Notes under the pieces: model-generated
Database searches by the model: none
What the model was told of the DNA's origin: nothing
What the model saw: only the letters and a program-made list of their open reading frames with translations
Shown: in pieces, positions 1-64,000 of the stretch
How the letters are laid out: every line of letters starts with the position of its first letter
Numbering within the stretch: position 1 is the first letter of the stretch
Program-made: the position numbers and the translations under genes
From: an uncultured Methanolobus sp.
GTDB taxonomy: Archaea; Halobacteriota; Methanosarcinia; Methanosarcinales; Methanosarcinaceae
NCBI RefSeq assembly: GCF_963667555.1
Contig: NZ_OY763421.1
Location: forward strand, 3,117,562-3,181,561
DNA: 64,000 bases
Direction of reading: 5' to 3'

Positions 1-3000
1 GAACTTGCATCCATAGGTGACAAAACTGCTACTGAAGGTCTGGAAATCAGTTTCAGTATAAACGCCACTGATCCTGACGAGAATGATCTTACTTATTCCA
101 CATCTGTTCTTCCCGATGGTGCTGACTTTGATGAATTCACACACGTTTTTACCTGGACTCCTGACTATGACCAGTCAGGCAGTTATTCCATTGCCTTCAT
201 GGTAAGTGATGGTATTCTAAGTGATTCTGAAAGCATTACTTTAGATGTTGCTAACACAAACCGTCCTCCGGTAATGAGCTATATCGAAAATGCATCCGTG
301 AATGAGAATTCAGAACTGGTCATTTCAGTCTCAGCAACAGACCCGGATAACGAGGCACTTTCCTATTCAGTCACAGGTAAACCAGAGGGGTCAGTTTTCA
401 ATTCCCAGACACGTGAGCTGGTATGGACTCCTGATTATGATGCTTCAGGTGAGTACGAAGTGACTTTTACTGTAAGTGATGGTGACCTTTCCGATTCTCA
501 GATAGTTACTATTACGGTGAATAATGTCAATCGTGCTCCGGTTCTGGATGAGATCGGTAATAAAAATGTAGATGAAAATGCAACACTATATTTCACAGTG
601 AATGCAGAAGATCCTGATTCCAATCCGCTTACTTATTCAGCAACAGGAGTGCCAGGATCTGCTGATTTCGATCCGCTTACCAGGGAGTTCACATGGACCC
701 CTGTTTATGGCGAATCAGGAACTTATGATGTGACATTTAATGTGAGCGATGGTGATCTTTCCGACTCTGAAACTATTACTATCAGTGTCGGTCTGGTAAA
801 TCGTGCTCCTGAGCTTGGATCAATAGGAGATAAAACTATCAGTGAAGGTTCAGAACTGAATTTCACAATAAGTGCCAACGATCCTGATGGCAATGCTCTT
901 GAATACACTACATCTACACTTCCGGATGGTGCATCTTTTGATGCTGTTTCCCATGTATTCACATGGACTCCTGATTATGAGCAGGAAGGAAGTTACTCTA
1001 TAGATTTCAGTGTAAGTGACGGCTCTCTGGCAGACTCTGAAACTATATCCATAGAAGTTCTGAATACTAATCGTGCTCCAGTGTTGTCAGAAATTGGCAA
1101 TATGGATGTTGCAGAAGGTGAAGAGATTTCATTCACTATCGATGCTAATGATCCTGATTCAGATACACTTAGCTACTCCGCTTCAGGTATACCTGATGAT
1201 GCGGTCTTCAATATTAATACCCGTACTTTTGTATGGACTCCTGGTTATGATGACTCCGGTAACTATGAGGTAACTTTCAGTGTAAGTGACGGTGATCTGA
1301 ATGATTCTGAAAGTATCACTATTACAGTAGGTTCTGTCAACCGTCCTCCTGTACTTGCATTTATAGGAAACAAGATCATAGATGAAAATTCTGAACTGTC
1401 ATTTAAAATTACAGGAACTGATCTCGATCAGGATGAACTTACATATTCTATTCAAAATAAACCTGTAGATGCTTATTTCGATGAAGGGACCGGCCAGTTT
1501 AGCTGGACCCCAGATTATGAGGCATCAGGTACTTATTCTGTAATTTTTGGAGTAACTGATGGTAATCTTAATGATTCAGAAACCGTAAAAATAACAGTAT
1601 ATCATGTCAACCGTGCTCCGGTTCTTGATAATATTGGGAATAAGCAGATAAACGAAGGCGAAGAACTTTTATTTACAGTATCTGCTTCCGATGACGATGG
1701 GGATTCACTGATCTATTATTCAACCGGAGTTCCTCAGGGAGCAAACTTTGATCCTGAAACCCGTGAGTTTACCTGGACTCCGGATTTTGATGACTCCGGT
1801 TCATATTCCGTAACTTTCTATGTGAGCGATAGTTACCAACTTGACTCGGAATCAATTATTATTACTGTTGGTTCAGTAAACCGCGCTCCTGAACTTGAGC
1901 CAATAGGAGATAAAACAATTGGTGAAGGCTCTGAAATAAGGTTAACAGTATCAGGTTCGGATCCAGATTCAAATGACCTGACCTATTCAGCTACAGGAAT
2001 TCCGGATGGAGCAGATTTTGATGAAGGCACACAGGAATTTGTCTGGATACCGGATTATGATCAGTCTGGAACCTACAATGTAACTTTCAGTGTAAGCGAT
2101 GGTGATCTTTCAGATTCTGAAACGATCAGTATTATTGTAACTTCAGTAAACCGTGCTCCTGAACTTGTACCTACGGGTGACATATTTGTAGATGAGAATG
2201 AGCTATTAACAATCAGTCTCCATGCAGGTGATGAAGATGAAGGAGATATTCTTCATTATTCAGTGATAGATACTCTGGAAAATTCTGCAATAAATGCATC
2301 TACCGGTGTTTTCACATGGACTCCCTCCTATGATGATGCCGGAGTGCACTATGTAGTGTTCTCTGTTTCAGATGGTCAGGCAAAGGACACGGAAAATGTA
2401 AAAATAACAGTTTACAATGTAAACCGACCGCCACAAATAGACATACCTTCCAAGGTATTTGTGGCTGAGAATGATACTTTAGTCCTTGATCTGAATGCAT
2501 CAGATCCTGACAATACTCCGCTTGGAATCAGCAAGGACTTTGCATCAGGTTCTTTGCATAATGGTATTTTCACATGGAACACCGGATATGAAGATGAGGG
2601 CAATTATGATGTGACCTTTACTGTCAGCGACGGTGAACTGGAAGTGAGTCAGACCGTTGAGATCATAGTTACCGGTTCCAATTCTGCACCGATATTGGAT
2701 TCCATAGATGGTATGGTTATCAATGAACTTGAGACATTGTCGATCAATCTAACAGCCAGGGACATAGACGATGATGAACTTACATTCTCAAAAGATGTGG
2801 AATACGGTGAACTCGTAGACAATATATTTACCTGGACCCCAGGTATAAATGATAAAGGTATACATTATATTGTATTTACAGTATCAGACAGCCAGCTTTC
2901 GGACTCTAAGACTGCTATGATCGCAGTAGGCAATACGAATATTCCTCCCAGCATAGTACATATGGGTACTCAATATGTGCATGAGAATGAGACTCTGGAA

Positions 3001-3747
3001 TTTATTATCAATGCAACAGACCCGGATAATGAAACATTGACCTATGCAGTTACGGGTCTTCCATACGGCGCTGATTTCGATAATATCACAGGTTCTTTTA
3101 CCTGGACTCCTACTTACGGACAATCAGGCAAATATACGATCGAATTCCGTGCATCTGATCTGCTGTACACTGCTTTTGACACAGTGACAGTCAATGTTGA
3201 GAACGTCAATCGTGCACCTTTATTTAATTCAATCCCAATGTATGAGGTAAATGAGACCGAGCAGGTAAAGGTAAATCTTAGTGCTACAGATCCTGATGGC
3301 GATTCAATCTCATTCTCAACTGACTTTGATAATGGAAAGATTATCGGTGATAAGTTTGTCTGGGAAACTGGTTATTATGACAGTGGAGATTATTACATAC
3401 TTTTCAATGCCACCGATGGCGATCTTTATGATAGCACCACGGTTCATGTAAAAGTGAATCCGACCAACATGCCTCCGGAAATAGAGTATATAGGTTCACG
3501 TTCGATCTATGAGAACGAAACACTGGAGTTCTACGTAAATGCCACAGATGCCGACAACGATACTCTTACATATTCATTAAGTGGTGCACCGTCGGGTGCA
3601 TCATTTGATCAGGAAACAAGGCTTTTCCACTGGATTCCAAGTTATCGTCAGGCAGGTACCTATTCTGTAGAATTCCACGTAACAGATGGTAATCTCAACG
3701 ATTCAGAGGCTATAACTATCAGAGTATATGATGTTGACAATAAGGTC
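1..3747 (+). repeat. Tandem 270-bp coding repeats
   Basis: The module boundary codons for N-R-(A/P)-P fall at 259, 529, 799, 1069, 1339, 1609, 1879 and 2149, an exact 270-bp period, after which spacing drifts (next at 2422). The first modules are most alike and the distal ones more diverged, which suggests recent expansion at the upstream side. Confidence 0.9.
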
Positions 3748-4719
3748 ACAGATTACAGCGGCTTTTCATCATCAAGCAGCGGTGGTGGAGGCGGCGGAGG
3801 TGGTTCAAGTGGTGCCGAGGACTACAATAATGTTGCATACAAAGATTATTCTATCAAATATGTGACACAGGGACAGAAAATAGCATTCAAGTTCCCGAAT
3901 TCAGAAAATGACCTTGAATCTGTGGAGTTTACTGCACTTAAGGCTGCAGGCCAGGTAAAGGCGATAATTGAAATATTGTATGACCGTTCTTCCCTGGTAA
4001 GCACCAATCCGCCCGGAAATGTTTACCGTTATATCAATATATGGGTTGGGGACACCAAATTCAATTCAGGGAATTATTTCTCATCGGCAGAGGTCACATT
4101 CAAGGTTTCAAAGCAGTGGCTTGAGGATAACAATGCAGATCCTGCGTCTGTAAAACTTTACAGGTATTCCAGTGGTTCATGGAGTGAATTAAAGACTTCC
4201 AGAATCGGTAACGATGTCAATAATTATTATTACAAGGCACAGACACCCGGATTCTCACCATTTGCAATTGCAAGTACTGGCAGCACTGCAATTCTTCGAA
4301 GTACGATTCCAGAGTCTGCGGCAAAGAGCACGAAGGTGACCTATGAGAGCAACGCAGAACTAAACTCCATTGATGTCCAGGACGCGGAGATGATGAACAA
4401 GGCAGTGGAACAGGAGCCAGTAAGTCCTTTCAACGCTGGAATATTCTTCATAGGAATTATAGGTATTCTGCTGATAGGCTCTGCAATTGGATATCGTTCC
4501 AGGAATGAATCCCCGGTACTCAGGAGATATTACGAGGCAATTCATGCATTTGTTCTTGGAATAAGAAATGCAGCAGAGTGGACGTCTCATAAACTGAGTT
4601 CTGAATCCATGCATAAGGATTATGCGGCTCTCAGTGTGAAATGGAATGAGATAAAAACTGCTGACTATAAGGCCATCTATGAGAAGAAAATGGCTGAAAT
4701 CAAGGAAAGGCAAAAGTAG
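1..4719 (+). CDS. Giant repeat surface protein with PGF-pre-PGF domain (5' end outside window)
   Basis: The frame is open from base 1, so this is the C-terminal 1572 residues of a larger protein. It holds about fourteen Ig/cadherin-like modules (He_PIG type), each starting N-R-A/P-P and carrying D-P-D and F-x-W-T-P-x-Y motifs; these are typical of calcium-dependent extracellular adhesion repeats. An eight-glycine run (residues about 1261-1268) links them to a PGF-pre-PGF-like domain (about 1280-1425). A transmembrane helix (about 1477-1498) and a charged tail of about 70 residues follow. The family normally ends in a PGF-CTERM sorting signal; here a TM helix and a long cytoplasmic tail replace it. 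Probable role is cell-surface adhesion or S-layer association (inference). The protein would be exported and membrane anchored. Confidence 0.9.
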   Translation, partial: ELASIGDKTATEGLEISFSINATDPDENDLTYSTSVLPDGADFDEFTHVFTWTPDYDQSGSYSIAFMVSDGILSDSESITLDVANTNRPPVMSYIENASVNENSELVISVSATDPDNEALSYSVTGKPEGSVFNSQTRELVWTPDYDASGEYEVTFTVSDGDLSDSQIVTITVNNVNRAPVLDEIGNKNVDENATLYFTVNAEDPDSNPLTYSATGVPGSADFDPLTREFTWTPVYGESGTYDVTFNVSDGDLSDSETITISVGLVNRAPELGSIGDKTISEGSELNFTISANDPDGNALEYTTSTLPDGASFDAVSHVFTWTPDYEQEGSYSIDFSVSDGSLADSETISIEVLNTNRAPVLSEIGNMDVAEGEEISFTIDANDPDSDTLSYSASGIPDDAVFNINTRTFVWTPGYDDSGNYEVTFSVSDGDLNDSESITITVGSVNRPPVLAFIGNKIIDENSELSFKITGTDLDQDELTYSIQNKPVDAYFDEGTGQFSWTPDYEASGTYSVIFGVTDGNLNDSETVKITVYHVNRAPVLDNIGNKQINEGEELLFTVSASDDDGDSLIYYSTGVPQGANFDPETREFTWTPDFDDSGSYSVTFYVSDSYQLDSESIIITVGSVNRAPELEPIGDKTIGEGSEIRLTVSGSDPDSNDLTYSATGIPDGADFDEGTQEFVWIPDYDQSGTYNVTFSVSDGDLSDSETISIIVTSVNRAPELVPTGDIFVDENELLTISLHAGDEDEGDILHYSVIDTLENSAINASTGVFTWTPSYDDAGVHYVVFSVSDGQAKDTENVKITVYNVNRPPQIDIPSKVFVAENDTLVLDLNASDPDNTPLGISKDFASGSLHNGIFTWNTGYEDEGNYDVTFTVSDGELEVSQTVEIIVTGSNSAPILDSIDGMVINELETLSINLTARDIDDDELTFSKDVEYGELVDNIFTWTPGINDKGIHYIVFTVSDSQLSDSKTAMIAVGNTNIPPSIVHMGTQYVHENETLEFIINATDPDNETLTYAVTGLPYGADFDNITGSFTWTPTYGQSGKYTIEFRASDLLYTAFDTVTVNVENVNRAPLFNSIPMYEVNETEQVKVNLSATDPDGDSISFSTDFDNGKIIGDKFVWETGYYDSGDYYILFNATDGDLYDSTTVHVKVNPTNMPPEIEYIGSRSIYENETLEFYVNATDADNDTLTYSLSGAPSGASFDQETRLFHWIPSYRQAGTYSVEFHVTDGNLNDSEAITIRVYDVDNKVTDYSGFSSSSSGGGGGGGGSSGAEDYNNVAYKDYSIKYVTQGQKIAFKFPNSENDLESVEFTALKAAGQVKAIIEILYDRSSLVSTNPPGNVYRYINIWVGDTKFNSGNYFSSAEVTFKVSKQWLEDNNADPASVKLYRYSSGSWSELKTSRIGNDVNNYYYKAQTPGFSPFAIASTGSTAILRSTIPESAAKSTKVTYESNAELNSIDVQDAEMMNKAVEQEPVSPFNAGIFFIGIIGILLIGSAIGYRSRNESPVLRRYYEAIHAFVLGIRNAAEWTSHKLSSESMHKDYAALSVKWNEIKTADYKAIYEKKMAEIKERQK

Positions 4720-4836
4720 TAGCTGTAGAGGAGTTTCAAGGGTAAAGTTTGTTTATAAATGATAATTTGTGTAGGAGATAATATAATTATTCTTTTACAC
4801 ATATATTTTCAACAATCTGATGTCGGGGAGTAAATA

Positions 4837-5100
4837 ATGTTAACTGATGAAATCCGTGAGTTTGTGAATGAAAAACACTTTGTTCCAGCAAGGTTTGAAA
4901 ATAAGACCGAACTTGTCATCAAAGCTGGAACTATTCATGATCAAATGAGGCTTGAGAGTAGACAACCTGCTGTATGCAGCGCTTTAAGATCTAAAAAATT
5001 ACAGATGCGATATAATGTTCAATTGACCAATGTAAAATATGGTCCAAAGGTGAATCAGGAAAATGCTAAAAATATATGGTATACTTTCAAATTAATGTGA
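4837..5100 (+). CDS. Small hypothetical protein, 87 aa
   Basis: Not recognised. The ATG is preceded by a GGGGAG ribosome binding site at about 8 bases, and codon use looks coding. The protein is soluble, basic and lacks a signal peptide or membrane helix. The segment around residues 26-52 (KAGTIHDQM...QPAVCSALRSKKL) looks conserved in style and may form a small nucleic-acid-binding fold, but that is a guess. It sits alone between the giant surface protein and the acetyl-CoA synthetase gene, with a promoter-like AT-rich stretch upstream (4741-4800). Confidence 0.6.
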   Translation: MLTDEIREFVNEKHFVPARFENKTELVIKAGTIHDQMRLESRQPAVCSALRSKKLQMRYNVQLTNVKYGPKVNQENAKNIWYTFKLM

Positions 5101-5262
5101 ATATATTCATTATACCTTTCCCGTATAAGAAACCAAAAACAATCTAATTTTTCGTACAAAATTATTGACAAAACAAATCTCTTTCTTTTTTTACTTTCTC
5201 CCTTAATTTTATCTATCATTGTATAGTAATAATAAAAAGGGAATTATCTAAGGGAGAAATAC

Positions 5263-7362
5263 ATGCTGGAGAAAATGTTCAATCCTGATTCTGTAGCCGT
5301 TATCGGTGCATCCAGGACAGAAGGAAAAGTAGGGAGAGCTGTACTTGAAAATCTGATGCAGAACAGTGAACTCACTATCATTCCTATCAATCCTAATGTT
5401 GACGAGATACTGGGACTTCCGTGTTATCATAACATACTGGAAGTTCCGTCTGAAAAAAAGGTCGACCTCGCAATAATCGTTGTTCCGGCAAAGTTTGTGC
5501 CCGGGTCAATTGATGAGTGTGGCAGGGCCGGAGTTGAAAATGTCATAATCATATCTGCCGGTTTCAAGGAAGCTGGTATTGAAGGTGCACGTCTTGAACG
5601 CGAATGTATAGCATTATGTGAAAAATATGGAATAAAGCTGATAGGTCCAAACTGCCTTGGTATAATCGATACTGCTTCAGGGCTTAACGCATCTTTTGCA
5701 GCCAACATGGCATACAAGGGAAACATAGCCATGATGTCTCAGTCAGGTGCGATATGTACGGTCACCCTGGACTGGGCGGAAAGAATTGGAGTTGGTTTTT
5801 CCAAGTTCATAAGCCTTGGTAACAAAGCCGTACTTGCGGAAAATGATTTCCTGAAGTTGTTTGAGACCGATCCGTCAACAGCAGTCATTGCAGCTTACCT
5901 TGAAGGTGTAAAAGATGGTCCTGAATTCATTAAGATCGCAGAGAGAGTGTCACGTTCAAAACCAATCGTTATTGTAAAATCAGGACGAACTTCAGTAGGT
6001 TCCAAAGCCGTGTCATCCCACACCGGTACACTGGCAGGTTCTGATGCCGCATATAATGCAGCTTTTAAGCAGGGTGGTGTGCTGCGTGCGGATTCTCTTG
6101 AGGAAATGCTCGATTACAGCCGTGCTTTCTCGTTTTGTCCTCTGCCGGAAGGCAGGAACATTGCCATAGTCACCAACGCAGGTGGTCTTGGAATCCTGAC
6201 GGCTGATGCATGTTATAACTCAGGTCTTTCAATTGCATCATTTGAAGAAAAGACCGTGGAAAGACTGAGAGAGAAACTACCACCGGCAGCAAACTTCTAC
6301 GATCCGGTCGATGTTCTGGGAGATGCAGGCGCAGACCTTTACGAACATGCTCTTGACGTTGTTCTGGATGACATAAACGTAAATGGTATCATCGTTCTTG
6401 TTTCACCGCAGTCGATGACAGACGTTGTGGGAATTGCAGAAAAGGTTGCAGCAAAGATCAAGGATTCGAAAAAGCCGATACTCTGTAACTTTGCAGGTGG
6501 AAGCAGGATCGCAGCTGGTGAGGAAATCCTCAACAAACACGGAGTTCCAAATTACTCGTCTGCAGAAAGGGCAGTTGCAAGTATGAACGCTCTTTGCAAT
6601 TATTACACGATCAGGAATCACAAACGTGGTGACCCTGCAAAGTTGAAAGCCGACAGGGAATATGCTCGTTCGTTCATCGATACTGCATCTGAAAACAAAA
6701 GAAGGATGCATGGTCTTGAATCAATGGACATACTGAAAGCGTATGACATTCCTGTTGTTGATGCAAGAATCGCAAAAACTCTTCCTGATGCTGTCAAGGC
6801 AGCAGAGGATATGGGGTATCCCATTGTTATGAAGATCCTGTCCCCTGATATTTCACATAAAAGTGATGTAGGCGGTATCCGTCTGAATCTTAAACATGCG
6901 GACGATGTGGAGCGCTCTTATAATTCTATGATGTCAGATGTGAGACACTACATGCCTGATGCCACTATCACAGGTGTCCAGCTCCAGAAGATGATAAGCG
7001 GAGGAAAAGAGGTAATCATCGGAATGGACAGGGATCCGCAATTCGGTCCGCTGCTAATGTTCGGACTTGGCGGAACTTATGTTGAGTTCTTAAAAGATGT
7101 TTCGTTTGCAGTTGCTCCTATCACAGAGTCAGAGGCAAAACACATGGTGTCGTCAATTAAGACCTATCCGTTAATTGCAGGTGTAAGAGGTGAGGCGGCA
7201 TCGGATATCGACTCAATTGTGCAGACTCTGCTGAAAGTGTCACAGCTTGTAACGGATTTTCCGGAAATATTAGAATTTGAAATTAATCCTTTAATGGTAA
7301 TGCCTGAAGGTAAGGGATGTGTTGCAATGGATATCAGGTTCACACTGAATCTGAATGAGTAA
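5263..7362 (+). CDS. acd: Acetate--CoA ligase (ADP-forming), fused alpha-beta subunits
   Basis: Interconverts acetyl-CoA (or other acyl-CoA), ADP and phosphate with acid, ATP and CoA in the cytoplasm. The N-terminal CoA-binding Rossmann domain begins VAVIGASR (residues about 10-130). A succinyl-CoA-ligase-like middle follows with the phosphorylated-His segment SSHTGTLAGSDAA (about 248-260). The C-terminal ATP-grasp domain (about 480-695) contains the motif for KILSPDISHKSDVGG. At 699 residues it is the full-length fused form. Start ATG has AGGGAG six bases upstream. It is immediately followed by the Pta-like gene, with which it forms an operon. In a methanogen it may conserve energy from acetyl-CoA or scavenge acyl groups (inference). 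Confidence 0.93.
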   Translation: MLEKMFNPDSVAVIGASRTEGKVGRAVLENLMQNSELTIIPINPNVDEILGLPCYHNILEVPSEKKVDLAIIVVPAKFVPGSIDECGRAGVENVIIISAGFKEAGIEGARLERECIALCEKYGIKLIGPNCLGIIDTASGLNASFAANMAYKGNIAMMSQSGAICTVTLDWAERIGVGFSKFISLGNKAVLAENDFLKLFETDPSTAVIAAYLEGVKDGPEFIKIAERVSRSKPIVIVKSGRTSVGSKAVSSHTGTLAGSDAAYNAAFKQGGVLRADSLEEMLDYSRAFSFCPLPEGRNIAIVTNAGGLGILTADACYNSGLSIASFEEKTVERLREKLPPAANFYDPVDVLGDAGADLYEHALDVVLDDINVNGIIVLVSPQSMTDVVGIAEKVAAKIKDSKKPILCNFAGGSRIAAGEEILNKHGVPNYSSAERAVASMNALCNYYTIRNHKRGDPAKLKADREYARSFIDTASENKRRMHGLESMDILKAYDIPVVDARIAKTLPDAVKAAEDMGYPIVMKILSPDISHKSDVGGIRLNLKHADDVERSYNSMMSDVRHYMPDATITGVQLQKMISGGKEVIIGMDRDPQFGPLLMFGLGGTYVEFLKDVSFAVAPITESEAKHMVSSIKTYPLIAGVRGEAASDIDSIVQTLLKVSQLVTDFPEILEFEINPLMVMPEGKGCVAMDIRFTLNLNE

Positions 7363-7375
7363 GGAGATGGTAATT

Positions 7376-8455
7376 ATGGCTTCAATATTGGTTAGTTCAT
7401 CAGAAGAGTACTCTGGTAAGAGCTCTATATGTATGGGTCTGGGGAAAATATTCCAGGAAAGTGGTTTGAAAATAGGTTACATGAAACCAGTGGGAAATCT
7501 CCTGATAGATGTGGACGGTTCACTTACGGATGAAGATTCCGAAGGTATCAAGAGACTTCTGGGAATTGAAGACCCTGCAAAATATGTAACTCCTATTCAC
7601 CTTACGGACAGCCTCATAGACGATGCTCTCAAAGGTGTTGAGAAAGACCTTGATAAAAGACTTTCAGATGCATATTCTGTACTCTCAAAAGACAAAGATG
7701 TTGTATTCGTGGAAGGTACAGGCTGTATCGGAGGCGGTTCAATGTACGGTCTTTCAGACCCGGAAGTTGCATTCAAACTTGGAATACCAATGCTGCTTGT
7801 TACACGTTTTGATTCGGTTTCTGCAATTGACAGGATACTTTGTGATGTGCGCATCGTTGGTGACAAAGCCCCGCTGACAGGTGTGATACTCAACGAAGTT
7901 CCACGCAACATGGAAGACAGGGTAACTGAGATAGTTGTTCCTTTCCTTGAGCGCAAAGGCATAAAGGTATTCGGAGTTATTTACGAAGATCATACCCTGC
8001 GTTCAGTATTTATTTCCGAAATTGTTGAAGATCTTCATGCAGAAGTTCTTGTAGCTCCCGATAAACTGGACCAGCTTGTTGAGAATTATCTTGTAGGTGC
8101 AATGGAAGTCGGTTCTGCGATAAAATACTTCAGACGGCAACCAAACAGTGTTGTTATCACCGGTGGTGACAGGGCAGATATACAGATGGCTGCAATCGAT
8201 TCAAGAGTAAAATGCCTGATCCTCACTGGAAATATGCGCCCAAGTGGTGCTGTTCTTGCAAGCGCAGAGGAAGCAGGAATTCCTGTGATCCTTGTGCGTG
8301 GTGATACCATGAACACCATTGAGAGAATGGAAAACCTGATAGGTCATGCTCATATAAAACAGCAGGTAAAGCTTGACAGGGTTGTCGAGCTTTTGAGAAA
8401 TCATCTTGATATTCCTGCTATTGCAGAAAGTATCGGTGTCGAATTAAATGAATAA
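7376..8455 (+). CDS. Phosphotransacetylase-like protein (BioD-like P-loop + DRTGG domain)
   Basis: 359 residues. The N-terminal part resembles dethiobiotin-synthetase/cobyrinate-synthase P-loop folds (SSSEEYSGKSS, residues 5-15; VFVEGTG about 107). The C-terminal part (about 215-320) matches the DRTGG regulatory domain also found in the N-terminal half of long Pta enzymes. The catalytic PTA domain is absent, so it is unlikely to make acetyl phosphate itself. The start at 7376 is chosen because GGAG lies at 7363-7366; an in-frame ATG at 7355 overlaps acd by 8 bases and lacks a site. Such genes habitually follow ADP-forming acetyl-CoA synthetase in archaea, so a sensor or regulatory role for acyl-CoA metabolism is inferred. 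Confidence 0.85.
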   Translation: MASILVSSSEEYSGKSSICMGLGKIFQESGLKIGYMKPVGNLLIDVDGSLTDEDSEGIKRLLGIEDPAKYVTPIHLTDSLIDDALKGVEKDLDKRLSDAYSVLSKDKDVVFVEGTGCIGGGSMYGLSDPEVAFKLGIPMLLVTRFDSVSAIDRILCDVRIVGDKAPLTGVILNEVPRNMEDRVTEIVVPFLERKGIKVFGVIYEDHTLRSVFISEIVEDLHAEVLVAPDKLDQLVENYLVGAMEVGSAIKYFRRQPNSVVITGGDRADIQMAAIDSRVKCLILTGNMRPSGAVLASAEEAGIPVILVRGDTMNTIERMENLIGHAHIKQQVKLDRVVELLRNHLDIPAIAESIGVELNE

Positions 8456-8474
8456 AGGAGAGTTTTCTCCTTTT
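8454..8474 (+). terminator. Convergent terminator between the Pta-like gene and acs
   Basis: Perfect 7-bp stem AAAGGAG / CTCCTTT with a 6-base loop directly after the stop codon, followed by a pyrimidine-rich tail. It lies between converging genes and could serve both strands. Confidence 0.6.
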
Positions 8475-8538
8475 ATCCTCTCTTTTCATCTCAGTATCAA
8501 ATTCCAAATTTCGTTTCCAAATTAAAAAATCTACAAAC

Positions 8539-10482
8539 TTAATTTTCCAGTTTCATGGTTTTTTCCTTCAGTGCCTGAACAACATCAGGATCCTGCAAAG
8601 TTGTCAGATCCCCAGGGTCTTTCTCGTTTGCAATTGCCTTTAGCACTCTCCTCATGATCTTGCCACTTCTTGTTTTTGGCAGGTCATCTGCAAATATGAT
8701 ATGTTTTGGACGTGCAAAGGGACCAATGTTCCTTTCAACATAGGTTCTGAGCTCTTTCTTAATGTCGTCGCTTTCCTCAACACCAGTCCTGAGGGTCACA
8801 TAGCAGTAGATGACCTCGCCTCTGAGTTCATCTTCCTTTCCAACAACTCCTGCTTCAGCAACCGAAGGATGTGACACCATGATACTTTCAAACTCTGCAC
8901 TTCCGATACGGTGTCCTGAAACTTTGATGACATCATCCACACGGCCAATTATCCAGAAGTAACCATCTTTGTCTTTCTTTGCACCATCACCGGCAAAATA
9001 GGTCTTGTTGTCCCATTTGCTCCAGTATGTTTCAATGAAACGCTCCTCATTCCCAAACACTGTGCGAACCATGCTTGGCCACGGATTCAGGATTGCAAGA
9101 TAACCATTTTCATCGGGTGCAACTTCGTTTCCTTTATCATCAAGGACTGCTGCTTTAATTCCCGGAAATGCCATGGTGGCACTTCCAGGCTTTGTTGTTG
9201 TTATTCCCGGAAGTGCTGATATCATTATCATTCCGGTTTCGGTTTGCCACCAGGTATCGACAACAGGACATTTTCCAAGTCCTATATTCTCATGATACCA
9301 AATCCATGCGCCCGGATTGATTGGTTCACCTACAGAACCGATAAGCCTGAGTGTTGATATGTCATGCATCTTGGGCCATGAAGGTCCCCATTTCATGAAT
9401 GTCCTGATGGCTGTCGGTGCAGTGTAAAGTATCGTAACTTTATGTCTCTCAATAATGTCCCAGTACCTGTCCTTATCAGGATAATCCGGTGCACCTTCAT
9501 AAGTTACAAGGGTGGTACCGTTGGCAAGTGGTCCGTAAACGATGTATGAATGTCCTGTGATCCATCCACAATCTGCCGTACACCAGTAGATATCGTTTTC
9601 TTTCAGATCGAAGATGAATTTGCTTGTTGTTTTGGTTGCAACCATGTATCCGCCGGTGGTGTGTACTATTCCCTTTGGTTTTCCTGTAGTACCGCTGGTA
9701 TACATCAAAAAGAGCATATCTTCGGAATCCATAACCTCAGGTTCACATGAAGTGTCTGCTCCTTCCATGACATCATGCCACCAGAGGTCTCTTCCTTCTT
9801 TCATCTGAACGTCGTTGTCCTGATGCTTAACGACAATAACTTTGTCCACAATTCCACAGGAGCGAATACCGTCATCGACCTTGTTCTTCTGTTCAACGAC
9901 TTTTCCACGGCGTGAGTATCCGTCACAGGTGATCAGGACTCGACTATTTGCATTTCCAATTCTGGTTGCAAGAGATTCACCGGAGAAAGCTGCAAAAACA
10001 ACACTATGCGGTGCTCCTATACGCGCACATGCCAGCATGGAAATGATTACCTGAGGTATCATTGGTAGATATATAGTGACAATGTCTCCTTTTTTGACCC
10101 CGAGGTCTTTGAGAACGTTTGCAAATTTACAGACCTCTTCAAGTAGTTCTCTGTAAGTATATTTGCGAATCTCGCCGCCTTCGGATTCCCATATAAGCGC
10201 ATTCTTGTCAGCACGTTCCTTTAGGTTCACATCAAGACAGTTGTAACAGGCATTGAGTTTTCCTCCAACGAACCACTTTGAGTGCGGAGGTTCCCATTCC
10301 AGAACTTTATCCCATTTTCTGTACCACTCAATGTTCTCCGCATTCTTTTCCCAGAATCCCTCCGGGTCTTCATCAGCGATTCTATAAATATCTGGGTCAT
10401 TTATATTTGCATTCGAGGCAAAATCTTCCGGTGCTTTGAACAGAGCTCCGCTTTCTTGAGATTTGTCTGATTTTTCTCCCAT
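8539..10482 (-). CDS. acs: Acetyl-CoA synthetase (AMP-forming)
   Basis: Activates acetate to acetyl-CoA through acetyl-AMP. It shows the adenylate-forming signature YTSGTTGKPKGIVHTTGG, the WWQTETG motif and the C-terminal KTRSGKIMRR segment whose lysine is the usual acetylation-controlled residue. Length, about 647 residues from the ATG at 10482, matches the family. Upstream in-frame codons (ATG at 10497, and a further one at 10542) would add a non-conserved N-terminus; TGGGTG precedes 10482. It converges on the acd operon, so two different acetate-activating enzymes lie side by side. It acts in the cytoplasm to feed acetyl-CoA into anabolism (inference). Confidence 0.94.
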   Translation of the reverse strand: MGEKSDKSQESGALFKAPEDFASNANINDPDIYRIADEDPEGFWEKNAENIEWYRKWDKVLEWEPPHSKWFVGGKLNACYNCLDVNLKERADKNALIWESEGGEIRKYTYRELLEEVCKFANVLKDLGVKKGDIVTIYLPMIPQVIISMLACARIGAPHSVVFAAFSGESLATRIGNANSRVLITCDGYSRRGKVVEQKNKVDDGIRSCGIVDKVIVVKHQDNDVQMKEGRDLWWHDVMEGADTSCEPEVMDSEDMLFLMYTSGTTGKPKGIVHTTGGYMVATKTTSKFIFDLKENDIYWCTADCGWITGHSYIVYGPLANGTTLVTYEGAPDYPDKDRYWDIIERHKVTILYTAPTAIRTFMKWGPSWPKMHDISTLRLIGSVGEPINPGAWIWYHENIGLGKCPVVDTWWQTETGMIMISALPGITTTKPGSATMAFPGIKAAVLDDKGNEVAPDENGYLAILNPWPSMVRTVFGNEERFIETYWSKWDNKTYFAGDGAKKDKDGYFWIIGRVDDVIKVSGHRIGSAEFESIMVSHPSVAEAGVVGKEDELRGEVIYCYVTLRTGVEESDDIKKELRTYVERNIGPFARPKHIIFADDLPKTRSGKIMRRVLKAIANEKDPGDLTTLQDPDVVQALKEKTMKLEN

Positions 10483-10649
10483 GGTAAACACCCACATGGA
10501 CAAATAAATCCTTATATCTGTCCTTAAATAAAATAGTATCAATTTGTTTATATGGTTTGTTATGGGTTGCTTTGAAAGTCACTCTTAAATGAACTGAAAA
10601 AGTAAGCAAATCATGAAAAGTAAGTGAATAAAGATGTGAAGAAAATATT

Positions 10650-11213
10650 TCATTTCTTCATCATTTCAAGGACATCGCATACTTTGTTTATTGTGTCAAC
10701 TGCTGTTTTCATGCCTTCTTCGTCTTCTGCAGCAGGTTTCTGGAGAATTCCACCGAAGTGTCCGCCGTCTCCGACAACTATCATTCCGTGGATGTGCATC
10801 CACTCGTGGATTGTCTGGATAGTTTTTTCCTGGCCGCCATTCCTTGAACCGCCGATCGCCATTGCTGCACCGAGTTTGTTGCTGAGTCTGAATCCCTGTC
10901 TTCTGTGGACAACGCTTCTGTCACAGAGTGCTTTAAGCTGTGCGGTCATGGTTCCGAAGTAGACCGGGGAAGAAACCACAATTGCGTCTGCTTCCACAAG
11001 CTTGTCATATATTGGCTGCATGTCATCGTCAATTACGCATCTTTCTCCTTTTGCGCAAACTCCGCATGCAGTACATGGAGCAACCTTTGATTCAGAGAGG
11101 AAGACTGCATCAGTCTCAAATCCTCTTTCAGCTGCGATCTCAAGCACTTTTCTTATCAAAGTATCATTGTTCTGGCCAACTTTTGGGCTTCCTGATATTC
11201 CGAGTATCTTCAT
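10650..11213 (-). CDS. Iron-sulfur flavoprotein (Isf family, NADPH-dependent FMN reductase fold)
   Basis: 187 residues with a flavodoxin-like fold: FMN phosphate loop GISGSPKVGQNNDTL at the N-terminus and SSPVYFGTMTAQLK in the middle. The compact cluster motif C-x2-C-x2-C-x5-C (CTACGVCAKGERC, about residues 47-59) is the hallmark of methanogen Isf proteins, which bind one [4Fe-4S] and FMN and accept electrons from ferredoxin to reduce oxygen or peroxide (family knowledge). The start at 11213 is preceded by GGTGATC; a longer form from 11231 is less likely. Divergent from pgk. Confidence 0.88.
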   Translation of the reverse strand: MKILGISGSPKVGQNNDTLIRKVLEIAAERGFETDAVFLSESKVAPCTACGVCAKGERCVIDDDMQPIYDKLVEADAIVVSSPVYFGTMTAQLKALCDRSVVHRRQGFRLSNKLGAAMAIGGSRNGGQEKTIQTIHEWMHIHGMIVVGDGGHFGGILQKPAAEDEEGMKTAVDTINKVCDVLEMMKK

Positions 11214-11377
11214 ATGATCACCTTTTTGCAACGTGATACAAGTAATGATACAAGTAATATTAGTTTTTGGCTGATCTGCTTTTTCGCTTAATGGAAAAGG
11301 TATAATAAGATTAGTTCATTATGACAAAAAATTAGACAATATATGTCATTTATATACTTACGTGGACTTATTTACTC

Positions 11378-11387
11378 TATATATATT
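11378..11387 (+). promoter_or_regulatory. TATA box of pgk
   Basis: TATATATATT lies about 26 bases before a predicted transcription start near 11408. That start would fall downstream of the ATG at 11403 and upstream of the TTG at 11430, which supports the TTG as the translation start. Confidence 0.5.
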
Positions 11388-11429
11388 GATCATTAGTCAT
11401 TCATGTTTAAAAGAAGCGGTGATGGAATT

Positions 11430-12662
11430 TTGACTAGCAGGGACTATCTTACTATTGATGATTTTGATGTGGACGGCAAGACCATACTTGTGAGAGTGGA
11501 TCTGAATACTCCTATGGATACGGAAGGTAACATTCTCGATGATATGAGAATAAAGAGCCATATTCCTACCATAAAGGATCTTGCGGACGCAAAGGTCGTA
11601 CTCATGGCTCACCAGAGCCGTGCAGGTAAAAAAGACTTCACTACAATGAAACCACACGCTCAGCGCATGTCGCATTATCTCAGGAAAGAGGTAAAGTATG
11701 TAGACGATATTTTCGGCACATATGCGCGTTCTTCTATTTCCTCGATGGAAAATGGCAATGTGATATTGCTTGAGAATGTAAGGTTCTATTCCGAAGAAAG
11801 CATCGAAAAACCAGCTTCTGAGCATGCAAATACCCATATGGTGAAAAAACTTGCACCTCTTATTGATATTTTCCTCAATGACGCTTTTGCAGTTTCCCAC
11901 AGAAGTCATTTATCCATAATGGGTTTCACTGAGATCCTGCCAACAGGTGCCGGAAGGGTGATGGAGAAGGAAATCGCTTCCCTTGACAGAGGTATAAAAG
12001 GCGGCGAAAGACCGTGTATCTTTGTTCTTGGCGGTGCAAAGGTCGACGATTCCCTCAAAGTTGCTGAGAATGTCCTTATCAATGGCGGTGCTGACAGGGT
12101 GCTTGTCACAGGTGTCGTGGCAAATGTAATGCTTGCCGCATCAGGTGTCGATATTGGTTCCGCGAACCTGGATTTCATCGAATCACAGGGTTACACCGAC
12201 CAGATCGAAAGGGGAAAACAGGTTCTTGAAAAGTTCAATGGGAAGATCGGTCTTCCTGTTGATGTTGCTTTTAATGATGGTGGTAAACGCGTGGAAGCAC
12301 AGGTCAGCGAACTTCCAAACGGAAACCTTCCAATAAATGACATTGGTCTTGAGACCATTGTTGCTTTTTCTGAAGAGATAAAGAACGCAAAGACCGTTGT
12401 ACTCAATGGTCCTGCAGGTCTTTCTGAGGTTGAGCCGTTTGCGCTTGGTACACATGAGATCATCAAGGCTGCTGTAAATTCTGAATATTCAATTGCAGGT
12501 GGCGGTCACATCTCCGCAGAGATAAGGAACCTCGGTTACGAGAACGAGTTCTCACACTTAAGTACCGGTGGTGGAGCCTGTATCGATTACCTCGCAGGTG
12601 AGATTCTCCCGGGTATTGAAGCCCTGAAAATTGCCGCTGCTCGATACAGACTTAACAGATAA
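11430..12662 (+). CDS. pgk: Phosphoglycerate kinase
   Basis: Converts 3-phosphoglycerate and ATP to 1,3-bisphosphoglycerate in gluconeogenesis or glycolysis. N-terminal domain shows VLVRVDLNTPMD-type substrate-binding residues (here ILVRVDLNTPM), the HQSRAG segment and the AHRSH-like SHRSH motif. The C-terminal nucleotide domain has GGAKVDDS and ends STGGGACIDYLAG. Length about 410 residues is normal for archaeal Pgk. I place the start at TTG 11430 because GGTGATGG sits just upstream and the next residues (TSRDYLTIDDFD) match the expected N-terminus; ATG 11403 is in frame but has no binding site. The gene is monocistronic. Confidence 0.93.
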   Translation: MTSRDYLTIDDFDVDGKTILVRVDLNTPMDTEGNILDDMRIKSHIPTIKDLADAKVVLMAHQSRAGKKDFTTMKPHAQRMSHYLRKEVKYVDDIFGTYARSSISSMENGNVILLENVRFYSEESIEKPASEHANTHMVKKLAPLIDIFLNDAFAVSHRSHLSIMGFTEILPTGAGRVMEKEIASLDRGIKGGERPCIFVLGGAKVDDSLKVAENVLINGGADRVLVTGVVANVMLAASGVDIGSANLDFIESQGYTDQIERGKQVLEKFNGKIGLPVDVAFNDGGKRVEAQVSELPNGNLPINDIGLETIVAFSEEIKNAKTVVLNGPAGLSEVEPFALGTHEIIKAAVNSEYSIAGGGHISAEIRNLGYENEFSHLSTGGGACIDYLAGEILPGIEALKIAAARYRLNR

Positions 12663-12698
12663 AGAACAAATTTCCTGTATGAAAGTTCTCAGTTGTCC

Positions 12699-12721
12699 GG
12701 TAATGTGTATTCCTCATTACC
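12699..12721 (+). terminator. Hairpin after pgk
   Basis: Perfect inverted repeat GGTAATG / CATTACC with a 9-base loop, 37 bases after the pgk stop. No strong T run follows, so it could be a transcript-end processing signal rather than a terminator. Confidence 0.35.
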
Positions 12722-12769
12722 AGCATGCTGTTTGCTCAACCATATTAAATAGATCAAGGAGTCTTATTC

Positions 12770-13405
12770 ATGAGTGAAGGGGTAAAATTGCTATCAGATA
12801 CCGAAGGTCAGGCGGCTGTGCAACTTGCAAGGGATGCCATTGAACTATATTTGAGAACAGGCGAGATGATGGACGGTTCAGAGATCCAGCTCCCTGCTAT
12901 ATTCAATGAAGTAAGGGGAGTTTTTGTAACCCTTACCAAAAACCACGACCTGCGCGGTTGTATCGGTCATCCGTATGCCGATTCTTCATTAAGACATGCA
13001 ATAACGGATTCTGCTCTTTCAGCAGCGCTTCGTGACCCAAGATTCCCTCCGGTTAGAAAAGCAGAGATGAATGATATTTCTGTGGAAGTTACTATACTCA
13101 CAAAACCTGAACTGGTTGATGTTCCGCCAAAGGACCTGCCATCCTCAATTAAGATCGGCAGGCACGGACTTATTGTAAAAAGCGGATACCGACAGGGTCT
13201 GCTATTACCACAGGTCGCTCCAGAGAATGATTTTGACGAAATAGAGTTCCTGAACCATACATGCATAAAAGCAGGTCTTCCTCATGATGCATGGGTTACA
13301 GGCGCTGAAGTTTATGCTTTTGAAGGTCAGATATTTACAGAATCTGAACCCGGCGGCAAAGTCACAGAAAAAGATTTCAAAGAAGGGTCATGTTCAGGTA
13401 AATAA
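12770..13405 (+). CDS. AMMECR1-domain protein (AmmeMemoRadiSam system protein A)
   Basis: 211 residues. The family core LRGCIGH (residues about 62-68) and the following DPRFPPV segment are present, and the later [10 protein letters not shown] region also fits. The biochemical role is unknown; family members often co-occur with MEMO1 and a radical SAM protein, but neither is nearby here. AAGGAG precedes the ATG. It is soluble and cytoplasmic and converges on the deoxyribosyltransferase gene. Confidence 0.88.
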
Positions 13406-13467
13406 TCGATTACCTGACATGAATGTTTTTGTTTTGATTTTAAAATCAATTATTATTTGATTCGGTT

Positions 13468-13896
13468 CTAAAGGTAGTTTTCAAGTACCTTGATAATGGA
13501 ATCAACATCTCTTTCAAGTGCTTCGACTGCCATTTCCATCATCAGGTTAACAATACCTTCGTCACCAAATGTCCTGAAATCGGTCTTAAGTCCAAGAACT
13601 GGAATTCCTTTTGCATATGCATAACCCATTTCCCATGCTGTTCCTGAATCCACATCGCTGCCGCCGTCAAGTACTGCCAGTACAATATCGGAGGTATCAA
13701 TTCCCCTTACATCATTATCAAAGATGTTTTTCTGCCTGTCCTCCATACGGCTTGATTCAGTATCATTGCCATCCTCCTGTGGCAGGAAAACAGAGAATCC
13801 CATTTCAACCAGTTTGTCCCTGAGCAGTACGTTAAAATCCCTCTCCGCCTGTGAAAAAAGTGGCCCTGCTAAGTATATCTGTTTTTTTCCATCCAT
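13468..13896 (-). CDS. Nucleoside 2-deoxyribosyltransferase family protein
   Basis: 142 residues. The N-terminal IYLAGPLFSQAE is the substrate-binding motif of the family, and the D-x-G-T-x-W-E-M-G-Y-A segment (residues about 80-91) contains the catalytic glutamate. The family exchanges bases between deoxynucleosides or cleaves the N-glycosidic bond of (d)NMPs; the exact substrate cannot be told from sequence. The gene is short, monocistronic and soluble. Confidence 0.85.
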   Translation of the reverse strand: MDGKKQIYLAGPLFSQAERDFNVLLRDKLVEMGFSVFLPQEDGNDTESSRMEDRQKNIFDNDVRGIDTSDIVLAVLDGGSDVDSGTAWEMGYAYAKGIPVLGLKTDFRTFGDEGIVNLMMEMAVEALERDVDSIIKVLENYL

Positions 13897-14038
13897 TAAT
13901 TATTCCATCCATTAAATTTAGAGAAATCTATAATTGACCACTTGCTTAATAATAGTGTTGTAAGCAGGGTGAAAATAATCTATAAATTCAACTGCGGTAA
14001 CGTAAAAATCTATTGATTCTCAGAAACCTGATCCTCGT

Positions 14039-17000
14039 TCAGTCGGCTAAATATGGATCTATTGGGATCTCAAAAGTAAAATTGCTGCCTTTTCCCGGCT
14101 CACTTGTCACCTTTATGGTTCCGCCATGCAGCTCCACAAACTTCTTTGTAAGTGCAAGTCCGATTCCGGTTCCACTGTATTTACGGCCAATGGAGCCATC
14201 TATCTGGTGGAATGGTTTGAATATGTTGTTCAGGTCTTCGTTACAGATTCCAATTCCGGTGTCTATGACTGATATTCTAAGCATCCGGCCGTATGTTGAA
14301 GTTTCAATTGTGACCGATCCGCCCGGCTCAGTAAATTTGACAGCATTTTCAAGAAGGTTATGTATTATCTGTGTAAGTTTATGCTCATCTGCGTAGAATG
14401 TACCAATTGATTCCTTTCTCTTGAATGAAAGACTGATACTTCTGTCTGCTGCCTTTTTTGCTATAAGCATAATTATCTCGTTCACAAGACTGTCCAGTGT
14501 TACCTTTTTAAGATTCAGATTTTCGAGGTCATTGATCTCGTATTTTGAAAAATCAAGTATCTTGTTTATAAGGTCCAGAAGGTTATTTCCACTGGTATAG
14601 ATATACTCTGCATACGTTTTTTGTGCCTTACTAAGTCCTTGCGAATCCTGTTTCAAAAGGACATCTGCAAAACCAATAACTGCTGTAAGTGGTGTTCTCA
14701 GTTCATGGGACATATTTTTCATGAACTCACTTTTGATACGGTTAGTATCTTCAGATATGATCTTTGAATATATCAAAGCCTCTTCTGCTACCTTTCTTTC
14801 AGTAATGTCCCAGTTAGTTCCAATTGCTTTCAATGGGTTTCCGTCAGGATCACGTATTACCATTGCATGCGCTTCAAGGAAACGGACTTCATTATTCGGA
14901 GTGAGAATACGGAATTCTGTCTTGAAGTCCTTTATTCCTGATACGGCATCATTAAGCTCTCTAGAGACCATTTTACTGTCATCAGGATGAACTTTTTCTT
15001 CCCAGTGCCTGAACTCACCTGTAAATTCACCGGGGTCGGTTCCGTAGATATCATGCATCTTTTTGTCCCATATAAGGGAATTAGCTTTGAAATCCCACTC
15101 CCATATGCCTATCTCAGCACTTTTGGTTGCAAGAGAAAGTCTGTAAGTCGCAGAACCAAGCATTTCCTCTGCATTGATCCTGTCGCTAATATCAGTGTGT
15201 ACTCCAAGGAAGAGTTCTTCAGAAAGACGTACAATATCCACAGCCCAGTATCCGCGAGTTCCATCTTTCTTTAGGAACGGTAATTCCACGGACAAATGAC
15301 CATTTTCATGTAATTCCTGAAACAGTTTTTCATAATTGTATTTTTCTTCAGGAGGAAAAGTATCTTTCTGGTTCATCGATAGCAATTCTTCCCTGCTAAA
15401 ACCTGTGATCCTGCTTGCTGCAGGATTCACATCTATGTATTGTCCGGTATTATCCGCTACAATGATGGCACTGGGTGAATTATCCACATAGCTGCGGAAT
15501 TTTCTCTCATTCTCTTTCAGTGCTTCTTCTGCTTTCCTTCTTTCGATCTCGGCAGCAGCACGTGCAGCAAAACTACTCAATATTGAGTACAGGTGTGCAG
15601 AGTGTTCCATAGGCTTATCGTCGATGATCACAAGCACACCGATGTTTTCGTTAGAATCGTTTCTAAGTGCCAGTCCCCAGTAACTTTCCGCTCCCAGCCT
15701 TTTAAGTACCTGGCTTTCAGGATAAAGTTGCTGTACATTTGAGGGACAGAACCATTCTCCGCTTAACAATACATTTTCGCATAATGTTCCTTTAGTATCA
15801 AACCCAAAATTCTGAACATAGTTCCCGTGATTCCAGACTGCGACTGTAGACGCTTTTTCTTCTTCCTGACAGAACTCAGCCAAAAAAGCAGTATTTACAC
15901 TCTGAGACACAGCAAGTTGTCTGACAAGAATGCGGAATATGTTATCCCCATGTTCAAATCCGGTCTCTGTGATCGTTGTTAAGGTATCCCTGTAATTTTT
16001 GCTTTCGGTTATATCACGGATAATTGCAAGCACATTGTTCTCATTAAGCGGGCTCACCCTTGCTTCGAAAAAAGATATTTTTCCATTTTTGCTTATCTGA
16101 TATTCAACGCTCTTCATTTTTCCAGAATCGATACACTCGTTGCAGATCTGTATATATCTGCTTGCCTCTTCAGCAGGGAACGCATCTTTTATGTTTGAGC
16201 CGACTACGTCTCCAATAGGGTTAACAGGTTTAGACTCTTCACCGATATAGAACTCCCTGCAATATCCTTCTCTGTCAAAAACAAGTAACATATCCGGTAG
16301 TGTATCGATTATTGCTTTGTCTCTTTCAGCCTGTAACTTGTGTACTTTTTCTGCCTTTTTCCTCTCAGTTACGTCAGTTATTATCGTTGCGAACTGACCC
16401 GGACGTGGTCTGTATGCTACAACTTCATAGTACCTGTCAAGTTCACTTGAATAATTTTCATAGAACAGTGGTTCCCCGGTAGTAGCAACGTGTCCGTATT
16501 TTTCTATCCAGTAATCTTCTGTATTTGGGAGCACTTCAAGTACGGTTCTGCCAATTATATCTTCTTTTTTAAGACCGGTTATCTTTTCAAAACTATCATT
16601 TACGTCAAGGAACCTGTAATCTGCAACTTTTCCTTTATCGTTAAAGATGATCTCGTGAACCGCAAGTCCCTGTTGCATTCCTGAGATGAGTGTTCTGAAC
16701 TTTTCCTCACTTTCCCGCAGTGTATATTCGGCTTTCTTGCGTTCAGAAATGTCAGTGCATACACAAAGTACAAGATTCTTATTTTCGTAGTGAATGCTAC
16801 TGGAGCTTATCGCTACATCAAAAGTAGTGCCATCTTTGCGACGATGTATTGTTTCCAGGTCAATACCATTTTTTCCTACGGAAAGGATCATTTTTTCCAG
16901 TTTGTCTCTGGACAATTTTGCATCCCAGTCCCATACGTGTAATTGTTTCACTTCTTCAAGCGAATAACCGATCATATTTGCATAACTCTGGTTTGCATCA

Positions 17001-17512
17001 TAAACGCCTCCCATTTTATCGAGTATGACAATTCCATCCTTTGACTGGGTGATCAGAGCTTCCCATCGTTTTGCTTCATCAGCTATTTTTTTCTCATTAG
17101 CTATTCTTTCAGTTATGTCAAGGGCTGTAAATGTTACTCCAAGTTTGAGGTTATTAACATCGATTGGAGTGGAGGATAGCAATATATCAATGATGTTCCG
17201 GTCTTTTTTCATCCATTTTGTTTCAACGGTCCCGGTACCATTTTCTGCGATCTGGCGGTACTTTTCTGAACCTACATATTCAAACTCAGAATCAGATGGG
17301 TAAAGTATTCTGGAGCTGGAACCTACCAGTTCTTCTTCAGTGTAGCCGATCATTTCACATATTTGTGAGTTGACTTCGGTAAGAACTCTATCGGATACAA
17401 CACCTATTCCAATAGGTGCAGCTTTGAATATGCTTCGAAGCCTTTTCTCACTTTCTGATAGGTCATCAGGTATGTTTCTGATAGTTCTCCGGAAACGGGC
17501 TGTTTCAGCCAT
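14039..17512 (-). CDS. Cytoplasmic multi-PAS/GAF sensor histidine kinase
   Basis: About 1157 residues, no signal peptide or transmembrane helix. Domain order: PAS (about 25-140), PAS (150-265), PAS (275-390), PAS (400-505), GAF-like (515-665), PAS (680-790), PAS_3 type (800-910), HisKA with phospho-acceptor His in MSHELRTPL (about 936), then HATPase with N box NLLENAVKF, DTGIG and GTGIGL. All catalytic boxes are intact. Start at ATG 17512; a GTG three codons upstream is possible. No response regulator is adjacent, so its partner is elsewhere or signalling is by other means. Divergent from the sugar dehydrogenase gene. Confidence 0.93.
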   Translation of the reverse strand: MAETARFRRTIRNIPDDLSESEKRLRSIFKAAPIGIGVVSDRVLTEVNSQICEMIGYTEEELVGSSSRILYPSDSEFEYVGSEKYRQIAENGTGTVETKWMKKDRNIIDILLSSTPIDVNNLKLGVTFTALDITERIANEKKIADEAKRWEALITQSKDGIVILDKMGGVYDANQSYANMIGYSLEEVKQLHVWDWDAKLSRDKLEKMILSVGKNGIDLETIHRRKDGTTFDVAISSSSIHYENKNLVLCVCTDISERKKAEYTLRESEEKFRTLISGMQQGLAVHEIIFNDKGKVADYRFLDVNDSFEKITGLKKEDIIGRTVLEVLPNTEDYWIEKYGHVATTGEPLFYENYSSELDRYYEVVAYRPRPGQFATIITDVTERKKAEKVHKLQAERDKAIIDTLPDMLLVFDREGYCREFYIGEESKPVNPIGDVVGSNIKDAFPAEEASRYIQICNECIDSGKMKSVEYQISKNGKISFFEARVSPLNENNVLAIIRDITESKNYRDTLTTITETGFEHGDNIFRILVRQLAVSQSVNTAFLAEFCQEEEKASTVAVWNHGNYVQNFGFDTKGTLCENVLLSGEWFCPSNVQQLYPESQVLKRLGAESYWGLALRNDSNENIGVLVIIDDKPMEHSAHLYSILSSFAARAAAEIERRKAEEALKENERKFRSYVDNSPSAIIVADNTGQYIDVNPAASRITGFSREELLSMNQKDTFPPEEKYNYEKLFQELHENGHLSVELPFLKKDGTRGYWAVDIVRLSEELFLGVHTDISDRINAEEMLGSATYRLSLATKSAEIGIWEWDFKANSLIWDKKMHDIYGTDPGEFTGEFRHWEEKVHPDDSKMVSRELNDAVSGIKDFKTEFRILTPNNEVRFLEAHAMVIRDPDGNPLKAIGTNWDITERKVAEEALIYSKIISEDTNRIKSEFMKNMSHELRTPLTAVIGFADVLLKQDSQGLSKAQKTYAEYIYTSGNNLLDLINKILDFSKYEINDLENLNLKKVTLDSLVNEIIMLIAKKAADRSISLSFKRKESIGTFYADEHKLTQIIHNLLENAVKFTEPGGSVTIETSTYGRMLRISVIDTGIGICNEDLNNIFKPFHQIDGSIGRKYSGTGIGLALTKKFVELHGGTIKVTSEPGKGSNFTFEIPIDPYLAD

Positions 17513-17878
17513 ATTTATCACTCTATGGAATTTGAGGTACAGATCTTGTCAGTATTTGTTTGTTCATCAGACAATAATATTTACAAAACAAATGTCAAGA
17601 GTGGTTTTATGATAGCAGTCGATTTCAGGAGAGAGTAATTTGTTCAGTCCCCATGTCGCATTCTACAATAACATCTCCAGATATTATATTTGAGGTCAAG
17701 AACTATATAATCATATTGTTATCTTTTAGATAGTATATGTTGCACATTTAAGAAAGAGTACTTTCATAAGATTTCAGTACCAATTATGGATCGATGTATG
17801 TTTTAACACCCGGATTGAAATTTTCTCACTGGAAAAACCTTTTATCTTCTGCATTCCAAACTTAAACAGGGGTTTAGC
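17513..17878. other. Intergenic region between divergent kinase and dehydrogenase genes
   Basis: 366 bases, AT-rich, no credible gene. It holds two promoter-like stretches: an AT-rich block with CTATATAATC (about 17703-17712) that could drive the minus-strand kinase, and CCTTTTATCTTC (about 17838-17849), suitably placed for a TATA element of the plus-strand dehydrogenase. No clear inverted repeat was noticed. Confidence 0.4.
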
Positions 17879-19060
17879 ATGCAAATCAGGTCTGAGAATA
17901 AGACATGGTGGATAGCTTTCGTTTTTCTGGTAATTATCATTATACTTGTCCTGTCTGCCAACTATATGGGTGTTCGTCCGACAGTTACAGGTTCAGGAGC
18001 TTCAGGCATAGATCTGCCGGAAGGTTTTGTTATTGATGTTTACGCAGATGATCTTGGAAAAACTCTGCTCTCTTTCGGTGGTCCATCACCCGGTCCTCGC
18101 ATGATGATGGTAAAAGATGGTATGCTCTTTGTTTCTATCCCGAACAAAGGAGTCATAGCTATTCTGCCGGACAGGAACAACGATAATGTTGCTGATGAAC
18201 TCAAGATTTTCATTCAGGGACTTGATTATCCGCATGGTATAGACTACTACGATGGCTGGTATTACATAGCTGAAGAGACCAGGGTCATTCGTGTGAGAGA
18301 CGAGAATGGTGACCTTGTGGCTGAGAATGAAAGTATTGAAGTCCTGATAGACAATCTTCCAAGCGGAGGTCACTATACAAGGACCGTTAAGGTTCATGAC
18401 GGCGAACTTTACCTGAGCATGGGATCATCATGCAATGTATGTGATGAGTCCAATGAAATGAGAGCAGCCATATCAAAGAGTGATCTTGATGGCAGCAACC
18501 TTACAGTATTTGCAAGCGGACTTCGAAATTCCGTAGGTCTGGCATTCCACCCGGTTACAGGAGAGTTGTATGCAACCGAGAACGGAAGAGACTGGCTTGG
18601 AGACAACACCCCGCCTGATGAGATCAACCTTATAGTTGAAGGCGGAGATTATGGCTGGCCGGATTGTTATGGTAAGAATATCTTTGATACCGATTTCAAT
18701 AATACCGAGTACACCGGAAACCCCTGCAACGATAGTGGCAGGATTCCCAGTTTAGTTGACCTTCAGGCTCATTCCGCACCGCTTGGCCTGACATTTTACG
18801 ATGGCGACATGTTCCCTGAAGAGTATCAGGGTAATCTGTTCGTGTGTTTCCACGGCTCATGGAACCGTCAGGAACCCACCGGATACAAGATAGTTAATAT
18901 TGACATGGACACTCTTCAGGTCAATGATTTTGCAACCGGATGGCTCAAAGCCGCAACAATAAGCGGCAGACCGGTTGATGTGATCGTTGCAGATGACGGT
19001 TCACTTTTTGTAAGCGATGACAATGCGGGGAAGATATACAGGGTACATTACTCTGGCTAA
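17879..19060 (+). CDS. Membrane-anchored glucose/sorbosone-type sugar dehydrogenase (six-bladed propeller)
   Basis: 393 residues. An N-terminal hydrophobic helix (about 12-30) acts as signal anchor, placing the enzyme outside the membrane. The remainder is a glucose/sorbosone dehydrogenase beta-propeller: LRNSVGLAFHPVTGELYATENGRD (split over about 216-240), a DEINLIVEGGDYGWPDCYG segment and the late HGSWNR motif. Bacterial relatives use PQQ and oxidise sugars; methanogens are not known to make PQQ, so cofactor and substrate are open. A GGGG ribosome binding site precedes the ATG. It is flanked by two large sensor kinases, which may monitor its activity or product (inference). Confidence 0.85.
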   Translation: MQIRSENKTWWIAFVFLVIIIILVLSANYMGVRPTVTGSGASGIDLPEGFVIDVYADDLGKTLLSFGGPSPGPRMMMVKDGMLFVSIPNKGVIAILPDRNNDNVADELKIFIQGLDYPHGIDYYDGWYYIAEETRVIRVRDENGDLVAENESIEVLIDNLPSGGHYTRTVKVHDGELYLSMGSSCNVCDESNEMRAAISKSDLDGSNLTVFASGLRNSVGLAFHPVTGELYATENGRDWLGDNTPPDEINLIVEGGDYGWPDCYGKNIFDTDFNNTEYTGNPCNDSGRIPSLVDLQAHSAPLGLTFYDGDMFPEEYQGNLFVCFHGSWNRQEPTGYKIVNIDMDTLQVNDFATGWLKAATISGRPVDVIVADDGSLFVSDDNAGKIYRVHYSG

Positions 19061-19238
19061 AAAAAGCAACTACTTTAATATAAGAGTTTGATACAGTTAT
19101 AGTAAGCAAACAGCGGTTACATAACGAAATCACAGTTCGTCATTTCGTACTAATATTATCCAGATAATCGATTCACATTAGCGGGGTTATAGCATTACTA
19201 TACAGAATATCCGGTCAGATATTGATTTTAAAGAGGAT

Positions 19239-22200
19239 TTGACACAGGGTAATTCATTTTCCCTGCTCTACGATACCACCGAACAGCTTGTGGATGTTGT
19301 TGCTTCATTTTTTGATGCGGGACTGAAGAACAATGAGTGTTGTCTCTGGGGTGTGGCAGGTCAACTTGATGTTGAAAATGTGAAGCAGATGCTAAAGGAA
19401 GCAGGACTTGATGTTGACAGGTATGTTGATAATGGACAATTGCTGTTCTCGCAGTGCAATGAATGTTATATTGCCGGAAAAGGCTCTGTTTCTGATATTG
19501 ATCTCCTGAAATGGCAGGAAATATATAACATTGCAATGGCTGAAGGCTACAATGGCCTGCGTATTGTTGACAAATTTACGATTGTAGATGGAGAGTCCTG
19601 GGACAGTTTTGTAGAATATGAAAAACAGGCCATGGAGCTTATCAGGACAAAGAAGATCACAGGTCTGTTTGCGTTTCTCCTTGAAGCACGTTCAAGGATG
19701 GAAATGATCGAGCTTATCAGTATGCATGACGGAACCATCATTGAGAAAAATGGCAGATGGACACTACTTCAGAGTTCATCATCATGCAAGACAGTTAGCA
19801 GGAGTCAGTATTTCAGGGACGAGATACTTGAGAATGTCTGGACAGGTTTCTGGGCTGTTGACGAAAATGATAAGATCGTCTTTTTCAACAAGGGCATGGA
19901 ATCCATATCCGGTCTGTCAAAAAGTGATGTTTGCGGAAAGAAGCTGACAAGTTTTGTCCCAAAAAGCATTGAAGGTGAAGACCCTGGATTTGCAGATGTT
20001 TTCCAGGCTGTGAAAGAAGACCTGCAATCAAGAAGTTATGATGTTTTCCCATTTATTAAACCGGATGGTCAGTTCATTTATCACAGCGGTTTTCTGCTGC
20101 CTCTCACAGATGATGAGGGAAATTACAGCGGCATGATAGGTACTATCGGCAAACTTGTCGATCAGACCATTGACCATGAAGCCCTTCGTGATAAGTTCAA
20201 ATCCATAGAAAAACTGGAAGATATCTACCGGAAAAGTCCTGTTGTTGCATTTCTCTGGACTGCTGAGGACGACTGGCCGGTTGCTTTTGTTTCAGAGAAC
20301 ATCTCCCAGTTCGGTTATACTCCTTCTGACCTGACTTCCGGCAAAATGAACTATGGTGACATAATCCATCCTGATGATCTTGATTATGTACGCAGTGATG
20401 TATCACAGCTTGAAGTACAGGGAAAGATGTTCTTTTCAAAGGAATATCGCCTGATGACTAAATCCGGCAAGGTTCGCTGGGTTACGGAAAGGTCTCATCT
20501 TATCAGGGATGAAAAAGGTGATCCTGCTTACTATCAGGGTATCATCATAGATGTCACGGATAGGAAAAAGGCAGAAGAGACCGCTCTTGCTTCAGAGAAG
20601 AAATATCACCTTATTTTTGAGAATTCTCCTCTTGGAATTTTCCATTTCGATGAAAAGGGGATCATTACTCACTGCAATGAAAAATTCCTGGAAATAATGG
20701 AGCTGAAAAGCAAAGAGGATATTATTGGTTTTGATCTTGGAGCATCAATAGTAGATAAAAATATGAAAAAAGCAGTTGATGATGCTCTTTCAAGAAAGCA
20801 GGGTTTTTTTGAGGGTGAATACCATACAGTTTCCACTGGTATCACGATCTACATAAAAGCATATTACAGTCCAAATGTTTCTGAAGACGGCAGTTTCCTT
20901 GGTGGGATCGGTGTTTTTGAGGACATTTCTGATAAAAAGATGGCAGAAGATGCTGTACTTGACGCTGAGAAGAAATACCGCCTTATTTTTGAGAACTCTC
21001 CGGTAGGGATCTTCCATTTCAATGCTGAGGGCATCGTAACTCACTGCAATGAAAAGTTCCTTCAGATAATAGGAGTTGAAAACAAGGATAGCGTTATTGG
21101 TATCAACATGGTCACTCAGATACAGGATGAGGGCATGAAAAAGGCAATTTCCGATGTTCTTTCAAGAAAGACCGGTCATTTTGAAGGTAAATATCATACT
21201 GTTATCAGCGGCAAAGATCTTTATCTTAAAGCCGATTTCAGTCCAAATCTTGCAGACGATGGGACTCTTCTTGGAGGTATTGGCATTTATGGTGACATTT
21301 CCATCCGCAAAAGAGCAGAAGAGGCTTTGCGTCTTGATGAGTCCCGTCTTGAAGCCTTACTGAAGATAAGTCATGTCACAGATCTCTCTCTAAGTGGCGT
21401 TTCAGACTTCATACAGGAAGAAGCTGTAAGGCTAACCCAGAGCAAGATCGGTTATCTGGCATTCCTTGATGACACCAGTACAAAGCTCATAATTTATTCA
21501 TGGTCACAAAGTATCATGGACAGATGCAGGGTGAAGGGAAAGAAGCTGGAATACACAATTGAGGAGACCGGTCTATGGGGAGAACCTATCAGGCAGAAGA
21601 AAGCCGTGATAGTAAACGATTTCGATGCTCCCAATCCACTGAAGCATGGTTATCCGCAAGGTCACATAAGGCTCAGACGTTACATGAGTATCCCAATATT
21701 TGACGGGAAGAAGATCGTAGGCGTTGCCGGTGTTGGAAATAAGGATGAGGACTACGATAAGACCGATGTAAGGCAACTGACATTGTTCATGGAAGGTATG
21801 TGGAAACTCATCCAGCGCCAGAGATCAGAGGATACTTTGCGTGAATATGCCGATGAGCTCTTCAAAGTTAACGAGGAACTTTCAAAGACCAACGAAGAAC
21901 TTTCACAGGCAAACGAGGAACTGAAATCCCTTGACAGGATGAAGGATGATTTTCTCTCAAACGTAAGTCATGAATTTAAGACTCCGCTAACTTCAATTCA
22001 GGGATACAGCCAGCTAATTTCTGACGGAACACTTGGTGAAGTGAACGAACAGCAGCAAAAGGCTGTTGAGACAGTTCTCAGGAACTCAGAGCGCCTTCGA
22101 AGGCTTGTGGATTCATTGTTGTATCTCAGTCGTGCCCAGTCCGGTAAACTTAACTATTCTTTTGAAAAGCTTGACATTAAGGATATACTGGACCATGCAG

Positions 22201-22622
22201 TCCAGGATCTTGCGCTTCAGGCTGCAAGCAAGAACATAGAACTGATAACTGAAATTCCATCTGATCTGCCACAGCTTTCTGTTGACCGTGATAAGATGAT
22301 GGATGTTTTTGTGAACCTGATCGATAATGCGGTGAAGTTCACTCAAGATGGTGGCAAAGTCACAGTTTCCGCACATGTTTCCGAAGGTTCGATGTATCTT
22401 GACGTTGAAGATACGGGTATTGGAATCCCCGAAGATAAGATACCTATGCTTTTCCAGCGTTTCTACCAGGTCGATTCCTCAGTGAAAAGGAGATATGGTG
22501 GAACAGGTCTCGGTTTGTATATCTGTAAGAAGATAGTTGAGGATCATAAAGGTGATATTTACGTTAGCAGTGAAGAGGGCAAGGGTACAACTGTCCATGT
22601 CCGTCTTCCTCTTGAACAATGA
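19239..22622 (+). CDS. MEDS/PAS/GAF sensor histidine kinase
   Basis: 1127 residues, soluble. Domain order: MEDS sensory domain (about 5-160, the methanogen/methylotroph DcmR domain, with LLYDTTEQL and NNECCLWGV), PAS (190-310), PAS_3 (330-445), two nearly duplicated PAS domains (450-565 and 575-690), GAF (695-855), coiled coil (about 870-895), HisKA with His about 911 in VSHEFKTPL, and HATPase with DTGIG and GTGLGL. The TTG at 19239 is the first standard start, but GAGG is only two bases away. The frame is open back to 19182, and residues just upstream look protein-like, so an ATT/ATA start near 19194-19200 behind GGGG is possible. No response regulator is adjacent. Confidence 0.92.
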   Translation: MTQGNSFSLLYDTTEQLVDVVASFFDAGLKNNECCLWGVAGQLDVENVKQMLKEAGLDVDRYVDNGQLLFSQCNECYIAGKGSVSDIDLLKWQEIYNIAMAEGYNGLRIVDKFTIVDGESWDSFVEYEKQAMELIRTKKITGLFAFLLEARSRMEMIELISMHDGTIIEKNGRWTLLQSSSSCKTVSRSQYFRDEILENVWTGFWAVDENDKIVFFNKGMESISGLSKSDVCGKKLTSFVPKSIEGEDPGFADVFQAVKEDLQSRSYDVFPFIKPDGQFIYHSGFLLPLTDDEGNYSGMIGTIGKLVDQTIDHEALRDKFKSIEKLEDIYRKSPVVAFLWTAEDDWPVAFVSENISQFGYTPSDLTSGKMNYGDIIHPDDLDYVRSDVSQLEVQGKMFFSKEYRLMTKSGKVRWVTERSHLIRDEKGDPAYYQGIIIDVTDRKKAEETALASEKKYHLIFENSPLGIFHFDEKGIITHCNEKFLEIMELKSKEDIIGFDLGASIVDKNMKKAVDDALSRKQGFFEGEYHTVSTGITIYIKAYYSPNVSEDGSFLGGIGVFEDISDKKMAEDAVLDAEKKYRLIFENSPVGIFHFNAEGIVTHCNEKFLQIIGVENKDSVIGINMVTQIQDEGMKKAISDVLSRKTGHFEGKYHTVISGKDLYLKADFSPNLADDGTLLGGIGIYGDISIRKRAEEALRLDESRLEALLKISHVTDLSLSGVSDFIQEEAVRLTQSKIGYLAFLDDTSTKLIIYSWSQSIMDRCRVKGKKLEYTIEETGLWGEPIRQKKAVIVNDFDAPNPLKHGYPQGHIRLRRYMSIPIFDGKKIVGVAGVGNKDEDYDKTDVRQLTLFMEGMWKLIQRQRSEDTLREYADELFKVNEELSKTNEELSQANEELKSLDRMKDDFLSNVSHEFKTPLTSIQGYSQLISDGTLGEVNEQQQKAVETVLRNSERLRRLVDSLLYLSRAQSGKLNYSFEKLDIKDILDHAVQDLALQAASKNIELITEIPSDLPQLSVDRDKMMDVFVNLIDNAVKFTQDGGKVTVSAHVSEGSMYLDVEDTGIGIPEDKIPMLFQRFYQVDSSVKRRYGGTGLGLYICKKIVEDHKGDIYVSSEEGKGTTVHVRLPLEQ
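20595..21338 (+). repeat. Duplicated PAS-domain coding unit, 372 bp x 2
   Basis: Two successive PAS domains of the kinase are encoded by units that repeat with a 372-bp period (starting at 20595 and 20967). Long identical stretches, such as LIFENSP, THCNEKFL and EYHTV/KYHTV, show a fairly recent internal duplication. Confidence 0.75.
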
Positions 22623-22641
22623 ACTGTTTTAATAAACAGTT
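22622..22641 (+). terminator. Terminator of the MEDS kinase gene
   Basis: Perfect 8-bp stem AACTGTTT / AAACAGTT with a TAAT loop, beginning inside the stop codon. Confidence 0.5.
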
Positions 22642-22778
22642 TAAAACCCTTCATCATAGTTTCATCATAGATTCTTTTTCAAAAAGCTTTTAGTTTAGTA
22701 GCCAGATTTATGGGTGTATTTGCTTTTGGACCCACACTAACTACAGACAATATTAAGGTATTACTTAATGGTGAAATA

Positions 22779-23831
22779 ATGAAAGTCATAATTGTAGGCG
22801 GTTTTCTTGGTAGTGGCAAAACTACCACTTTAAGGAATCTTGGTAAACATCTCATTGATAAAGGTCACAAGATAGCCATAATTGTCAATGAGGTTGGTGA
22901 GGTCGGAGTGGACGGTGAGACTATTTCAAGCAGCGGTCTTGTGACAAAGGAACTCACAAGCGGTTGCATATGCTGTTCACTCAAGGTCAGCATGGAGTTT
23001 ACTCTGGATTCTTTGATAGAGGATTATGATCCGGATGTTGTTATTATCGAACCTACCGGAATTGCATTCCCGTTGCAGATAAAGGAGCATATTGAGCTTA
23101 TGGACCTTGGAGAACTTTCCTTTGCTCCGGTTGTTACACTCATTGATGCAAGCAGGTTTGGTGCAGAGTGGAGTCAGATACCAAAGTTCATTGAGAATCA
23201 GATAAAAGAGTCTGAAATAGTCTGTATCAATAAGATCGATCTTGTTGACAGGGAAACCATTGCAGCCTCAACTCAGAAAGCACTGGAAATAAATCCCGAT
23301 GCCATTGTTGTTGAATTCTCTGCAAAGAATGCCGATGATAAGTTTGAAAGATTCATGGACCTTCTGACTGGCGAAAGTGAGCTCCATCAGGATCGTGAGG
23401 ACGTGAACTCCATGGAAGTCTCAGGTGTTGGAAGCTATGCAGGTGAGTATTCCATTACTTCCAATGGCAAAGATGTTGATCAGGTAACAAACATGCTGGT
23501 CCATACTCTTGTGAATATCAAGGACAAAGTAAAAGAGATAAATCCTGATTTTGTAGGTCATATCAAGATAAGTTTCAAATCTGCTTCAGGTCTTGTGAAA
23601 GGCAGCCTTACTTCTTCTGAAGGTGAACCTGTAGTTGAGATCCTTGATGAGAAAGGCGATGGAGAAGAACATCTCAAGTTCCTCAGTGCTGTGACTAAGG
23701 TTGAAAAAGAGGATCTTGTGGAGATCGTTGATGCCTGCATCCAGGAGAATCTGAAAAAGGAAAATGTGGAGTTTGAAAAGACTCATTCTCATGTCCACGA
23801 TGAGCCTAATTTTATAAGTCTTGAACTGTGA
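22779..23831 (+). CDS. CobW/G3E-family GTP-binding protein
   Basis: 350 residues. P-loop GGFLGSGKTT (residues 7-16), the metal-binding CxCC motif in SGCICCSL (about 66-73), Walker B-like IIEPTG, and NKIDL for guanine specificity mark the COG0523 G3E GTPase family, which deliver metals or load cofactors into enzymes. The C-terminus ends in a short His-rich segment (HSHVHDE). The start at 22779 has GGTGA just upstream; the 23-residue extension from 22710 is unlikely. In Methanosarcinaceae such proteins are plausible partners for corrinoid or zinc methyltransferases, but the target is not shown here. Confidence 0.88.
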   Translation: MKVIIVGGFLGSGKTTTLRNLGKHLIDKGHKIAIIVNEVGEVGVDGETISSSGLVTKELTSGCICCSLKVSMEFTLDSLIEDYDPDVVIIEPTGIAFPLQIKEHIELMDLGELSFAPVVTLIDASRFGAEWSQIPKFIENQIKESEIVCINKIDLVDRETIAASTQKALEINPDAIVVEFSAKNADDKFERFMDLLTGESELHQDREDVNSMEVSGVGSYAGEYSITSNGKDVDQVTNMLVHTLVNIKDKVKEINPDFVGHIKISFKSASGLVKGSLTSSEGEPVVEILDEKGDGEEHLKFLSAVTKVEKEDLVEIVDACIQENLKKENVEFEKTHSHVHDEPNFISLEL

Positions 23832-23844
23832 TCTTCAGTTTTCA

Positions 23845-23903
23845 TAGTGTGAACGATGATCGGCTTGACAGATTATTTCTGCAGCCGTATCGCTTTCACA
23901 CTA
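23845..23903 (+). repeat. Long-loop inverted repeat upstream of the cupin gene
   Basis: TAGTGTGAA at 23845-23853 is the exact inverse of TTCACACTA at 23895-23903, with a related half-site (AGTGTGTGAA) at 23931-23940 immediately before the cupin TATA box. It may be a terminator of the CobW gene or paired operator half-sites. Confidence 0.4.
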
Positions 23904-23940
23904 ATAAATATATTCTTATTCAAATATTATAGTGTGTGAA

Positions 23941-23948
23941 TTTATATT
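23941..23948 (+). promoter_or_regulatory. TATA box of the cupin gene (leaderless)
   Basis: TTTATATT is centred 26 bases before the ATG at 23971, and there is no ribosome binding site, predicting transcription starting at or next to the start codon. Confidence 0.55.
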
Positions 23949-23970
23949 CAATTAATTCATATTATCCAGT

Positions 23971-24369
23971 ATGAAAGGATTTTCTATAAATATCGAAGAG
24001 GCTACTCTGGAAAACACCAATTTCCGTAAGGTCCTCTACACTTCAAAGCACAGCCAGCTTGTACTTATGAGCCTTAAACCAATGGAAGAAATAGGAATGG
24101 AAGTCCATGAGGAAAATGACCAGTTCTTCCGTTTTGAGAGCGGACAGGGTAAGTGCATAATTGATGGCAATGAGTATGAACTCGGTGACGGTGTTGCAGT
24201 TGTTGTACCGGCAGGTGCACAGCACAATGTCATTAACACCTCAAAAACAGAGGAACTCAAATTATATACTATCTATTCCCCGGCACACCACAAGGATGGA
24301 ATTGTACGTTCCACAAAGCAGGAAGCTGAGGCAAACGAAGCGGACTTTGACGGAAAGACCACAGAGTAA
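23971..24369 (+). CDS. Cupin-domain protein
   Basis: 132 residues forming a single small beta-barrel. Motif 1 runs EVHEENDQFFRFESGQG (residues about 46-62) and motif 2 is VPAGAQHNVIN (about 81-91), giving the His/Glu/His metal ligands of a cupin_2 fold. The substrate is unknown; similar proteins are annotated as mannose-6-phosphate isomerase-like, without proof. The C-terminus carries an acidic, polar extension. Probably leaderless transcript. Confidence 0.85.
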   Translation: MKGFSINIEEATLENTNFRKVLYTSKHSQLVLMSLKPMEEIGMEVHEENDQFFRFESGQGKCIIDGNEYELGDGVAVVVPAGAQHNVINTSKTEELKLYTIYSPAHHKDGIVRSTKQEAEANEADFDGKTTE

Positions 24370-24411
24370 TATTCTTTAATGGATAAAGGTACTTCAATGT
24401 ACCTTAATCTC

Positions 24412-24424
24412 AATTAATATATAG
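24412..24424 (+). promoter_or_regulatory. TATA box of the DUF2148 gene (leaderless)
   Basis: ATTAATATATAG lies about 27 bases before the ATG at 24446. A run of seven T bases and no ribosome binding site precede the start, which indicates a leaderless mRNA. Confidence 0.5.
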
Positions 24425-24445
24425 AATCAAAACATTTCTTTTTTT

Positions 24446-24994
24446 ATGAAACAGAATCCTGAGCTTGAAGTACTTGAAACGCTTGCAGGAACTATTCTTG
24501 TGGCTGCAAGGACAGCACCGAAAGGTAAGGGTATCGATGATATTGTGACCTATATCTTCGATGATGATGACAGAATGGAACTTGCTGATAAGATGGTGGA
24601 ACTCAGTGAGATCAAAGGTCTGAAATTCCTTATCCGTGATGCTCATAATGTAAGGGATGCTGATTGTTTGTTGATAATTGGCCTGAAACCTTCAGGTGTA
24701 AGCTCACTTAACTGTGGTGCATGTGGATTTGAGACCTGTGCCGATATGGTTATGCACAAGAAGGTGAAGGTGGAATTCACAGGCCCACATTGCATGATCA
24801 AGTACATGGATCTGGGAATTGCAGTGGGTTCTGCTGCCGCCAAGGCAAAGGATCTGTGCATCGATAACAGGATCCTATACTCTGCAGGAGCCGCAGCATG
24901 CTATTCCGGTATGGTCGATGCGGATGTTGCAATGGCAATGCCGCTAAGTATCAAGGGCAAGAACATCTTCTTTGACAGGTCATCCACAAGGTGA
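24446..24994 (+). CDS. DUF2148 ferredoxin-like protein
   Basis: 182 residues. The cysteine-rich segment N-C-G-A-C-G-F-E-T-C (about 90-99) with further cysteines at GPHC and DLC fits DUF2148, a family predicted to bind an iron-sulfur cluster. Function unknown. The C-terminus ends SSTR followed by TGA inside a 27-bp tandem repeat, so copies of the coding end and stop are repeated downstream. It sits among genes for cupin and ArsC-like proteins, each with its own promoter. Confidence 0.82.
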   Translation: MKQNPELEVLETLAGTILVAARTAPKGKGIDDIVTYIFDDDDRMELADKMVELSEIKGLKFLIRDAHNVRDADCLLIIGLKPSGVSSLNCGACGFETCADMVMHKKVKVEFTGPHCMIKYMDLGIAVGSAAAKAKDLCIDNRILYSAGAAACYSGMVDADVAMAMPLSIKGKNIFFDRSSTR

Positions 24995-25052
24995 ATGACC
25001 GTTTGGGCATCCACAAGGTGAATGACCGTTTGGGCATCCACAAGGTGAATGA
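24981..25052 (+). repeat. 27-bp tandem repeat across the DUF2148 stop codon (2.7 copies)
   Basis: Unit starts CATCCACAAGGTGAATGACC and spans 24981-25007, 25008-25034 and a partial third copy at 25035-25052, with no mismatch seen. The first copy contains the last codons and TGA stop of the gene. Confidence 0.95.
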
Positions 25053-25105
25053 TTCATTCATCTACATTTTTTCAGATATTATTCTCTATAATCTATATAG
25101 AGTAC

Positions 25106-25114
25106 TTTTATATT
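25106..25114 (+). promoter_or_regulatory. TATA box of the ArsC-like gene (leaderless)
   Basis: TTTTATATT is centred about 29 bases before the ATG at 25139, and no ribosome binding site precedes that ATG. Confidence 0.5.
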
Positions 25115-25138
25115 GCCTGTTGGTGACTAACCTACTAT

Positions 25139-25585
25139 ATGACATCAGATACCAACAAAATTAAAGTCCTTTTCATATGTGTTCGCAACAGCGGCAGAAG
25201 CCAGATAGCCGAAGCCTATCTGAAAAAGATTGGTGGCGACAGGTTTGAAGTTGAAAGTGCAGGCTATAAACCAGAACCAGTTAATGATCTGGTACGGAAA
25301 GTCATGGAAGAGGATGGTTTTGATCTTAGTGACAAAAAACCTCAGTCTGCATGGGATCTTTTCAAAGAGGGCAGATTATACAAGTATGTCATAACGGTAT
25401 GTGACAGGGCACATGAAGAAGAATGTCCGATTTTCCCAAGACCATATGTTCAACTTCACTGGCCTTACCCTGATCCTGAAAGTTTTACCGGAACCCAGGA
25501 GGAAAAACTTGAACAAACACGTAATCTCAGGGATTTGATCAGGAAAAGAGTTGAGCAATTTGTAGAAGATGTTGACAACTCATGA
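25139..25585 (+). CDS. ArsC-like low-molecular-weight phosphatase family protein
   Basis: 148 residues. The P-loop C-V-R-N-S-G-R-S (residues 14-21) is the CX5R-type active site of LMW protein tyrosine phosphatases and thioredoxin-dependent arsenate reductases. The later CDRAHEEECP segment (about 88-97) supplies the extra cysteines used by arsenate reductases, and the HWPYPDPESFTG motif contains the general-acid aspartate. Arsenate reductase is the likelier function, but no other ars gene is close. Cytoplasmic. Confidence 0.82.
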   Translation: MTSDTNKIKVLFICVRNSGRSQIAEAYLKKIGGDRFEVESAGYKPEPVNDLVRKVMEEDGFDLSDKKPQSAWDLFKEGRLYKYVITVCDRAHEEECPIFPRPYVQLHWPYPDPESFTGTQEEKLEQTRNLRDLIRKRVEQFVEDVDNS

Positions 25586-25869
25586 TTTCTACGATTAAAG
25601 TTGCGATTAACATTTCACTTTTACTTTCATTTTTATTTCTACCTCTGTTTCTGTTTTTGACTATTTTGGCAGAAATGTATTTTTCAGTATACTATTGTGA
25701 TATATACATGTGCAAACAAACACACTTTGATAATATTTCTTGATTCTAGAAAAAACTATAATTAGAATTATTACATATGTGTATACAAGTAATATTTGAA
25801 CGTACATTACATGTTTTGGATTTATTCATGTAATGGACTTTATTACAAAAAGAGGAATGAAGTGAGTGG

Positions 25870-26328
25870 ATGAAAAAAATAATAGTTATTTTAGTTCTGC
25901 TAATGGCAATGCTGATGCCGGTTGCCAGCGCAGATATTGTCAGTGACCTTGAGAATGATGTTGACCAGTACAATGCAAACGTGGCTGCTGTGCCATCGTA
26001 TCTTGTAACTCTTCTTGGTGATGAGGATATTAAGCTTGTAATAGTCGATGATGATGGAGATGAGGTCTACATCAAAGCCATAACAGAGGATGCAGTCATC
26101 ACAACATTTGAAGAAATAGATGATGACGAAGACTTTGATGCAACAATGGTTGTCGGTGCCAACGAGTTCACCGTCAGATCAGTTCTCAGATCATCAGACC
26201 CATTGTCAGAGTTCATCGCAGCAAAAGACAACGGTGAGATAGTTGTAGAACCTGTGGGCGTTACAAGCACCGTGAAATATACCGTTGCCAGCGTGGTAAT
26301 GGAAGTTACATCACTGTTTGGATTTTGA
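25870..26328 (+). CDS. Secreted acidic protein of unknown function
   Basis: 152 residues with a clear signal peptide (MKKIIVILVLLMAMLMPVASA) and a very acidic mature part. Not recognised by motif. The region from residue 70 onward (DAVITTFEEID...FDATMVVGANEFTVRSVL...DPLSEFIAA...GEIVVEPVGV) recalls the SCP2-type sterol-carrier fold, but this is low-confidence inference. Preceded by a T-rich 280-base intergenic stretch. Confidence 0.7.
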   Translation: MKKIIVILVLLMAMLMPVASADIVSDLENDVDQYNANVAAVPSYLVTLLGDEDIKLVIVDDDGDEVYIKAITEDAVITTFEEIDDDEDFDATMVVGANEFTVRSVLRSSDPLSEFIAAKDNGEIVVEPVGVTSTVKYTVASVVMEVTSLFGF

Positions 26329-26370
26329 TTTCTAGAAATATATATTTTCTAAAAATCTAATAGTTATTTG

Positions 26371-26391
26371 GAAGGTGATACTATCACCTTC
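26371..26391. terminator. Bidirectional terminator hairpin
   Basis: Perfect 9-bp stem GAAGGTGAT / ATCACCTTC with a 3-base loop between converging genes; it includes the stop codon of the minus-strand gene. Confidence 0.55.
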
Positions 26392-27274
26392 TGTCTCTTG
26401 CTTCTACGATAGCTAAAATAAAGTAGGTTGAGGTTGATGATGCCAAACCTAATAGAAGTATTTTTTTGATTAGTTCTATAGGAAATAGCAGATATAAACC
26501 ATTGAAAACAGTTTTATCTATAAAATACTGAAAACTATCATCTTCAGTATATTTATGTGTAAAATAGAGACTAGGATTGTAATCAATTGCACTACGCTCT
26601 ATTGCCACGCTGATGATATCATGATCAATCATTTCATCATAAAACTCAGCATCTATATTACTCAGAAAATTATTGACAAAGCGGTTTGAATCTGTATAAT
26701 TATTTACTATTTCTTTTATGTCTTTAATATAAAGATCATTAAAATCAGTATAAAGGATACGAGAATGAAATAGGATAGATGTTAAAGCAAGTTCTATATA
26801 TCCAAATGCACCGCCATTGATTGAAAGCTTTCCATTCTCATGAGACATGGCACCACGATGTACTCCGAAGGCATTATCAATAAAGTATTGATTAAAGAAT
26901 ATACTTCTAAAAAAATCAGAATCAAGTACCAATTTTAAGTATTTTATATCCGTTTCATCTAATCTGTGTTCATTCGGTTTTGATGTCTTTCGCATTTGAC
27001 TTATTTTCAATAGATATTCTAGAAATGGATCTATTTGAGCTTTTAATGGAACCTTGCTAATCCCTTCTCCAAGAATAAGTGCTCCCTCTAAAATTAATTT
27101 CTCTCTTGCTTTTTTGACAGGGTTTGAATTGATATTTTTCTTGCCATATATCAGCTCAATTGCTTCAGTTTGTGTTTTTGGTTCCATTGTTGCAATATAT
27201 AGTAAAGATTCTATGGAATTTGATTTTAGTTTTTCTTCAAGATATGTGCTTGTCATGAATTCATTTCCATACAC
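26384..27274 (-). CDS. Hypothetical protein with winged-helix-like N-terminus and C-terminal membrane segment
   Basis: 296 residues, not recognised. Residues about 20-75 (SLLYIATM..TQTEAIELIY..NSNPVKKAREKLILEGAL) look like a winged-helix DNA-binding domain. The last 40 residues (LYLLFPIELIKKILLLGLASSTSTYFILAIVEA) form one or two hydrophobic helices. AT-rich codon use compared with the flanking metabolic genes suggests transfer. A second start at 27256 is equally possible. Confidence 0.65.
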   Translation of the reverse strand: MYGNEFMTSTYLEEKLKSNSIESLLYIATMEPKTQTEAIELIYGKKNINSNPVKKAREKLILEGALILGEGISKVPLKAQIDPFLEYLLKISQMRKTSKPNEHRLDETDIKYLKLVLDSDFFRSIFFNQYFIDNAFGVHRGAMSHENGKLSINGGAFGYIELALTSILFHSRILYTDFNDLYIKDIKEIVNNYTDSNRFVNNFLSNIDAEFYDEMIDHDIISVAIERSAIDYNPSLYFTHKYTEDDSFQYFIDKTVFNGLYLLFPIELIKKILLLGLASSTSTYFILAIVEARDRR

Positions 27275-27426
27275 TTTTTTGAATATCTGTATGCATATAC
27301 ATTTGCTTTCTCAGATTCTCTTCCTTTATATCTCTCTATTTGTAATCTTATCTTAATAAACTTCTATGTATTGGCATACAAAAATGTGTGTGATACCTAG
27401 ACATTCCAAAAAGGAGGTATATTCCT

Positions 27427-27726
27427 TTGATAAAAAGAAAAGTTCAGAAAATAAAAAGTAGTTACTTGGTAACAATTCCTTCTCAGCTTTGTGGATTGAT
27501 GTCTATTGGTAAAGGTACCATTATGGGTATTGAGTTGAAAGATAACAAGATAATTATGTATCCAGTTAAATCAAATCAGAATACAAATGAAGTCACTGGA
27601 ATAATTTCAGGCGATTTTTCCAAATCTAATAGTTCTGTATTGAGTTACAATAACATTAGTATTAATTTGTTTATGTCTGTACATCTGGTATTATACCATA
27701 TATTATCTCTTTATTTATTCAAATAA
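27427..27726 (+). CDS. AbrB/SpoVT-like small DNA-binding protein
   Basis: 99 residues. The first 50 residues (KRKVQKIKSSYLVTIPSQL...GKGTIMGIELKDNKIIMYPV) form the swapped-hairpin AbrB motif used by transcription factors and antitoxins. The TTG start at 27427 is set by AGGAGG at 27412-27417. The C-terminal 45 residues are hydrophobic and poorly defined. It is divergent from the hypothetical winged-helix protein, and the intervening 150 bases may hold shared operators. No toxin gene is adjacent. Confidence 0.72.
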   Translation: MIKRKVQKIKSSYLVTIPSQLCGLMSIGKGTIMGIELKDNKIIMYPVKSNQNTNEVTGIISGDFSKSNSSVLSYNNISINLFMSVHLVLYHILSLYLFK

Positions 27727-27811
27727 AGCTCATAGTCCCGCAAAAAATAAAAAATAGGATGAAATGCAGCATATTGCTCATTTCGCTACTAATCAATCAA
27801 TCGTATTCAGG

Positions 27812-28435
27812 CTACCAGAAGTGTCTCCAGTCATCCTGCCAAAGGTCATTCCATCCATCCCACCAGGAGTTATCCTGTTCACTTGAATCATAGCGATCAG
27901 TGAATACATCTTGCGGTTCACTGGATTCTTCATTGATCGTCAGAGTCGTATTTGCTATAAAAACATCTATAGGATGACCTGATGGATCACTTACTATCAC
28001 ATTTTTCAGACTAATAGTTGATGTGCTTGCAGCCTGCTCTTCTGCAGTCATTGTGATACTTGCAAAAGACCCCGGTTCTATGATACTTGATGGACCCAAT
28101 ACTACACCATAAACATGTGAAAGTATTCCAGTACTGTTGTCTATGTCTCCGCAGCTGATAAATGATGGAGCTCCACTTGAATCTAAGAATTCGCCCTTAG
28201 ATACATTGTTTACCTGTATCTTTGAGCTGTCATACTCGATATCGAACTGTAATCCGGCAACCCTGGTATCCGGTATTATAATAACATCGACTGTGAAGTT
28301 ATCACCGGTTGTAACAATCTGAGTTGATGGTTTAAGTGTTACGTATGTTGCACTTGAATTGAAACAGCCAAAAACAAGAATAAATAAAAATATACCAATT
28401 ATTGTAGTGTGTTTGATGTTGTATACCCCACGCAT
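27812..28435 (-). CDS. Secreted cohesin-like protein with Trp-rich tail
   Basis: 207 residues. Signal peptide (about 1-29), then a cohesin-type beta-sandwich (about 32-168): VTLKPSTQIVTTGDNFTVDV, VAGLQFDIEYDSSKI, GDIDNSTGILSHVYG and GSFASITMTA. These match type I cohesins, which bind dockerin modules. The C-terminus is unusual, with seven tryptophans in the last 17 residues. No dockerin-bearing or other partner gene is seen nearby. There is no transmembrane anchor, so the protein may be released or held by its aromatic tail. Confidence 0.78.
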   Translation of the reverse strand: MRGVYNIKHTTIIGIFLFILVFGCFNSSATYVTLKPSTQIVTTGDNFTVDVIIIPDTRVAGLQFDIEYDSSKIQVNNVSKGEFLDSSGAPSFISCGDIDNSTGILSHVYGVVLGPSSIIEPGSFASITMTAEEQAASTSTISLKNVIVSDPSGHPIDVFIANTTLTINEESSEPQDVFTDRYDSSEQDNSWWDGWNDLWQDDWRHFW

Positions 28436-28715
28436 TTCAGTACATCAATATCTAACCATATATAATTATTTGTGTAACTAAATAATAATATATTAAGTAT
28501 GATTTGCCTCCTCTTTTTTGTATTTTTACGTATCACACATTCTTTCCTTACACGGCATACTGAAACCATCTTCATTTTCCAATAACCACCAAAGCGCAAC
28601 CATTATACCCCTGCAACCACTTTTTCACCTTATATTCAAAAAATCATAGACTATGTGGAATACTGCAACCATTAGGTGCAAATCCTGAAATATCATAGTA
28701 AAGTAAGGTATAATC

Positions 28716-29183
28716 ATGGACGTAAAAGATGTAATGAACACTGACGTTGTAACCTGTTCCTCTGAAACACCTATCAGGGAGGTAGCACAACTCCTTAAGC
28801 AGAAAAAGATCAGCGGTCTTCCGGTAGTGGATGACGGCAAGGTAGTTGGCATAGTTTCAGAAGGGGACATTCTCAAACTACTTGAGGTTCCGGAGCACAG
28901 CGGTCTGTGGCTGCCAAGTCCTTTCGAGGTTATTGAGGTTCCTATCCGCCAGTTGCTCAACTGGGAAGAGACCAAGGACATGCTTGAGGACTTCGGCTCA
29001 AAACCTGTAAAGGAAATAATGACCAAAGGTGCTTATGCAATAGGTCCTGATGCATCCATAGAGGACGCTTCAACTGTCCTCAGCAAACACAAGATAAACC
29101 GTCTTCCTGTAGTAGACGAGGACGGTACGCTTGTGGGAATTGTAACACGTGGTGACATCATCGGCGGTCTTGGGCAATTGTAA
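28716..29183 (+). CDS. Two-CBS-domain protein
   Basis: 155 residues made of two CBS modules (about 1-60 and 95-152): VKDVMNTDVVTC...KKISGLPVVDDGKVVGIVSEGDIL and VKEIMTKGAYAI...HKINRLPVVDEDGTLVGIVTRGDII. Such stand-alone pairs bind adenine nucleotides or S-adenosylmethionine and sense energy state. AAGGT lies upstream of the ATG. It is 60 bases ahead of argJ and may be cotranscribed. Confidence 0.9.
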   Translation: MDVKDVMNTDVVTCSSETPIREVAQLLKQKKISGLPVVDDGKVVGIVSEGDILKLLEVPEHSGLWLPSPFEVIEVPIRQLLNWEETKDMLEDFGSKPVKEIMTKGAYAIGPDASIEDASTVLSKHKINRLPVVDEDGTLVGIVTRGDIIGGLGQL

Positions 29184-29245
29184 GTCCGTCCAAATTCTAA
29201 CTATAACAATTACAAAATCATATTCAAAAGAATAGAAGGCATATC

Positions 29246-30430
29246 ATGAAATTCATTGAAGGCGGTATCTGTGCTGTTAAAGGCGTGCGTGCCGGTGGAA
29301 TCAAACCCGGTAAGATGGGACTGGCGATCATTCAGGCAGAAGGAAACGCTGCCGGAGCTTACACCAGGAACAAGGTCATTGCAGCTCCTCTTGTAGTAAC
29401 AAGGGAGCATATCTCAAAGACCGGCAGACTCTCAGGTGTAATAGTGAACAGCGGCAATGCCAATGCTTTCACAGGTGTCCAGGGTCTTGCTGACGCAAGG
29501 ATAATGGCATCTGCTCTCGCATCAAAACTCAATGTTAGCGAGGAGCTTATCGGAGTGGCTTCTACAGGTGTTGTAGGCCGAAAACTTGACACCGGCTGGA
29601 TTAGTGCTCACATCGATGAGGCTCTGGCTTCTATGGGCGAGGACGCTGACGCAAGCATGAAAGCAGCACGCTCTATCATGACAACCGACACAGTTCCAAA
29701 GGAAATCGCAATTGAGCTGGACTGTGGCATCCGCATAGCTGGTATTGCCAAGGGTGCTGGAATGATCGAGCCTAACATGGGTACAATGCTCGCTTTCGTT
29801 TACACCGATGCAGAAGTTCACCCTGATGTCTTACAGTCATGCCTGACAGTTGCAGTTGACAAGAGTTTCAACATGATAGTAGTAGACGGTGACACAAGCA
29901 CCAATGATATGGTCCTTGTAACAGCCACAGGTCAGTCCGGCATCACCCCTGAAATCTCAGACATCCAGGCAGGTCTTGATTATGTTCTCACAGAACTGGC
30001 AAAGATGATAGCAGTTGACGGTGAAGGTGCTACCAAACTCATAGAATCCAAGGTAACAGGAGCAGCAACAGAAGAGGATGCCCGTCTTGTAACTAAAGCA
30101 ATTGTCCGCTCTCCTCTTGTAAAATCTGCAATATTCGGTCAGGATCCTAACTGGGGACGTGTGGTAGTAGCAGCAGGTTACTCCGGTGCAAATATCATAC
30201 CTGAAAAGATATCTCTTTCATTCTCAGCAGGAACCGAGGTTGTGGAGCTTGTAAAGAACGGCGAGGTCGTCAGGAACGACGAGGAAACCCTCTCACAGTT
30301 AAAAGCCATCATGTCACAGGATGAGATTTACATCATCACCGACCTTGGTATGGGTGACAAGAGTGCAACAGCATGGGGTTGTGACCTGACGTACGATTAT
30401 GTCAGGATCAATGCTGAGTATACGACTTAA
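29246..30430 (+). CDS. argJ: Glutamate N-acetyltransferase / ornithine acetyltransferase
   Basis: Bifunctional enzyme of the cyclic arginine pathway that recycles the acetyl group between N-acetylornithine and glutamate. The autoprocessing and nucleophile site is EPNMGTMLAF, with the Thr of the G-T/M region around residue 180. It also shows SGNANAFTG and FGQDPNWGR. Length 394 matches the family. Cytoplasmic. argC lies downstream at 33073, separated by two secreted WD40-like genes, so the arginine cluster has been interrupted. Confidence 0.95.
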   Translation: MKFIEGGICAVKGVRAGGIKPGKMGLAIIQAEGNAAGAYTRNKVIAAPLVVTREHISKTGRLSGVIVNSGNANAFTGVQGLADARIMASALASKLNVSEELIGVASTGVVGRKLDTGWISAHIDEALASMGEDADASMKAARSIMTTDTVPKEIAIELDCGIRIAGIAKGAGMIEPNMGTMLAFVYTDAEVHPDVLQSCLTVAVDKSFNMIVVDGDTSTNDMVLVTATGQSGITPEISDIQAGLDYVLTELAKMIAVDGEGATKLIESKVTGAATEEDARLVTKAIVRSPLVKSAIFGQDPNWGRVVVAAGYSGANIIPEKISLSFSAGTEVVELVKNGEVVRNDEETLSQLKAIMSQDEIYIITDLGMGDKSATAWGCDLTYDYVRINAEYTT

Positions 30431-30447
30431 TTTACATTAGCAGTTTG

Positions 30448-30477
30448 AGGGAGTGATCTCCCTAATGTTCATTTTTT
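30448..30477 (+). terminator. Terminator of argJ
   Basis: Stem AGGGAG / CTCCCT with a TGAT loop (30448-30463), followed shortly by a run of T bases near 30472-30477. Confidence 0.6.
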
Positions 30478-30632
30478 ATTGATTATTTCTTTCAAATCCA
30501 CAATTTATTATGTGGATAGATATCGGAAAAATTAAATAATGTATATGGGTATGTAGAGTTGAAAATAATTTTAATATTTAATAAATCTCACTGTTCTTTT
30601 TAGCATAAACTTACACAATTGGATTAAGTAAT

Positions 30633-31792
30633 ATGGAATCACAAATGAAGACAGCCCGACTTATTTTCATGTTGATTATCTTAATCTCGCTTTTCCCTGA
30701 TGTTAAAAGTAGTTTCTTGGATAGTGTATCTTCTGCACAATCATTGGATGACTTTATTCCTGAAAAAGCAACATATGATTATGATATGATAAGCAATATT
30801 GATTGTTCTCCAGATAACAAATATGTCGCATTTGGTTGTGTAATTGATAATTCTATAGTTCTATGGGATAAAAAAAAGGAAACGGAATCTTTTGGGTATA
30901 ATGGAGTTCAAAACAGCGGAGAGATTTATATTTTAGGAAGGGAACCATACATTTATCCCGGATTGAAGTTTTCACCAGACAGTAAATATTTGTTGGTATA
31001 TTCTAGTTATTATATTCCGGAACTTATTAAGTCCCATCTCACACTGTATGATATAGAAAACAAAACCATTGTTCGGGAACATGACGTAGACAATAATGAT
31101 ATAGAAGATGTTGCTTTTTCCCCCGATGGGAAATACTATGCATCCTCTTATAAAACAGAAGAATATTCTGGGCAGTGTATTGTCAACTTGTGGGATACAA
31201 GAACCGGTGATGTTGCAAATTCTATTATTAGTGACAATTATGGTGTAAAATCTCTGACTTTTACTCCAGATGGTGAATTTATAGTCATAAGTTTTGAAGG
31301 CAATAAAGGCAGTGCAGATAGTATCGTATTCTTTGATGCAGATACAGGAACAATTCATAAGACCTTAGATGGAATTTCTGCTTTTGACTTGCAATTTTCT
31401 AATGATGGAAGCATTTTAGCAGGAGAAATGGGAATGAAAAAGGACTTTTGGTATGGGATACCAGTACCTATGATGTAATAGGTCGATTTACTGATATCGG
31501 TCTCCCTTATGATGTTTCTTTATCACCAGATGGTAAATTCCTGATGGCGGTCGACCCCTCTGCGTTAATTGTATGGGATATATCCTCAAAAAAACAAATT
31601 CTGAGAACTAAAAGCTACAAGCTGGATTATGTGGATGAATTTTATGCAGCAACTTTCTCTGCTGACGGAAAACAGATCATAGTTGGACTTGAGGCTACCG
31701 AAGATTCCATGTATTCAGTAGGAACCAAATCTGATGAGAGCATGCTGTTTATTTACAATTTCACGGAGATTGTTGAAAGTTATTACCAGTAA
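30633..31792 (+). pseudogene. Secreted WD40-like protein, frameshifted
   Basis: Paralog of the next gene. A signal peptide (MKTARLIFMLIILISLFPDVKS) is followed by WD40-type repeats (SPDNKYVAFG, SPDGKYYASS, TPDGEFIVIS). The first frame ends at 31478 after GEMGMKKDFWYG; the correct continuation GLLVWDTSTYDVIGRF lies in the -1 frame and runs to 31792. The break sits at a run of five A (31437-31441). Adding one base, or a -1 ribosomal slip there, restores a protein colinear with the intact paralog. A sequencing error in the homopolymer is also possible. Confidence 0.8.
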
Positions 31793-31874
31793 AATTAGAG
31801 ATTAGCAATATAGTAACTGCACTGACAGTAGGATTATCTTTATAATATTATTAATAGCTATAAGAATAGTAACA

Positions 31875-33002
31875 ATGAAACAACAGGTGAATACTCTTAG
31901 AGTAATCAGCACAATAATAATTCTGATTATTCTTTTTCCAGATGCAAAAGATGCATTCCTTGATATTACTTCCAGCGCCGAGTCATTAAGTGATTTTACA
32001 CCAGAAGAACTACAAGATGACTATGCATGGATAAGTGAGATGGACAACTCACCTGATGGCAGATATGTTGCTGTTTTATCTTTTCCTGACAGCCCTATAG
32101 TTTTGCGAGAAAAAGGTGGAACTAAATATTTAGTAGATGATAAAACATCCAGTATGTCAGAACTAAAATTCTCATCTGACAGTAATTATTTGTTAATCGC
32201 CTCTAATGAATACAATCCAACAAAGAAGGATTTTGATAATTCTTATCTGACACTATATAATGTTACAAACAAGTCCATAATCAGAACCCATGAAATGGAA
32301 AATAACTATATATCGGAGATGGCTTTTTCCCCAGATGGAAGATATTATGCATCACCTTATAGAAATGGCGATGATTCTGGAAAATGTGCTGTAAATATAT
32401 GGGGTGTAGAGTCAGGAGAGATTATACAGTCTATCACCAGTGAAAACTATCAAGCACAAGCTCTTACTTTTACGCAGGATAGCAAGTATTTAGTTGTAAG
32501 CTATACTGGTTCCGACCATTCTTCAAGCAATACCATGTTTTATGACATTGGTTCAGGAGATAGCTACAGGACTTTAAATCAAATTTATGCTTTTGAATTA
32601 CAGTTTTCTAATGATGGTAATATACTGGCTGGATATAATGGAAATGGTAAAGGACTTCTAGTTTGGGATACAGGCACCTATAAAACGATAGCCAAATTTA
32701 CGGATATATCCGCACCAAATGATATGTCTTTATCATCTGACGGTAAATATCTGATGGCAATTGATGACTATGCATTAATGATATGGGATATATCCACAAA
32801 AAAACAAATTTTGAGGACTAAAGTTAACAATTTAGATTATGCAGATCGATTTTATACTGCAGAATTTTCTGCAGATGGACAGCAGATTCTCATTGGACTT
32901 AAAGTTTCTGAAGATTCCATATATTCGATGAATTCTAGGGCACATAGTGGTAGAATTTTTGCCTATAATTTCACGGAGATCGTTGAAAGTTACTACGCAT
33001 AA
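31875..33002 (+). CDS. Secreted WD40-like repeat protein
   Basis: 375 residues. N-terminal signal peptide or anchor (about 8-27), then a beta-propeller of WD40-like repeats with recurring SPDGRY, SxDSxYLxV and WDxxT/S motifs, such as LLVWDTGTYKTIAKF and LMIWDISTKKQILRT. Ends FNFTEIVESYYA, as in the upstream paralog. Function unknown; probably an extracellular binding scaffold. AT-rich composition and placement between argJ and argC suggest an inserted and duplicated unit. Confidence 0.82.
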   Translation: MKQQVNTLRVISTIIILIILFPDAKDAFLDITSSAESLSDFTPEELQDDYAWISEMDNSPDGRYVAVLSFPDSPIVLREKGGTKYLVDDKTSSMSELKFSSDSNYLLIASNEYNPTKKDFDNSYLTLYNVTNKSIIRTHEMENNYISEMAFSPDGRYYASPYRNGDDSGKCAVNIWGVESGEIIQSITSENYQAQALTFTQDSKYLVVSYTGSDHSSSNTMFYDIGSGDSYRTLNQIYAFELQFSNDGNILAGYNGNGKGLLVWDTGTYKTIAKFTDISAPNDMSLSSDGKYLMAIDDYALMIWDISTKKQILRTKVNNLDYADRFYTAEFSADGQQILIGLKVSEDSIYSMNSRAHSGRIFAYNFTEIVESYYA

Positions 33003-33072
33003 AGAATGATTCGTATTTCAGAGCCGAAATATAGAATAACCATATAATCTATCAGGGTATTTGAGGAAGATA

Positions 33073-34014
33073 ATGTACAAGATATATGTGGACGGTCAAC
33101 ACGGAACGACCGGCTTACTGGTAAACGAGCGTCTGGCAAAGCATCCGGAAGTAGAGATACTTGAGATTCCATATGAAGAGCGTCACAACAGGGAACTGAG
33201 AACAAAGCTACTCAACGAGGCAGACCTTGTATTCCTGTGCCTGCCGGATGAAGCTGTAGCAGACACTGTCAATCTGGTCACAAATCCTGACACAAGGATA
33301 ATTGATGCATCCACAGCCAACCGTACAAACGATTCATGGGCTTATGGGCTGCCGGAACTCTCTGCTAAACACAGGGAGAATGTAGCAGGAGCACGCAGGG
33401 TTTCCAATCCTGGTTGTCATGCTTCAGCAGCCATAGTTGCACTTTATCCTCTCGTGGAAGAAGGTATCATTTCCAGGGAAACTGCTGTTCCATTGTTCTC
33501 CATTACCGGATATACCGGTGGCGGAAAGCAGATGATACAGACATACGAGACCACAGAAGAGCGAGCTTACAAAGCTCCAAGGCAGTATGCTCTTGGCCTG
33601 ACACACAAGCACGTTCCAGAGATAAAGGTACGTGCCGGTCTGAGCGTAAATCCGATCCTCATGCCAGTTGTTTCTAATTTCCCAAGGGGACTTGCAGTTA
33701 CATTACCTCTGTCGGTGAAGGATTTGGAAAAACCTGTAACAAAGCAGGACCTGTATGAGATCTACAAGAAGTATTTCGGTGACTCAATATTCATCCGGGT
33801 TCACGAAGCTGATGCGACAGATGACCTTGTGGACAACGGTTTTGATGTTCAGGGAAGCAACGACACCAATTATTCTGACATTTACATCTACGGCAACAAT
33901 GAGCAGATCCAGATAATCTCACGTCTGGACAACCTTGGAAAAGGTGCATCAGGTGCAGCTATACAGAATATGAACATCATGCTTGGAATGGATGAAACCA
34001 CCGGTCTCCTTTGA
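33073..34014 (+). CDS. argC: N-acetyl-gamma-glutamyl-phosphate reductase, type 2
   Basis: Reduces N-acetylglutamyl phosphate to the semialdehyde in arginine synthesis. The N-terminus YVDGQHGTTGLLVNERL, the catalytic SNPGCHASA (Cys about 116) and the GYTGGGKQMI segment belong to the short ArgC subtype (about 313 residues) best known from bacteria rather than the usual archaeal form. The start at 33073 is set by GAGG at 33063-33066; a TTG at 33061 is less likely. Terminates in a strong hairpin. Confidence 0.9.
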   Translation: MYKIYVDGQHGTTGLLVNERLAKHPEVEILEIPYEERHNRELRTKLLNEADLVFLCLPDEAVADTVNLVTNPDTRIIDASTANRTNDSWAYGLPELSAKHRENVAGARRVSNPGCHASAAIVALYPLVEEGIISRETAVPLFSITGYTGGGKQMIQTYETTEERAYKAPRQYALGLTHKHVPEIKVRAGLSVNPILMPVVSNFPRGLAVTLPLSVKDLEKPVTKQDLYEIYKKYFGDSIFIRVHEADATDDLVDNGFDVQGSNDTNYSDIYIYGNNEQIQIISRLDNLGKGASGAAIQNMNIMLGMDETTGLL

Positions 34015-34020
34015 GACTGG
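34001..34020 (+). terminator. Terminator of argC
   Basis: Stem CCGGTCTC / GAGACTGG (8 pairs including one G-T) with a CTTT loop, overlapping the argC stop and followed by T-rich DNA. Confidence 0.65.
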
Positions 34021-34133
34021 TTCTGTTATTTTGTTTTTTACTTTTACTTCGTTTCTATTCTGCTTTTTAGTTTTCTCCTATCCATCGTATATATATACTC
34101 TCTAAACATAATTAATATCAATTGGGTGAAATA

Positions 34134-35621
34134 ATGGAGATCGAGGAATGGGAGAAACGCTATTCTGAAGCTGTTTCCAATGTAAAGGAAGAGCTTGCGA
34201 ACGTACAGGGAGTATTCGTGGCTTATAACAGCAATGTCGATGCCATGAAGCATGTACGCAAGGATGACATCAAAAAGCTCACTGGTATCATCGGTTACGA
34301 GAAAGTGAGGGAAAAGATACTGGCATACCCACGTGAGATAAATGAGCCGTCTGATTTTCTGGCAAGACTAATTATCGCAATGCGTGACGGTAAAGCTGCA
34401 GAGGTTCCGACCTATACATCCGACCTGCATGAATGGCTCATGGACAACATGGTCTTTGACTCTGCACGAATGGGCGGTCAGGCAGGAATTATCTCAAACC
34501 TACTTGCAAACCTTGGCGTGAAGAACGTGATTACATATGTTCCCTGGTTGTCAAAGGATCAGGCGGACTATTTTGTAGATTCTCCCAACCTGAAACATCC
34601 TGTAATAGAGAATGGAAAGCTCTATCTCAAACACCCGAAGGAAGCATACGACCCTAATCAGAAACCTAAGATCAACTGGATCCTTGAATTCTCCAAAGGT
34701 ATGAGTTTCCGTTGTTCAGGCGAAGAATTCGTGGTCCCAAGAGACAACCGGCTCATTGTTTCATCAAGACCAAAATGGCTTCGCATCGACATGAGTCCTG
34801 AAATGTACGAGCAGTTATCAGATATCAGGGAAGACATAGACGGCGCTATACTTTCAGGTTACCAGATGATCAGGGAAGAATATGATGACGGCACCACATA
34901 CAAGGATTATGTGCAGCGTGCTGTGAGTGTCATTGAACGCCTGAAAGGCTGTAATCCTCAGATGCGTCTTCATGTGGAATTCACATCAATACAGAACAAG
35001 GTTATCCGCAAAGCCTTGCTCACGGAAATTGTAAAAAAGCATGTAACTTCTCTTGGTCTTGACACAGTAGAAGTTGCAAATGCTCTAAATGTTCTTGGTT
35101 ATGAGGAACTGGCATATTCTGTAATCAACAAAGGTGAGAACAGCATAGTTTCACTTTACGAAGGCTCTGTAATGTTACTCAAAGAACTGGAGCTTCAGAG
35201 AGTACATATCCATTCCCTCGGTTTCTACATATGTGTGGTTTCAAAAGACCATCCTTTGGATGCAGATGCGCATCGTCAGGCACTGCTTTTTGCATCAGCA
35301 GTGGCAGCAACGAAGGCTGCAGCCGGCAATATTACAGAGCTAGATGACATAGATATTGGTCTTAGAGTACCGGTTTATGACCAGGGTTACAGGGACCTGA
35401 TAGAACTTGAAAAGCATCTGGTCAGGAACAATATCTGTTCAGCCGAAGATTTCGAGGACGGCTGCATAAGTGCACTTGACCATAACCTGATAATCGTTCC
35501 TTCCAAGGTTGTAAAGGATCCTGTTGCAACTGTAGGAATAGGTGATGCAATTTCAGCAGGTGCTTTTGTTGCGTTACTGGCAAAAATGCCAAAAATAAAC
35601 GTATGCAGAATAACGGAGTAA
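34134..35621 (+). CDS. pfkC: ADP-dependent phosphofructokinase/glucokinase
   Basis: Phosphorylates fructose-6-phosphate and/or glucose using ADP in the modified archaeal Embden-Meyerhof pathway. 495 residues in the ADP_PFK_GK ribokinase-like fold: N-terminal AYNSNVDAMKHV substrate motif, GGQAGIISNLLANLG, a middle region with AILSGYQM, and the C-terminal VATVGIGDAISAGAF with catalytic Asp in GIGD. Start at 34134 is preceded by GGGTGA. It is followed three bases later by a diverged paralog, so the two are cotranscribed. Confidence 0.92.
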   Translation: MEIEEWEKRYSEAVSNVKEELANVQGVFVAYNSNVDAMKHVRKDDIKKLTGIIGYEKVREKILAYPREINEPSDFLARLIIAMRDGKAAEVPTYTSDLHEWLMDNMVFDSARMGGQAGIISNLLANLGVKNVITYVPWLSKDQADYFVDSPNLKHPVIENGKLYLKHPKEAYDPNQKPKINWILEFSKGMSFRCSGEEFVVPRDNRLIVSSRPKWLRIDMSPEMYEQLSDIREDIDGAILSGYQMIREEYDDGTTYKDYVQRAVSVIERLKGCNPQMRLHVEFTSIQNKVIRKALLTEIVKKHVTSLGLDTVEVANALNVLGYEELAYSVINKGENSIVSLYEGSVMLLKELELQRVHIHSLGFYICVVSKDHPLDADAHRQALLFASAVAATKAAAGNITELDDIDIGLRVPVYDQGYRDLIELEKHLVRNNICSAEDFEDGCISALDHNLIIVPSKVVKDPVATVGIGDAISAGAFVALLAKMPKINVCRITE

Positions 35622-35624
35622 TCA

Positions 35625-37001
35625 ATGAATATCCTCTGTGCCTATAATGCCAATATCGACTCTATTTATCATATAGATGGCAGTGAATTATCCCGCATTA
35701 TCGGTGAATTGGATACCGAAGACTCCGCATTTTCGGATAAACTCCAAAAAAAACTCACCTCGCTTCCCGGTTCAATTTCCTCAAAGTCCGATTTTCTTGC
35801 AGGTCTTATTACCTGCATGCGTGAAGGAACAGGCGCAGAGTGGATGGTAAAAGACCATGATGTGTTTGAATGGATCAAGAAGACCTTCATCGATGGCTCT
35901 TTTATGAGAATGGGCGGCAACATGGGAATAATGTCCAACGTCCTTTCAGAACTCGGAGCTTCAAAGGTTGTGCCCAATGTGGCAAGTTTATCTAAATTGC
36001 AGCTTTCCTTTTTTTCCACTAAAGCTATTTATCATCCATTTGAAGGAAAACTCTATAAAAGCTCTGAACTGGAAAAACTGCTTCCAGCAAATAACAATCA
36101 ACAAGAGCTCATACATTTTGTTTTTGATTTCAGAAAAGGTGATGCAGTATCTATTTCAGGACAGGAGTTTACAGTTCCAAGGGAAAACAGGTTCATAGCG
36201 ACCTATGATCCATTGAATTTTGAGCTTCATATGGATGAAGAATTCAGGAAATATTCCGAAGAACATATATCAGAAATCGATGGAGCTATAATTTCAGGTT
36301 ATCATATGCTTCAGGATAATTCTGCAACAGGCTCAGATTACAAATCTAAACTGGATTCATCCCTAAACCAACTTCAAAGCTGGAAAAATATCCGCAAGGA
36401 CTTACACATCCATGTTGAATTCGGTCATTTTTCATCAAATGATATTGCATTATACGCATTCTCCAGGCTTTCACTAATTGCAGACCGGATAGGAATGAAC
36501 GAAGATGAACTTGCCATGCTCGCAGGATTGAATGGCATTGACCCCAAACCAATTCTTGAAATGGATTCCGTGGCAATTGCAGATGCCGCAATTTCACTCT
36601 GCAACGATTCAGGACTTTGCAGGATGCTTATTCATACAAGGGAGTTCGTTGTTTCAGTTTCATGCATGAGGGATGATGATCCCGAAATTATAATCGAGGC
36701 TATGAACTTCGGAGCAGGATGCGCTGCAGCCTTTGCATGTTCCGGTAAACTCGATGACAGGAACAAATTGCTTGAAACCGCATCTGATATTCCAGAAAGC
36801 GAATCTGGAAAAAAGGAATCTTCAAGACTGGCACAGCACATTGAGGACAAATTAAAATGCAGTACTGTGTGTGGAATACATCATGCATATCAGGTTGCCA
36901 TCGTTCCCACACGCATCTGTGATGAACCTGTCTCAACCGTGGGACTTGGCGACACTATATCAGCCGCCATTTTTTTAAGGGAGCTTGAACTCAGTTCCTG
37001 A
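35625..37001 (+). CDS. Second ADP-dependent sugar kinase paralog (PFK/GK family)
   Basis: 458 residues and clearly related to the preceding kinase: AYNANIDSIYHI, SDFLAGLITCMREGTGAEW, RMGGNMGIMSNVLSELGASKVV, AIISGYHMLQ and VSTVGLGDTISAAIF are all conserved, including the GxGD catalytic Asp. It is shorter and more diverged, so it may be the glucose-specific form, a dimer partner or a regulatory subunit (inference). It starts 3 bases after the stop of the first gene. Confidence 0.88.
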   Translation: MNILCAYNANIDSIYHIDGSELSRIIGELDTEDSAFSDKLQKKLTSLPGSISSKSDFLAGLITCMREGTGAEWMVKDHDVFEWIKKTFIDGSFMRMGGNMGIMSNVLSELGASKVVPNVASLSKLQLSFFSTKAIYHPFEGKLYKSSELEKLLPANNNQQELIHFVFDFRKGDAVSISGQEFTVPRENRFIATYDPLNFELHMDEEFRKYSEEHISEIDGAIISGYHMLQDNSATGSDYKSKLDSSLNQLQSWKNIRKDLHIHVEFGHFSSNDIALYAFSRLSLIADRIGMNEDELAMLAGLNGIDPKPILEMDSVAIADAAISLCNDSGLCRMLIHTREFVVSVSCMRDDDPEIIIEAMNFGAGCAAAFACSGKLDDRNKLLETASDIPESESGKKESSRLAQHIEDKLKCSTVCGIHHAYQVAIVPTRICDEPVSTVGLGDTISAAIFLRELELSS

Positions 37002-37002
37002 T

Positions 37003-37839
37003 ATGTACACTCTTTTCTCTGAGAATTTCAATCTTGACTATACTCTTGATTGTGGTCAGGTCTTCCGCTGGGATCTTATTGATGACTGGTGGACTGGAGT
37101 TGTGAATGGACATGTTGCAAGGCTTCAGCAGGACAAAGACAGCGGTGAGGTTCTTGTAGACTGCTCCCTGCCGAAAAGTTTCTTTGAGAACTACTTCCGC
37201 TTTGATGATGACCTTGATTCCATTCTTCAGGAAGTGAACAAGGATGAATTCATGGACAAAGCCATTAAAAAGTACATGGGAATGCGCCTTATCAGGCAGG
37301 ATCCCTGGGAGTGTCTGATATCATATATGCTTGCAACAGCATGGAGTATTCCCAACATCAAGCGTGCGATCTCCATGATGTGTGCGAACTACGGAAAAGA
37401 GATCGAGGATGGTTACTACAGTTTTCCTGAACCCCACGCACTTGTTCATGCATGTGACGATGACCTGCGTGCCTGCAAACTTGGTTTCAGGGGTGGCCGT
37501 GTGATAAAAGCTGCAAGGCATGTTGAGGATGGAAATCTGGTTCTTGATGATGTTTTCAAAGTGGACTACGAGGAAGCCAAACAGAGACTGATGTTCCTTG
37601 AGGGCATCGGTGAGAAAGTTGCGGACTGCATTCTCCTTTTTGCATTTGAAAAGATGGAAGCGTTTCCTGTGGACACTCATGTTGAAAAGGTTGTGAAGAC
37701 CGTTTACGGTCATCATGAATATTTCAATGGAAATGCAACCAAAAGCAAGATAGGAAACTGGGGGAGAATGTATTTCGGACATTACTGTGGTTACGCACAG
37801 CAATATTTCTTCTATCAGAAAAGGCTTGAAGGACTATAA
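37003..37839 (+). CDS. ogg: 8-oxoguanine DNA glycosylase (Ogg1-type HhH-GPD)
   Basis: 278 residues. Excises oxidised guanine from DNA. The HhH-GPD motif with catalytic lysine (LEGIGEKVADC, about 203-213) and the catalytic Asp in FPVDTHV (about 226-232) are present, and the N-terminal domain with LDYTLDCGQVFRW is typical of the Ogg1 class. The ATG at 37003 is one base past the previous stop; a TTG at 36985 next to AAGGGAG is an alternative overlapping start. Translationally coupled to the kinase pair. Confidence 0.9.
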   Translation: MYTLFSENFNLDYTLDCGQVFRWDLIDDWWTGVVNGHVARLQQDKDSGEVLVDCSLPKSFFENYFRFDDDLDSILQEVNKDEFMDKAIKKYMGMRLIRQDPWECLISYMLATAWSIPNIKRAISMMCANYGKEIEDGYYSFPEPHALVHACDDDLRACKLGFRGGRVIKAARHVEDGNLVLDDVFKVDYEEAKQRLMFLEGIGEKVADCILLFAFEKMEAFPVDTHVEKVVKTVYGHHEYFNGNATKSKIGNWGRMYFGHYCGYAQQYFFYQKRLEGL

Positions 37840-37887
37840 TTTTAAATCCGTATTCGAAATAGCAAAATGAAGTATCATGGGTACAGG

Positions 37888-39234
37888 CTATTTACCCTGC
37901 TCCCATTTTCGCATAAAAACCCTGAAGTCAGGGTCTTTTATCTCTAGGATATCTTCATCTTCAAGAATCGTGAAGCTTTCTAACACTGCTTTTCCAAGGT
38001 GTTTGCCAAGGGAGCAGGTCTTCATCCTTTCCTGAAGCAATTCTTTTGCAGTTGTGAACTTTCGTTTTATATCTGCAACATAGAACCCGTCTTCAATGTA
38101 CATGGAAAAAAGCTCGTCAGAGTTGCTGTATTTCATCTTGAAACCTTTTGCATGTTCAGTTACCCAGACAGGTGGTCCTCTATGCTTTTTCACAACCGGG
38201 AGTTCAGATGATACCAGCTCAACAACAACTATGGCTCGTTCATTTGCCTGGTATCCGGAGTTGAGAACCTGAAAATCATATTCTTCAAGAAGTGCACGGA
38301 CCGAATTTTCCATCTTGTCAAGTTGTGGATACAGTATGTCGTCCACAAGTTCAGGAGTTTCAAAAACAACAGCTATAAATGAGCTTCTCCGGGACTGCAT
38401 AATGTCTTTAATCTCATCATCTGACATGGGTTCTTTTGCTTTTGGGAAAAAGAAATCTTCTGAAGGAGCATCTGAATATGCCCTGCACGCATCAATGAAC
38501 TGTGCAAAGCGGTTAAGGGAAAGTGCTGCTGCAACATTTCTTTTCGGGTCAGTAGGATCGATGACCACCAGCGGGTCTTCGTGTTTGAGAGTCCCATGTT
38601 CCAGCATGTCTATTACAAGTCCCGGTTTCCAGGTGCAGGCATTGCGTATGAGGTTGCGGAAAGAGCCATAGTGGACTATGAGCAGTTCTGTAAGGTAGCC
38701 TGAAAATCCCTGTGTACGAAGTTCTGAACCATAGGTTCCGGTTCCCTTCATGAACTGTTTCATCATGAGTACATCGTCTTCCCTGCCGGGGATGCTCATT
38801 TTGATGAATTCGTTGTGGAATGGTGTCCTGTCAACTGCGGATTTTATCTCGGATGCGGACTCAACGGCAAAACATGGTACTAGATCAACATCGAAGCCTT
38901 TGTAATGCATGTTAAGGTATGGATGCTCTGCATAACGCTCTTCTACGTTTTTTCCATTCCTTGCCACTTCCCTCGCAATAAGGAGTCCGTTCTCTTCCAG
39001 TTCTTCACGGCTCACATTTTCAGGGAATGAGATAAAGATGTCAAGGTCGTGTGTGCCTGATATCCATGTATTTCTGGCTGCGGAACCTACAAGTTTCGGT
39101 ATGATGCCATCTATTCCTTTTATTCTTGCAATGGTACTAACTCTTGCAAGTAGTTCTGAAGCAACTTCCTGTAACTTCTCTTTTTCAGCAGGACCGGGTT
39201 TGATCCTTCCAAGTACCAGTTCTTCTAGTGTCAT
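37888..39234 (-). CDS. cca: CCA-adding enzyme (tRNA nucleotidyltransferase, archaeal class I)
   Basis: Adds or repairs the 3' CCA of tRNAs. The polymerase-beta signature is GSAARNTWISGTHDLDIFISF (split motif GS...D-x-D, residues about 51-70), with the third carboxylate in DVDLVPC (about 116-122). Length 448 matches the archaeal enzyme. A TATA element (TTTATAAAGG on the minus strand, near 39271-39280) lies about 43 bases before the ATG. It converges on the ogg gene. Confidence 0.95.
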   Translation of the reverse strand: MTLEELVLGRIKPGPAEKEKLQEVASELLARVSTIARIKGIDGIIPKLVGSAARNTWISGTHDLDIFISFPENVSREELEENGLLIAREVARNGKNVEERYAEHPYLNMHYKGFDVDLVPCFAVESASEIKSAVDRTPFHNEFIKMSIPGREDDVLMMKQFMKGTGTYGSELRTQGFSGYLTELLIVHYGSFRNLIRNACTWKPGLVIDMLEHGTLKHEDPLVVIDPTDPKRNVAAALSLNRFAQFIDACRAYSDAPSEDFFFPKAKEPMSDDEIKDIMQSRRSSFIAVVFETPELVDDILYPQLDKMENSVRALLEEYDFQVLNSGYQANERAIVVVELVSSELPVVKKHRGPPVWVTEHAKGFKMKYSNSDELFSMYIEDGFYVADIKRKFTTAKELLQERMKTCSLGKHLGKAVLESFTILEDEDILEIKDPDFRVFMRKWEQGK

Positions 39235-39340
39235 TTTTGATCTTGAGATTTGAACCCTTATTATGAGGACCCTTTATAAAAAAGTAATGAAGATACTCTA
39301 AAAAAGTTAGTCGTACCTTTAGTATTTGACAAAAGACACC

Positions 39341-40465
39341 TTAGCAAATACCTATGTTCTCTTTCTTGATAACATGATTGTAGTTCTTGTAACCAAGAAT
39401 ATCTGCTATCAGGTCTGTGTGCTGGCCTTTGACCTTTTCCAGTTCTTCGGAAGTGTAGTCGGTTATACCTTTTGCAAAGATCTTGCCTTCACAGAGTATC
39501 TCTACTATTTCTCCCCTGTCAAATTCCCCATTGACCTTTGTGACTCCTGAAGGAAGCAGGCTCATACTATTAAGTATTGCTTCTCTTGCACCGGTGTCTA
39601 CCTCAATGGAACCGCATGATTTTGAAAGCAGTATCCAGCGTATCCTGTTCTTGTGGACTTCCTGGTTGGCAAGGAACAGTGTTCCGATATCTTCCCCGGA
39701 AAGTACTTTTGTGACCACATTCTCAGTAGCGCTGTTAGTGATTATCATGTAGCAGCCTGACATGTAACATATCTTGGCAGCCTCTATCTTGGTCCTCATG
39801 CCGCCAACACCTTTCATGCTTGTAGGACTTCCTCCATAGCTTTCGATCTCAGGGGTTATTTCCTCTACAAGGCTCAGGAGTTTTGCGTCATCGTTGCGTT
39901 TTGGGTTCTTGTCGTAAAGACCGTCAATATCTGAAAGTATAATGAGAAGGTCAGCTTCCATCTTGCTGGCAACCATTGCGGAAAGTTTGTCATTGTCTCC
40001 GAATGTGGCCTCAATCTCGTTAACGGATGTACTGTCGTTCTCGTTGATGATGGGGATGACTCCGTAGCTCAGCAGGGTGGAAATACTGTTCCTGAGGTTG
40101 AGATAGGTAAGCCTGTTTGAGAAAGAGTCGTATGTCAGGAGTATCTGGGCTACTTTCAGGTTGTGTTTTGAAAAAGAGCTGCACCATTCCTGCATGAGCA
40201 CACTCTGACCCACGGCGGCACACGCCTGTCTTACCGGTATTTCTTTGGGACGGCTGTCAAAATCAAGAATATCGATACCTATCCCGATTGCTCCGGAACT
40301 TACAAGGATCACCTTTTTCCCCATTTCATGGAGTTCGGCAACCTGAGCAGCCATGTTTTCCATGAAGTGCCGGTTAAGCTTTCCGTCTTCGGTATTGATG
40401 GATGATGTTCCTATCTTTACAACGATCTTATTCACATTTTTGAAGAGCTCTTTCCTGTCGTACAA
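39341..40465 (-). CDS. proB: Glutamate 5-kinase with PUA domain
   Basis: First enzyme of proline synthesis, forming gamma-glutamyl phosphate. 374 residues: amino-acid kinase domain (about 8-260) with VVKIGTSSI, VSSGAIGIG, NENDSTS and VGGMRTKIEAA, then a C-terminal PUA domain (about 280-360). The start is a TTG with a weak binding site. It lies 34 bases downstream of proA, giving a proA-proB operon on the minus strand. No proC is in the window. Confidence 0.94.
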   Translation of the reverse strand: MYDRKELFKNVNKIVVKIGTSSINTEDGKLNRHFMENMAAQVAELHEMGKKVILVSSGAIGIGIDILDFDSRPKEIPVRQACAAVGQSVLMQEWCSSFSKHNLKVAQILLTYDSFSNRLTYLNLRNSISTLLSYGVIPIINENDSTSVNEIEATFGDNDKLSAMVASKMEADLLIILSDIDGLYDKNPKRNDDAKLLSLVEEITPEIESYGGSPTSMKGVGGMRTKIEAAKICYMSGCYMIITNSATENVVTKVLSGEDIGTLFLANQEVHKNRIRWILLSKSCGSIEVDTGAREAILNSMSLLPSGVTKVNGEFDRGEIVEILCEGKIFAKGITDYTSEELEKVKGQHTDLIADILGYKNYNHVIKKENIGIC

Positions 40466-40499
40466 AAGTGATGCCCCTGTGTGTTTATCTTAACCTTTC

Positions 40500-41855
40500 T
40501 TATTTCCTGGAAACTGCATCACCGACTTTCTTGTTGAGCTTTCGGTGTGTGTATTTCTTTGCTTCAGGTCCAACGTAGTCTGCAACTTTGTCTCCGTTGC
40601 CTACGAGTATGTACTTGTAGATGAGAAGTCCTTCCATTCCCACAGGACCACGTGCGTGGATCTTGTTAGTGCTTATTCCGACTTCTGCTCCTTTTCCATA
40701 ACGGAAACCGTCTGCAAATCGGGTTGATGCGTTAAGCATTACACTGGATGAGTCCACAAGTTCTGTGAATTTCTTCTTCCTGAGGTCATTCTCCGTGATG
40801 ATGCCGTCAGTGTGGTGTGAACCATAGTGGTTGATGTGCTCGATGGCCTCTTCCATTGAGTCTACTATCTTGATGGAGAGTGTAAGGTCGTTGTATTCCG
40901 TTCTCCAGTCATCTTCAATGGCTCTGGCTATACTTTTAAGGAAGTCTATCTGTCCGAGTATCTCAAAGGATGCTTCATCACAGCGCATCTGAACACCGGC
41001 TTCATCATACATTCTTGCCATCTTTGGCAGGAACTTGTCAGCTATCTCCGCATTTATCAGCAGTGTTTCCATTGCGTTACACACAGCAGGATACTGTACT
41101 TTAGAATCGAAACAGACTTCATATGCTTTTGAAAGGTCTGCTTCAACGTCAACATAAACATGGCAGATACCGTCTGCATGTCCGAGAACCGGGATCTTGG
41201 TGTTGTCCTGCATGTATTTGACAAACGCATTGGAGCCTCTTGGGATAAGCAGGTCGATGTATGCATCCATGCTCAGGATGTCGTTGACCTCTTCCCTTGT
41301 TTCCATGAGCTGGAATGCGCCGGTTGGCATTCCTTTTGTGGATTCTGCAGCTTCATTCAATAAGTCGAAGATAACACGGTTGGAATTGAGAGCCTCGCTT
41401 CCGCCTTTGAATATGGTGGCATTGCCGCTTTTAAGGCATAAGGACATGACCTGTGGCACTACATCAGGACGTGCTTCAAATATCACTCCGATAAGCCCTA
41501 TAGGGCAGCTTACCTGATAGAGTTCAAGTCCCTGGTCAAGTTCGAGTGCGTCCATGGTCTTGCCCACGGGGTCTTCAAGGTTTATTACGTCACGGATGCC
41601 GTCTATCATTCCGCTGATCTTACTGTCGCTGACCTTAAGCCTGTCCACAAGAGCCTGGGAAAGTTCACCTTTCCTTTTGAGCTTCTCTGCTGCTTCAATG
41701 TCTTTCTGGTTAGCTTCGAGTATCTTATCGCGATTATCGTCAAGTGCCTGTGCCATTGCTTCAAGGGCGGCATTCTTTGTGTCTGTGCTGACACTTGCAA
41801 GAATGATGGATGCCTTCTTTGCCTCAATGACCTTTTCTTCAATTTCAAGAACCAT
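40500..41855 (-). CDS. proA: Gamma-glutamyl phosphate reductase
   Basis: Reduces glutamyl phosphate to glutamate semialdehyde. 451 residues of the aldehyde dehydrogenase superfamily, with catalytic Cys in QYPAVCNAMETLL (about 270) and FKGGSEALNSNR. AAGGTGG precedes the ATG. First gene of the proA-proB operon; its promoter should lie in the AT-rich 41880-41950 stretch. Confidence 0.95.
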   Translation of the reverse strand: MVLEIEEKVIEAKKASIILASVSTDTKNAALEAMAQALDDNRDKILEANQKDIEAAEKLKRKGELSQALVDRLKVSDSKISGMIDGIRDVINLEDPVGKTMDALELDQGLELYQVSCPIGLIGVIFEARPDVVPQVMSLCLKSGNATIFKGGSEALNSNRVIFDLLNEAAESTKGMPTGAFQLMETREEVNDILSMDAYIDLLIPRGSNAFVKYMQDNTKIPVLGHADGICHVYVDVEADLSKAYEVCFDSKVQYPAVCNAMETLLINAEIADKFLPKMARMYDEAGVQMRCDEASFEILGQIDFLKSIARAIEDDWRTEYNDLTLSIKIVDSMEEAIEHINHYGSHHTDGIITENDLRKKKFTELVDSSSVMLNASTRFADGFRYGKGAEVGISTNKIHARGPVGMEGLLIYKYILVGNGDKVADYVGPEAKKYTHRKLNKKVGDAVSRK

Positions 41856-42053
41856 GAATAAACCACCTTGGGTTTTTTAAAAGAGTGATGTGAGATTATT
41901 AAAATTTATTGTCTATATAGTGATATTGCACATAGTTCTTTGGTTTTATATTTGTCGATTATGGATTCTTTTAAAAGCTATCATACAGCAATCTGTTAGT
42001 ATTCTGTTCATGAGTGCCGTATGATATATTTAGATTCATTTAGATTCGTTTTA

Positions 42054-42779
42054 TCATCTTCTTGAGTTCAATTTTGCAAGCAAACGAAGTATTTCAATGT
42101 AGAGCCATACCAGTGTTACAAGAAGTCCGAATGCGCTGTACCATTCCATGTATTTCGGAGCGTGTGATTCAACCCCGCTTTCAATGAAGTCAAAGTCAAG
42201 TACGAGGTTAAGTGCAGCGATAATAACAACAAAGACGCTGATACCAATGCTCAACGGACTTGCATTATCTATCTCAAGTACAGGTATGGAGCTACCGAAA
42301 AAGCTCAGTACAATATTTATGAAATAGACCAGCGCAATTCCCGCCGTAGCAGCGAAAACTCCTAGTTTGAAGTTTTCAGTTGGTCTGATGATGCGTGACT
42401 TATAGGCAAACAACAATGCAAGGAATATGCCTAATGTAAGAAAAATTGCCTGTGAAACGATCCCCGGATACATTATTTCAAAAACGGATGATATTCCTCC
42501 AAGGAAAAGTCCTTCAAACGCGGCATATATAGGTGCAGTTACAGGTGCTGAAGTTTTTTTGAAGATTGTGATCAAGGCGGTAATAAGTCCTCCAACAACA
42601 CCGACCATCATGAGCATCAGACTATTGGCTCCAAGACCCCATGTGTATGTGGCGGTAACAAGTAATATACATATCAAGAGGAATGACTTATTGGCAGTTC
42701 CTCCCAGAGTCATGCTGTCCTCTGAATAACTATAATCGGTAAATGTATTTTTGTTCAAAGCCGGATTTGCAGTACGCAT
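42054..42779 (-). CDS. Bax inhibitor-1/YccA family membrane protein
   Basis: 241 residues with about seven transmembrane helices after a polar N-terminus. The N-terminal FTDYSYSEDSMTLGGTANKSFLL and the C-terminal LDFDFIESGVESHAPKYMEWYSAFGLLVTLVWLYIEILRLL (given in part) match the YccA/BI-1 family, which forms proton-regulated calcium leak channels in characterised members. Role in methanogens unknown. Monocistronic. Confidence 0.88.
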   Translation of the reverse strand: MRTANPALNKNTFTDYSYSEDSMTLGGTANKSFLLICILLVTATYTWGLGANSLMLMMVGVVGGLITALITIFKKTSAPVTAPIYAAFEGLFLGGISSVFEIMYPGIVSQAIFLTLGIFLALLFAYKSRIIRPTENFKLGVFAATAGIALVYFINIVLSFFGSSIPVLEIDNASPLSIGISVFVVIIAALNLVLDFDFIESGVESHAPKYMEWYSAFGLLVTLVWLYIEILRLLAKLNSRR

Positions 42780-42943
42780 TATGTATCACTCTTTGTTTTT
42801 CTATATAGGTGGGTAGTTAGGTTATGATAGTATGAATTATCTCTATTCTGATATATGTTTTTGTAGACTGTATCAGTTATCTAAAAAATATCCTCAATTA
42901 CTTACAAGAGGACTTCTGAATAGCGGAACTATTAATCAAATAT

Positions 42944-43621
42944 TCATTTTGATCTGCTTTGTCCCCAAATCCAGAATATCTGATCAAGATTTCTGCATGA
43001 TATTCCTGTCAACTCTGAAACCAACTCACATATCTGTATTTCATTTCCAAGTCCGATTTCTTCTAATGCATTTTTTACGTGCACATCAGGTTTTACGGTG
43101 TCTATGCCAAGACAGAGTCTCAGGTTTTGGACAGTCGCAAGGCCAACATTATTTATGCACAATATTGGATCACTTTCATTAGAATAATCAAATTCATTGG
43201 CCCACTTTAACATGGCTTCTTTATCAGATTCTAATCCATTTTCTTTTTTATATTCTATAAATGCATTAACCATATCTTTCAGCATATTATAACGCCAATA
43301 ATTGTCCTTTGAGATGTTCAATCCAAGTACTTTATCGCAGAATTCTTTTTCACCCATCAAATCTATGAGCTCGCTCATTTTTTCCAAGGTGGATACATAA
43401 TGATAGTTTTCTTGATACTTCAAAAAACGTGGTTCTGCAATTTTATCCCAGTTCAGATGCATTGCTAAAACAGTATTTACTATGGCTCCAACATGATTAT
43501 TTGTCCATTCATCGTTTTGTTCTCTCTTTACTTTTTCACGGATTGTTTCTTGTGAATTGCTTATTTTGGTATTTTGCATATCTTCGATTCTTTTTTTCAA
43601 ATCATCAATTTTGCTTGTCAT
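42944..43621 (-). CDS. HhH-GPD-like protein lacking the catalytic lysine
   Basis: 225 residues. The N-terminus is a charged coiled-coil-like helix (about 1-40). The C-terminal part contains a helix-hairpin-helix-like segment INNVGLATVQNLRLCLG and then VKPDVHVKNAL (about 155-185), which matches the G-x-K...D-T-H-V core of HhH DNA glycosylases. The Asp is kept but the catalytic Lys is replaced by Ala. It may be a monofunctional glycosylase, a DNA-binding remnant or a novel effector. AT-rich; no homolog recognised by name. Confidence 0.55.
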   Translation of the reverse strand: MTSKIDDLKKRIEDMQNTKISNSQETIREKVKREQNDEWTNNHVGAIVNTVLAMHLNWDKIAEPRFLKYQENYHYVSTLEKMSELIDLMGEKEFCDKVLGLNISKDNYWRYNMLKDMVNAFIEYKKENGLESDKEAMLKWANEFDYSNESDPILCINNVGLATVQNLRLCLGIDTVKPDVHVKNALEEIGLGNEIQICELVSELTGISCRNLDQIFWIWGQSRSK

Positions 43622-43710
43622 AAATTTACGTAGTATGTTACAGAATATATACTCTGCTATTTTTGTTTTGAAATTAAAAAATTAAGTGGATGAATCTAAA
43701 AAACAAAATC

Positions 43711-44862
43711 TCAAATATTATTCGTGCCCCGGCTTATAATGTCCACATACTCCGTAAACAGATACCTCTTATATCTTTTCTTGCCGGTGATCTCGGTCAG
43801 AATGCCGATCTCTTCAAATTTGTTCATAAGGCTGGTTGCGGTTACGGATGTAATGTTGAGTCTTTCCACAACATCGGCATTGCTTATAAGAGGGCTTTCA
43901 AAAAGCAGGTCGATAAGTCTTATGGCATGGATGCTTGAGACTGACTTTTCATAGAGGAGTTTTGTCATATCGTCCTTCAATTTTATTATTTCTCTTGCAG
44001 TGTTCACAGCTTCTTCTGAGGTTTCGCTCACTCCTTTGAGGAAGAACTTGAGCCACTCTTCCCATGCACCTTTGGTACGAACCTTCATCAGCAGGTCATA
44101 ATATTCACTTCTATTGTTCTTCAGGTAGAAACTCAGGTATAGCAGGGGTTTTGAAAGAATCTCTTTCCAGACCAGATAGAATGTGATGAGGAGTCTTCCA
44201 ATCCTTCCATTACCATCAAGGAAAGGATGTATCGTTTCAAACTGTGCGTGGATAAGTCCAATCTTCACAAGTGCCGGTATGTTATCTTTCTCAAGAAGGA
44301 ACCTTTCAAGTCCCTCTATGGCAGGCAGTGTGATATCCGGCGTAGGTGGTACAAATATCGCTTCTCTGATGGATGCACCCGGAGTTCCGATGTAATTCTG
44401 AACCGTTTTGAAATTGCCAGAGTTAAGTCCGTCTCCTCTTGTACCTTCAAGAAGGATTTTATGGATCTCCTTAATCAGTTCAATAGACATCGACGTTTCT
44501 TTCAGTCTGTTAATTCCATAATCAAGAGCTGAAATATAATTCACAACTTCTTTTATCTCATTTATGTCTTCCTTCGGAACAAGGTCGGCTTCAAATTCCA
44601 GCACTCCTTCAAGTGATGCCTGAGTGCCTTCAATCTGTGAACTGAGAAGTGCTTCTTTCTTCACATACATGGCAATGAACAAATCTGGATTAGGAAGCAC
44701 TGAAGTGATTCCATCAAGTCTTGCTAAATTTCTGTCAGCTTTCGATAAAAGTAGTCTCAGTTCATCATCGTAATCAATTGGAGGCTCCGGCGGTAACTCT
44801 TTTGGTATGAATGATCTGTATCCGTTAGGTGTCAGTACAAATTTTCCTGCTCTTTCATTCAT
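43711..44862 (-). CDS. Fic-domain protein (AMPylase family) with winged-helix C-terminus
   Basis: 383 residues. Catalytic motif HPFLDGNGRIGR (about 213-224) is intact, so transfer of AMP from ATP to a target hydroxyl is expected. The N-terminal inhibitory helix motif S-S-Q-I-E-G (about 73-78) is the (S/T)xxxE(G/N) type of class II Fic proteins, indicating auto-inhibition. The last 70 residues (ISNADVVERLNITSVTATSLMNKFEEIGIL) form a winged-helix domain. GGAGGAG precedes the ATG. A periodic palindrome array lies upstream, suggesting autoregulation. Confidence 0.9.
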   Translation of the reverse strand: MNERAGKFVLTPNGYRSFIPKELPPEPPIDYDDELRLLLSKADRNLARLDGITSVLPNPDLFIAMYVKKEALLSSQIEGTQASLEGVLEFEADLVPKEDINEIKEVVNYISALDYGINRLKETSMSIELIKEIHKILLEGTRGDGLNSGNFKTVQNYIGTPGASIREAIFVPPTPDITLPAIEGLERFLLEKDNIPALVKIGLIHAQFETIHPFLDGNGRIGRLLITFYLVWKEILSKPLLYLSFYLKNNRSEYYDLLMKVRTKGAWEEWLKFFLKGVSETSEEAVNTAREIIKLKDDMTKLLYEKSVSSIHAIRLIDLLFESPLISNADVVERLNITSVTATSLMNKFEEIGILTEITGKKRYKRYLFTEYVDIISRGTNNI

Positions 44863-44901
44863 AAGTTACTCCTCCAAACAAAACAAAGAATATGTTCAAC
44901 A

Positions 44902-45032
44902 TTTAAATTAAGGACTCTTAATTTAAAATTCAACTCACATTCTAAGTAAAGCCTTCTTTATTTAAAATGCTATCTTCTATTCTAAGTAAAGGATCCTTTA
45001 CTTAGAATCCTCTCTCCTATTCTAAGTAAAGC
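44902..45032. promoter_or_regulatory. Palindromic operator array upstream of the Fic gene
   Basis: Four related sites. Site A, 44902-44927: palindrome with 4-base centre (AAATTAAG / CTTAATTT core). Site B, 44939-44968: imperfect 30-bp palindrome, 11 of 15 pairs. Site C, 44979-45008: perfect 30-bp palindrome with half-site ATTCTAAGTAAAGGA. Site D, 45019-45032: single half-site. ATTCTAAGTAAAG recurs at 44939, 44979 and 45019, an exact 40-bp period. Site A overlaps the likely TATA region of the Fic promoter on the minus strand. Confidence 0.75.
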
Positions 45033-45072
45033 AAACTAAAATTAAAATAAAAATCAACTCCTCAACACAAGC

Positions 45073-46134
45073 TTAAACGATTCTCTCAACAACAGCCATC
45101 ACTATCTCAATAGCGATCAGCACGATAATTATCCATTCCAGATAATTGGAGTGTTGAATTCTTACTTCATCAGAGAGCATTGAATAATTGTCCCGTATGA
45201 CATCTATCTTGTGGCTCACACTCTCGCTCCACTGCTCGCTTCTTAGTGTTTTCAGGACGGTTGCATATACTCTTGCGTAGTAAACGTCCTCAGTGACCTT
45301 GATAAGGTTATTTACCTTCTCAGTGACCTCAGAAAGGGCTGCATTGTCCTGCATGAGCTTTGTCATAATTGTCCTGTACAGTTGTCTTCTCTTGAAGAAT
45401 GAGAGTTCGTCTGCCAGGGCAATATCCTCATACATCTTTTCCATGCTCCTGCTCAGTTCCCTGTCGTAGTAACGCAGCTCAAAGACCTGTACATTTGCAA
45501 ACTCAATGAGGTCAAAAAGATCTGTGGGAGTATCGGGATCGCATATAAGCGCAGAGTCCCAGGAAAATATGGCACGGTCATTTTTAGTGTAACTATGTGT
45601 ACCTTTGAGAATTTCTTCTCTCATCTGCGGTGAGAACTCTATTTTCTCACCTGCAAGGAGTGGCATCAGGTCAATGGAATCATCGATCCAGTCCATGTGG
45701 TAAATAGTATAGTCCTCAAAGAAATCCGGGCTGAGTGAAAACCCTTTGATGTGTGGTTTAAGTATATCTGCAAGGGTATTGAGATACGACAGGAACAGTT
45801 CCTCAAGTCCTTCCTGCTCTGAGAATAGCAATGCTGTTTCTTCAAGGGATTCAAAGTCTGCGTCTGCTCTCTCATAAGCGAAACACAGGCTTATGGCACC
45901 AATACGGAAAATACGTGCAAGAACGGAGAACTCAAAGGTCTTGCCTTCTTTCTCCACGTTACATTGTCCTAATTTGACAAATAACGGCGGCACTTCCATT
46001 ATAATAGATGTAGGCCTGACGCGGACAAAACTTGCTCTTGCAGTGCTGAAGCTGCTGGCAAGTTCCTTCTCAAGCCAGTTAAGGTCAATATCCAGTCCGA
46101 TGTCATAGATCCTGTAAAAACGAATCGTTATCAT
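45073..46134 (-). CDS. DUF155/RMD1-like protein with C-terminal membrane anchor
   Basis: 353 residues. The order of an alpha/beta domain (FEFSVLARIFRIGAISLCF about 67-85), a long helical region with YYARVYATVLKTLRSEQW, and a final hydrophobic helix (LEWIIIVLIAIEIVMAVVERI) matches the DUF155 (RMD1/Sif2) family, known in mitochondria and archaea but without assigned chemistry. Tail-anchored membrane protein by prediction. Its stop lies 40 bases from the palindrome array, and it is transcribed toward the Fic gene. Confidence 0.75.
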   Translation of the reverse strand: MITIRFYRIYDIGLDIDLNWLEKELASSFSTARASFVRVRPTSIIMEVPPLFVKLGQCNVEKEGKTFEFSVLARIFRIGAISLCFAYERADADFESLEETALLFSEQEGLEELFLSYLNTLADILKPHIKGFSLSPDFFEDYTIYHMDWIDDSIDLMPLLAGEKIEFSPQMREEILKGTHSYTKNDRAIFSWDSALICDPDTPTDLFDLIEFANVQVFELRYYDRELSRSMEKMYEDIALADELSFFKRRQLYRTIMTKLMQDNAALSEVTEKVNNLIKVTEDVYYARVYATVLKTLRSEQWSESVSHKIDVIRDNYSMLSDEVRIQHSNYLEWIIIVLIAIEIVMAVVERIV

Positions 46135-46335
46135 GAATTATTATCTCCTGCGGAGAACTGCTATTTATATTTCACAGTGTATGTTTATAAACCTTTAGAG
46201 TGGGATGCTGTTGATTATTCATTTTGTCTTGTATCTTTATAACTAAATCAATATGCAGTGACATATGTTAACATGCAACATCCCTTTGGATATCTTTATC
46301 AATAATCATTTTGTATGACTTGGCAGGAGATTAAA

Positions 46336-48165
46336 ATGAGCACACGCGAGTACATGCTGGGAAACGTTGCAATTGCACGCGGTATCGTAGAAGGAGGCGG
46401 ACAGGTCATATCCGGTTATCCGGGAACACCATCCTCTGAGATCATCGGTACACTGGCAGAAATGAAGGAAAGAGACTTTTACGTAGAGTGGTCGGTCAAT
46501 GAGAAAGTTGCCCTTGAAGTGGCAGCCGGTGCTGCAATGGCTGGCGTGCGTTCAGTAGTGACCATGAAACACGTCGGTTTAAACGTAGCAGCAGACCCGT
46601 TACTCACACTTGCCTACACAGGTGTCAAAGGCAGCATGATAATAATTGTCGCAGACGACCCTTCATGTCATTCATCACAGAACGAGCAGGACACCCGCAG
46701 ATACTCACAATTCTCACTCATACCATGTTTTGACCCTTCCACACCACAGGAAGCCAAGGACATGATCCCTTATGCATTCAACTTTTCAAATAAGCTTCAG
46801 ATGCCTGTAATTTTCAGGCCGACAACCCGTATATCCCATGGGAAATCCGATATAGAACTAGGAGATGTGGAAGAAACCAGACCTGCAGCAGAGTTCGTAA
46901 AGGAGCTGGGACGCTGGGTAATGGTCCCACAGAATGCAAGGCTGCAGCATGTTCGTCTTCTTGAGACACAGAAAACCATGCAGGAAGAACTGGAAAACTC
47001 GCCCTGGAACTCTCTTGAACTTGCAGACGGTGCAAAGGTCGGAGTTATAGCATCAGGCATTGCTTCAGTTTATGCAAAGGAAGCCATCATCAAACAGGGC
47101 ATCAATGCTTCGTTCCTGAAGATTGGAACCTATCCTGTTCCCGAGAATAAGATTCGCACTCTCCTTGAGAATACAGAGAAGATAATAATCTTTGAGGAAA
47201 TGGAGCCAATAGTTGAGGAACAGGTCAGGATAATCGCACAGCAGACAGGTTCCGCTGTCGAGATCATCGGCAAGATACCCGGTCCGGTGCCAAGAATTTA
47301 CGAACTGAACACTGATATCTGTGCAGATGTTCTTGCAGAAGTCCTTGAGCTTGAAAGACCTGATGTTCCTACAGAAGTTGCAGAGGATTTCGATTACGAC
47401 AGGTGCAGGATCGACCTGCCAATGCGACCTCCTGTCATGTGTCCGGGCTGCTCTCACAGGGCAAGTTTCCATGTAATGAAAAAGGTCTACGGCAAGAATG
47501 CAATCTTCCCAAGTGACATTGGCTGCTACACACTGGGTATCCAGAGTGGCACAGTTGACACAACACTCTGTATGGGTGGAAGCATAACCGTAGCAAGCGG
47601 AATGTACCAGGCAGGAGAGAAAAAACCGATCTGCTGCTCAATTGGCGATTCTACATTCTTCCATACTGGAATGAATGGTCTGCTCAATGCTATCTATAAT
47701 AAAGCGGACATCACAGTAACTATAGTAGACAACCGCATCACTGCAATGACCGGTCACCAGCCAAATCCGGGAATGGGTAAGCTTGCAACAGGTGAGCCAA
47801 CCGTTGAAGTTTCCCTTGAGGCATTGTGCAGGGGACTTGGTGCCGAATTCGTTGAAACTGTTGACCCTTATGACCTGAAGAAAACCGAGGAAGTCTTCAG
47901 AAGGGCAAAAGAGTTCAAAGGAACATCCGTTGTAATCACAAGACAGTTTTGTGTTATTGATGCAAAACGTTCAGGCATCCGCAGGATTCCATGTACTATC
48001 GATGCTGAGAAGTGTGTCGGATGCAGGCTCTGTGTGAACCTTGGCTGCCCGGCTATCGAGTTTGACACCACTACAAAGAAAGCATCTATCAATTCAATGT
48101 GTACCGGATGCGGAGTATGTGCAGAACTTTGTAAGCCTGCTGCCATCACGGAGGTGAAGAAATGA
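46336..48165 (+). CDS. iorA: Indolepyruvate:ferredoxin oxidoreductase, alpha subunit
   Basis: Oxidatively decarboxylates aryl pyruvates from aromatic amino acids to aryl-acetyl-CoA with reduction of ferredoxin, or runs in reverse to make aromatic amino acids from aryl acids. 609 residues: N-terminal pyrimidine-binding domain (GGGQVISGYPGTPSSE), TPP-binding domain (MCPGCSHRASF, GDSTFFHTG) and a C-terminal pair of ferredoxin-type clusters (CVGCRLCVNLGCP, CTGCGVCAELCKP). Start at 46336 with GGAG six bases upstream. Overlaps iorB by 4 bases. Confidence 0.95.
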   Translation: MSTREYMLGNVAIARGIVEGGGQVISGYPGTPSSEIIGTLAEMKERDFYVEWSVNEKVALEVAAGAAMAGVRSVVTMKHVGLNVAADPLLTLAYTGVKGSMIIIVADDPSCHSSQNEQDTRRYSQFSLIPCFDPSTPQEAKDMIPYAFNFSNKLQMPVIFRPTTRISHGKSDIELGDVEETRPAAEFVKELGRWVMVPQNARLQHVRLLETQKTMQEELENSPWNSLELADGAKVGVIASGIASVYAKEAIIKQGINASFLKIGTYPVPENKIRTLLENTEKIIIFEEMEPIVEEQVRIIAQQTGSAVEIIGKIPGPVPRIYELNTDICADVLAEVLELERPDVPTEVAEDFDYDRCRIDLPMRPPVMCPGCSHRASFHVMKKVYGKNAIFPSDIGCYTLGIQSGTVDTTLCMGGSITVASGMYQAGEKKPICCSIGDSTFFHTGMNGLLNAIYNKADITVTIVDNRITAMTGHQPNPGMGKLATGEPTVEVSLEALCRGLGAEFVETVDPYDLKKTEEVFRRAKEFKGTSVVITRQFCVIDAKRSGIRRIPCTIDAEKCVGCRLCVNLGCPAIEFDTTTKKASINSMCTGCGVCAELCKPAAITEVKK

Positions 48166-48758
48166 GTGCTGAAGGAATTTCTAAATTTGATCTTGTCATT
48201 GCCGGTGTAGGCGGACAGGGTACTATCCTTGCATCAGATATTATTGGTAAGGCTGCTGTTAAGGAAAATATGTCTGTGCGTGCAGCAGAGACACATGGAA
48301 TGGCGCAGCGTGGTGGTTCAGTGGTGAATCACATCAGGCTTGGCTGCGAACTCGGTTCCATGATCCCGATGAAAGGAGCTGATGTCCTTCTCGCGCTTGA
48401 ACCAAGCGAAGCGCTCAGGTATCTTGAGTTCCTTTCTGATGACGGTGTTATCATAGTCAACACCGATCCGATACTTCCGGTAACTGTAACTTCAGGGCAG
48501 TGTACCTATCCTGATGTCGAGGCAATCATTGCAAAGCTTGAAGAAACCCATAAGGTAAAGGCATTCAATGCAACTGAGATTGCAAAAGAAGCAGGGCACG
48601 TTCAGTCCATGAATGTTGTCATGGTGGGTGCAGTTTCAAACTACCTGCCTGTTTCTGTTGATACTCTGGTGGAATGTGTAAGGGAACTTGTTCCCAAAAA
48701 GACCATTGATATCAATGTTAAGGCTTTTGAGATGGGCAGAGAAATTACTCAGGGATGA
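48162..48758 (+). CDS. iorB: Indolepyruvate:ferredoxin oxidoreductase, beta subunit
   Basis: 198 residues of the gamma-type 2-oxoacid oxidoreductase subunit, beginning FDLVIAGVGGQGTILASDIIG, with RAAETHGMAQRGGSVVNHIRLG. It partners IorA. The ATGA overlap with iorA indicates translational coupling. Complex is cytoplasmic. Confidence 0.95.
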   Translation: MSAEGISKFDLVIAGVGGQGTILASDIIGKAAVKENMSVRAAETHGMAQRGGSVVNHIRLGCELGSMIPMKGADVLLALEPSEALRYLEFLSDDGVIIVNTDPILPVTVTSGQCTYPDVEAIIAKLEETHKVKAFNATEIAKEAGHVQSMNVVMVGAVSNYLPVSVDTLVECVRELVPKKTIDINVKAFEMGREITQG

Positions 48759-49004
48759 GTATTTTCATCCTCTGTTTTTCATTTTAAAAAATCCTCTTCT
48801 TTTGATTATTTTAATTGTATTTTTGTAGATTTTGTTTACTGAATATATATTTTTATCTGCAAATAACTGTTTAGATATCTTTATACTCTATGATTGTAAA
48901 ACATAATAACGTTATGAAGCAATAATTCAATTTCATTGCATGATTGCTTGCATGTGTGAATGATTTGTTTTCATACACGGTACGATATAGTGGAGTAATG
49001 ACCT

Positions 49005-50201
49005 ATGGTTAACAAAAATAAATTGTACAAGCTATCGGCAGATATGCTTTTGATATCTCTCTTATGTATAGTCACTATCTCTATGGTTGGGATGGTAAGT
49101 GCAAATGGTGTTATTGCAGAACCTACAGTCACTAAGACAACATCACCAACAAGTATCAATGTTGCAGGTAGTGGTAGCAATGAAATTACAACTGTAACTA
49201 TAGAGGTAACAGGTGCAGGTAGCGCTACTGAAACATCTGTCCCTATGGATGTTGTATTTGCAATAGACAGTTCAGGAAGTATGAGCACAAATGATCCGAC
49301 TGGTCTTCGAAAAAGTGCAGCAAAGTCTTTTATTGACAAAATGGATTCAAGCAAAGATCAGGTTGGTGTAGTTAGTTGGGATAGTAATGTAGATTTCGCC
49401 AAGGGATTGAGTGATAATTTCACATTCGTTAAGTCATGGGTAGACAAAGTTGATAGTTCGGGAAGCACAAATCTCAATGTTGGTCTGCAAGCATCGACCA
49501 CCATGTTAAATGCAAACACAAGGGTAGGTCCATCTGCAAAAGTTATTGTTTTCCTTAGTGATGGTGATGGAACTTATTCTAATTCAACTGCAGACGCCGC
49601 AGCATCTGCAGGATATACCATTTATAGTATAGGGCTTAAAATAACAGAAGGCTCCTCACCAGAATCAAAGTTAAAGGCTATGGCTGCCAGAACAGGTGGA
49701 AAATACTATTCAGCTCCAACTGCAGAAAATCTTAATGATATTTATCAGGACATATACTCCGCGGTCGCTACTTCTACTATTCCTTACAATGTAGATGTTG
49801 TTGAGATCACCCAGGAATATATTATTGATGAAGGATCATTCAATATTAATCCAGACAGCATAACTACAGATGCTAGTGGACAAACAGTCATTACATGGCT
49901 CGATATTGGTGCGATCAATGATGGTAATTCTGATATGTCTGCTGATGAAGTAGTCACTTTAACCTTTGAAGCAAAGTGTAACCAGATTGGAACCAACTTG
50001 CCTGTAGATGTTGTTCCTGATGCAGTAGTTAATTATGAGGACAGTGAAGGAAATGATGCAGGGTCTGTAGAGATTCCACAGGCATACATTACTGTCGGTG
50101 AAAATATTCCTCCAAATGAGGAAATCCCTGAATTCCCAACTGTAGCAATTCCAATGATTGCAATTATTGGATTGGCATTTATATTCAGAAGAAGGGAATA
50201 A
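49005..50201 (+). CDS. VWA-domain surface protein with PEF-CTERM signal
   Basis: 398 residues. Signal peptide (about 1-36), a von Willebrand A domain with intact MIDAS motif DSSGSMS (about 89-95), then a DUF11-like beta domain (about 255-365), and the C-terminal sorting signal PEFPTVAIPMIAIIGLAFIF followed by RRR (about 374-397). That signal is the PEF-CTERM type processed by an archaeosortase, so the protein should be cut and anchored on the cell surface. Ligand unknown. Preceded by a 246-base AT-rich promoter region. Confidence 0.9.
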   Translation: MVNKNKLYKLSADMLLISLLCIVTISMVGMVSANGVIAEPTVTKTTSPTSINVAGSGSNEITTVTIEVTGAGSATETSVPMDVVFAIDSSGSMSTNDPTGLRKSAAKSFIDKMDSSKDQVGVVSWDSNVDFAKGLSDNFTFVKSWVDKVDSSGSTNLNVGLQASTTMLNANTRVGPSAKVIVFLSDGDGTYSNSTADAAASAGYTIYSIGLKITEGSSPESKLKAMAARTGGKYYSAPTAENLNDIYQDIYSAVATSTIPYNVDVVEITQEYIIDEGSFNINPDSITTDASGQTVITWLDIGAINDGNSDMSADEVVTLTFEAKCNQIGTNLPVDVVPDAVVNYEDSEGNDAGSVEIPQAYITVGENIPPNEEIPEFPTVAIPMIAIIGLAFIFRRRE

Positions 50202-50511
50202 TCCCTTCCTTTTCTTTTATTTTTATCGCATTGAATGTGTTTTGATCCTTTATTTCGTCAATCTAATAGCTTTTCTTTCTCTTACTGGGATCTAATGGCG
50301 TAATAGCGTCCTTTTGGTTTTCCTCATTGGAATAACTCTAAATACAAACAGAATATATGCGCCATTGTGCAGGTATCTTGAAATGGAGCGCATAATGGGC
50401 ATGCCTTTGGGTTTGTGTGTTATTTCTCTGTCCTTAGCGCACTTGCTTTTCTGGCAATTAGCTTTACCAGTTCCATCCCGCATTCACATTTTCATGTGGT
50501 GGTGACCTTTT
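50202..50511. other. Intergenic region before truD
   Basis: 310 bases. It begins with T-rich DNA likely to end the VWA transcript. Short open frames on both strands (50292-50483 minus, 50314-50505 plus) have no recognisable features. The plus-strand one is in frame with truD but ends at the TGA at 50503-50505 inside the truD ribosome binding site. Confidence 0.4.
50498..50507 (+). promoter_or_regulatory. Strong ribosome binding site of truD
   Basis: GGTGGTGACC closely matches the archaeal anti-Shine-Dalgarno complement (AGGTGATCC type). The only possible start at proper spacing (6 bases) in the truD frame is CTG at 50512. Confidence 0.65.
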
Positions 50512-51753
50512 CTGAAACTAAAGTCCTTAGCTTCTGATTTTCTTGTTGATGAGATCTATTCTCCAGACATTTTCGCCGATGAAGGCGAATGGCGTGTGTA
50601 TCTTCTTACAAAGCAAAAATGCAATACAATGGATGCTTTGAGGTTATTGGCAAGGAACAACTCTCTGCCTCTTGACTGTTTCTCTTCTGCCGGCCTTAAG
50701 GACCGGCAGGCTGTAACCACTCAGCTTATTGCAGTCAAAGGAAAGAATCTGACTCCCATCATGCAGGATAGTAAGGAAGCTGTCAGGTCTGGTTTACACA
50801 TTCAATATATGGGGCGTATGGATCACCCATTATCCGGAAAGGATGTGATAGGGAACCGTTTTACGATCACAGTAAGAAAGGTTCCATTCTATCAGGCAAC
50901 TGCGTTTGAGGATGAATGCGTAAAAGTTTCCAGAACAGGTATGATAAACTATTTTGATTCTCAGAGATTTGGTTGTCTTCGTAATGGCGAAGGATTTTCC
51001 ATGCGCTACATTCTTCGGGGTGAGCACGAAAAAGCTTTCAGGATGATAGTTTGCTCGCTGCAGGGTGAAGGAGAACATGATAGTCATGTCAGGGGAATGA
51101 TCCGGGATAACTGGGGAAACTGGCAGTATCTTTCAAAGGCGCTTCACAGGCACAATTATAGAAGGTGTTTTTCCCATCTTGCAAAACACCCGTATGATTT
51201 CAAGGGAGCATTGGGACTGCTTCCTGAATTCGAAAGAACTCTCCCTCTGTTTGCATATCAGAGCTATTTGTGGAATTCTGCAGTTGTGAATTTCCTGAAA
51301 AAAGCTGTTCCTTCGGATTCATTTTTCCATGTGGATTATGTGGCAGGAAAACTGTTGTTATTTGACGGCAGTTCCGCATTGCTGGCAGAGCAATTCAAAG
51401 ATATGAAATTTCCCTTGATAGGTAATACTCTGGATAGTATCTCAGATCCTGCTCACAGGGAGGCTTATGTGGAGGTTCTGGATGCTGAGGATATTTCCTT
51501 ATCTCAGTTAAAGGTTAAGACGCATGGTTTTTACCTTAAGGAAGAACAACGTCCATTGGTCGTGTTTCCTGAAAATGTATCTGTGCTGGAAATATGTTCG
51601 GATGAACTGGTAAAGTGCAATGGTATGATGAAAGTGACTGTTTCTTTCGATCTTCCTCGCGGATCGTATGCTACTCTTGTGATGAGGTGCATATTGGAAG
51701 GTGTTGCTACGTCGCAGTTGGAAATGCGAGTTGTCTGCAAAGAAAATTCATAG
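50512..51753 (+). CDS. truD: tRNA pseudouridine(13) synthase TruD family
   Basis: 413 residues from a CTG start. The N-terminal LKLKSLASDFLVDEI matches the conserved P-E-D-F-x-V-x-E-x segment, the catalytic Asp sits in AGLKDRQAVTTQ, and NYFDSQRFG, FAYQSYLWN and LPRGSYATLVMR are all present. Starting at GTG 50596, the first standard start in this frame, would remove the DFLVDEI segment, so CTG 50512 behind GGTGGTGA is preferred. TruD modifies U13 of tRNAs. It is shorter than many archaeal TruD proteins at the N-terminus. Confidence 0.85.
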   Translation: MKLKSLASDFLVDEIYSPDIFADEGEWRVYLLTKQKCNTMDALRLLARNNSLPLDCFSSAGLKDRQAVTTQLIAVKGKNLTPIMQDSKEAVRSGLHIQYMGRMDHPLSGKDVIGNRFTITVRKVPFYQATAFEDECVKVSRTGMINYFDSQRFGCLRNGEGFSMRYILRGEHEKAFRMIVCSLQGEGEHDSHVRGMIRDNWGNWQYLSKALHRHNYRRCFSHLAKHPYDFKGALGLLPEFERTLPLFAYQSYLWNSAVVNFLKKAVPSDSFFHVDYVAGKLLLFDGSSALLAEQFKDMKFPLIGNTLDSISDPAHREAYVEVLDAEDISLSQLKVKTHGFYLKEEQRPLVVFPENVSVLEICSDELVKCNGMMKVTVSFDLPRGSYATLVMRCILEGVATSQLEMRVVCKENS

Positions 51754-51761
51754 ATGGAATT

Positions 51762-51806
51762 TGTTTTTTGTTTTGTTTTTTGTTTTGTTTTGCTTTTCTT
51801 TTTCTT
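51762..51806 (+). repeat. Low-complexity TTTTG/TTTTTTG tract
   Basis: About 45 bases made of T4-T6 runs separated by single G, just after the truD stop. It probably serves as the truD terminator, as archaeal termination needs only T-rich DNA. Confidence 0.6.
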
Positions 51807-51939
51807 GATGGCAGATGGTTTTCAATGTGTGCAGACTTACCCAGGTATCTTTTTTATATTTACGTTGTTATTTTTAGCAAAGTCTTTAAATTATATCGCC
51901 TTATATTATATTGCACCATAAATTTTGGAGGGTAAAACT

Positions 51940-52551
51940 ATGGTATCAGTTGGTCAAAAACTATTAGATGTCCCATTCGGGGACATGATAAAAGAAATGG
52001 CTTTTGCCATTGCCGAGGGTCAGACAGCACTTGATATGAACTCTATCAATGTTGCACAGGCTCTTGCAGAGACAGAACTACAGGCTGGAAGTGTAATTCT
52101 CTACATAGAAGAAACTGTAGACGAGGATGGTAACGTTACTGCAAGTAATGTAGTTACCAACGACAAACCAATGTCTTTATTGACATACGGTCTTGAACCT
52201 CGTTTCTACGAATTCACTGAGTCTATCATTGAGGTCAAAATGACAATCTCAATGAAGAGAGAATACTCAACTGAAAAGAAATATGGCAGAGAATTTAAAT
52301 TTACCAACGAGTCCAAGATCAAGGGAAGCTACCAGTCTGGTGGACTTGCAGGTCTTCTCTTTGGTAAAGCTAAGACGAGTTTTGAGAACACTACAAATGT
52401 TGCATACACATCTACTTATGATGCAACATACAAGTCAAAGTACACCTTCAGCGAAGAAGGTACAAGCCTTCTGAGGACCACTTTAAAGCCAGTGCCTGCA
52501 CCTGAGAGAGCTGTTCCGACCGTAAGGGTTAAAGAGAGCTCTTCAGAGTAA
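51940..52551 (+). CDS. Operon protein 1: DUF2589-like, unknown function
   Basis: 203 residues, no signal peptide. Two parts: an N-terminal amphipathic helix region (PFGDMIKEMAFAIAEGQTALDMNSI, given in part; about 9-37), and a beta-rich part with IIEVKMTISMKREY (about 102-115) and a Gly-rich GGLAGLLFGKAK insertion. It resembles the DUF2589 architecture (tentative). The ATG at 51940 follows GGAGGG. A TATA-like TTATATTATATT stands near 51901. First gene of a four-gene operon; paralog of the second. Confidence 0.75.
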   Translation: MVSVGQKLLDVPFGDMIKEMAFAIAEGQTALDMNSINVAQALAETELQAGSVILYIEETVDEDGNVTASNVVTNDKPMSLLTYGLEPRFYEFTESIIEVKMTISMKREYSTEKKYGREFKFTNESKIKGSYQSGGLAGLLFGKAKTSFENTTNVAYTSTYDATYKSKYTFSEEGTSLLRTTLKPVPAPERAVPTVRVKESSSE

Positions 52552-52623
52552 GGTGAATATTTGATATCAATGCAGAGTTCCTGCATTGGTAATCTTTTTT
52601 CAAAATAATCAGGAGGTATTGTA

Positions 52624-53031
52624 TTGCCATCCATTAGTAGTGAAAATATCGAAGAGGTCCTTGTAAGTCCGCTTTCAACGATTCTTGGTGAAATGGGTAG
52701 ATCAATTGCACAGACCCAGAGGGCACTTGATCGTAATTCGATTGATACTCAGATAGAGCTTTCAAGTGATGAAGTACTCAAAGAGTATAATCTGGAAGCT
52801 ACATGGTATCATATTCCGGAAGTGGATATCGAACTTAAAATGACCCTTTCCATCTCATACGAGGAAGAAAAGGATTCCAAGGGCCGTGTTCGCGGATACA
52901 AACGTATTCTGAATGCAGCACCTTTGAATGCTTCTTATAAATCAATTAATTCCTATGATGTTGAAGGTTCAAGTGTTCTGAAGGCTAAGATCGTATCAGT
53001 ACCGCCATCTTATCGTGTAACGGAAGAATGA
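52624..53031 (+). CDS. Operon protein 2: shorter DUF2589-like paralog
   Basis: 135 residues from a TTG start seven bases after AGGAGGT. Shares with the previous protein PLSTILGEMGRSIAQTQRALDRNSI (residues 14-38, in part) and the PEVDIELKMTLSISYE strand pair (about 74-89), and ends SYDVEGSSVLKAKIVSVP like the first protein's TFSEEGTSLLRTTLKPVP. It lacks the Gly-rich insertion. Unknown function; the pair could form a hetero-oligomer (inference). Confidence 0.75.
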   Translation: MPSISSENIEEVLVSPLSTILGEMGRSIAQTQRALDRNSIDTQIELSSDEVLKEYNLEATWYHIPEVDIELKMTLSISYEEEKDSKGRVRGYKRILNAAPLNASYKSINSYDVEGSSVLKAKIVSVPPSYRVTEE

Positions 53032-53047
53032 GGGTAGGAGGGGTGTA

Positions 53048-54118
53048 ATGGCTGATATTACTGAACTACGAAAAAGTCTTGACAGTTTGAACAAGGCAAC
53101 TACAGCAGTCGCTAAAAAGCAGAGTTATGTACTTGCTGAAAGAAATATTGCTGCAATTGAGTCTGAATTTGATACGATCAACAAAGAGCTCGTCTCAAAA
53201 ACAGATGCAATTGAAAAACTCCGGAAAGAGAATCTTGCACTTAAACAGGATTACGATATTCTTGATAGTCGTGTGAAAGATATCCTCAATGAGAAACTGG
53301 AGATAGAGAAAAAACTGGAACTGTTATCTCGTACCAGGCCAGAGCTTTCATCCATAAATCTGGTAAAAGCATTCAGTGATTCTCTAGAGAGTATGGATTC
53401 CTCTCTTAAAAGCAGTTCTTCAAGGGTGAATTATAGCATTAGTTCAATGAACATTAAGCTTAAGACGAATATTGCTATGAATGGCAATGATCTCTGTTTC
53501 CAGTTACCTAAAGCGGATGACGTAATTCCTGCAAGTAATTTGAGTGAGGTTGAATTCACTATTAATTCATCGTCGAAGGCTCCTGAACTTACCAGTTACG
53601 AGGATGTGCCTGATGTTGTGGGACTTGAACTTGAAACCGCACTTTCTGCGATTAAAGAAGCAGGTTTTGTACAGGGTGAGGTTGTTGAAAAGGACAGTGA
53701 ACTTGCACAGGGTACGGTACTTTCTCAGATCCCTTCCGGCAGTTCGGTTGCAAAGTCTGGCGATGCAGTGGATCTTGTAATTTCTAAGATCACGTCTGTT
53801 AAGGTTCCGGATCTGACTGGTAATACACTTGCAGCTGCTAAGAAATCACTGGCAAACATTGGTCTGTCTCTGGGTAAGGTGACTGAAGAAGTGAATTCTT
53901 TGAAAGCAGGTACGGTTATAGGTCAGTCTGTTGAAGCGGGCAGTTATGCGGATATAGGTTCTGCTATAGATCTTGTTGTTGCAAGTTCAGAAACACAGTT
54001 TGCTGCTGTCTCGGGAAAGGTTGCTTCAACTCCGATAGTTTCCACGTCGCCTGCTAAGGTAGTATCCAGTGCAGCAACCAGGGTAAGCACAACGAGGAAA
54101 ACAATTTCCAGGAAGTAA
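53048..54118 (+). CDS. Operon protein 3: coiled-coil protein with two PASTA repeats
   Basis: 356 residues with no signal peptide or membrane helix. Residues 35-95 form a long coiled coil. Residues 104-173 are a beta domain (SINLVKAFSDSLESMDSSL..VNYSISSMNIKLKTNI). PASTA repeats follow at 186-246 (VPDVVGLELETALSAIKEAGF) and 251-312 (VKVPDLTGNTLAAAKKSLANIGL), then a Ser/Thr/Lys/Arg-rich tail. PASTA modules normally sit outside bacterial cells on kinases or PBPs, so a cytoplasmic archaeal form is unusual. Starts 17 bases after gene 2; 6 bases before gene 4. Confidence 0.85.
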   Translation: MADITELRKSLDSLNKATTAVAKKQSYVLAERNIAAIESEFDTINKELVSKTDAIEKLRKENLALKQDYDILDSRVKDILNEKLEIEKKLELLSRTRPELSSINLVKAFSDSLESMDSSLKSSSSRVNYSISSMNIKLKTNIAMNGNDLCFQLPKADDVIPASNLSEVEFTINSSSKAPELTSYEDVPDVVGLELETALSAIKEAGFVQGEVVEKDSELAQGTVLSQIPSGSSVAKSGDAVDLVISKITSVKVPDLTGNTLAAAKKSLANIGLSLGKVTEEVNSLKAGTVIGQSVEAGSYADIGSAIDLVVASSETQFAAVSGKVASTPIVSTSPAKVVSSAATRVSTTRKTISRK

Positions 54119-54124
54119 TTGCCG

Positions 54125-54370
54125 ATGCCTGTTGAAACACATATCGTAAGGGTTGCAGATAATGCAACTCCTTCACAGATAGAAGGAATACTAAAAGCTC
54201 TTGTGAGTATTGGAGGCAGGGTTGACGTGATTGCAAATAAAAGTATAATTGCCACTTTCAATGGTGATTATTCTGAGGTCATCAAACGCAAACCTGGTGT
54301 CCTTCTTGTTGGTGGTGTGAATTTCAGGGGAAGGACTGTGAGAAAAGTTGTTAAACGAAGTTCACAATGA
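54125..54370 (+). CDS. Operon protein 4: small basic protein, I9/ferredoxin-like fold
   Basis: 81 residues. Pattern ATPSQIEGILKALVSIGGRVDV...SIIATFNGDYSEVIKRKPGVLLVGGV follows the beta-alpha-beta-beta-alpha-beta order of peptidase-inhibitor I9/propeptide folds, in which GG and the final pGV are typical; the relation is inferred only from pattern. Very basic C-terminus (RTVRKVVKRSSQ). The ATG at 54125 is chosen with GGAAG upstream inside the previous gene's end; TTG 54119 is an alternative. A terminator hairpin overlaps its stop. Confidence 0.75.
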   Translation: MPVETHIVRVADNATPSQIEGILKALVSIGGRVDVIANKSIIATFNGDYSEVIKRKPGVLLVGGVNFRGRTVRKVVKRSSQ

Positions 54371-54386
54371 TCAGAGTATTGTGAAC
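54360..54386 (+). terminator. Terminator of the PASTA operon
   Basis: Perfect 9-bp stem GTTCACAAT / ATTGTGAAC with a 9-base loop, starting in the last codons of the small basic protein. Confidence 0.6.
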
Positions 54387-54471
54387 TTGCGTTGTTTATT
54401 CAAGGTTCCTATGCCTATATATTATACTGCATGGATTCGTTCTTTAAATCGTGATGTGAGTTTCAAAAATA

Positions 54472-55335
54472 TCAAAATTCGATGCCTGCAATGTGTTCTT
54501 TAATTTGTTCTCTCATATCTTCTTTATTAAGGGCAAAGTCAATTATTGCTTTTACATATTCCACTTTGTCTCCGGTGTCATATCTTTTGCCTGTGAACTT
54601 GTATGCATAGACTTTTTGTTCTTCATTTAAAAGACGGATGCCATCGGTCAGCTGGATCTCATTGCCAACTCCAATGTCAGTCTGCTTGATACAGTCGAGT
54701 ATTTCCGGAGTGAAAACGTACCTTCCTATTGCACCGATGTTTGAAGGTGCATCTTGCGGTGAAGGTTTTTCTACAATGTCTTCCAGAACGTAAAGTGAAT
54801 CATCCAGTGGTTGACCTTTGATTATTCCGTAACTTCCGGTTTTTTCCATTGGAACTTCTTCAACTGCAATGGTGGACCGACCGTATTTCATGAAATTATC
54901 AATGAGCTGTTTTGTGCATGGTTTTTTATTCACGATTATATCATCGCCGAGAAGGACTGCAAATGCTTCATCATTAATGTGTTTCTTGGCAGTGAGTATT
55001 GCATCTCCAAGCCCTCTTGGTTCTTTCTGGCGTATGTAGTGTATATCCACCATGGATGATATGTCCTGTACTATCTTTAGGAGCTTTTCATTGTTCTTCT
55101 GGCGAAGATGGGTTTCAAGTTCAGGTGAATCATCAAAATAATCTTCAATAGAACGCTTGCTCCTACCTGTGATAAATATTATGTCATCGATACCGGAAGC
55201 TATCGCTTCTTCTACTACGTAATGAATGACTGGAATGTCAATAATTGGCAGCATTTCTTTTGGCATTGATTTAGTGGCAGGCAGAAACCTTGTACCCAAT
55301 CCTGCAACAGGTATCACAGCTTTTTTTATCTCCAC
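54472..55335 (-). CDS. galU: UTP--glucose-1-phosphate uridylyltransferase
   Basis: Makes UDP-glucose for surface polysaccharide or glycosylation. 287 residues with the nucleotidyltransferase N-terminus VIPVAGLGTRFLPATKSMPKEM (split), GLGDAILTA and FAVLLGDDI. The start is GTG with AAGGAG eight bases upstream. Monocistronic; its promoter lies in 55336-55480, next to the insertion sequence. Confidence 0.95.
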   Translation of the reverse strand: MEIKKAVIPVAGLGTRFLPATKSMPKEMLPIIDIPVIHYVVEEAIASGIDDIIFITGRSKRSIEDYFDDSPELETHLRQKNNEKLLKIVQDISSMVDIHYIRQKEPRGLGDAILTAKKHINDEAFAVLLGDDIIVNKKPCTKQLIDNFMKYGRSTIAVEEVPMEKTGSYGIIKGQPLDDSLYVLEDIVEKPSPQDAPSNIGAIGRYVFTPEILDCIKQTDIGVGNEIQLTDGIRLLNEEQKVYAYKFTGKRYDTGDKVEYVKAIIDFALNKEDMREQIKEHIAGIEF

Positions 55336-55552
55336 TTTCTAACTCCTTATTTAATATGATATGTGGATTGTGAAATAATATGTCTTTTCATTGCTATGCT
55401 ATTTGCATTTATTTAGTATGTATGAGTGGTCTTATTTTATAATGGAGTTGTTTTAATTAACAAGGATGATTGGCGTTTTTATTTTGGGAGGTCGTCTAAT
55501 TAGAATTTCAGCATAAAAGCTTAATCCTTTTTTTCGTTACCTTCAAAACCTA

Positions 55553-55572
55553 TTTTTTTTTTTGGGGGGGGG
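55553..55572 (+). repeat. T11-G9 homopolymer pair inside the insertion sequence
   Basis: Eleven T followed by nine G, 35 bases before the transposase start. Such adjoining homopolymers are prone to slippage and to sequencing error, and the length may vary between copies. Confidence 0.85.
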
Positions 55573-55607
55573 CGGCAGCTATAAATAGCATACATTTGGC
55601 CCGTCTC

Positions 55608-56717
55608 ATGGCTAAAAAATCTATAATGTATGGAGGAGTCCACTTTGAGGATTCAATTGAAAACTATCTGAACAGAGAAAGCGCCTCAATTTGCCAATTC
55701 CTGCACTTTCTCTGCATAGAAGATATTTCAAAGCACGTGGAACGTGCTTATTATGCCAACAACAGTTGGCATTTTAAATATAGCATTTCTTCGATGATAA
55801 AGCTCTTCATTGTGATGTGTTTCAGGCAGTTATCCTATGAAAAAACTATTGCCTCATTGTCAAATGAAGAGGCAATACTACTCGCTTTTTATGGTGATAA
55901 TGACCTCGTAAAGCTTCCTTCTCCAAAGACGCTACATAACTTTGTAAAATATAGGCTGGGTGATGAAGGAATCAACGAAATAATGATGTTAGTTGGAGAA
56001 AGAATCCTTAATCTTACTCAAATAAAAGAAGCTAAGATCGATTCAACTCCACTTGAAGCATCAAGATATGATAAGCATGCTGATTACAATCCACATTATG
56101 GATGTAAGATGGACAAAGCCCATATTACAATGATAGGAACTTATCCAGTGTTCATGACACATACAAATGGCAAAGCAGGAGATACTCATGAACTCATCAA
56201 ACACATTCAAGCATTGAAGAAAATGAATGCTGATATTGACATGTATTCTGCAGATACGGGTTATAAAGCATTCAAGAATCATGCAGATATCTGGTATCAT
56301 TTGAATGCAAGGCCAGTTATTGCATATCCAAAAAATGCTGTGATCAGCAAAGAGGGTGAAATGGACAGAATCAATCATTGGGTGAATAAAATGTGGTTTC
56401 TAGGTGGGAATATACTTGCAAGCACTGAAGAAAAACTAAAATTCCTATATGAGATTGGAATGTCTAAACAGGTTGGAATGAACTTACGAAATCAAAATAT
56501 GAGGGATCAATCGTTCTATGAGCTATACAAGAAAAGAGGAGAATGCGAATCAAAGCACGGACACATTAAGGATGTAGTCAAGTTTGATATAAGAAGAATC
56601 AGAGTAGAGAGTAGAAAGCTCTACTCTCTACTGAATTTTGTAGCGTATCAGTTGCTTGTACTTACAGAAATACAAAATGGATTTGAGAAAAGAAATTCAT
56701 TTGGAAGCTTTTATTGA
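55608..56717 (+). CDS. DDE transposase
   Basis: 369 residues. Acidic catalytic triad candidates: Asp in AKIDSTPLEA (about 146), Asp in YSADTGY (about 210) and Glu in YKKRGECESKHGHIK (about 313), the last in the Y-x-x-R-x-x-x-E spacing of IS4/IS5/IS1182-type enzymes. The N-terminal region with FRQLSYEKTIASLSNEEAI is a helical DNA-binding part. Appears full length and intact. The start at ATG 55608 is preferred over TTG 55596. Exact IS family not assigned. Confidence 0.88.
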   Translation: MAKKSIMYGGVHFEDSIENYLNRESASICQFLHFLCIEDISKHVERAYYANNSWHFKYSISSMIKLFIVMCFRQLSYEKTIASLSNEEAILLAFYGDNDLVKLPSPKTLHNFVKYRLGDEGINEIMMLVGERILNLTQIKEAKIDSTPLEASRYDKHADYNPHYGCKMDKAHITMIGTYPVFMTHTNGKAGDTHELIKHIQALKKMNADIDMYSADTGYKAFKNHADIWYHLNARPVIAYPKNAVISKEGEMDRINHWVNKMWFLGGNILASTEEKLKFLYEIGMSKQVGMNLRNQNMRDQSFYELYKKRGECESKHGHIKDVVKFDIRRIRVESRKLYSLLNFVAYQLLVLTEIQNGFEKRNSFGSFY

Positions 56718-56908
56718 AAATGTCTGTCTAATTAGAATGGAGGGATTTGGGAGCTAATTAGATAACCTCTTTGGATTTTTATACCTTCTCTATTTTGTCA
56801 CTTACTCGCAGTATTCATATATGATCGGTGGCATGTGTCCACTGAAAACCAAGTTGTATGAATTAAGTCATACTCCTTTGTATTTTCAGTCTTTTTTCTT
56901 GCAAAGGC

Positions 56909-56925
56909 TTTATATATAATATATT
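56909..56925 (+). promoter_or_regulatory. Promoter of the ribosomal operon (TATA with BRE)
   Basis: TTTATATATAATATATT preceded by purine-rich GCAAAGG. A transcript starting near 56940 would carry a leader of about 370 bases before rpl3. A second weaker element (TTTAAAT, 57074-57080) could start transcription near 57100. Confidence 0.6.
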
Positions 56926-56939
56926 CCTTTAATGGCGCA

Positions 56940-57310
56940 ACGTAGATTACGTAGGAATATGTAATTCTGCATGTATTAAGATTACAGTGCGAAAAAGTCG
57001 GATTTAACATGAAGTATAATTGGGCCTCTTCAAGAATGCCCGCTTACACACACGGTGTTAAAATACTGGGATGTTTAAATCTTTTCGAGATGACCCCTCA
57101 GTAGTTCCTTTGGGCTACTAAGGTCCGTTGATGACTGGAATATTGTACAGGCTCGGCGTTGAGTGCGTATCATGTGAATACGTGGAGTCCGCCGGTTCAT
57201 GTATCCTTCCTGCTTATTTGCGGTTCCTGCCTGACTTTCTCGCGTAATGCGGCCATGTAAAGCTACATTGGCTCGCTCAAGAAGAAAATGTGTAAATTAG
57301 GAGAATAAGA
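56940..57310 (+). ncRNA. Long structured 5' leader of the rpl3 operon
   Basis: No credible gene. At least three hairpins: 57096-57123 (CCTCAGTAG / CTACTAAGG, 8 of 9 pairs), 57166-57182 (CGTAT / ATACG, 7-base loop) and 57252-57272 (GCCATGTA / TACATTGGC with one bulge). The rpl3 binding site GGAG is at 57300-57303. It could be an autoregulatory leader or a separate small RNA; neither is proven. Confidence 0.4.
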
Positions 57311-58324
57311 ATGGCAAAAGGACACAGACCAAGACGAGGATCACTCGCTTTCAGTCCACGCGTAAGAGCAAAAAGCCACATACCAAGGTTCAACTCATGG
57401 CCAGAGGCAGCTGGAGAATCAAAGCTCCAGGACTTTGCAGGTTATAAGGTTGGTATGACCCATGTGGTAATGATAGACGACACCAAGAACAGCCTCACAG
57501 AAGGTATGGAAATCTCAGTTCCTGTAACTGTTGTAGAAACTCCGGCTGTTCGTGTTGCTGCAGTTCGTGCTTACACCAGCTCAACAAATGGTGACAAGGC
57601 GCTTTCTGAAGCCTGGGCAGCAGAGCTTGATGAGAGTCTTGGTAAGACAATTACATTGCCAAAGGAATCAAACACAGAGTCTGCAATTGCAAATATCGAA
57701 AGTTTGATCGACGAGGGCAAGGTAACTGACATTAAGGTCATCACTTACACTTTACCAAAGAAGCTGACAGGTGTTCCTAAGAAGAACTCCGATGTAATGG
57801 AGACAGCAGTCAGTGGTTCTGATGTAAAGGCAAAGTTCGAGTATGCAAAGTCAATACTTGGAACTGAGATCAAGATCAGTGATGTATTCAATGAAGGTGT
57901 ATTCGTAGACGTAGCAGCTATCACAACTGGTAAGGGTACCCAGGGTCCTGTAAAGAGATGGGGTATCAACCTGATGAAGAACAAGCACTCACGTCAGGGA
58001 AGTCTCAGGCAGATCGGTACACTCGGTCCATGGCACCCAGCACACGTAAGCTGGAGGGTCCCACAGATGGGTCAGATGGGTTACCACCAGAGAACCGAAT
58101 ACAACAAGCGTATTCTTAAGGTCGGCGAAGATGGAAACGAGATCACTCCAGCAGGCGGTTTCCTTAACTACGGTCTTGTACGTGGTGAATACGTCCTTAT
58201 CAAAGGAAGCATTCCAGGTCCTTCAAAGAGACTTGTAAGGCTCAGAGATCCGATGAGGTCAAAGGTACCTGCTATGGGTGAACCAGAGATCGTTCACGTA
58301 AGCACACAGTCCAAGCAGGGGTGA
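57311..58324 (+). CDS. rpl3: Large subunit ribosomal protein L3
   Basis: 337 residues, archaeal/eukaryotic length. Starts [21 protein letters not shown] and contains the conserved [12 protein letters not shown] and [25 protein letters not shown] (in part) that reach the peptidyl-transferase centre. GGAG is upstream. First gene of the long ribosomal operon; five bases separate it from rpl4. Confidence 0.97.
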
Positions 58325-58329
58325 ACTGA

Positions 58330-59091
58330 ATGGTTACAGTAAATATTATAGATTTATCAGGAAACGCAAAGGGAGAAGTTGAACTTCCTGCTGTGTTCGA
58401 TGAAGTATACAGACCTGACCTTATTAAAAGAGCAGTTCTCGCAGCTCAGGGTAACAGGTACCAGCCATATGGTCCAAGGCTGTATTCCGGTATGGATACC
58501 TCTGCACACTCCTGGGGTTCAGGAAGAGGTGTAGCACAGATCCCAAGGATCGCAAACGGCAGCCGTGCAGCAAGAGTTCCTCATGCAGTAGGCGGTAGGA
58601 GAGCTCACCCACCAAAGCCTGAAGCAGACAGAACTGAAAAGGTCAACAAAAAGGAAAGGCGTATGGCCATCCGCTCAGCAATTGCTGCAACATCAGATGC
58701 AGAACTTGTAAAGGCACGTGGTCACAGGTTCGAGGCTCAGCTTCCTCTTGTAGCTGCAGATGAACTTGAGAACGTTGAAAAGACAAAGGATGTCATAAGC
58801 TTCCTTCAGAGTGCAGGTCTTTATGATGATGTGCTCCGTGCAAAGGATGGAAGGAACATTCGTGCAGGAAAGGGTAAGCTCAGAGGTAGGAGATTCAAGA
58901 ACAAGAAGAGTCTTCTTATCGTTGCAACATGTGACAGTCCTATAATGAAGTCTGCAAGGAACCTTGCAGGTGTGGATGTAGTTTCAGTCGATTCACTGAA
59001 CGCTGAAGTTCTCGCACCAGGTACACACGCAGGTAGACTAACAGTATGGACCGAGTCTGCAATCTCTTCACTTGGAGGGATGTTCGAATGA
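58330..59091 (+). CDS. rpl4: Large subunit ribosomal protein L4
   Basis: 253 residues (L4e/L1e type) with [22 protein letters not shown] and the [15 protein letters not shown] loop that lines the exit tunnel. In bacteria L4 also controls its operon through the leader; whether this holds here is unknown. Its stop overlaps the rpl23 start (ATGA). Confidence 0.97.
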
Positions 59092-59336
59092 ATGTCATCA
59101 AATATCCGTTTATTACTGAAAAAGCAATGATGCTGTTGGATGACAACAAACTCCAGTTTATTGTTGATTCCCGCGCAAACAAGAAGCAGATCAAGGCCGA
59201 TGTAATGAAGATGTACGGGTTCCCTGTATTATCTGTCTGCACAATGAGCACAATGAAGGGTCTTAAGAAAGCTATCGTAACTTTTGAAGGAACCGATGCA
59301 GCTCATGAGATCGCAACCAGGATTGGCCTGATGTGA
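59088..59336 (+). CDS. rpl23: Large subunit ribosomal protein L23
   Basis: 82 residues, starting [18 protein letters not shown]; typical archaeal L23 near the tunnel exit. The start ATG at 59088 overlaps the rpl4 stop, giving translational coupling. Confidence 0.96.
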
Positions 59337-59347
59337 GGTGGACGTAA

Positions 59348-60061
59348 ATGACAAAGAGAATCATATCACAGAACAGGGGTCGCGGATCCCCGACATACAG
59401 GGCTCCATCACACAAGTACAAAGCTGCACTGAAACACCCACGTGTCGATGAAGAAGGCACATTGTACGGTACAGTTATTGAGATAACACACGATCCGGCT
59501 CGTTCAGCACCAATCGTCAAAGTATCTTTTGAGAATGGTGAAGAGCGCCTGATCCTTGCTCCTGAAGGTATAGCAGTTGGTGACAAGATCGCCTGCGGAA
59601 TTTCAGCTGAGATCAAACCAGGTAACATCCTGCCTCTTGCAGAGATCCCTGAAGGTATTCCAGTCTGTAACATTGAGTCCAAGCCAAATGATGGTGGACA
59701 GTTCGCACGTGCATCAGGTGTCTATGCAACAGTTGTCTCCCATGACCGTGGTAAGACAGTTGTCCAGATGCCATCAGGTGAAATGAAGTGGTTAAATCCT
59801 AAATGCCGTGCAACAATTGGTATTGTTGCTGGTGGTGGAAGGGTGGACAGACCTTTCCTTAAGGCAGGTAAGAAGTACCACAAGATGAAGACAAGAGCTG
59901 CAAAGTATCCTCGTGTATCAGGTATTGCTATGAACGCCGTTGATCACCCATTCGGTGGAGGTAACCGCAAGCACCCTGGTAAGCCAACCACAGTTGGAAG
60001 GAACGCACCTCCTGGACGTAAGGTAGGTCAGATAGCAGCACGCAGGACCGGAAAGCGTTAA
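59348..60061 (+). CDS. rpl2: Large subunit ribosomal protein L2
   Basis: 237 residues. N-terminus [21 protein letters not shown], and C-terminus with [21 protein letters not shown] (in part), including the essential His of the peptidyl-transferase region. Follows rpl23 after 11 bases with a GAGGTGGA site. Confidence 0.97.
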
Positions 60062-60075
60062 CCGGAGGCTAATAC

Positions 60076-60489
60076 ATGGCAAAGAAATCATCATCAAGAT
60101 TACCAAAACGAAAAGGTGAATATACCTACCGTGGCAAGACGGTAGTAGAACTCCAGGCTCTGGACGTCGATGAGTTTATCGGCATGCTTCCTGCACGTGA
60201 GCGCCGCACTCTTAAGAGGGGCTACACCGAGGGCAGGAAGAGCGTTGTCCAGCAGCTCAAAGAAGGTAAAGACAATTTGAGGACCCATTACAGGGATATT
60301 ATTATCTTCCCTGATATGGTCGGCAAAAATGTAGAAGTATACAACGGCAAGTCATTTGTGGCATTTGAGATTCAGCCTGAAATGATCGGACACAGGTTCG
60401 GAGAATTCGCACCAACCCGCTCAAGAGTATCACACGGTAGCGCTGGTGTAGGAGCAACCCGTTCAAGCAAGTTCGTGCCACTTAAGTAA
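60076..60489 (+). CDS. rps19: Small subunit ribosomal protein S19
   Basis: 137 residues, archaeal type with an N-terminal extension rich in basic residues ([20 protein letters not shown]) and the core [27 protein letters not shown] lies upstream. Sits in the 30S head. Confidence 0.96.
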
Positions 60490-60499
60490 GGTGAGATAA

Positions 60500-60955
60500 A
60501 TGGCAAGAATTGAATATACAATTGAAATGGACCCAAAGGCAAGCTCAAAGGCAATGGGTTCTGAGCTTCACATCTCCCCGAAAAAGTCACGTGAACTCTG
60601 CAAAGCGATCAAAGGCATGCGTACTAGTGCAGCTCAAAAGTACCTTGAAGATGTAGTGGTTCTGAAGCAGGCTGTGCCTTTCAAGAGGCACCACGATGGT
60701 TCAGGTCACAGAAAAGGTCCAATGGCAAACGGTAGGTACCCTGTAAAGGTTGCTGAGGCATTCCTTAAAATTCTGGAAAACGCCAGAAGCAATGCTGAAT
60801 ATAAGGGACTTGACCCTGAGCACATGTACATTGCACATGCAGCTGCAAAACGCGGACGTGTGATCCATGGTATGAGGCCAAGAGCACGCGGACGTGGCAG
60901 TCCAAGCAACACAGAGACTGTGAACGTTGAGATTATTTTGAATGAGGTGCGCTAA
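60500..60955 (+). CDS. rpl22: Large subunit ribosomal protein L22
   Basis: 151 residues, with [35 protein letters not shown] (in part) and the C-terminal [19 protein letters not shown] extended loop of archaeal L22. Its stop overlaps the rps3 start by one base. Confidence 0.96.
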
Positions 60956-61881
60956 TGGCAATAGAGAAGAAATTCGTTCAGGAAGGATACGTAAAAGCTT
61001 CAATGAACGAATATTTCGCAAAACAGCTCAGCAAAGCAGGTTACGGTGGAATGGAGATCAATCGTACTCCTATGGGTACCCAGATCACTGTATATGCTGA
61101 GAAGCCAGGCATGGTCATTGGTAAGGCTGGTAAGGTCATCCGTAAGCTTACACGCGATATCGACAGAATGTACGATATGGATAACCCACAGATCGATGCT
61201 CAGGAAGTTAAAAAGCCAGAGCTCAATGCCCAGATGATGGCAACTCGCCTTGCTTCTTCCATTGAGAGAGGCTGGTATTTCAGAAAAGCCGGTCATAATA
61301 CCCTTAGGGCTATTATGAACTCCGGTGCACTGGGCTGTGAGATCGTAATTTCAGGTAAATTGACAGGTGCAAGGTCAAGGGTTGAAAAACTCGTAGATGG
61401 ATACATCAAGCACGCTGGAAAACCTGCTGAAGATATGGTTGATGAGGGATTCGCAGTAGCTGTTAAGAAGCTGGGAACCCTTGGATGTAAAGTAAGGATC
61501 ATTCCTCCAGGAGTTGTACTTCCTGATGCTTTTGATATCAGAACAGATGTTGTTGAAGATGTTGTAGAAGCAGCTGTACCAGAAGCTGCAAAGGCAGATC
61601 TGAAAGAACTCGTTGACAAGGAATCAAAAAGCGAAGTTGCAGACGAAGAGGAAACAGTGGAAGTTGCCGAAGAGGTTGCAGAAGCAGGAGTCAGTGAAGA
61701 AGCTTCAGCTGAGGAAGTTGAAGAAGGATCCTGTGCAGAAGAGGCATCTGAACCTGATGATGATTCAATTCCGGTAGAGGATCTCGGAGATGAACAGCGC
61801 AGGCTGGTTGAAGGTGTATGGCAGCATAAGCACGAAGGCTATGACTACTGGCACCCAGTTGCACGTGTTCACAAGGAGTGA
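60955..61881 (+). CDS. rps3: Small subunit ribosomal protein S3 with long acidic extension
   Basis: 308 residues. The core (1-205) has the KH domain [14 protein letters not shown] and the [19 protein letters not shown] segment. Residues about 205-285 form a highly acidic Glu/Ala/Val-rich linker, followed by a basic-aromatic tail ([21 protein letters not shown] in part). Most archaeal S3 proteins end near residue 210-240, so this C-terminal half is lineage specific. Role of the tail unknown. Confidence 0.95.
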
Positions 61882-61887
61882 TAAGCA

Positions 61888-62091
61888 ATGGCAATTCTTC
61901 GCATGAACGAGATTCGGGACATGTCCCCGGAAGAAAGAATGGACGAACTTGAGAAAATGAGAGACGAGCTCATTCGCGAGCGTGCTCTTTCATCTGCTGG
62001 TGGTGCTCCTGACAATCCTGGTAGGATCGGGGAACTCAGAAAAACCGTCGCAAGGATAAAGACCGTCCAGAAGGAAATGAAGGAGATCTGA
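61888..62091 (+). CDS. rpl29: Large subunit ribosomal protein L29
   Basis: 67 residues forming a helical hairpin: [21 protein letters not shown] with the [16 protein letters not shown]-like second helix (here [16 protein letters not shown]). Standard position after rps3. Confidence 0.95.
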
Positions 62092-62092
62092 C

Positions 62093-62398
62093 TTGGAGAT
62101 CACCCCTTCAAATCTGGTATTCCATGAACTGATCGGATTACAGGTGGTAATTACAGAGTGTACTAATCCTACACTCGAAGCCATACGTGGAAAAGTGGTA
62201 GACGAAACAAAAAATATGCTGATAATTCAGACAAAGGATCGAACTGAAAAAAAGGTTCAAAAAAACGGTACAACCTTTGTGTTTCAAATACCCACCCACC
62301 TATCCGATATGCATGCTGAGAGGTATGTTATGGTAAATGGGAACCTTCTGCTCTCACAACCTGAGAACAGAACAAAGAACATAAAAAAATACACATGA
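62093..62398 (+). CDS. rnp1: Ribonuclease P protein component 1 (Rpp29/Pop4)
   Basis: 101 residues from a TTG start, with AGGAGAT upstream inside the end of rpl29. Sm-like barrel: [37 protein letters not shown] (in part) is the archaeal Rpp29 signature. It helps RNase P RNA process pre-tRNA 5' ends. Its place between L29 and S17 is the normal archaeal order. Confidence 0.95.
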
Positions 62399-62408
62399 GG
62401 TAATAATC

Positions 62409-62738
62409 ATGGTTAGAGATATTGGATTGGATGTCCCTGCTCCTGAAAAGGAGTGTGACGATGTCAATTGTCCATTCCATGGAACACTTCCTGTTCGCGG
62501 ACAGGTTCTTGTAGGAACTGTTGTCAGCGATAAAATGGACAAGACAGTGGTCATCCAGCGTAAACATGAAATGCTGATCAGAAAGTATCAGAGATACGAG
62601 AAGAGGCAATCCAAGATCCACGCACACAACCCTCCATGCATTGATGCAAAGGTTGGAGATGTTGTAACTGTGGCAGAATGCAGGCCTCTTAGTAAGACAA
62701 AATCATATGTAGTCATCAAGGCGGAGGCACAGGAATGA
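62409..62738 (+). CDS. rps17: Small subunit ribosomal protein S17
   Basis: 109 residues, with the archaeal N-terminal extension ([22 protein letters not shown]) carrying two cysteines, then the OB-fold [19 protein letters not shown]. Overlaps rpl14 by 4 bases (ATGA). Confidence 0.96.
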
Positions 62739-63133
62739 GAGGAATTAGATCCACCGTTCCACGTGCACTCAACGCAGGTGCTAAAATCGACTGTATAGAC
62801 AATACAGGTGCACGCGTAGTTGAGATTATCTCTGTAAAGGGCTACAGAGGTGTTAAGAACAGACACCCAAGGGCTGGTATAGGCAATATGTGCGTTGTTT
62901 CCGTTAAGAAGGGAACTCCAGAGATGCGCAAACAGATACTCCTTGCAGTGATAGTACGTCAGAAGCAGGAGTTCCGCCGTCCAGACGGTCTGAGGGTTTC
63001 CTTTGAAGACAATGCAGTTGTCATTGTTGACAAGGATGGAATTCCAAAGGGAACTGACTTTAAGGGACCTGTTGCAAGAGAAGCTGCAGAAAGGTTTCCA
63101 AAGATCGGTACAACCGCATCTATTGTAGTGTGA
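62735..63133 (+). CDS. rpl14: Large subunit ribosomal protein L14
   Basis: 132 residues with [21 protein letters not shown] and [18 protein letters not shown]-like segment (here [18 protein letters not shown]). Coupled to rps17 by an ATGA overlap. Confidence 0.97.
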
Positions 63134-63143
63134 GGTGTGAATT

Positions 63144-63497
63144 ATGGTAACAAATCAGCCAAGAAAACAGAGAAAGGCAAGATATACTGCCCCTCTGCAC
63201 ATCAAGCAGAAATACATGGGTGCTCCTCTTTCAAAGGATCTCCGTGATAAATACGGCCGCCGCAGTGCCAGCGTTATCATCGGTGACACTGTAAAGGTAA
63301 TGCGTGGGGACCATGCAGGAACTACCGGAAAGGTAGAGGCAATTTCCCTGAAGCACGGAACTATCGTTGTAGAAGGAGTTACAGTTTCCAAGGCAGATGG
63401 AACTGAGGTTGCAAGACCTGTCTATCCTTCAAATGTGATGATCACATCCCTCGATATGAAAGACAAACGCAGAGAAGAAGTAATCAATAACAGGTGA
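63144..63497 (+). CDS. rpl24: Large subunit ribosomal protein L24
   Basis: 117 residues, KOW domain [18 protein letters not shown] in the middle (about 52-69), with the archaeal N-terminus [21 protein letters not shown]. Normal operon position. Confidence 0.96.
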
Positions 63498-63501
63498 TTT
63501 T

Positions 63502-64000
63502 GTGGGCAAACATCAGAAGAGAATATCTGTCCCTAATAGCTGGCAGATATCAAAGAAATCCAATAAATGGATCACATCAACAAGGCCCGGTCCACATAAC
63601 AAGCAGCAGAGCATCCCTCTTGGTGTAGTTCTCAGGGATATGCTGGGTATTGTAGATACTCGTGCAGAAGCAAAGCGCGTTCTTTCCGAAGGTAAAGTGC
63701 TTGTTGATGGTGTCATCAGAAAGGATCTCAGGTTCCCTGTAGGTCTTTTAGATGTAATTACAATCCCTCTTGAGAATGTAGCATATCGTATGTTACTGGA
63801 CCGCAAAGGAAGACTTGAGGTTCACAAGCTTGAGGATGTAAACGCAAACAAGCTTTGCAGGATCAACGGCAAGACCGTATTAAAGGGTGGAGCCATACAG
63901 CTTAACCTCAATGATGGTACAAACCTCATAGGTTCTAAAGACTATAAGACAAAGGATTCACTTATCCTCTCACTGCCTGACAAGTCAATTGTCAAGCACA
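63502..64000 (+). CDS. rps4e: Small subunit ribosomal protein S4e (3' end outside window)
   Basis: First 166 residues of S4e, beginning at GTG 63502 ([16 protein letters not shown]) four bases after GGTGAT, which overlaps the rpl24 stop. Contains the S4-type RNA-binding domain (about 42-105: [22 protein letters not shown]) and the start of the central region. An archaeal/eukaryotic-only protein. Continues past the window edge. Confidence 0.95.

What the first reader, a model, noticed from the sequence alone, without database searches (positions are those of the whole stretch)
51940..54370. Uncharacterised four-gene operon: two DUF2589-like paralogs, a cytoplasmic PASTA coiled-coil protein and a small basic protein
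Seen: four closely spaced genes with strong ribosome binding sites, one upstream TATA-like region and one terminator hairpin overlapping the last stop. Genes 1 and 2 are paralogs of unequal length sharing an amphipathic helix (PL/F..I..E....IA..Q.ALD.NSI) and a LKMT-I-S strand. Gene 3 joins a coiled coil, a beta domain and two PASTA repeats but has no signal peptide or TM. Gene 4 resembles a small I9-like fold. Known: PASTA repeats are typically extracellular sensors on bacterial kinases and PBPs. Inference: the proteins form a cytoplasmic assembly of unknown purpose, perhaps a scaffold, envelope-associated or defence system.
Basis: partly seen in the sequence, partly recalled or inferred. Interest (0 to 1): 0.8.

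Follow-up and report, generated by a model that had tools for sequence, protein, structure and literature searches.

The report
Undescribed four-gene archaeal protein-assembly cassette
Methane-making archaea, and distant relatives including one bacterium, share a block of genes for proteins with no signal peptide or membrane anchor and no recognisable enzyme, which probably build a scaffold inside the cell; its job is unknown and I found no description of it.

Summary
Four tightly packed genes at 51940-54370 encode two paralogs (g1, g2), a coiled-coil/PASTA protein (g3) and a small basic protein (g4). The order g1-g2-g3-g4 on one strand is kept in 30 of 31 loci counted; the 31st is cut by a contig end. 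Flanks differ between families. In two Methanolobus genomes the block is missing between its usual neighbours.

The Pfam DUF2589 model does not ring on g1 or g2, but profile-profile comparison through deep members links g1 to DUF2589 (E 1.8e-9; 40 shuffles no lower than 0.04). g4 is I9-like (E 6.5e-6; 60 shuffles no lower than 0.07). g3 carries an alpha+beta domain resembling the third gene of DUF2589 triads and, more weakly, the adaptor domain Trypco2; two PASTA repeats follow. Other lineages have none to 12 PASTA repeats, some with a helix-hairpin-helix tail. No signal peptide, membrane segment or enzyme family was found.

Best reading: a cytoplasmic, non-enzymatic scaffold with a g1/g2 core, g3 as variable-length recruiting arm, and g4 as assembly or regulatory partner. 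This is inferred from anatomy, not shown. A conflict-system adaptor role is the main rival. The g1 model was poor (pLDDT 53), so the core fold is unresolved.

The parts
51885..51896 (+). TATA-like promoter box of the operon
   Evidence: TTTAAATTATAT preceded by AGCAAAGTC; CTTT(T)AAATTATA kept in 11 of 15 Methanolobus-type loci read
51940..52551 (+). g1, 203 aa, most conserved subunit; remote DUF2589 relative
   Evidence: 32 of 60 genomes; deep g1 set to DUF2589-A set E 1.8e-9
51976..52071 (+). g1 N-terminal helix with conserved IAxxQxxLDxNS motif
   Evidence: helix 13-44 in the low-confidence model
52207..52491 (+). g1 long beta-hairpin region (strands about 90-109 and 166-184)
   Evidence: pLDDT below 50 at 103-172; by eye the same region as DUF2589 'AKAGWGWGSVKLTASY', through L107
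52624..53031 (+). g2, 135 aa, paralog of g1 (TTG start)
   Evidence: (32 of 60 genomes)
53048..54118 (+). g3, 356 aa, coiled coil + alpha/beta domain + 2 PASTA + disordered tail
53051..53329 (+). g3 coiled coil (residues 2-94)
   Evidence: AlphaFold2 helices 2-16 and 20-94, pLDDT mostly above 90 in the second
53342..53575 (+). g3 alpha+beta domain (residues 99-176), like the third gene of DUF2589 triads and, weakly, Trypco2
   Evidence: (block pLDDT 67-84)
53597..53788 (+). PASTA 1
53795..53986 (+). PASTA 2
54125..54370 (+). g4, 81 aa, basic, I9-like
   Evidence: (hhalign to I9 E 6.5e-6; 60 column shuffles no lower than 0.072)
54358..54388 (.). inverted repeat over the last stop; possible terminator between convergent genes, not conserved

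Best explanation
A four-subunit cytoplasmic scaffold with no enzyme of its own. Shown: the four genes are co-inherited as one block; g1 and g2 are paralogs; g3 has a coiled coil, an alpha+beta domain and PASTA repeats; g4 is I9-like; no export signal by sequence. Inferred: g1 and g2 pair through their conserved IAxxQxxLDxNS helices and long beta-hairpins into a repeated or heteromeric core; g3 docks on that core by its own alpha+beta domain and holds out, as a variable-length arm, its coiled coil and a PASTA or PASTA-HhH string that recruits a client; g4 binds the complex as an assembly chaperone or regulator, as I9 prodomains do for subtilases (recalled). The client is unknown.
For: Block inheritance: g1 and g2 in the same 32 of 60 genomes, g3 N-part in 30 of them; order kept in 30 of 31 loci counted with different neighbours between families; empty sites in L119 and L121. 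Conservation gradient: median identity to the window copy 89 (g1), 76 (g2) and 61 (g4), and 54 for the g3 N-part over the 30 genomes, fits a fixed core and a variable arm. g3 architecture varies: no PASTA seen by eye in L107, 12 PASTA in a second g3 of L043, HHH_5 over cut-off after PASTA in L044 and L110, and HHH_5 in the third gene of a DUF2589 cluster, L087. The g3 model is confident for helix 20-94, moderate for the alpha+beta and PASTA domains. No strongly hydrophobic segment; no enzyme family over cut-off among the four.
Against: No direct evidence of any interaction or assembly. The g1 model is poor (pLDDT 52.9, pTM 0.31), so the proposed core is not seen; pTM of g3 is only 0.32. DUF2589 and Trypco2 are themselves of unproven function. 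Patchy presence (16 of 27 genomes of the genus) also fits defence or accessory functions. In L099, L103 and L110 the g4 place holds barely alignable small proteins (alone E 0.009-0.035; together 5e-4 with 40 shuffles no lower than 0.041), and no g4 was noticed in L107 or L108, which weakens the idea of one fixed g4 role.
Confidence: 0.45

Rival explanations
1. An adaptor set of a biological-conflict (defence or cell-death) system: the beta domains are Trypco2-like adaptors that couple a sensor to a peptidase effector encoded elsewhere, with g4 as the matching I9-like inhibitor or antidote.
For: g3 beta domain vs two archaeal Trypco2 proteins: E 1e-3 (lowest of 40 column shuffles 0.051); deep g3 set 1e-4, not shuffled. 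Trypco2 is the Pfam family matched by most members of a mixed set (4 of 43, best E 0.011; the one seen by name is a g1 of L110). Trypco2 was named for neighbouring trypsin-like peptidases in conflict systems (PMC7159879, one passage read) and is called an adapter in PMC10907252 (passages read). A Trypco2/Pepco protein sits beside a subtilase-TPR protein in a Methanosarcina-sized genome. g4 is I9-like. Presence is patchy. In G056 an S8 peptidase gene lies about 7 kb from the operon on the same contig.
Against: Trypco2 cut-off never reached; only two Trypco2 sequences compared, and g1 vs Trypco2 is no better than shuffles (1 of 40 as good). No peptidase directly beside the operon was noticed, but most neighbours were not run against family libraries. 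S8 peptidases are in 56 of 60 genomes with or without the operon, and G031 has the operon with no S8 match. PADLOC gives nothing for g1, g2, g4.
Confidence: 0.25
2. A sensor of envelope polymers, as PASTA kinases and penicillin-binding proteins are.
For: PASTA repeats are clear; the 25 Foldseek hits of g3 with E up to 0.001 are PknB, PrkC, StkP, PBP1 and PBP2x chains, PASTA proteins (for PBP2x recalled).
Against: No kinase or transpeptidase domain (NCBIfam PknB_PASTA_kin 75.7 bits against a cut-off of 450, residues 184-317 only). No membrane or signal-like segment in any of the four. These archaea lack peptidoglycan (recalled).
Confidence: 0.05
3. Remnant of a virus, plasmid or other mobile element (structural proteins of a particle).
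For: Gain or loss as a block; the one bacterial copy found lies on a replicon labelled plasmid (L099).
Against: No relative of g1 in 50,697 phage records; none of g1 or g2 confirmed in viral contigs; 1 of 72,556 plasmid records. A true DUF2589 gene does occur in one 4-kb unannotated phage record.
Confidence: 0.08
4. A metabolic or storage accessory assembly (organising an enzyme or granule), tied to growth substrate.
For: [quoted passage not shown]
Against: That paper concerns DUF2589-related genes, only remotely related to g1; neighbours of the operon change between families.
Confidence: 0.17

Closest known systems
DUF2589 (PF11655) gene pairs and triads of archaea and bacteria
   Same: Adjacent paralogs (two matches in 15 of 20 ringing genomes), followed in 7 of the 15 fetched loci by a third short protein that I could call; hhalign of deep g1 set to DUF2589-A set 96.3%, E 1.8e-9 over 174 columns (1.8e-8 without the bacterial row)
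   Different: Pfam DUF2589 does not ring on g1, g2 or the deep members scanned; no PASTA or g4-like gene was noticed in the DUF2589 clusters read; no genome is in both lists of 294, where about 1.6 would be expected by chance
Trypco2 (PF19631), trypsin-co-occurring domain 2
   Same: Helix followed by a VxLEx strand and a final strand ending in a proline, like the g3 domain
   Different: Cut-off never reached; no peptidase noticed directly beside the operon
PASTA domain (PF03793) kinases and PBPs
   Same: Two PASTA repeats well over cut-off in g3
   Different: No kinase, transpeptidase or membrane segment
Inhibitor_I9 (PF05922), subtilase prodomain family
   Same: Profile match over 56-58 columns, E 6.5e-6
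   Different: g4 stands alone, is very basic, and Pfam I9 itself does not ring on it
DUF4332 / HHH_5
   Same: C-terminal part of g3 in L044 and L110 (HHH_5 over cut-off in both; DUF4332 over cut-off in L044 only), and fused to a g2-like domain and PASTA in L056
   Different: Absent from the window copy

Membership tests
DUF2589 (PF11655) | Score over the Pfam cut-off of 23 bits | tested here: not met
   0 families for g1, g2 at E up to 1; no DUF2589 among hits of 10 deep or bacterial proteins or of 24 g2 members; no match in G000
DUF2589 (PF11655) | Remote homology over the whole domain | tested here: met
   Deep g1 set vs DUF2589-A set E 1.8e-9, 174 columns; 40 column shuffles no lower than 0.04. 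The Methanolobus-type g1 set alone gives only E 0.0014, and g2 is not significant against A
PASTA (PF03793) | Score over cut-off, two repeats | tested here: met
   81.9 bits vs 23.2, two stretches
PASTA kinase / PD-T4-6 defence kinase | Ser/Thr kinase domain | tested here: not met
   Best stretches of PknB_PASTA_kin and PD-T4-6 matches lie within residues 177-329; no kinase family rings
Trypco2 (PF19631) | Score over cut-off of 24.2 bits | tested here: not met
   4 of 43 members match weakly, best E 0.011, 16.3 bits
Trypco2 (PF19631) | Neighbouring peptidase gene | tested here: inconclusive
   None noticed directly beside the operon, one S8 gene about 7 kb away in G056; most neighbours were not run against family libraries
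Inhibitor_I9 (PF05922) | Pfam score over cut-off | tested here: not met
   g4: 0 families
Inhibitor_I9 (PF05922) | Profile-profile similarity over the fold | tested here: met
   84.8%, E 6.5e-6; 60 shuffles no lower than 0.072
Inhibitor_I9 (PF05922) | Binds and inhibits a subtilase | not testable with these tools
   G031 has the operon and no S8 match, which argues against an obligate S8 partner

The most novel reading that the evidence does not exclude
A hitherto undescribed class of cytoplasmic prokaryotic assembly, spread over archaea and at least one bacterium, built from paralogous copies of one alpha+beta module that also underlies DUF2589 and Trypco2. g1/g2 (and a third copy g1b in deep lineages) form the core, a third-gene protein with length-variable coiled-coil/PASTA/HhH arms recruits clients, and an I9-like protein controls assembly. 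DUF2589 clusters would be a second branch of the same class.
Probability: 0.35. Interest if true: 0.85.

Novelty: new variant of a known kind. Interest (0 to 1): 0.6.

Why it matters
It joins several domains of unknown function (DUF2589, DUF4332, Trypco2-like) and stray PASTA and I9 domains into one co-inherited gene set, so that work on one would help to explain the others. It also puts PASTA repeats, known mainly as extracellular sensors, into an apparently cytoplasmic setting. Sister species without the block show that it is dispensable, which makes a deletion test feasible.

Tried and rejected
Rejected: membership of DUF2589, Trypco2 or I9 by Pfam score (not met). Pore-like amphipathic hairpin in g1: the beta hydrophobic moment does not exceed shuffles (smallest p 0.09). 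g4 as inhibitor of an obligate subtilase: S8 genes do not track the operon. Viral origin: no relatives of g1 or g2. PDB sequence search for g1, g2, g4: no convincing match. Foldseek on the g1 model: 0 matches at E up to 0.001, as expected for a low-confidence model.

Led nowhere: alignments A4, A5 and A8, in which g1-g2 and g3-g4 were read through their stop codons with NCBI table 6 so as to fold pairs in one job, misaligned (g2 rows onto g1, g3 rows onto g4) and were dropped; nothing fused was folded. The paper searches gave no description of this gene set (listings only).

Rows dropped, wrong or circular: in the order count, G035 (L056, rearranged variant), the second g3 of L043 and the pseudogene locus L057 were left out; L031-L038 were left out because their contig lengths equal those of loci already counted; in L016 g1 is cut at the contig start but was counted as present. 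In one search the sets A2 and C2 held wrong-strand L084 reads, removed. L052 and L053 were mis-cut and left out of the g3 beta set. In L084-L086 the ORF picker took the wrong strand, and these loci were not interpreted. The I9 set held wrong-strand reads; one search replaces it. The match of the Sphaerotilus g1 to the g1 profile was circular (that protein was in the profile); one search repeats it without. The g3 beta set holds 7 deep rows, so its median identity is not comparable with g1, g2 and g4; I use instead. Part of the output was cut, so L106 was read only in part and its g4 was not looked for. One search ended in a script error and was redone.
Full report
What is there. The window lies in a Methanolobus-like genome (G000; 8 of the 9 named g2 relatives are Methanolobus, the ninth a Methanosarcinaceae MAG). 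Four ORFs on the + strand, g1 51940-52551, g2 52624-53031, g3 53048-54118 and g4 54125-54370, are 72, 16 and 6 nt apart, each behind a Shine-Dalgarno-like motif. A TATA-like box precedes g1 and is kept in 11 of 15 Methanolobus-type loci, by my reading. The inverted repeat at the end is real but found clearly only in L002 and L004 among relatives. Codon position 3 changes most in each of 20 pairwise comparisons; g1 is tightly and g3 loosely constrained.

A co-inherited block. In 60 genomes (own plus relatives) g1 and g2 are found in the same 32 and the g3 N-terminal part in 30. The two without g3 are G032, which holds only decayed pieces of g1 and g2 (L057), and G035, which has a rearranged version (L056). 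Within the genus 16 of 27 genomes have it. In 31 loci counted (30 of the 32 genomes plus L039), 30 have g1-g2-g3-g4 in order on one strand; L013 is cut by its contig end. Neighbours differ between families. In G007 and G005 (L119, L121) the matched parts of the flanking iorB-like gene (name recalled) and galU-like gene (PF00483) lie about 111 and 65 nt apart with no operon match; in G024 only a piece of the galU-like gene is left, and in the stretch of G026 none was found.

Spread. A g2 profile rings in 24 of 294 genomes of the phylum at E up to 0.01, the decayed copy of G032 included. Deep members were read in L103, L104, L105, L107, L108, L110 and in part L106: each has g1, g2, g3 in that order. 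L106 and L110 have an extra paralog g1b between g1 and g2 (E 1e-16 and 2e-20 to the g1 profile); in L103 a protein in that place matches only weakly (E 2e-4). In L104 and L109 a g4 homolog (E 8e-11 and 2e-10) comes first instead of last. No g4 was noticed in L107 or L108. A bacterial g1 lies on a 303-kb Sphaerotilus replicon (L099; tblastn E 6e-16, 35% identity over 90%). Without that protein in the profile, its g1 matches at E 4e-50 and the next gene, a g1b, at E 2e-22. The gene after that resembles g2 only weakly (E 0.002) and the coiled-coil gene does not reach g3, so the bacterial set is established only for g1 and g1b. No phage record holds a relative of g1, and no viral contig was confirmed.

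Relationships. g1~g2: 98.4%, E 5e-15. Pfam DUF2589 does not ring on either or on the deep members scanned. DUF2589 rings in 20 of 294 genomes, with two neighbouring matches in 15 of them. Neighbourhoods of 15 were fetched; in 7 I could call a third short gene 'C' after the pair, in L087 the third gene carries HHH_5/DUF4332, in L081-L083 a DUF2589 gene is followed by two other proteins, and L084-L086 were not interpreted. The deep g1 set (9 sequences) matches the DUF2589-A set (14) over 174 columns (96.3%, E 1.8e-9); 40 column shuffles gave nothing below 0.04. The Methanolobus-type g1 set alone is not significant (E 0.0014). Against C: g2 alone E 0.002, deep g2 set 2e-4 in one direction and 1e-5 in the other, g3 beta region 1e-4; g3 beta region against Trypco2: E 1e-3, its deep set 1e-4 (lowest of 40 shuffles 0.024 for deep g2/C, 0.041 for g3/C, 0.051 for g3/Trypco2). 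These links are suggestive, not proof: they rest on about 50-75 columns, and only two Trypco2 sequences were at hand. g1 against Trypco2 is no better than shuffles (1 of 40 as good), and g3 against g1 or DUF2589-A/B gives nothing, so a common origin of the g3 domain with g1 is not shown. g4 against I9: E 6.5e-6, 60 shuffles no lower than 0.072; g1, g2 and g3 do not match I9.

Structure. g3 (36-row alignment): mean pLDDT 79.9, pTM 0.32, helix 20-94, helix 102-122, four strands 127-176 (block pLDDT 67-82), two PASTA domains, disordered tail from 317. The 25 PDB matches with E up to 0.001 are PASTA-bearing kinases and penicillin-binding proteins. g1 (43 rows): pLDDT 52.9, pTM 0.31, a helix 13-44 and long strands; residues 103-172 are below 50, and no PDB match reached E 0.001. 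This fits a protein that folds only with partners, or simply too thin an alignment.

How it probably works. The block encodes, as far as libraries tell, only binding domains: no enzyme family over cut-off and no membrane segment. g1 is the most conserved and g3 the most variable, from no PASTA by eye (L107) to twelve in a second, 1324-aa g3 of L043. The likeliest reading is a scaffold with a g1/g2 core and a g3 arm that recruits a client, g4 serving assembly or control. Steps shown: co-inheritance, paralogy of g1 and g2, domain content, lack of export signals in sequence. Steps inferred: complex formation, core and arm roles, client, g4 role.

Known or not. The library searched holds one paper with the word DUF2589, a remark that AF0414-AF0417 were up-regulated with lactate (PMC3949148, passage read), and one with DUF4332, seen as a listing and unrelated by title. 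Searches for PASTA with archaea, methanogen and related terms (listings only) showed nothing on this gene set. I therefore found no description, within that open-access library. I rate it a new variant of a known kind because DUF2589 clusters exist as an unnamed family; neither has a described function that I found.

Changes made on checking: the circular bacterial match was replaced, the empty-site distances and the conservation figure for g3 were corrected, and the S8 gene near the operon of G056 was added to the rival's evidence.

Noticed in passing
window 55596-56717 (+): A 373-aa transposase-like ORF sits between the galU-like gene and the ribosomal protein L3-like gene (names recalled); in L058, which keeps the operon, these two genes are closer together.
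   Followed up: no
window 49005-50201 (+): vWA-domain protein with an N-terminal hydrophobic segment and a C-terminal hydrophobic stretch followed by RRRE; looks secreted or surface-anchored. Kept next to the operon in L041.
   Followed up: partly
window 50596-51753 (+): The match of the TruD-like ORF begins at profile position 48 of PF01142, so the called start may miss an N-terminal part or the gene may be truncated.
   Followed up: no
L124 (G000:C1:2717780): Only other PASTA-like stretch found in the genome, below cut-off, in a 488-aa protein resembling methanogenesis marker protein 3 (recalled); a 514-aa protein that looks similar lies beside the operon in L051.
   Followed up: partly
L043 10550-14524 (-): Second g3-like protein of 1324 aa with 12 PASTA repeats directly upstream of the operon.
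   Followed up: partly
L056 8097-13486 (+): Rearranged version: DUF4332 + g2-like + PASTA fused in one 395-aa protein, separate g3 N-part, two g1 paralogs, then a low-complexity protein and a TPR protein.
   Followed up: partly
L057 145-700: Decayed pieces of g1 and g2, the latter with a stop inside: a dying copy of the block.
   Followed up: partly
L115 1213-3184 (-): Protein with Trypco2 and, below cut-off, Pepco similarity next to a subtilase-TPR protein in a 5.8-Mb genome of the same family.
   Followed up: partly
L100 8951-9214 and L101 8926-9201: Small 87-91 aa protein with a shared NPNNP motif follows bacterial DUF2589 pairs; no Pfam family.
   Followed up: partly
L045 15046-18000 (-) (G056:C89): An S8 peptidase gene lies about 7 kb from the operon on the same contig.
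   Followed up: no
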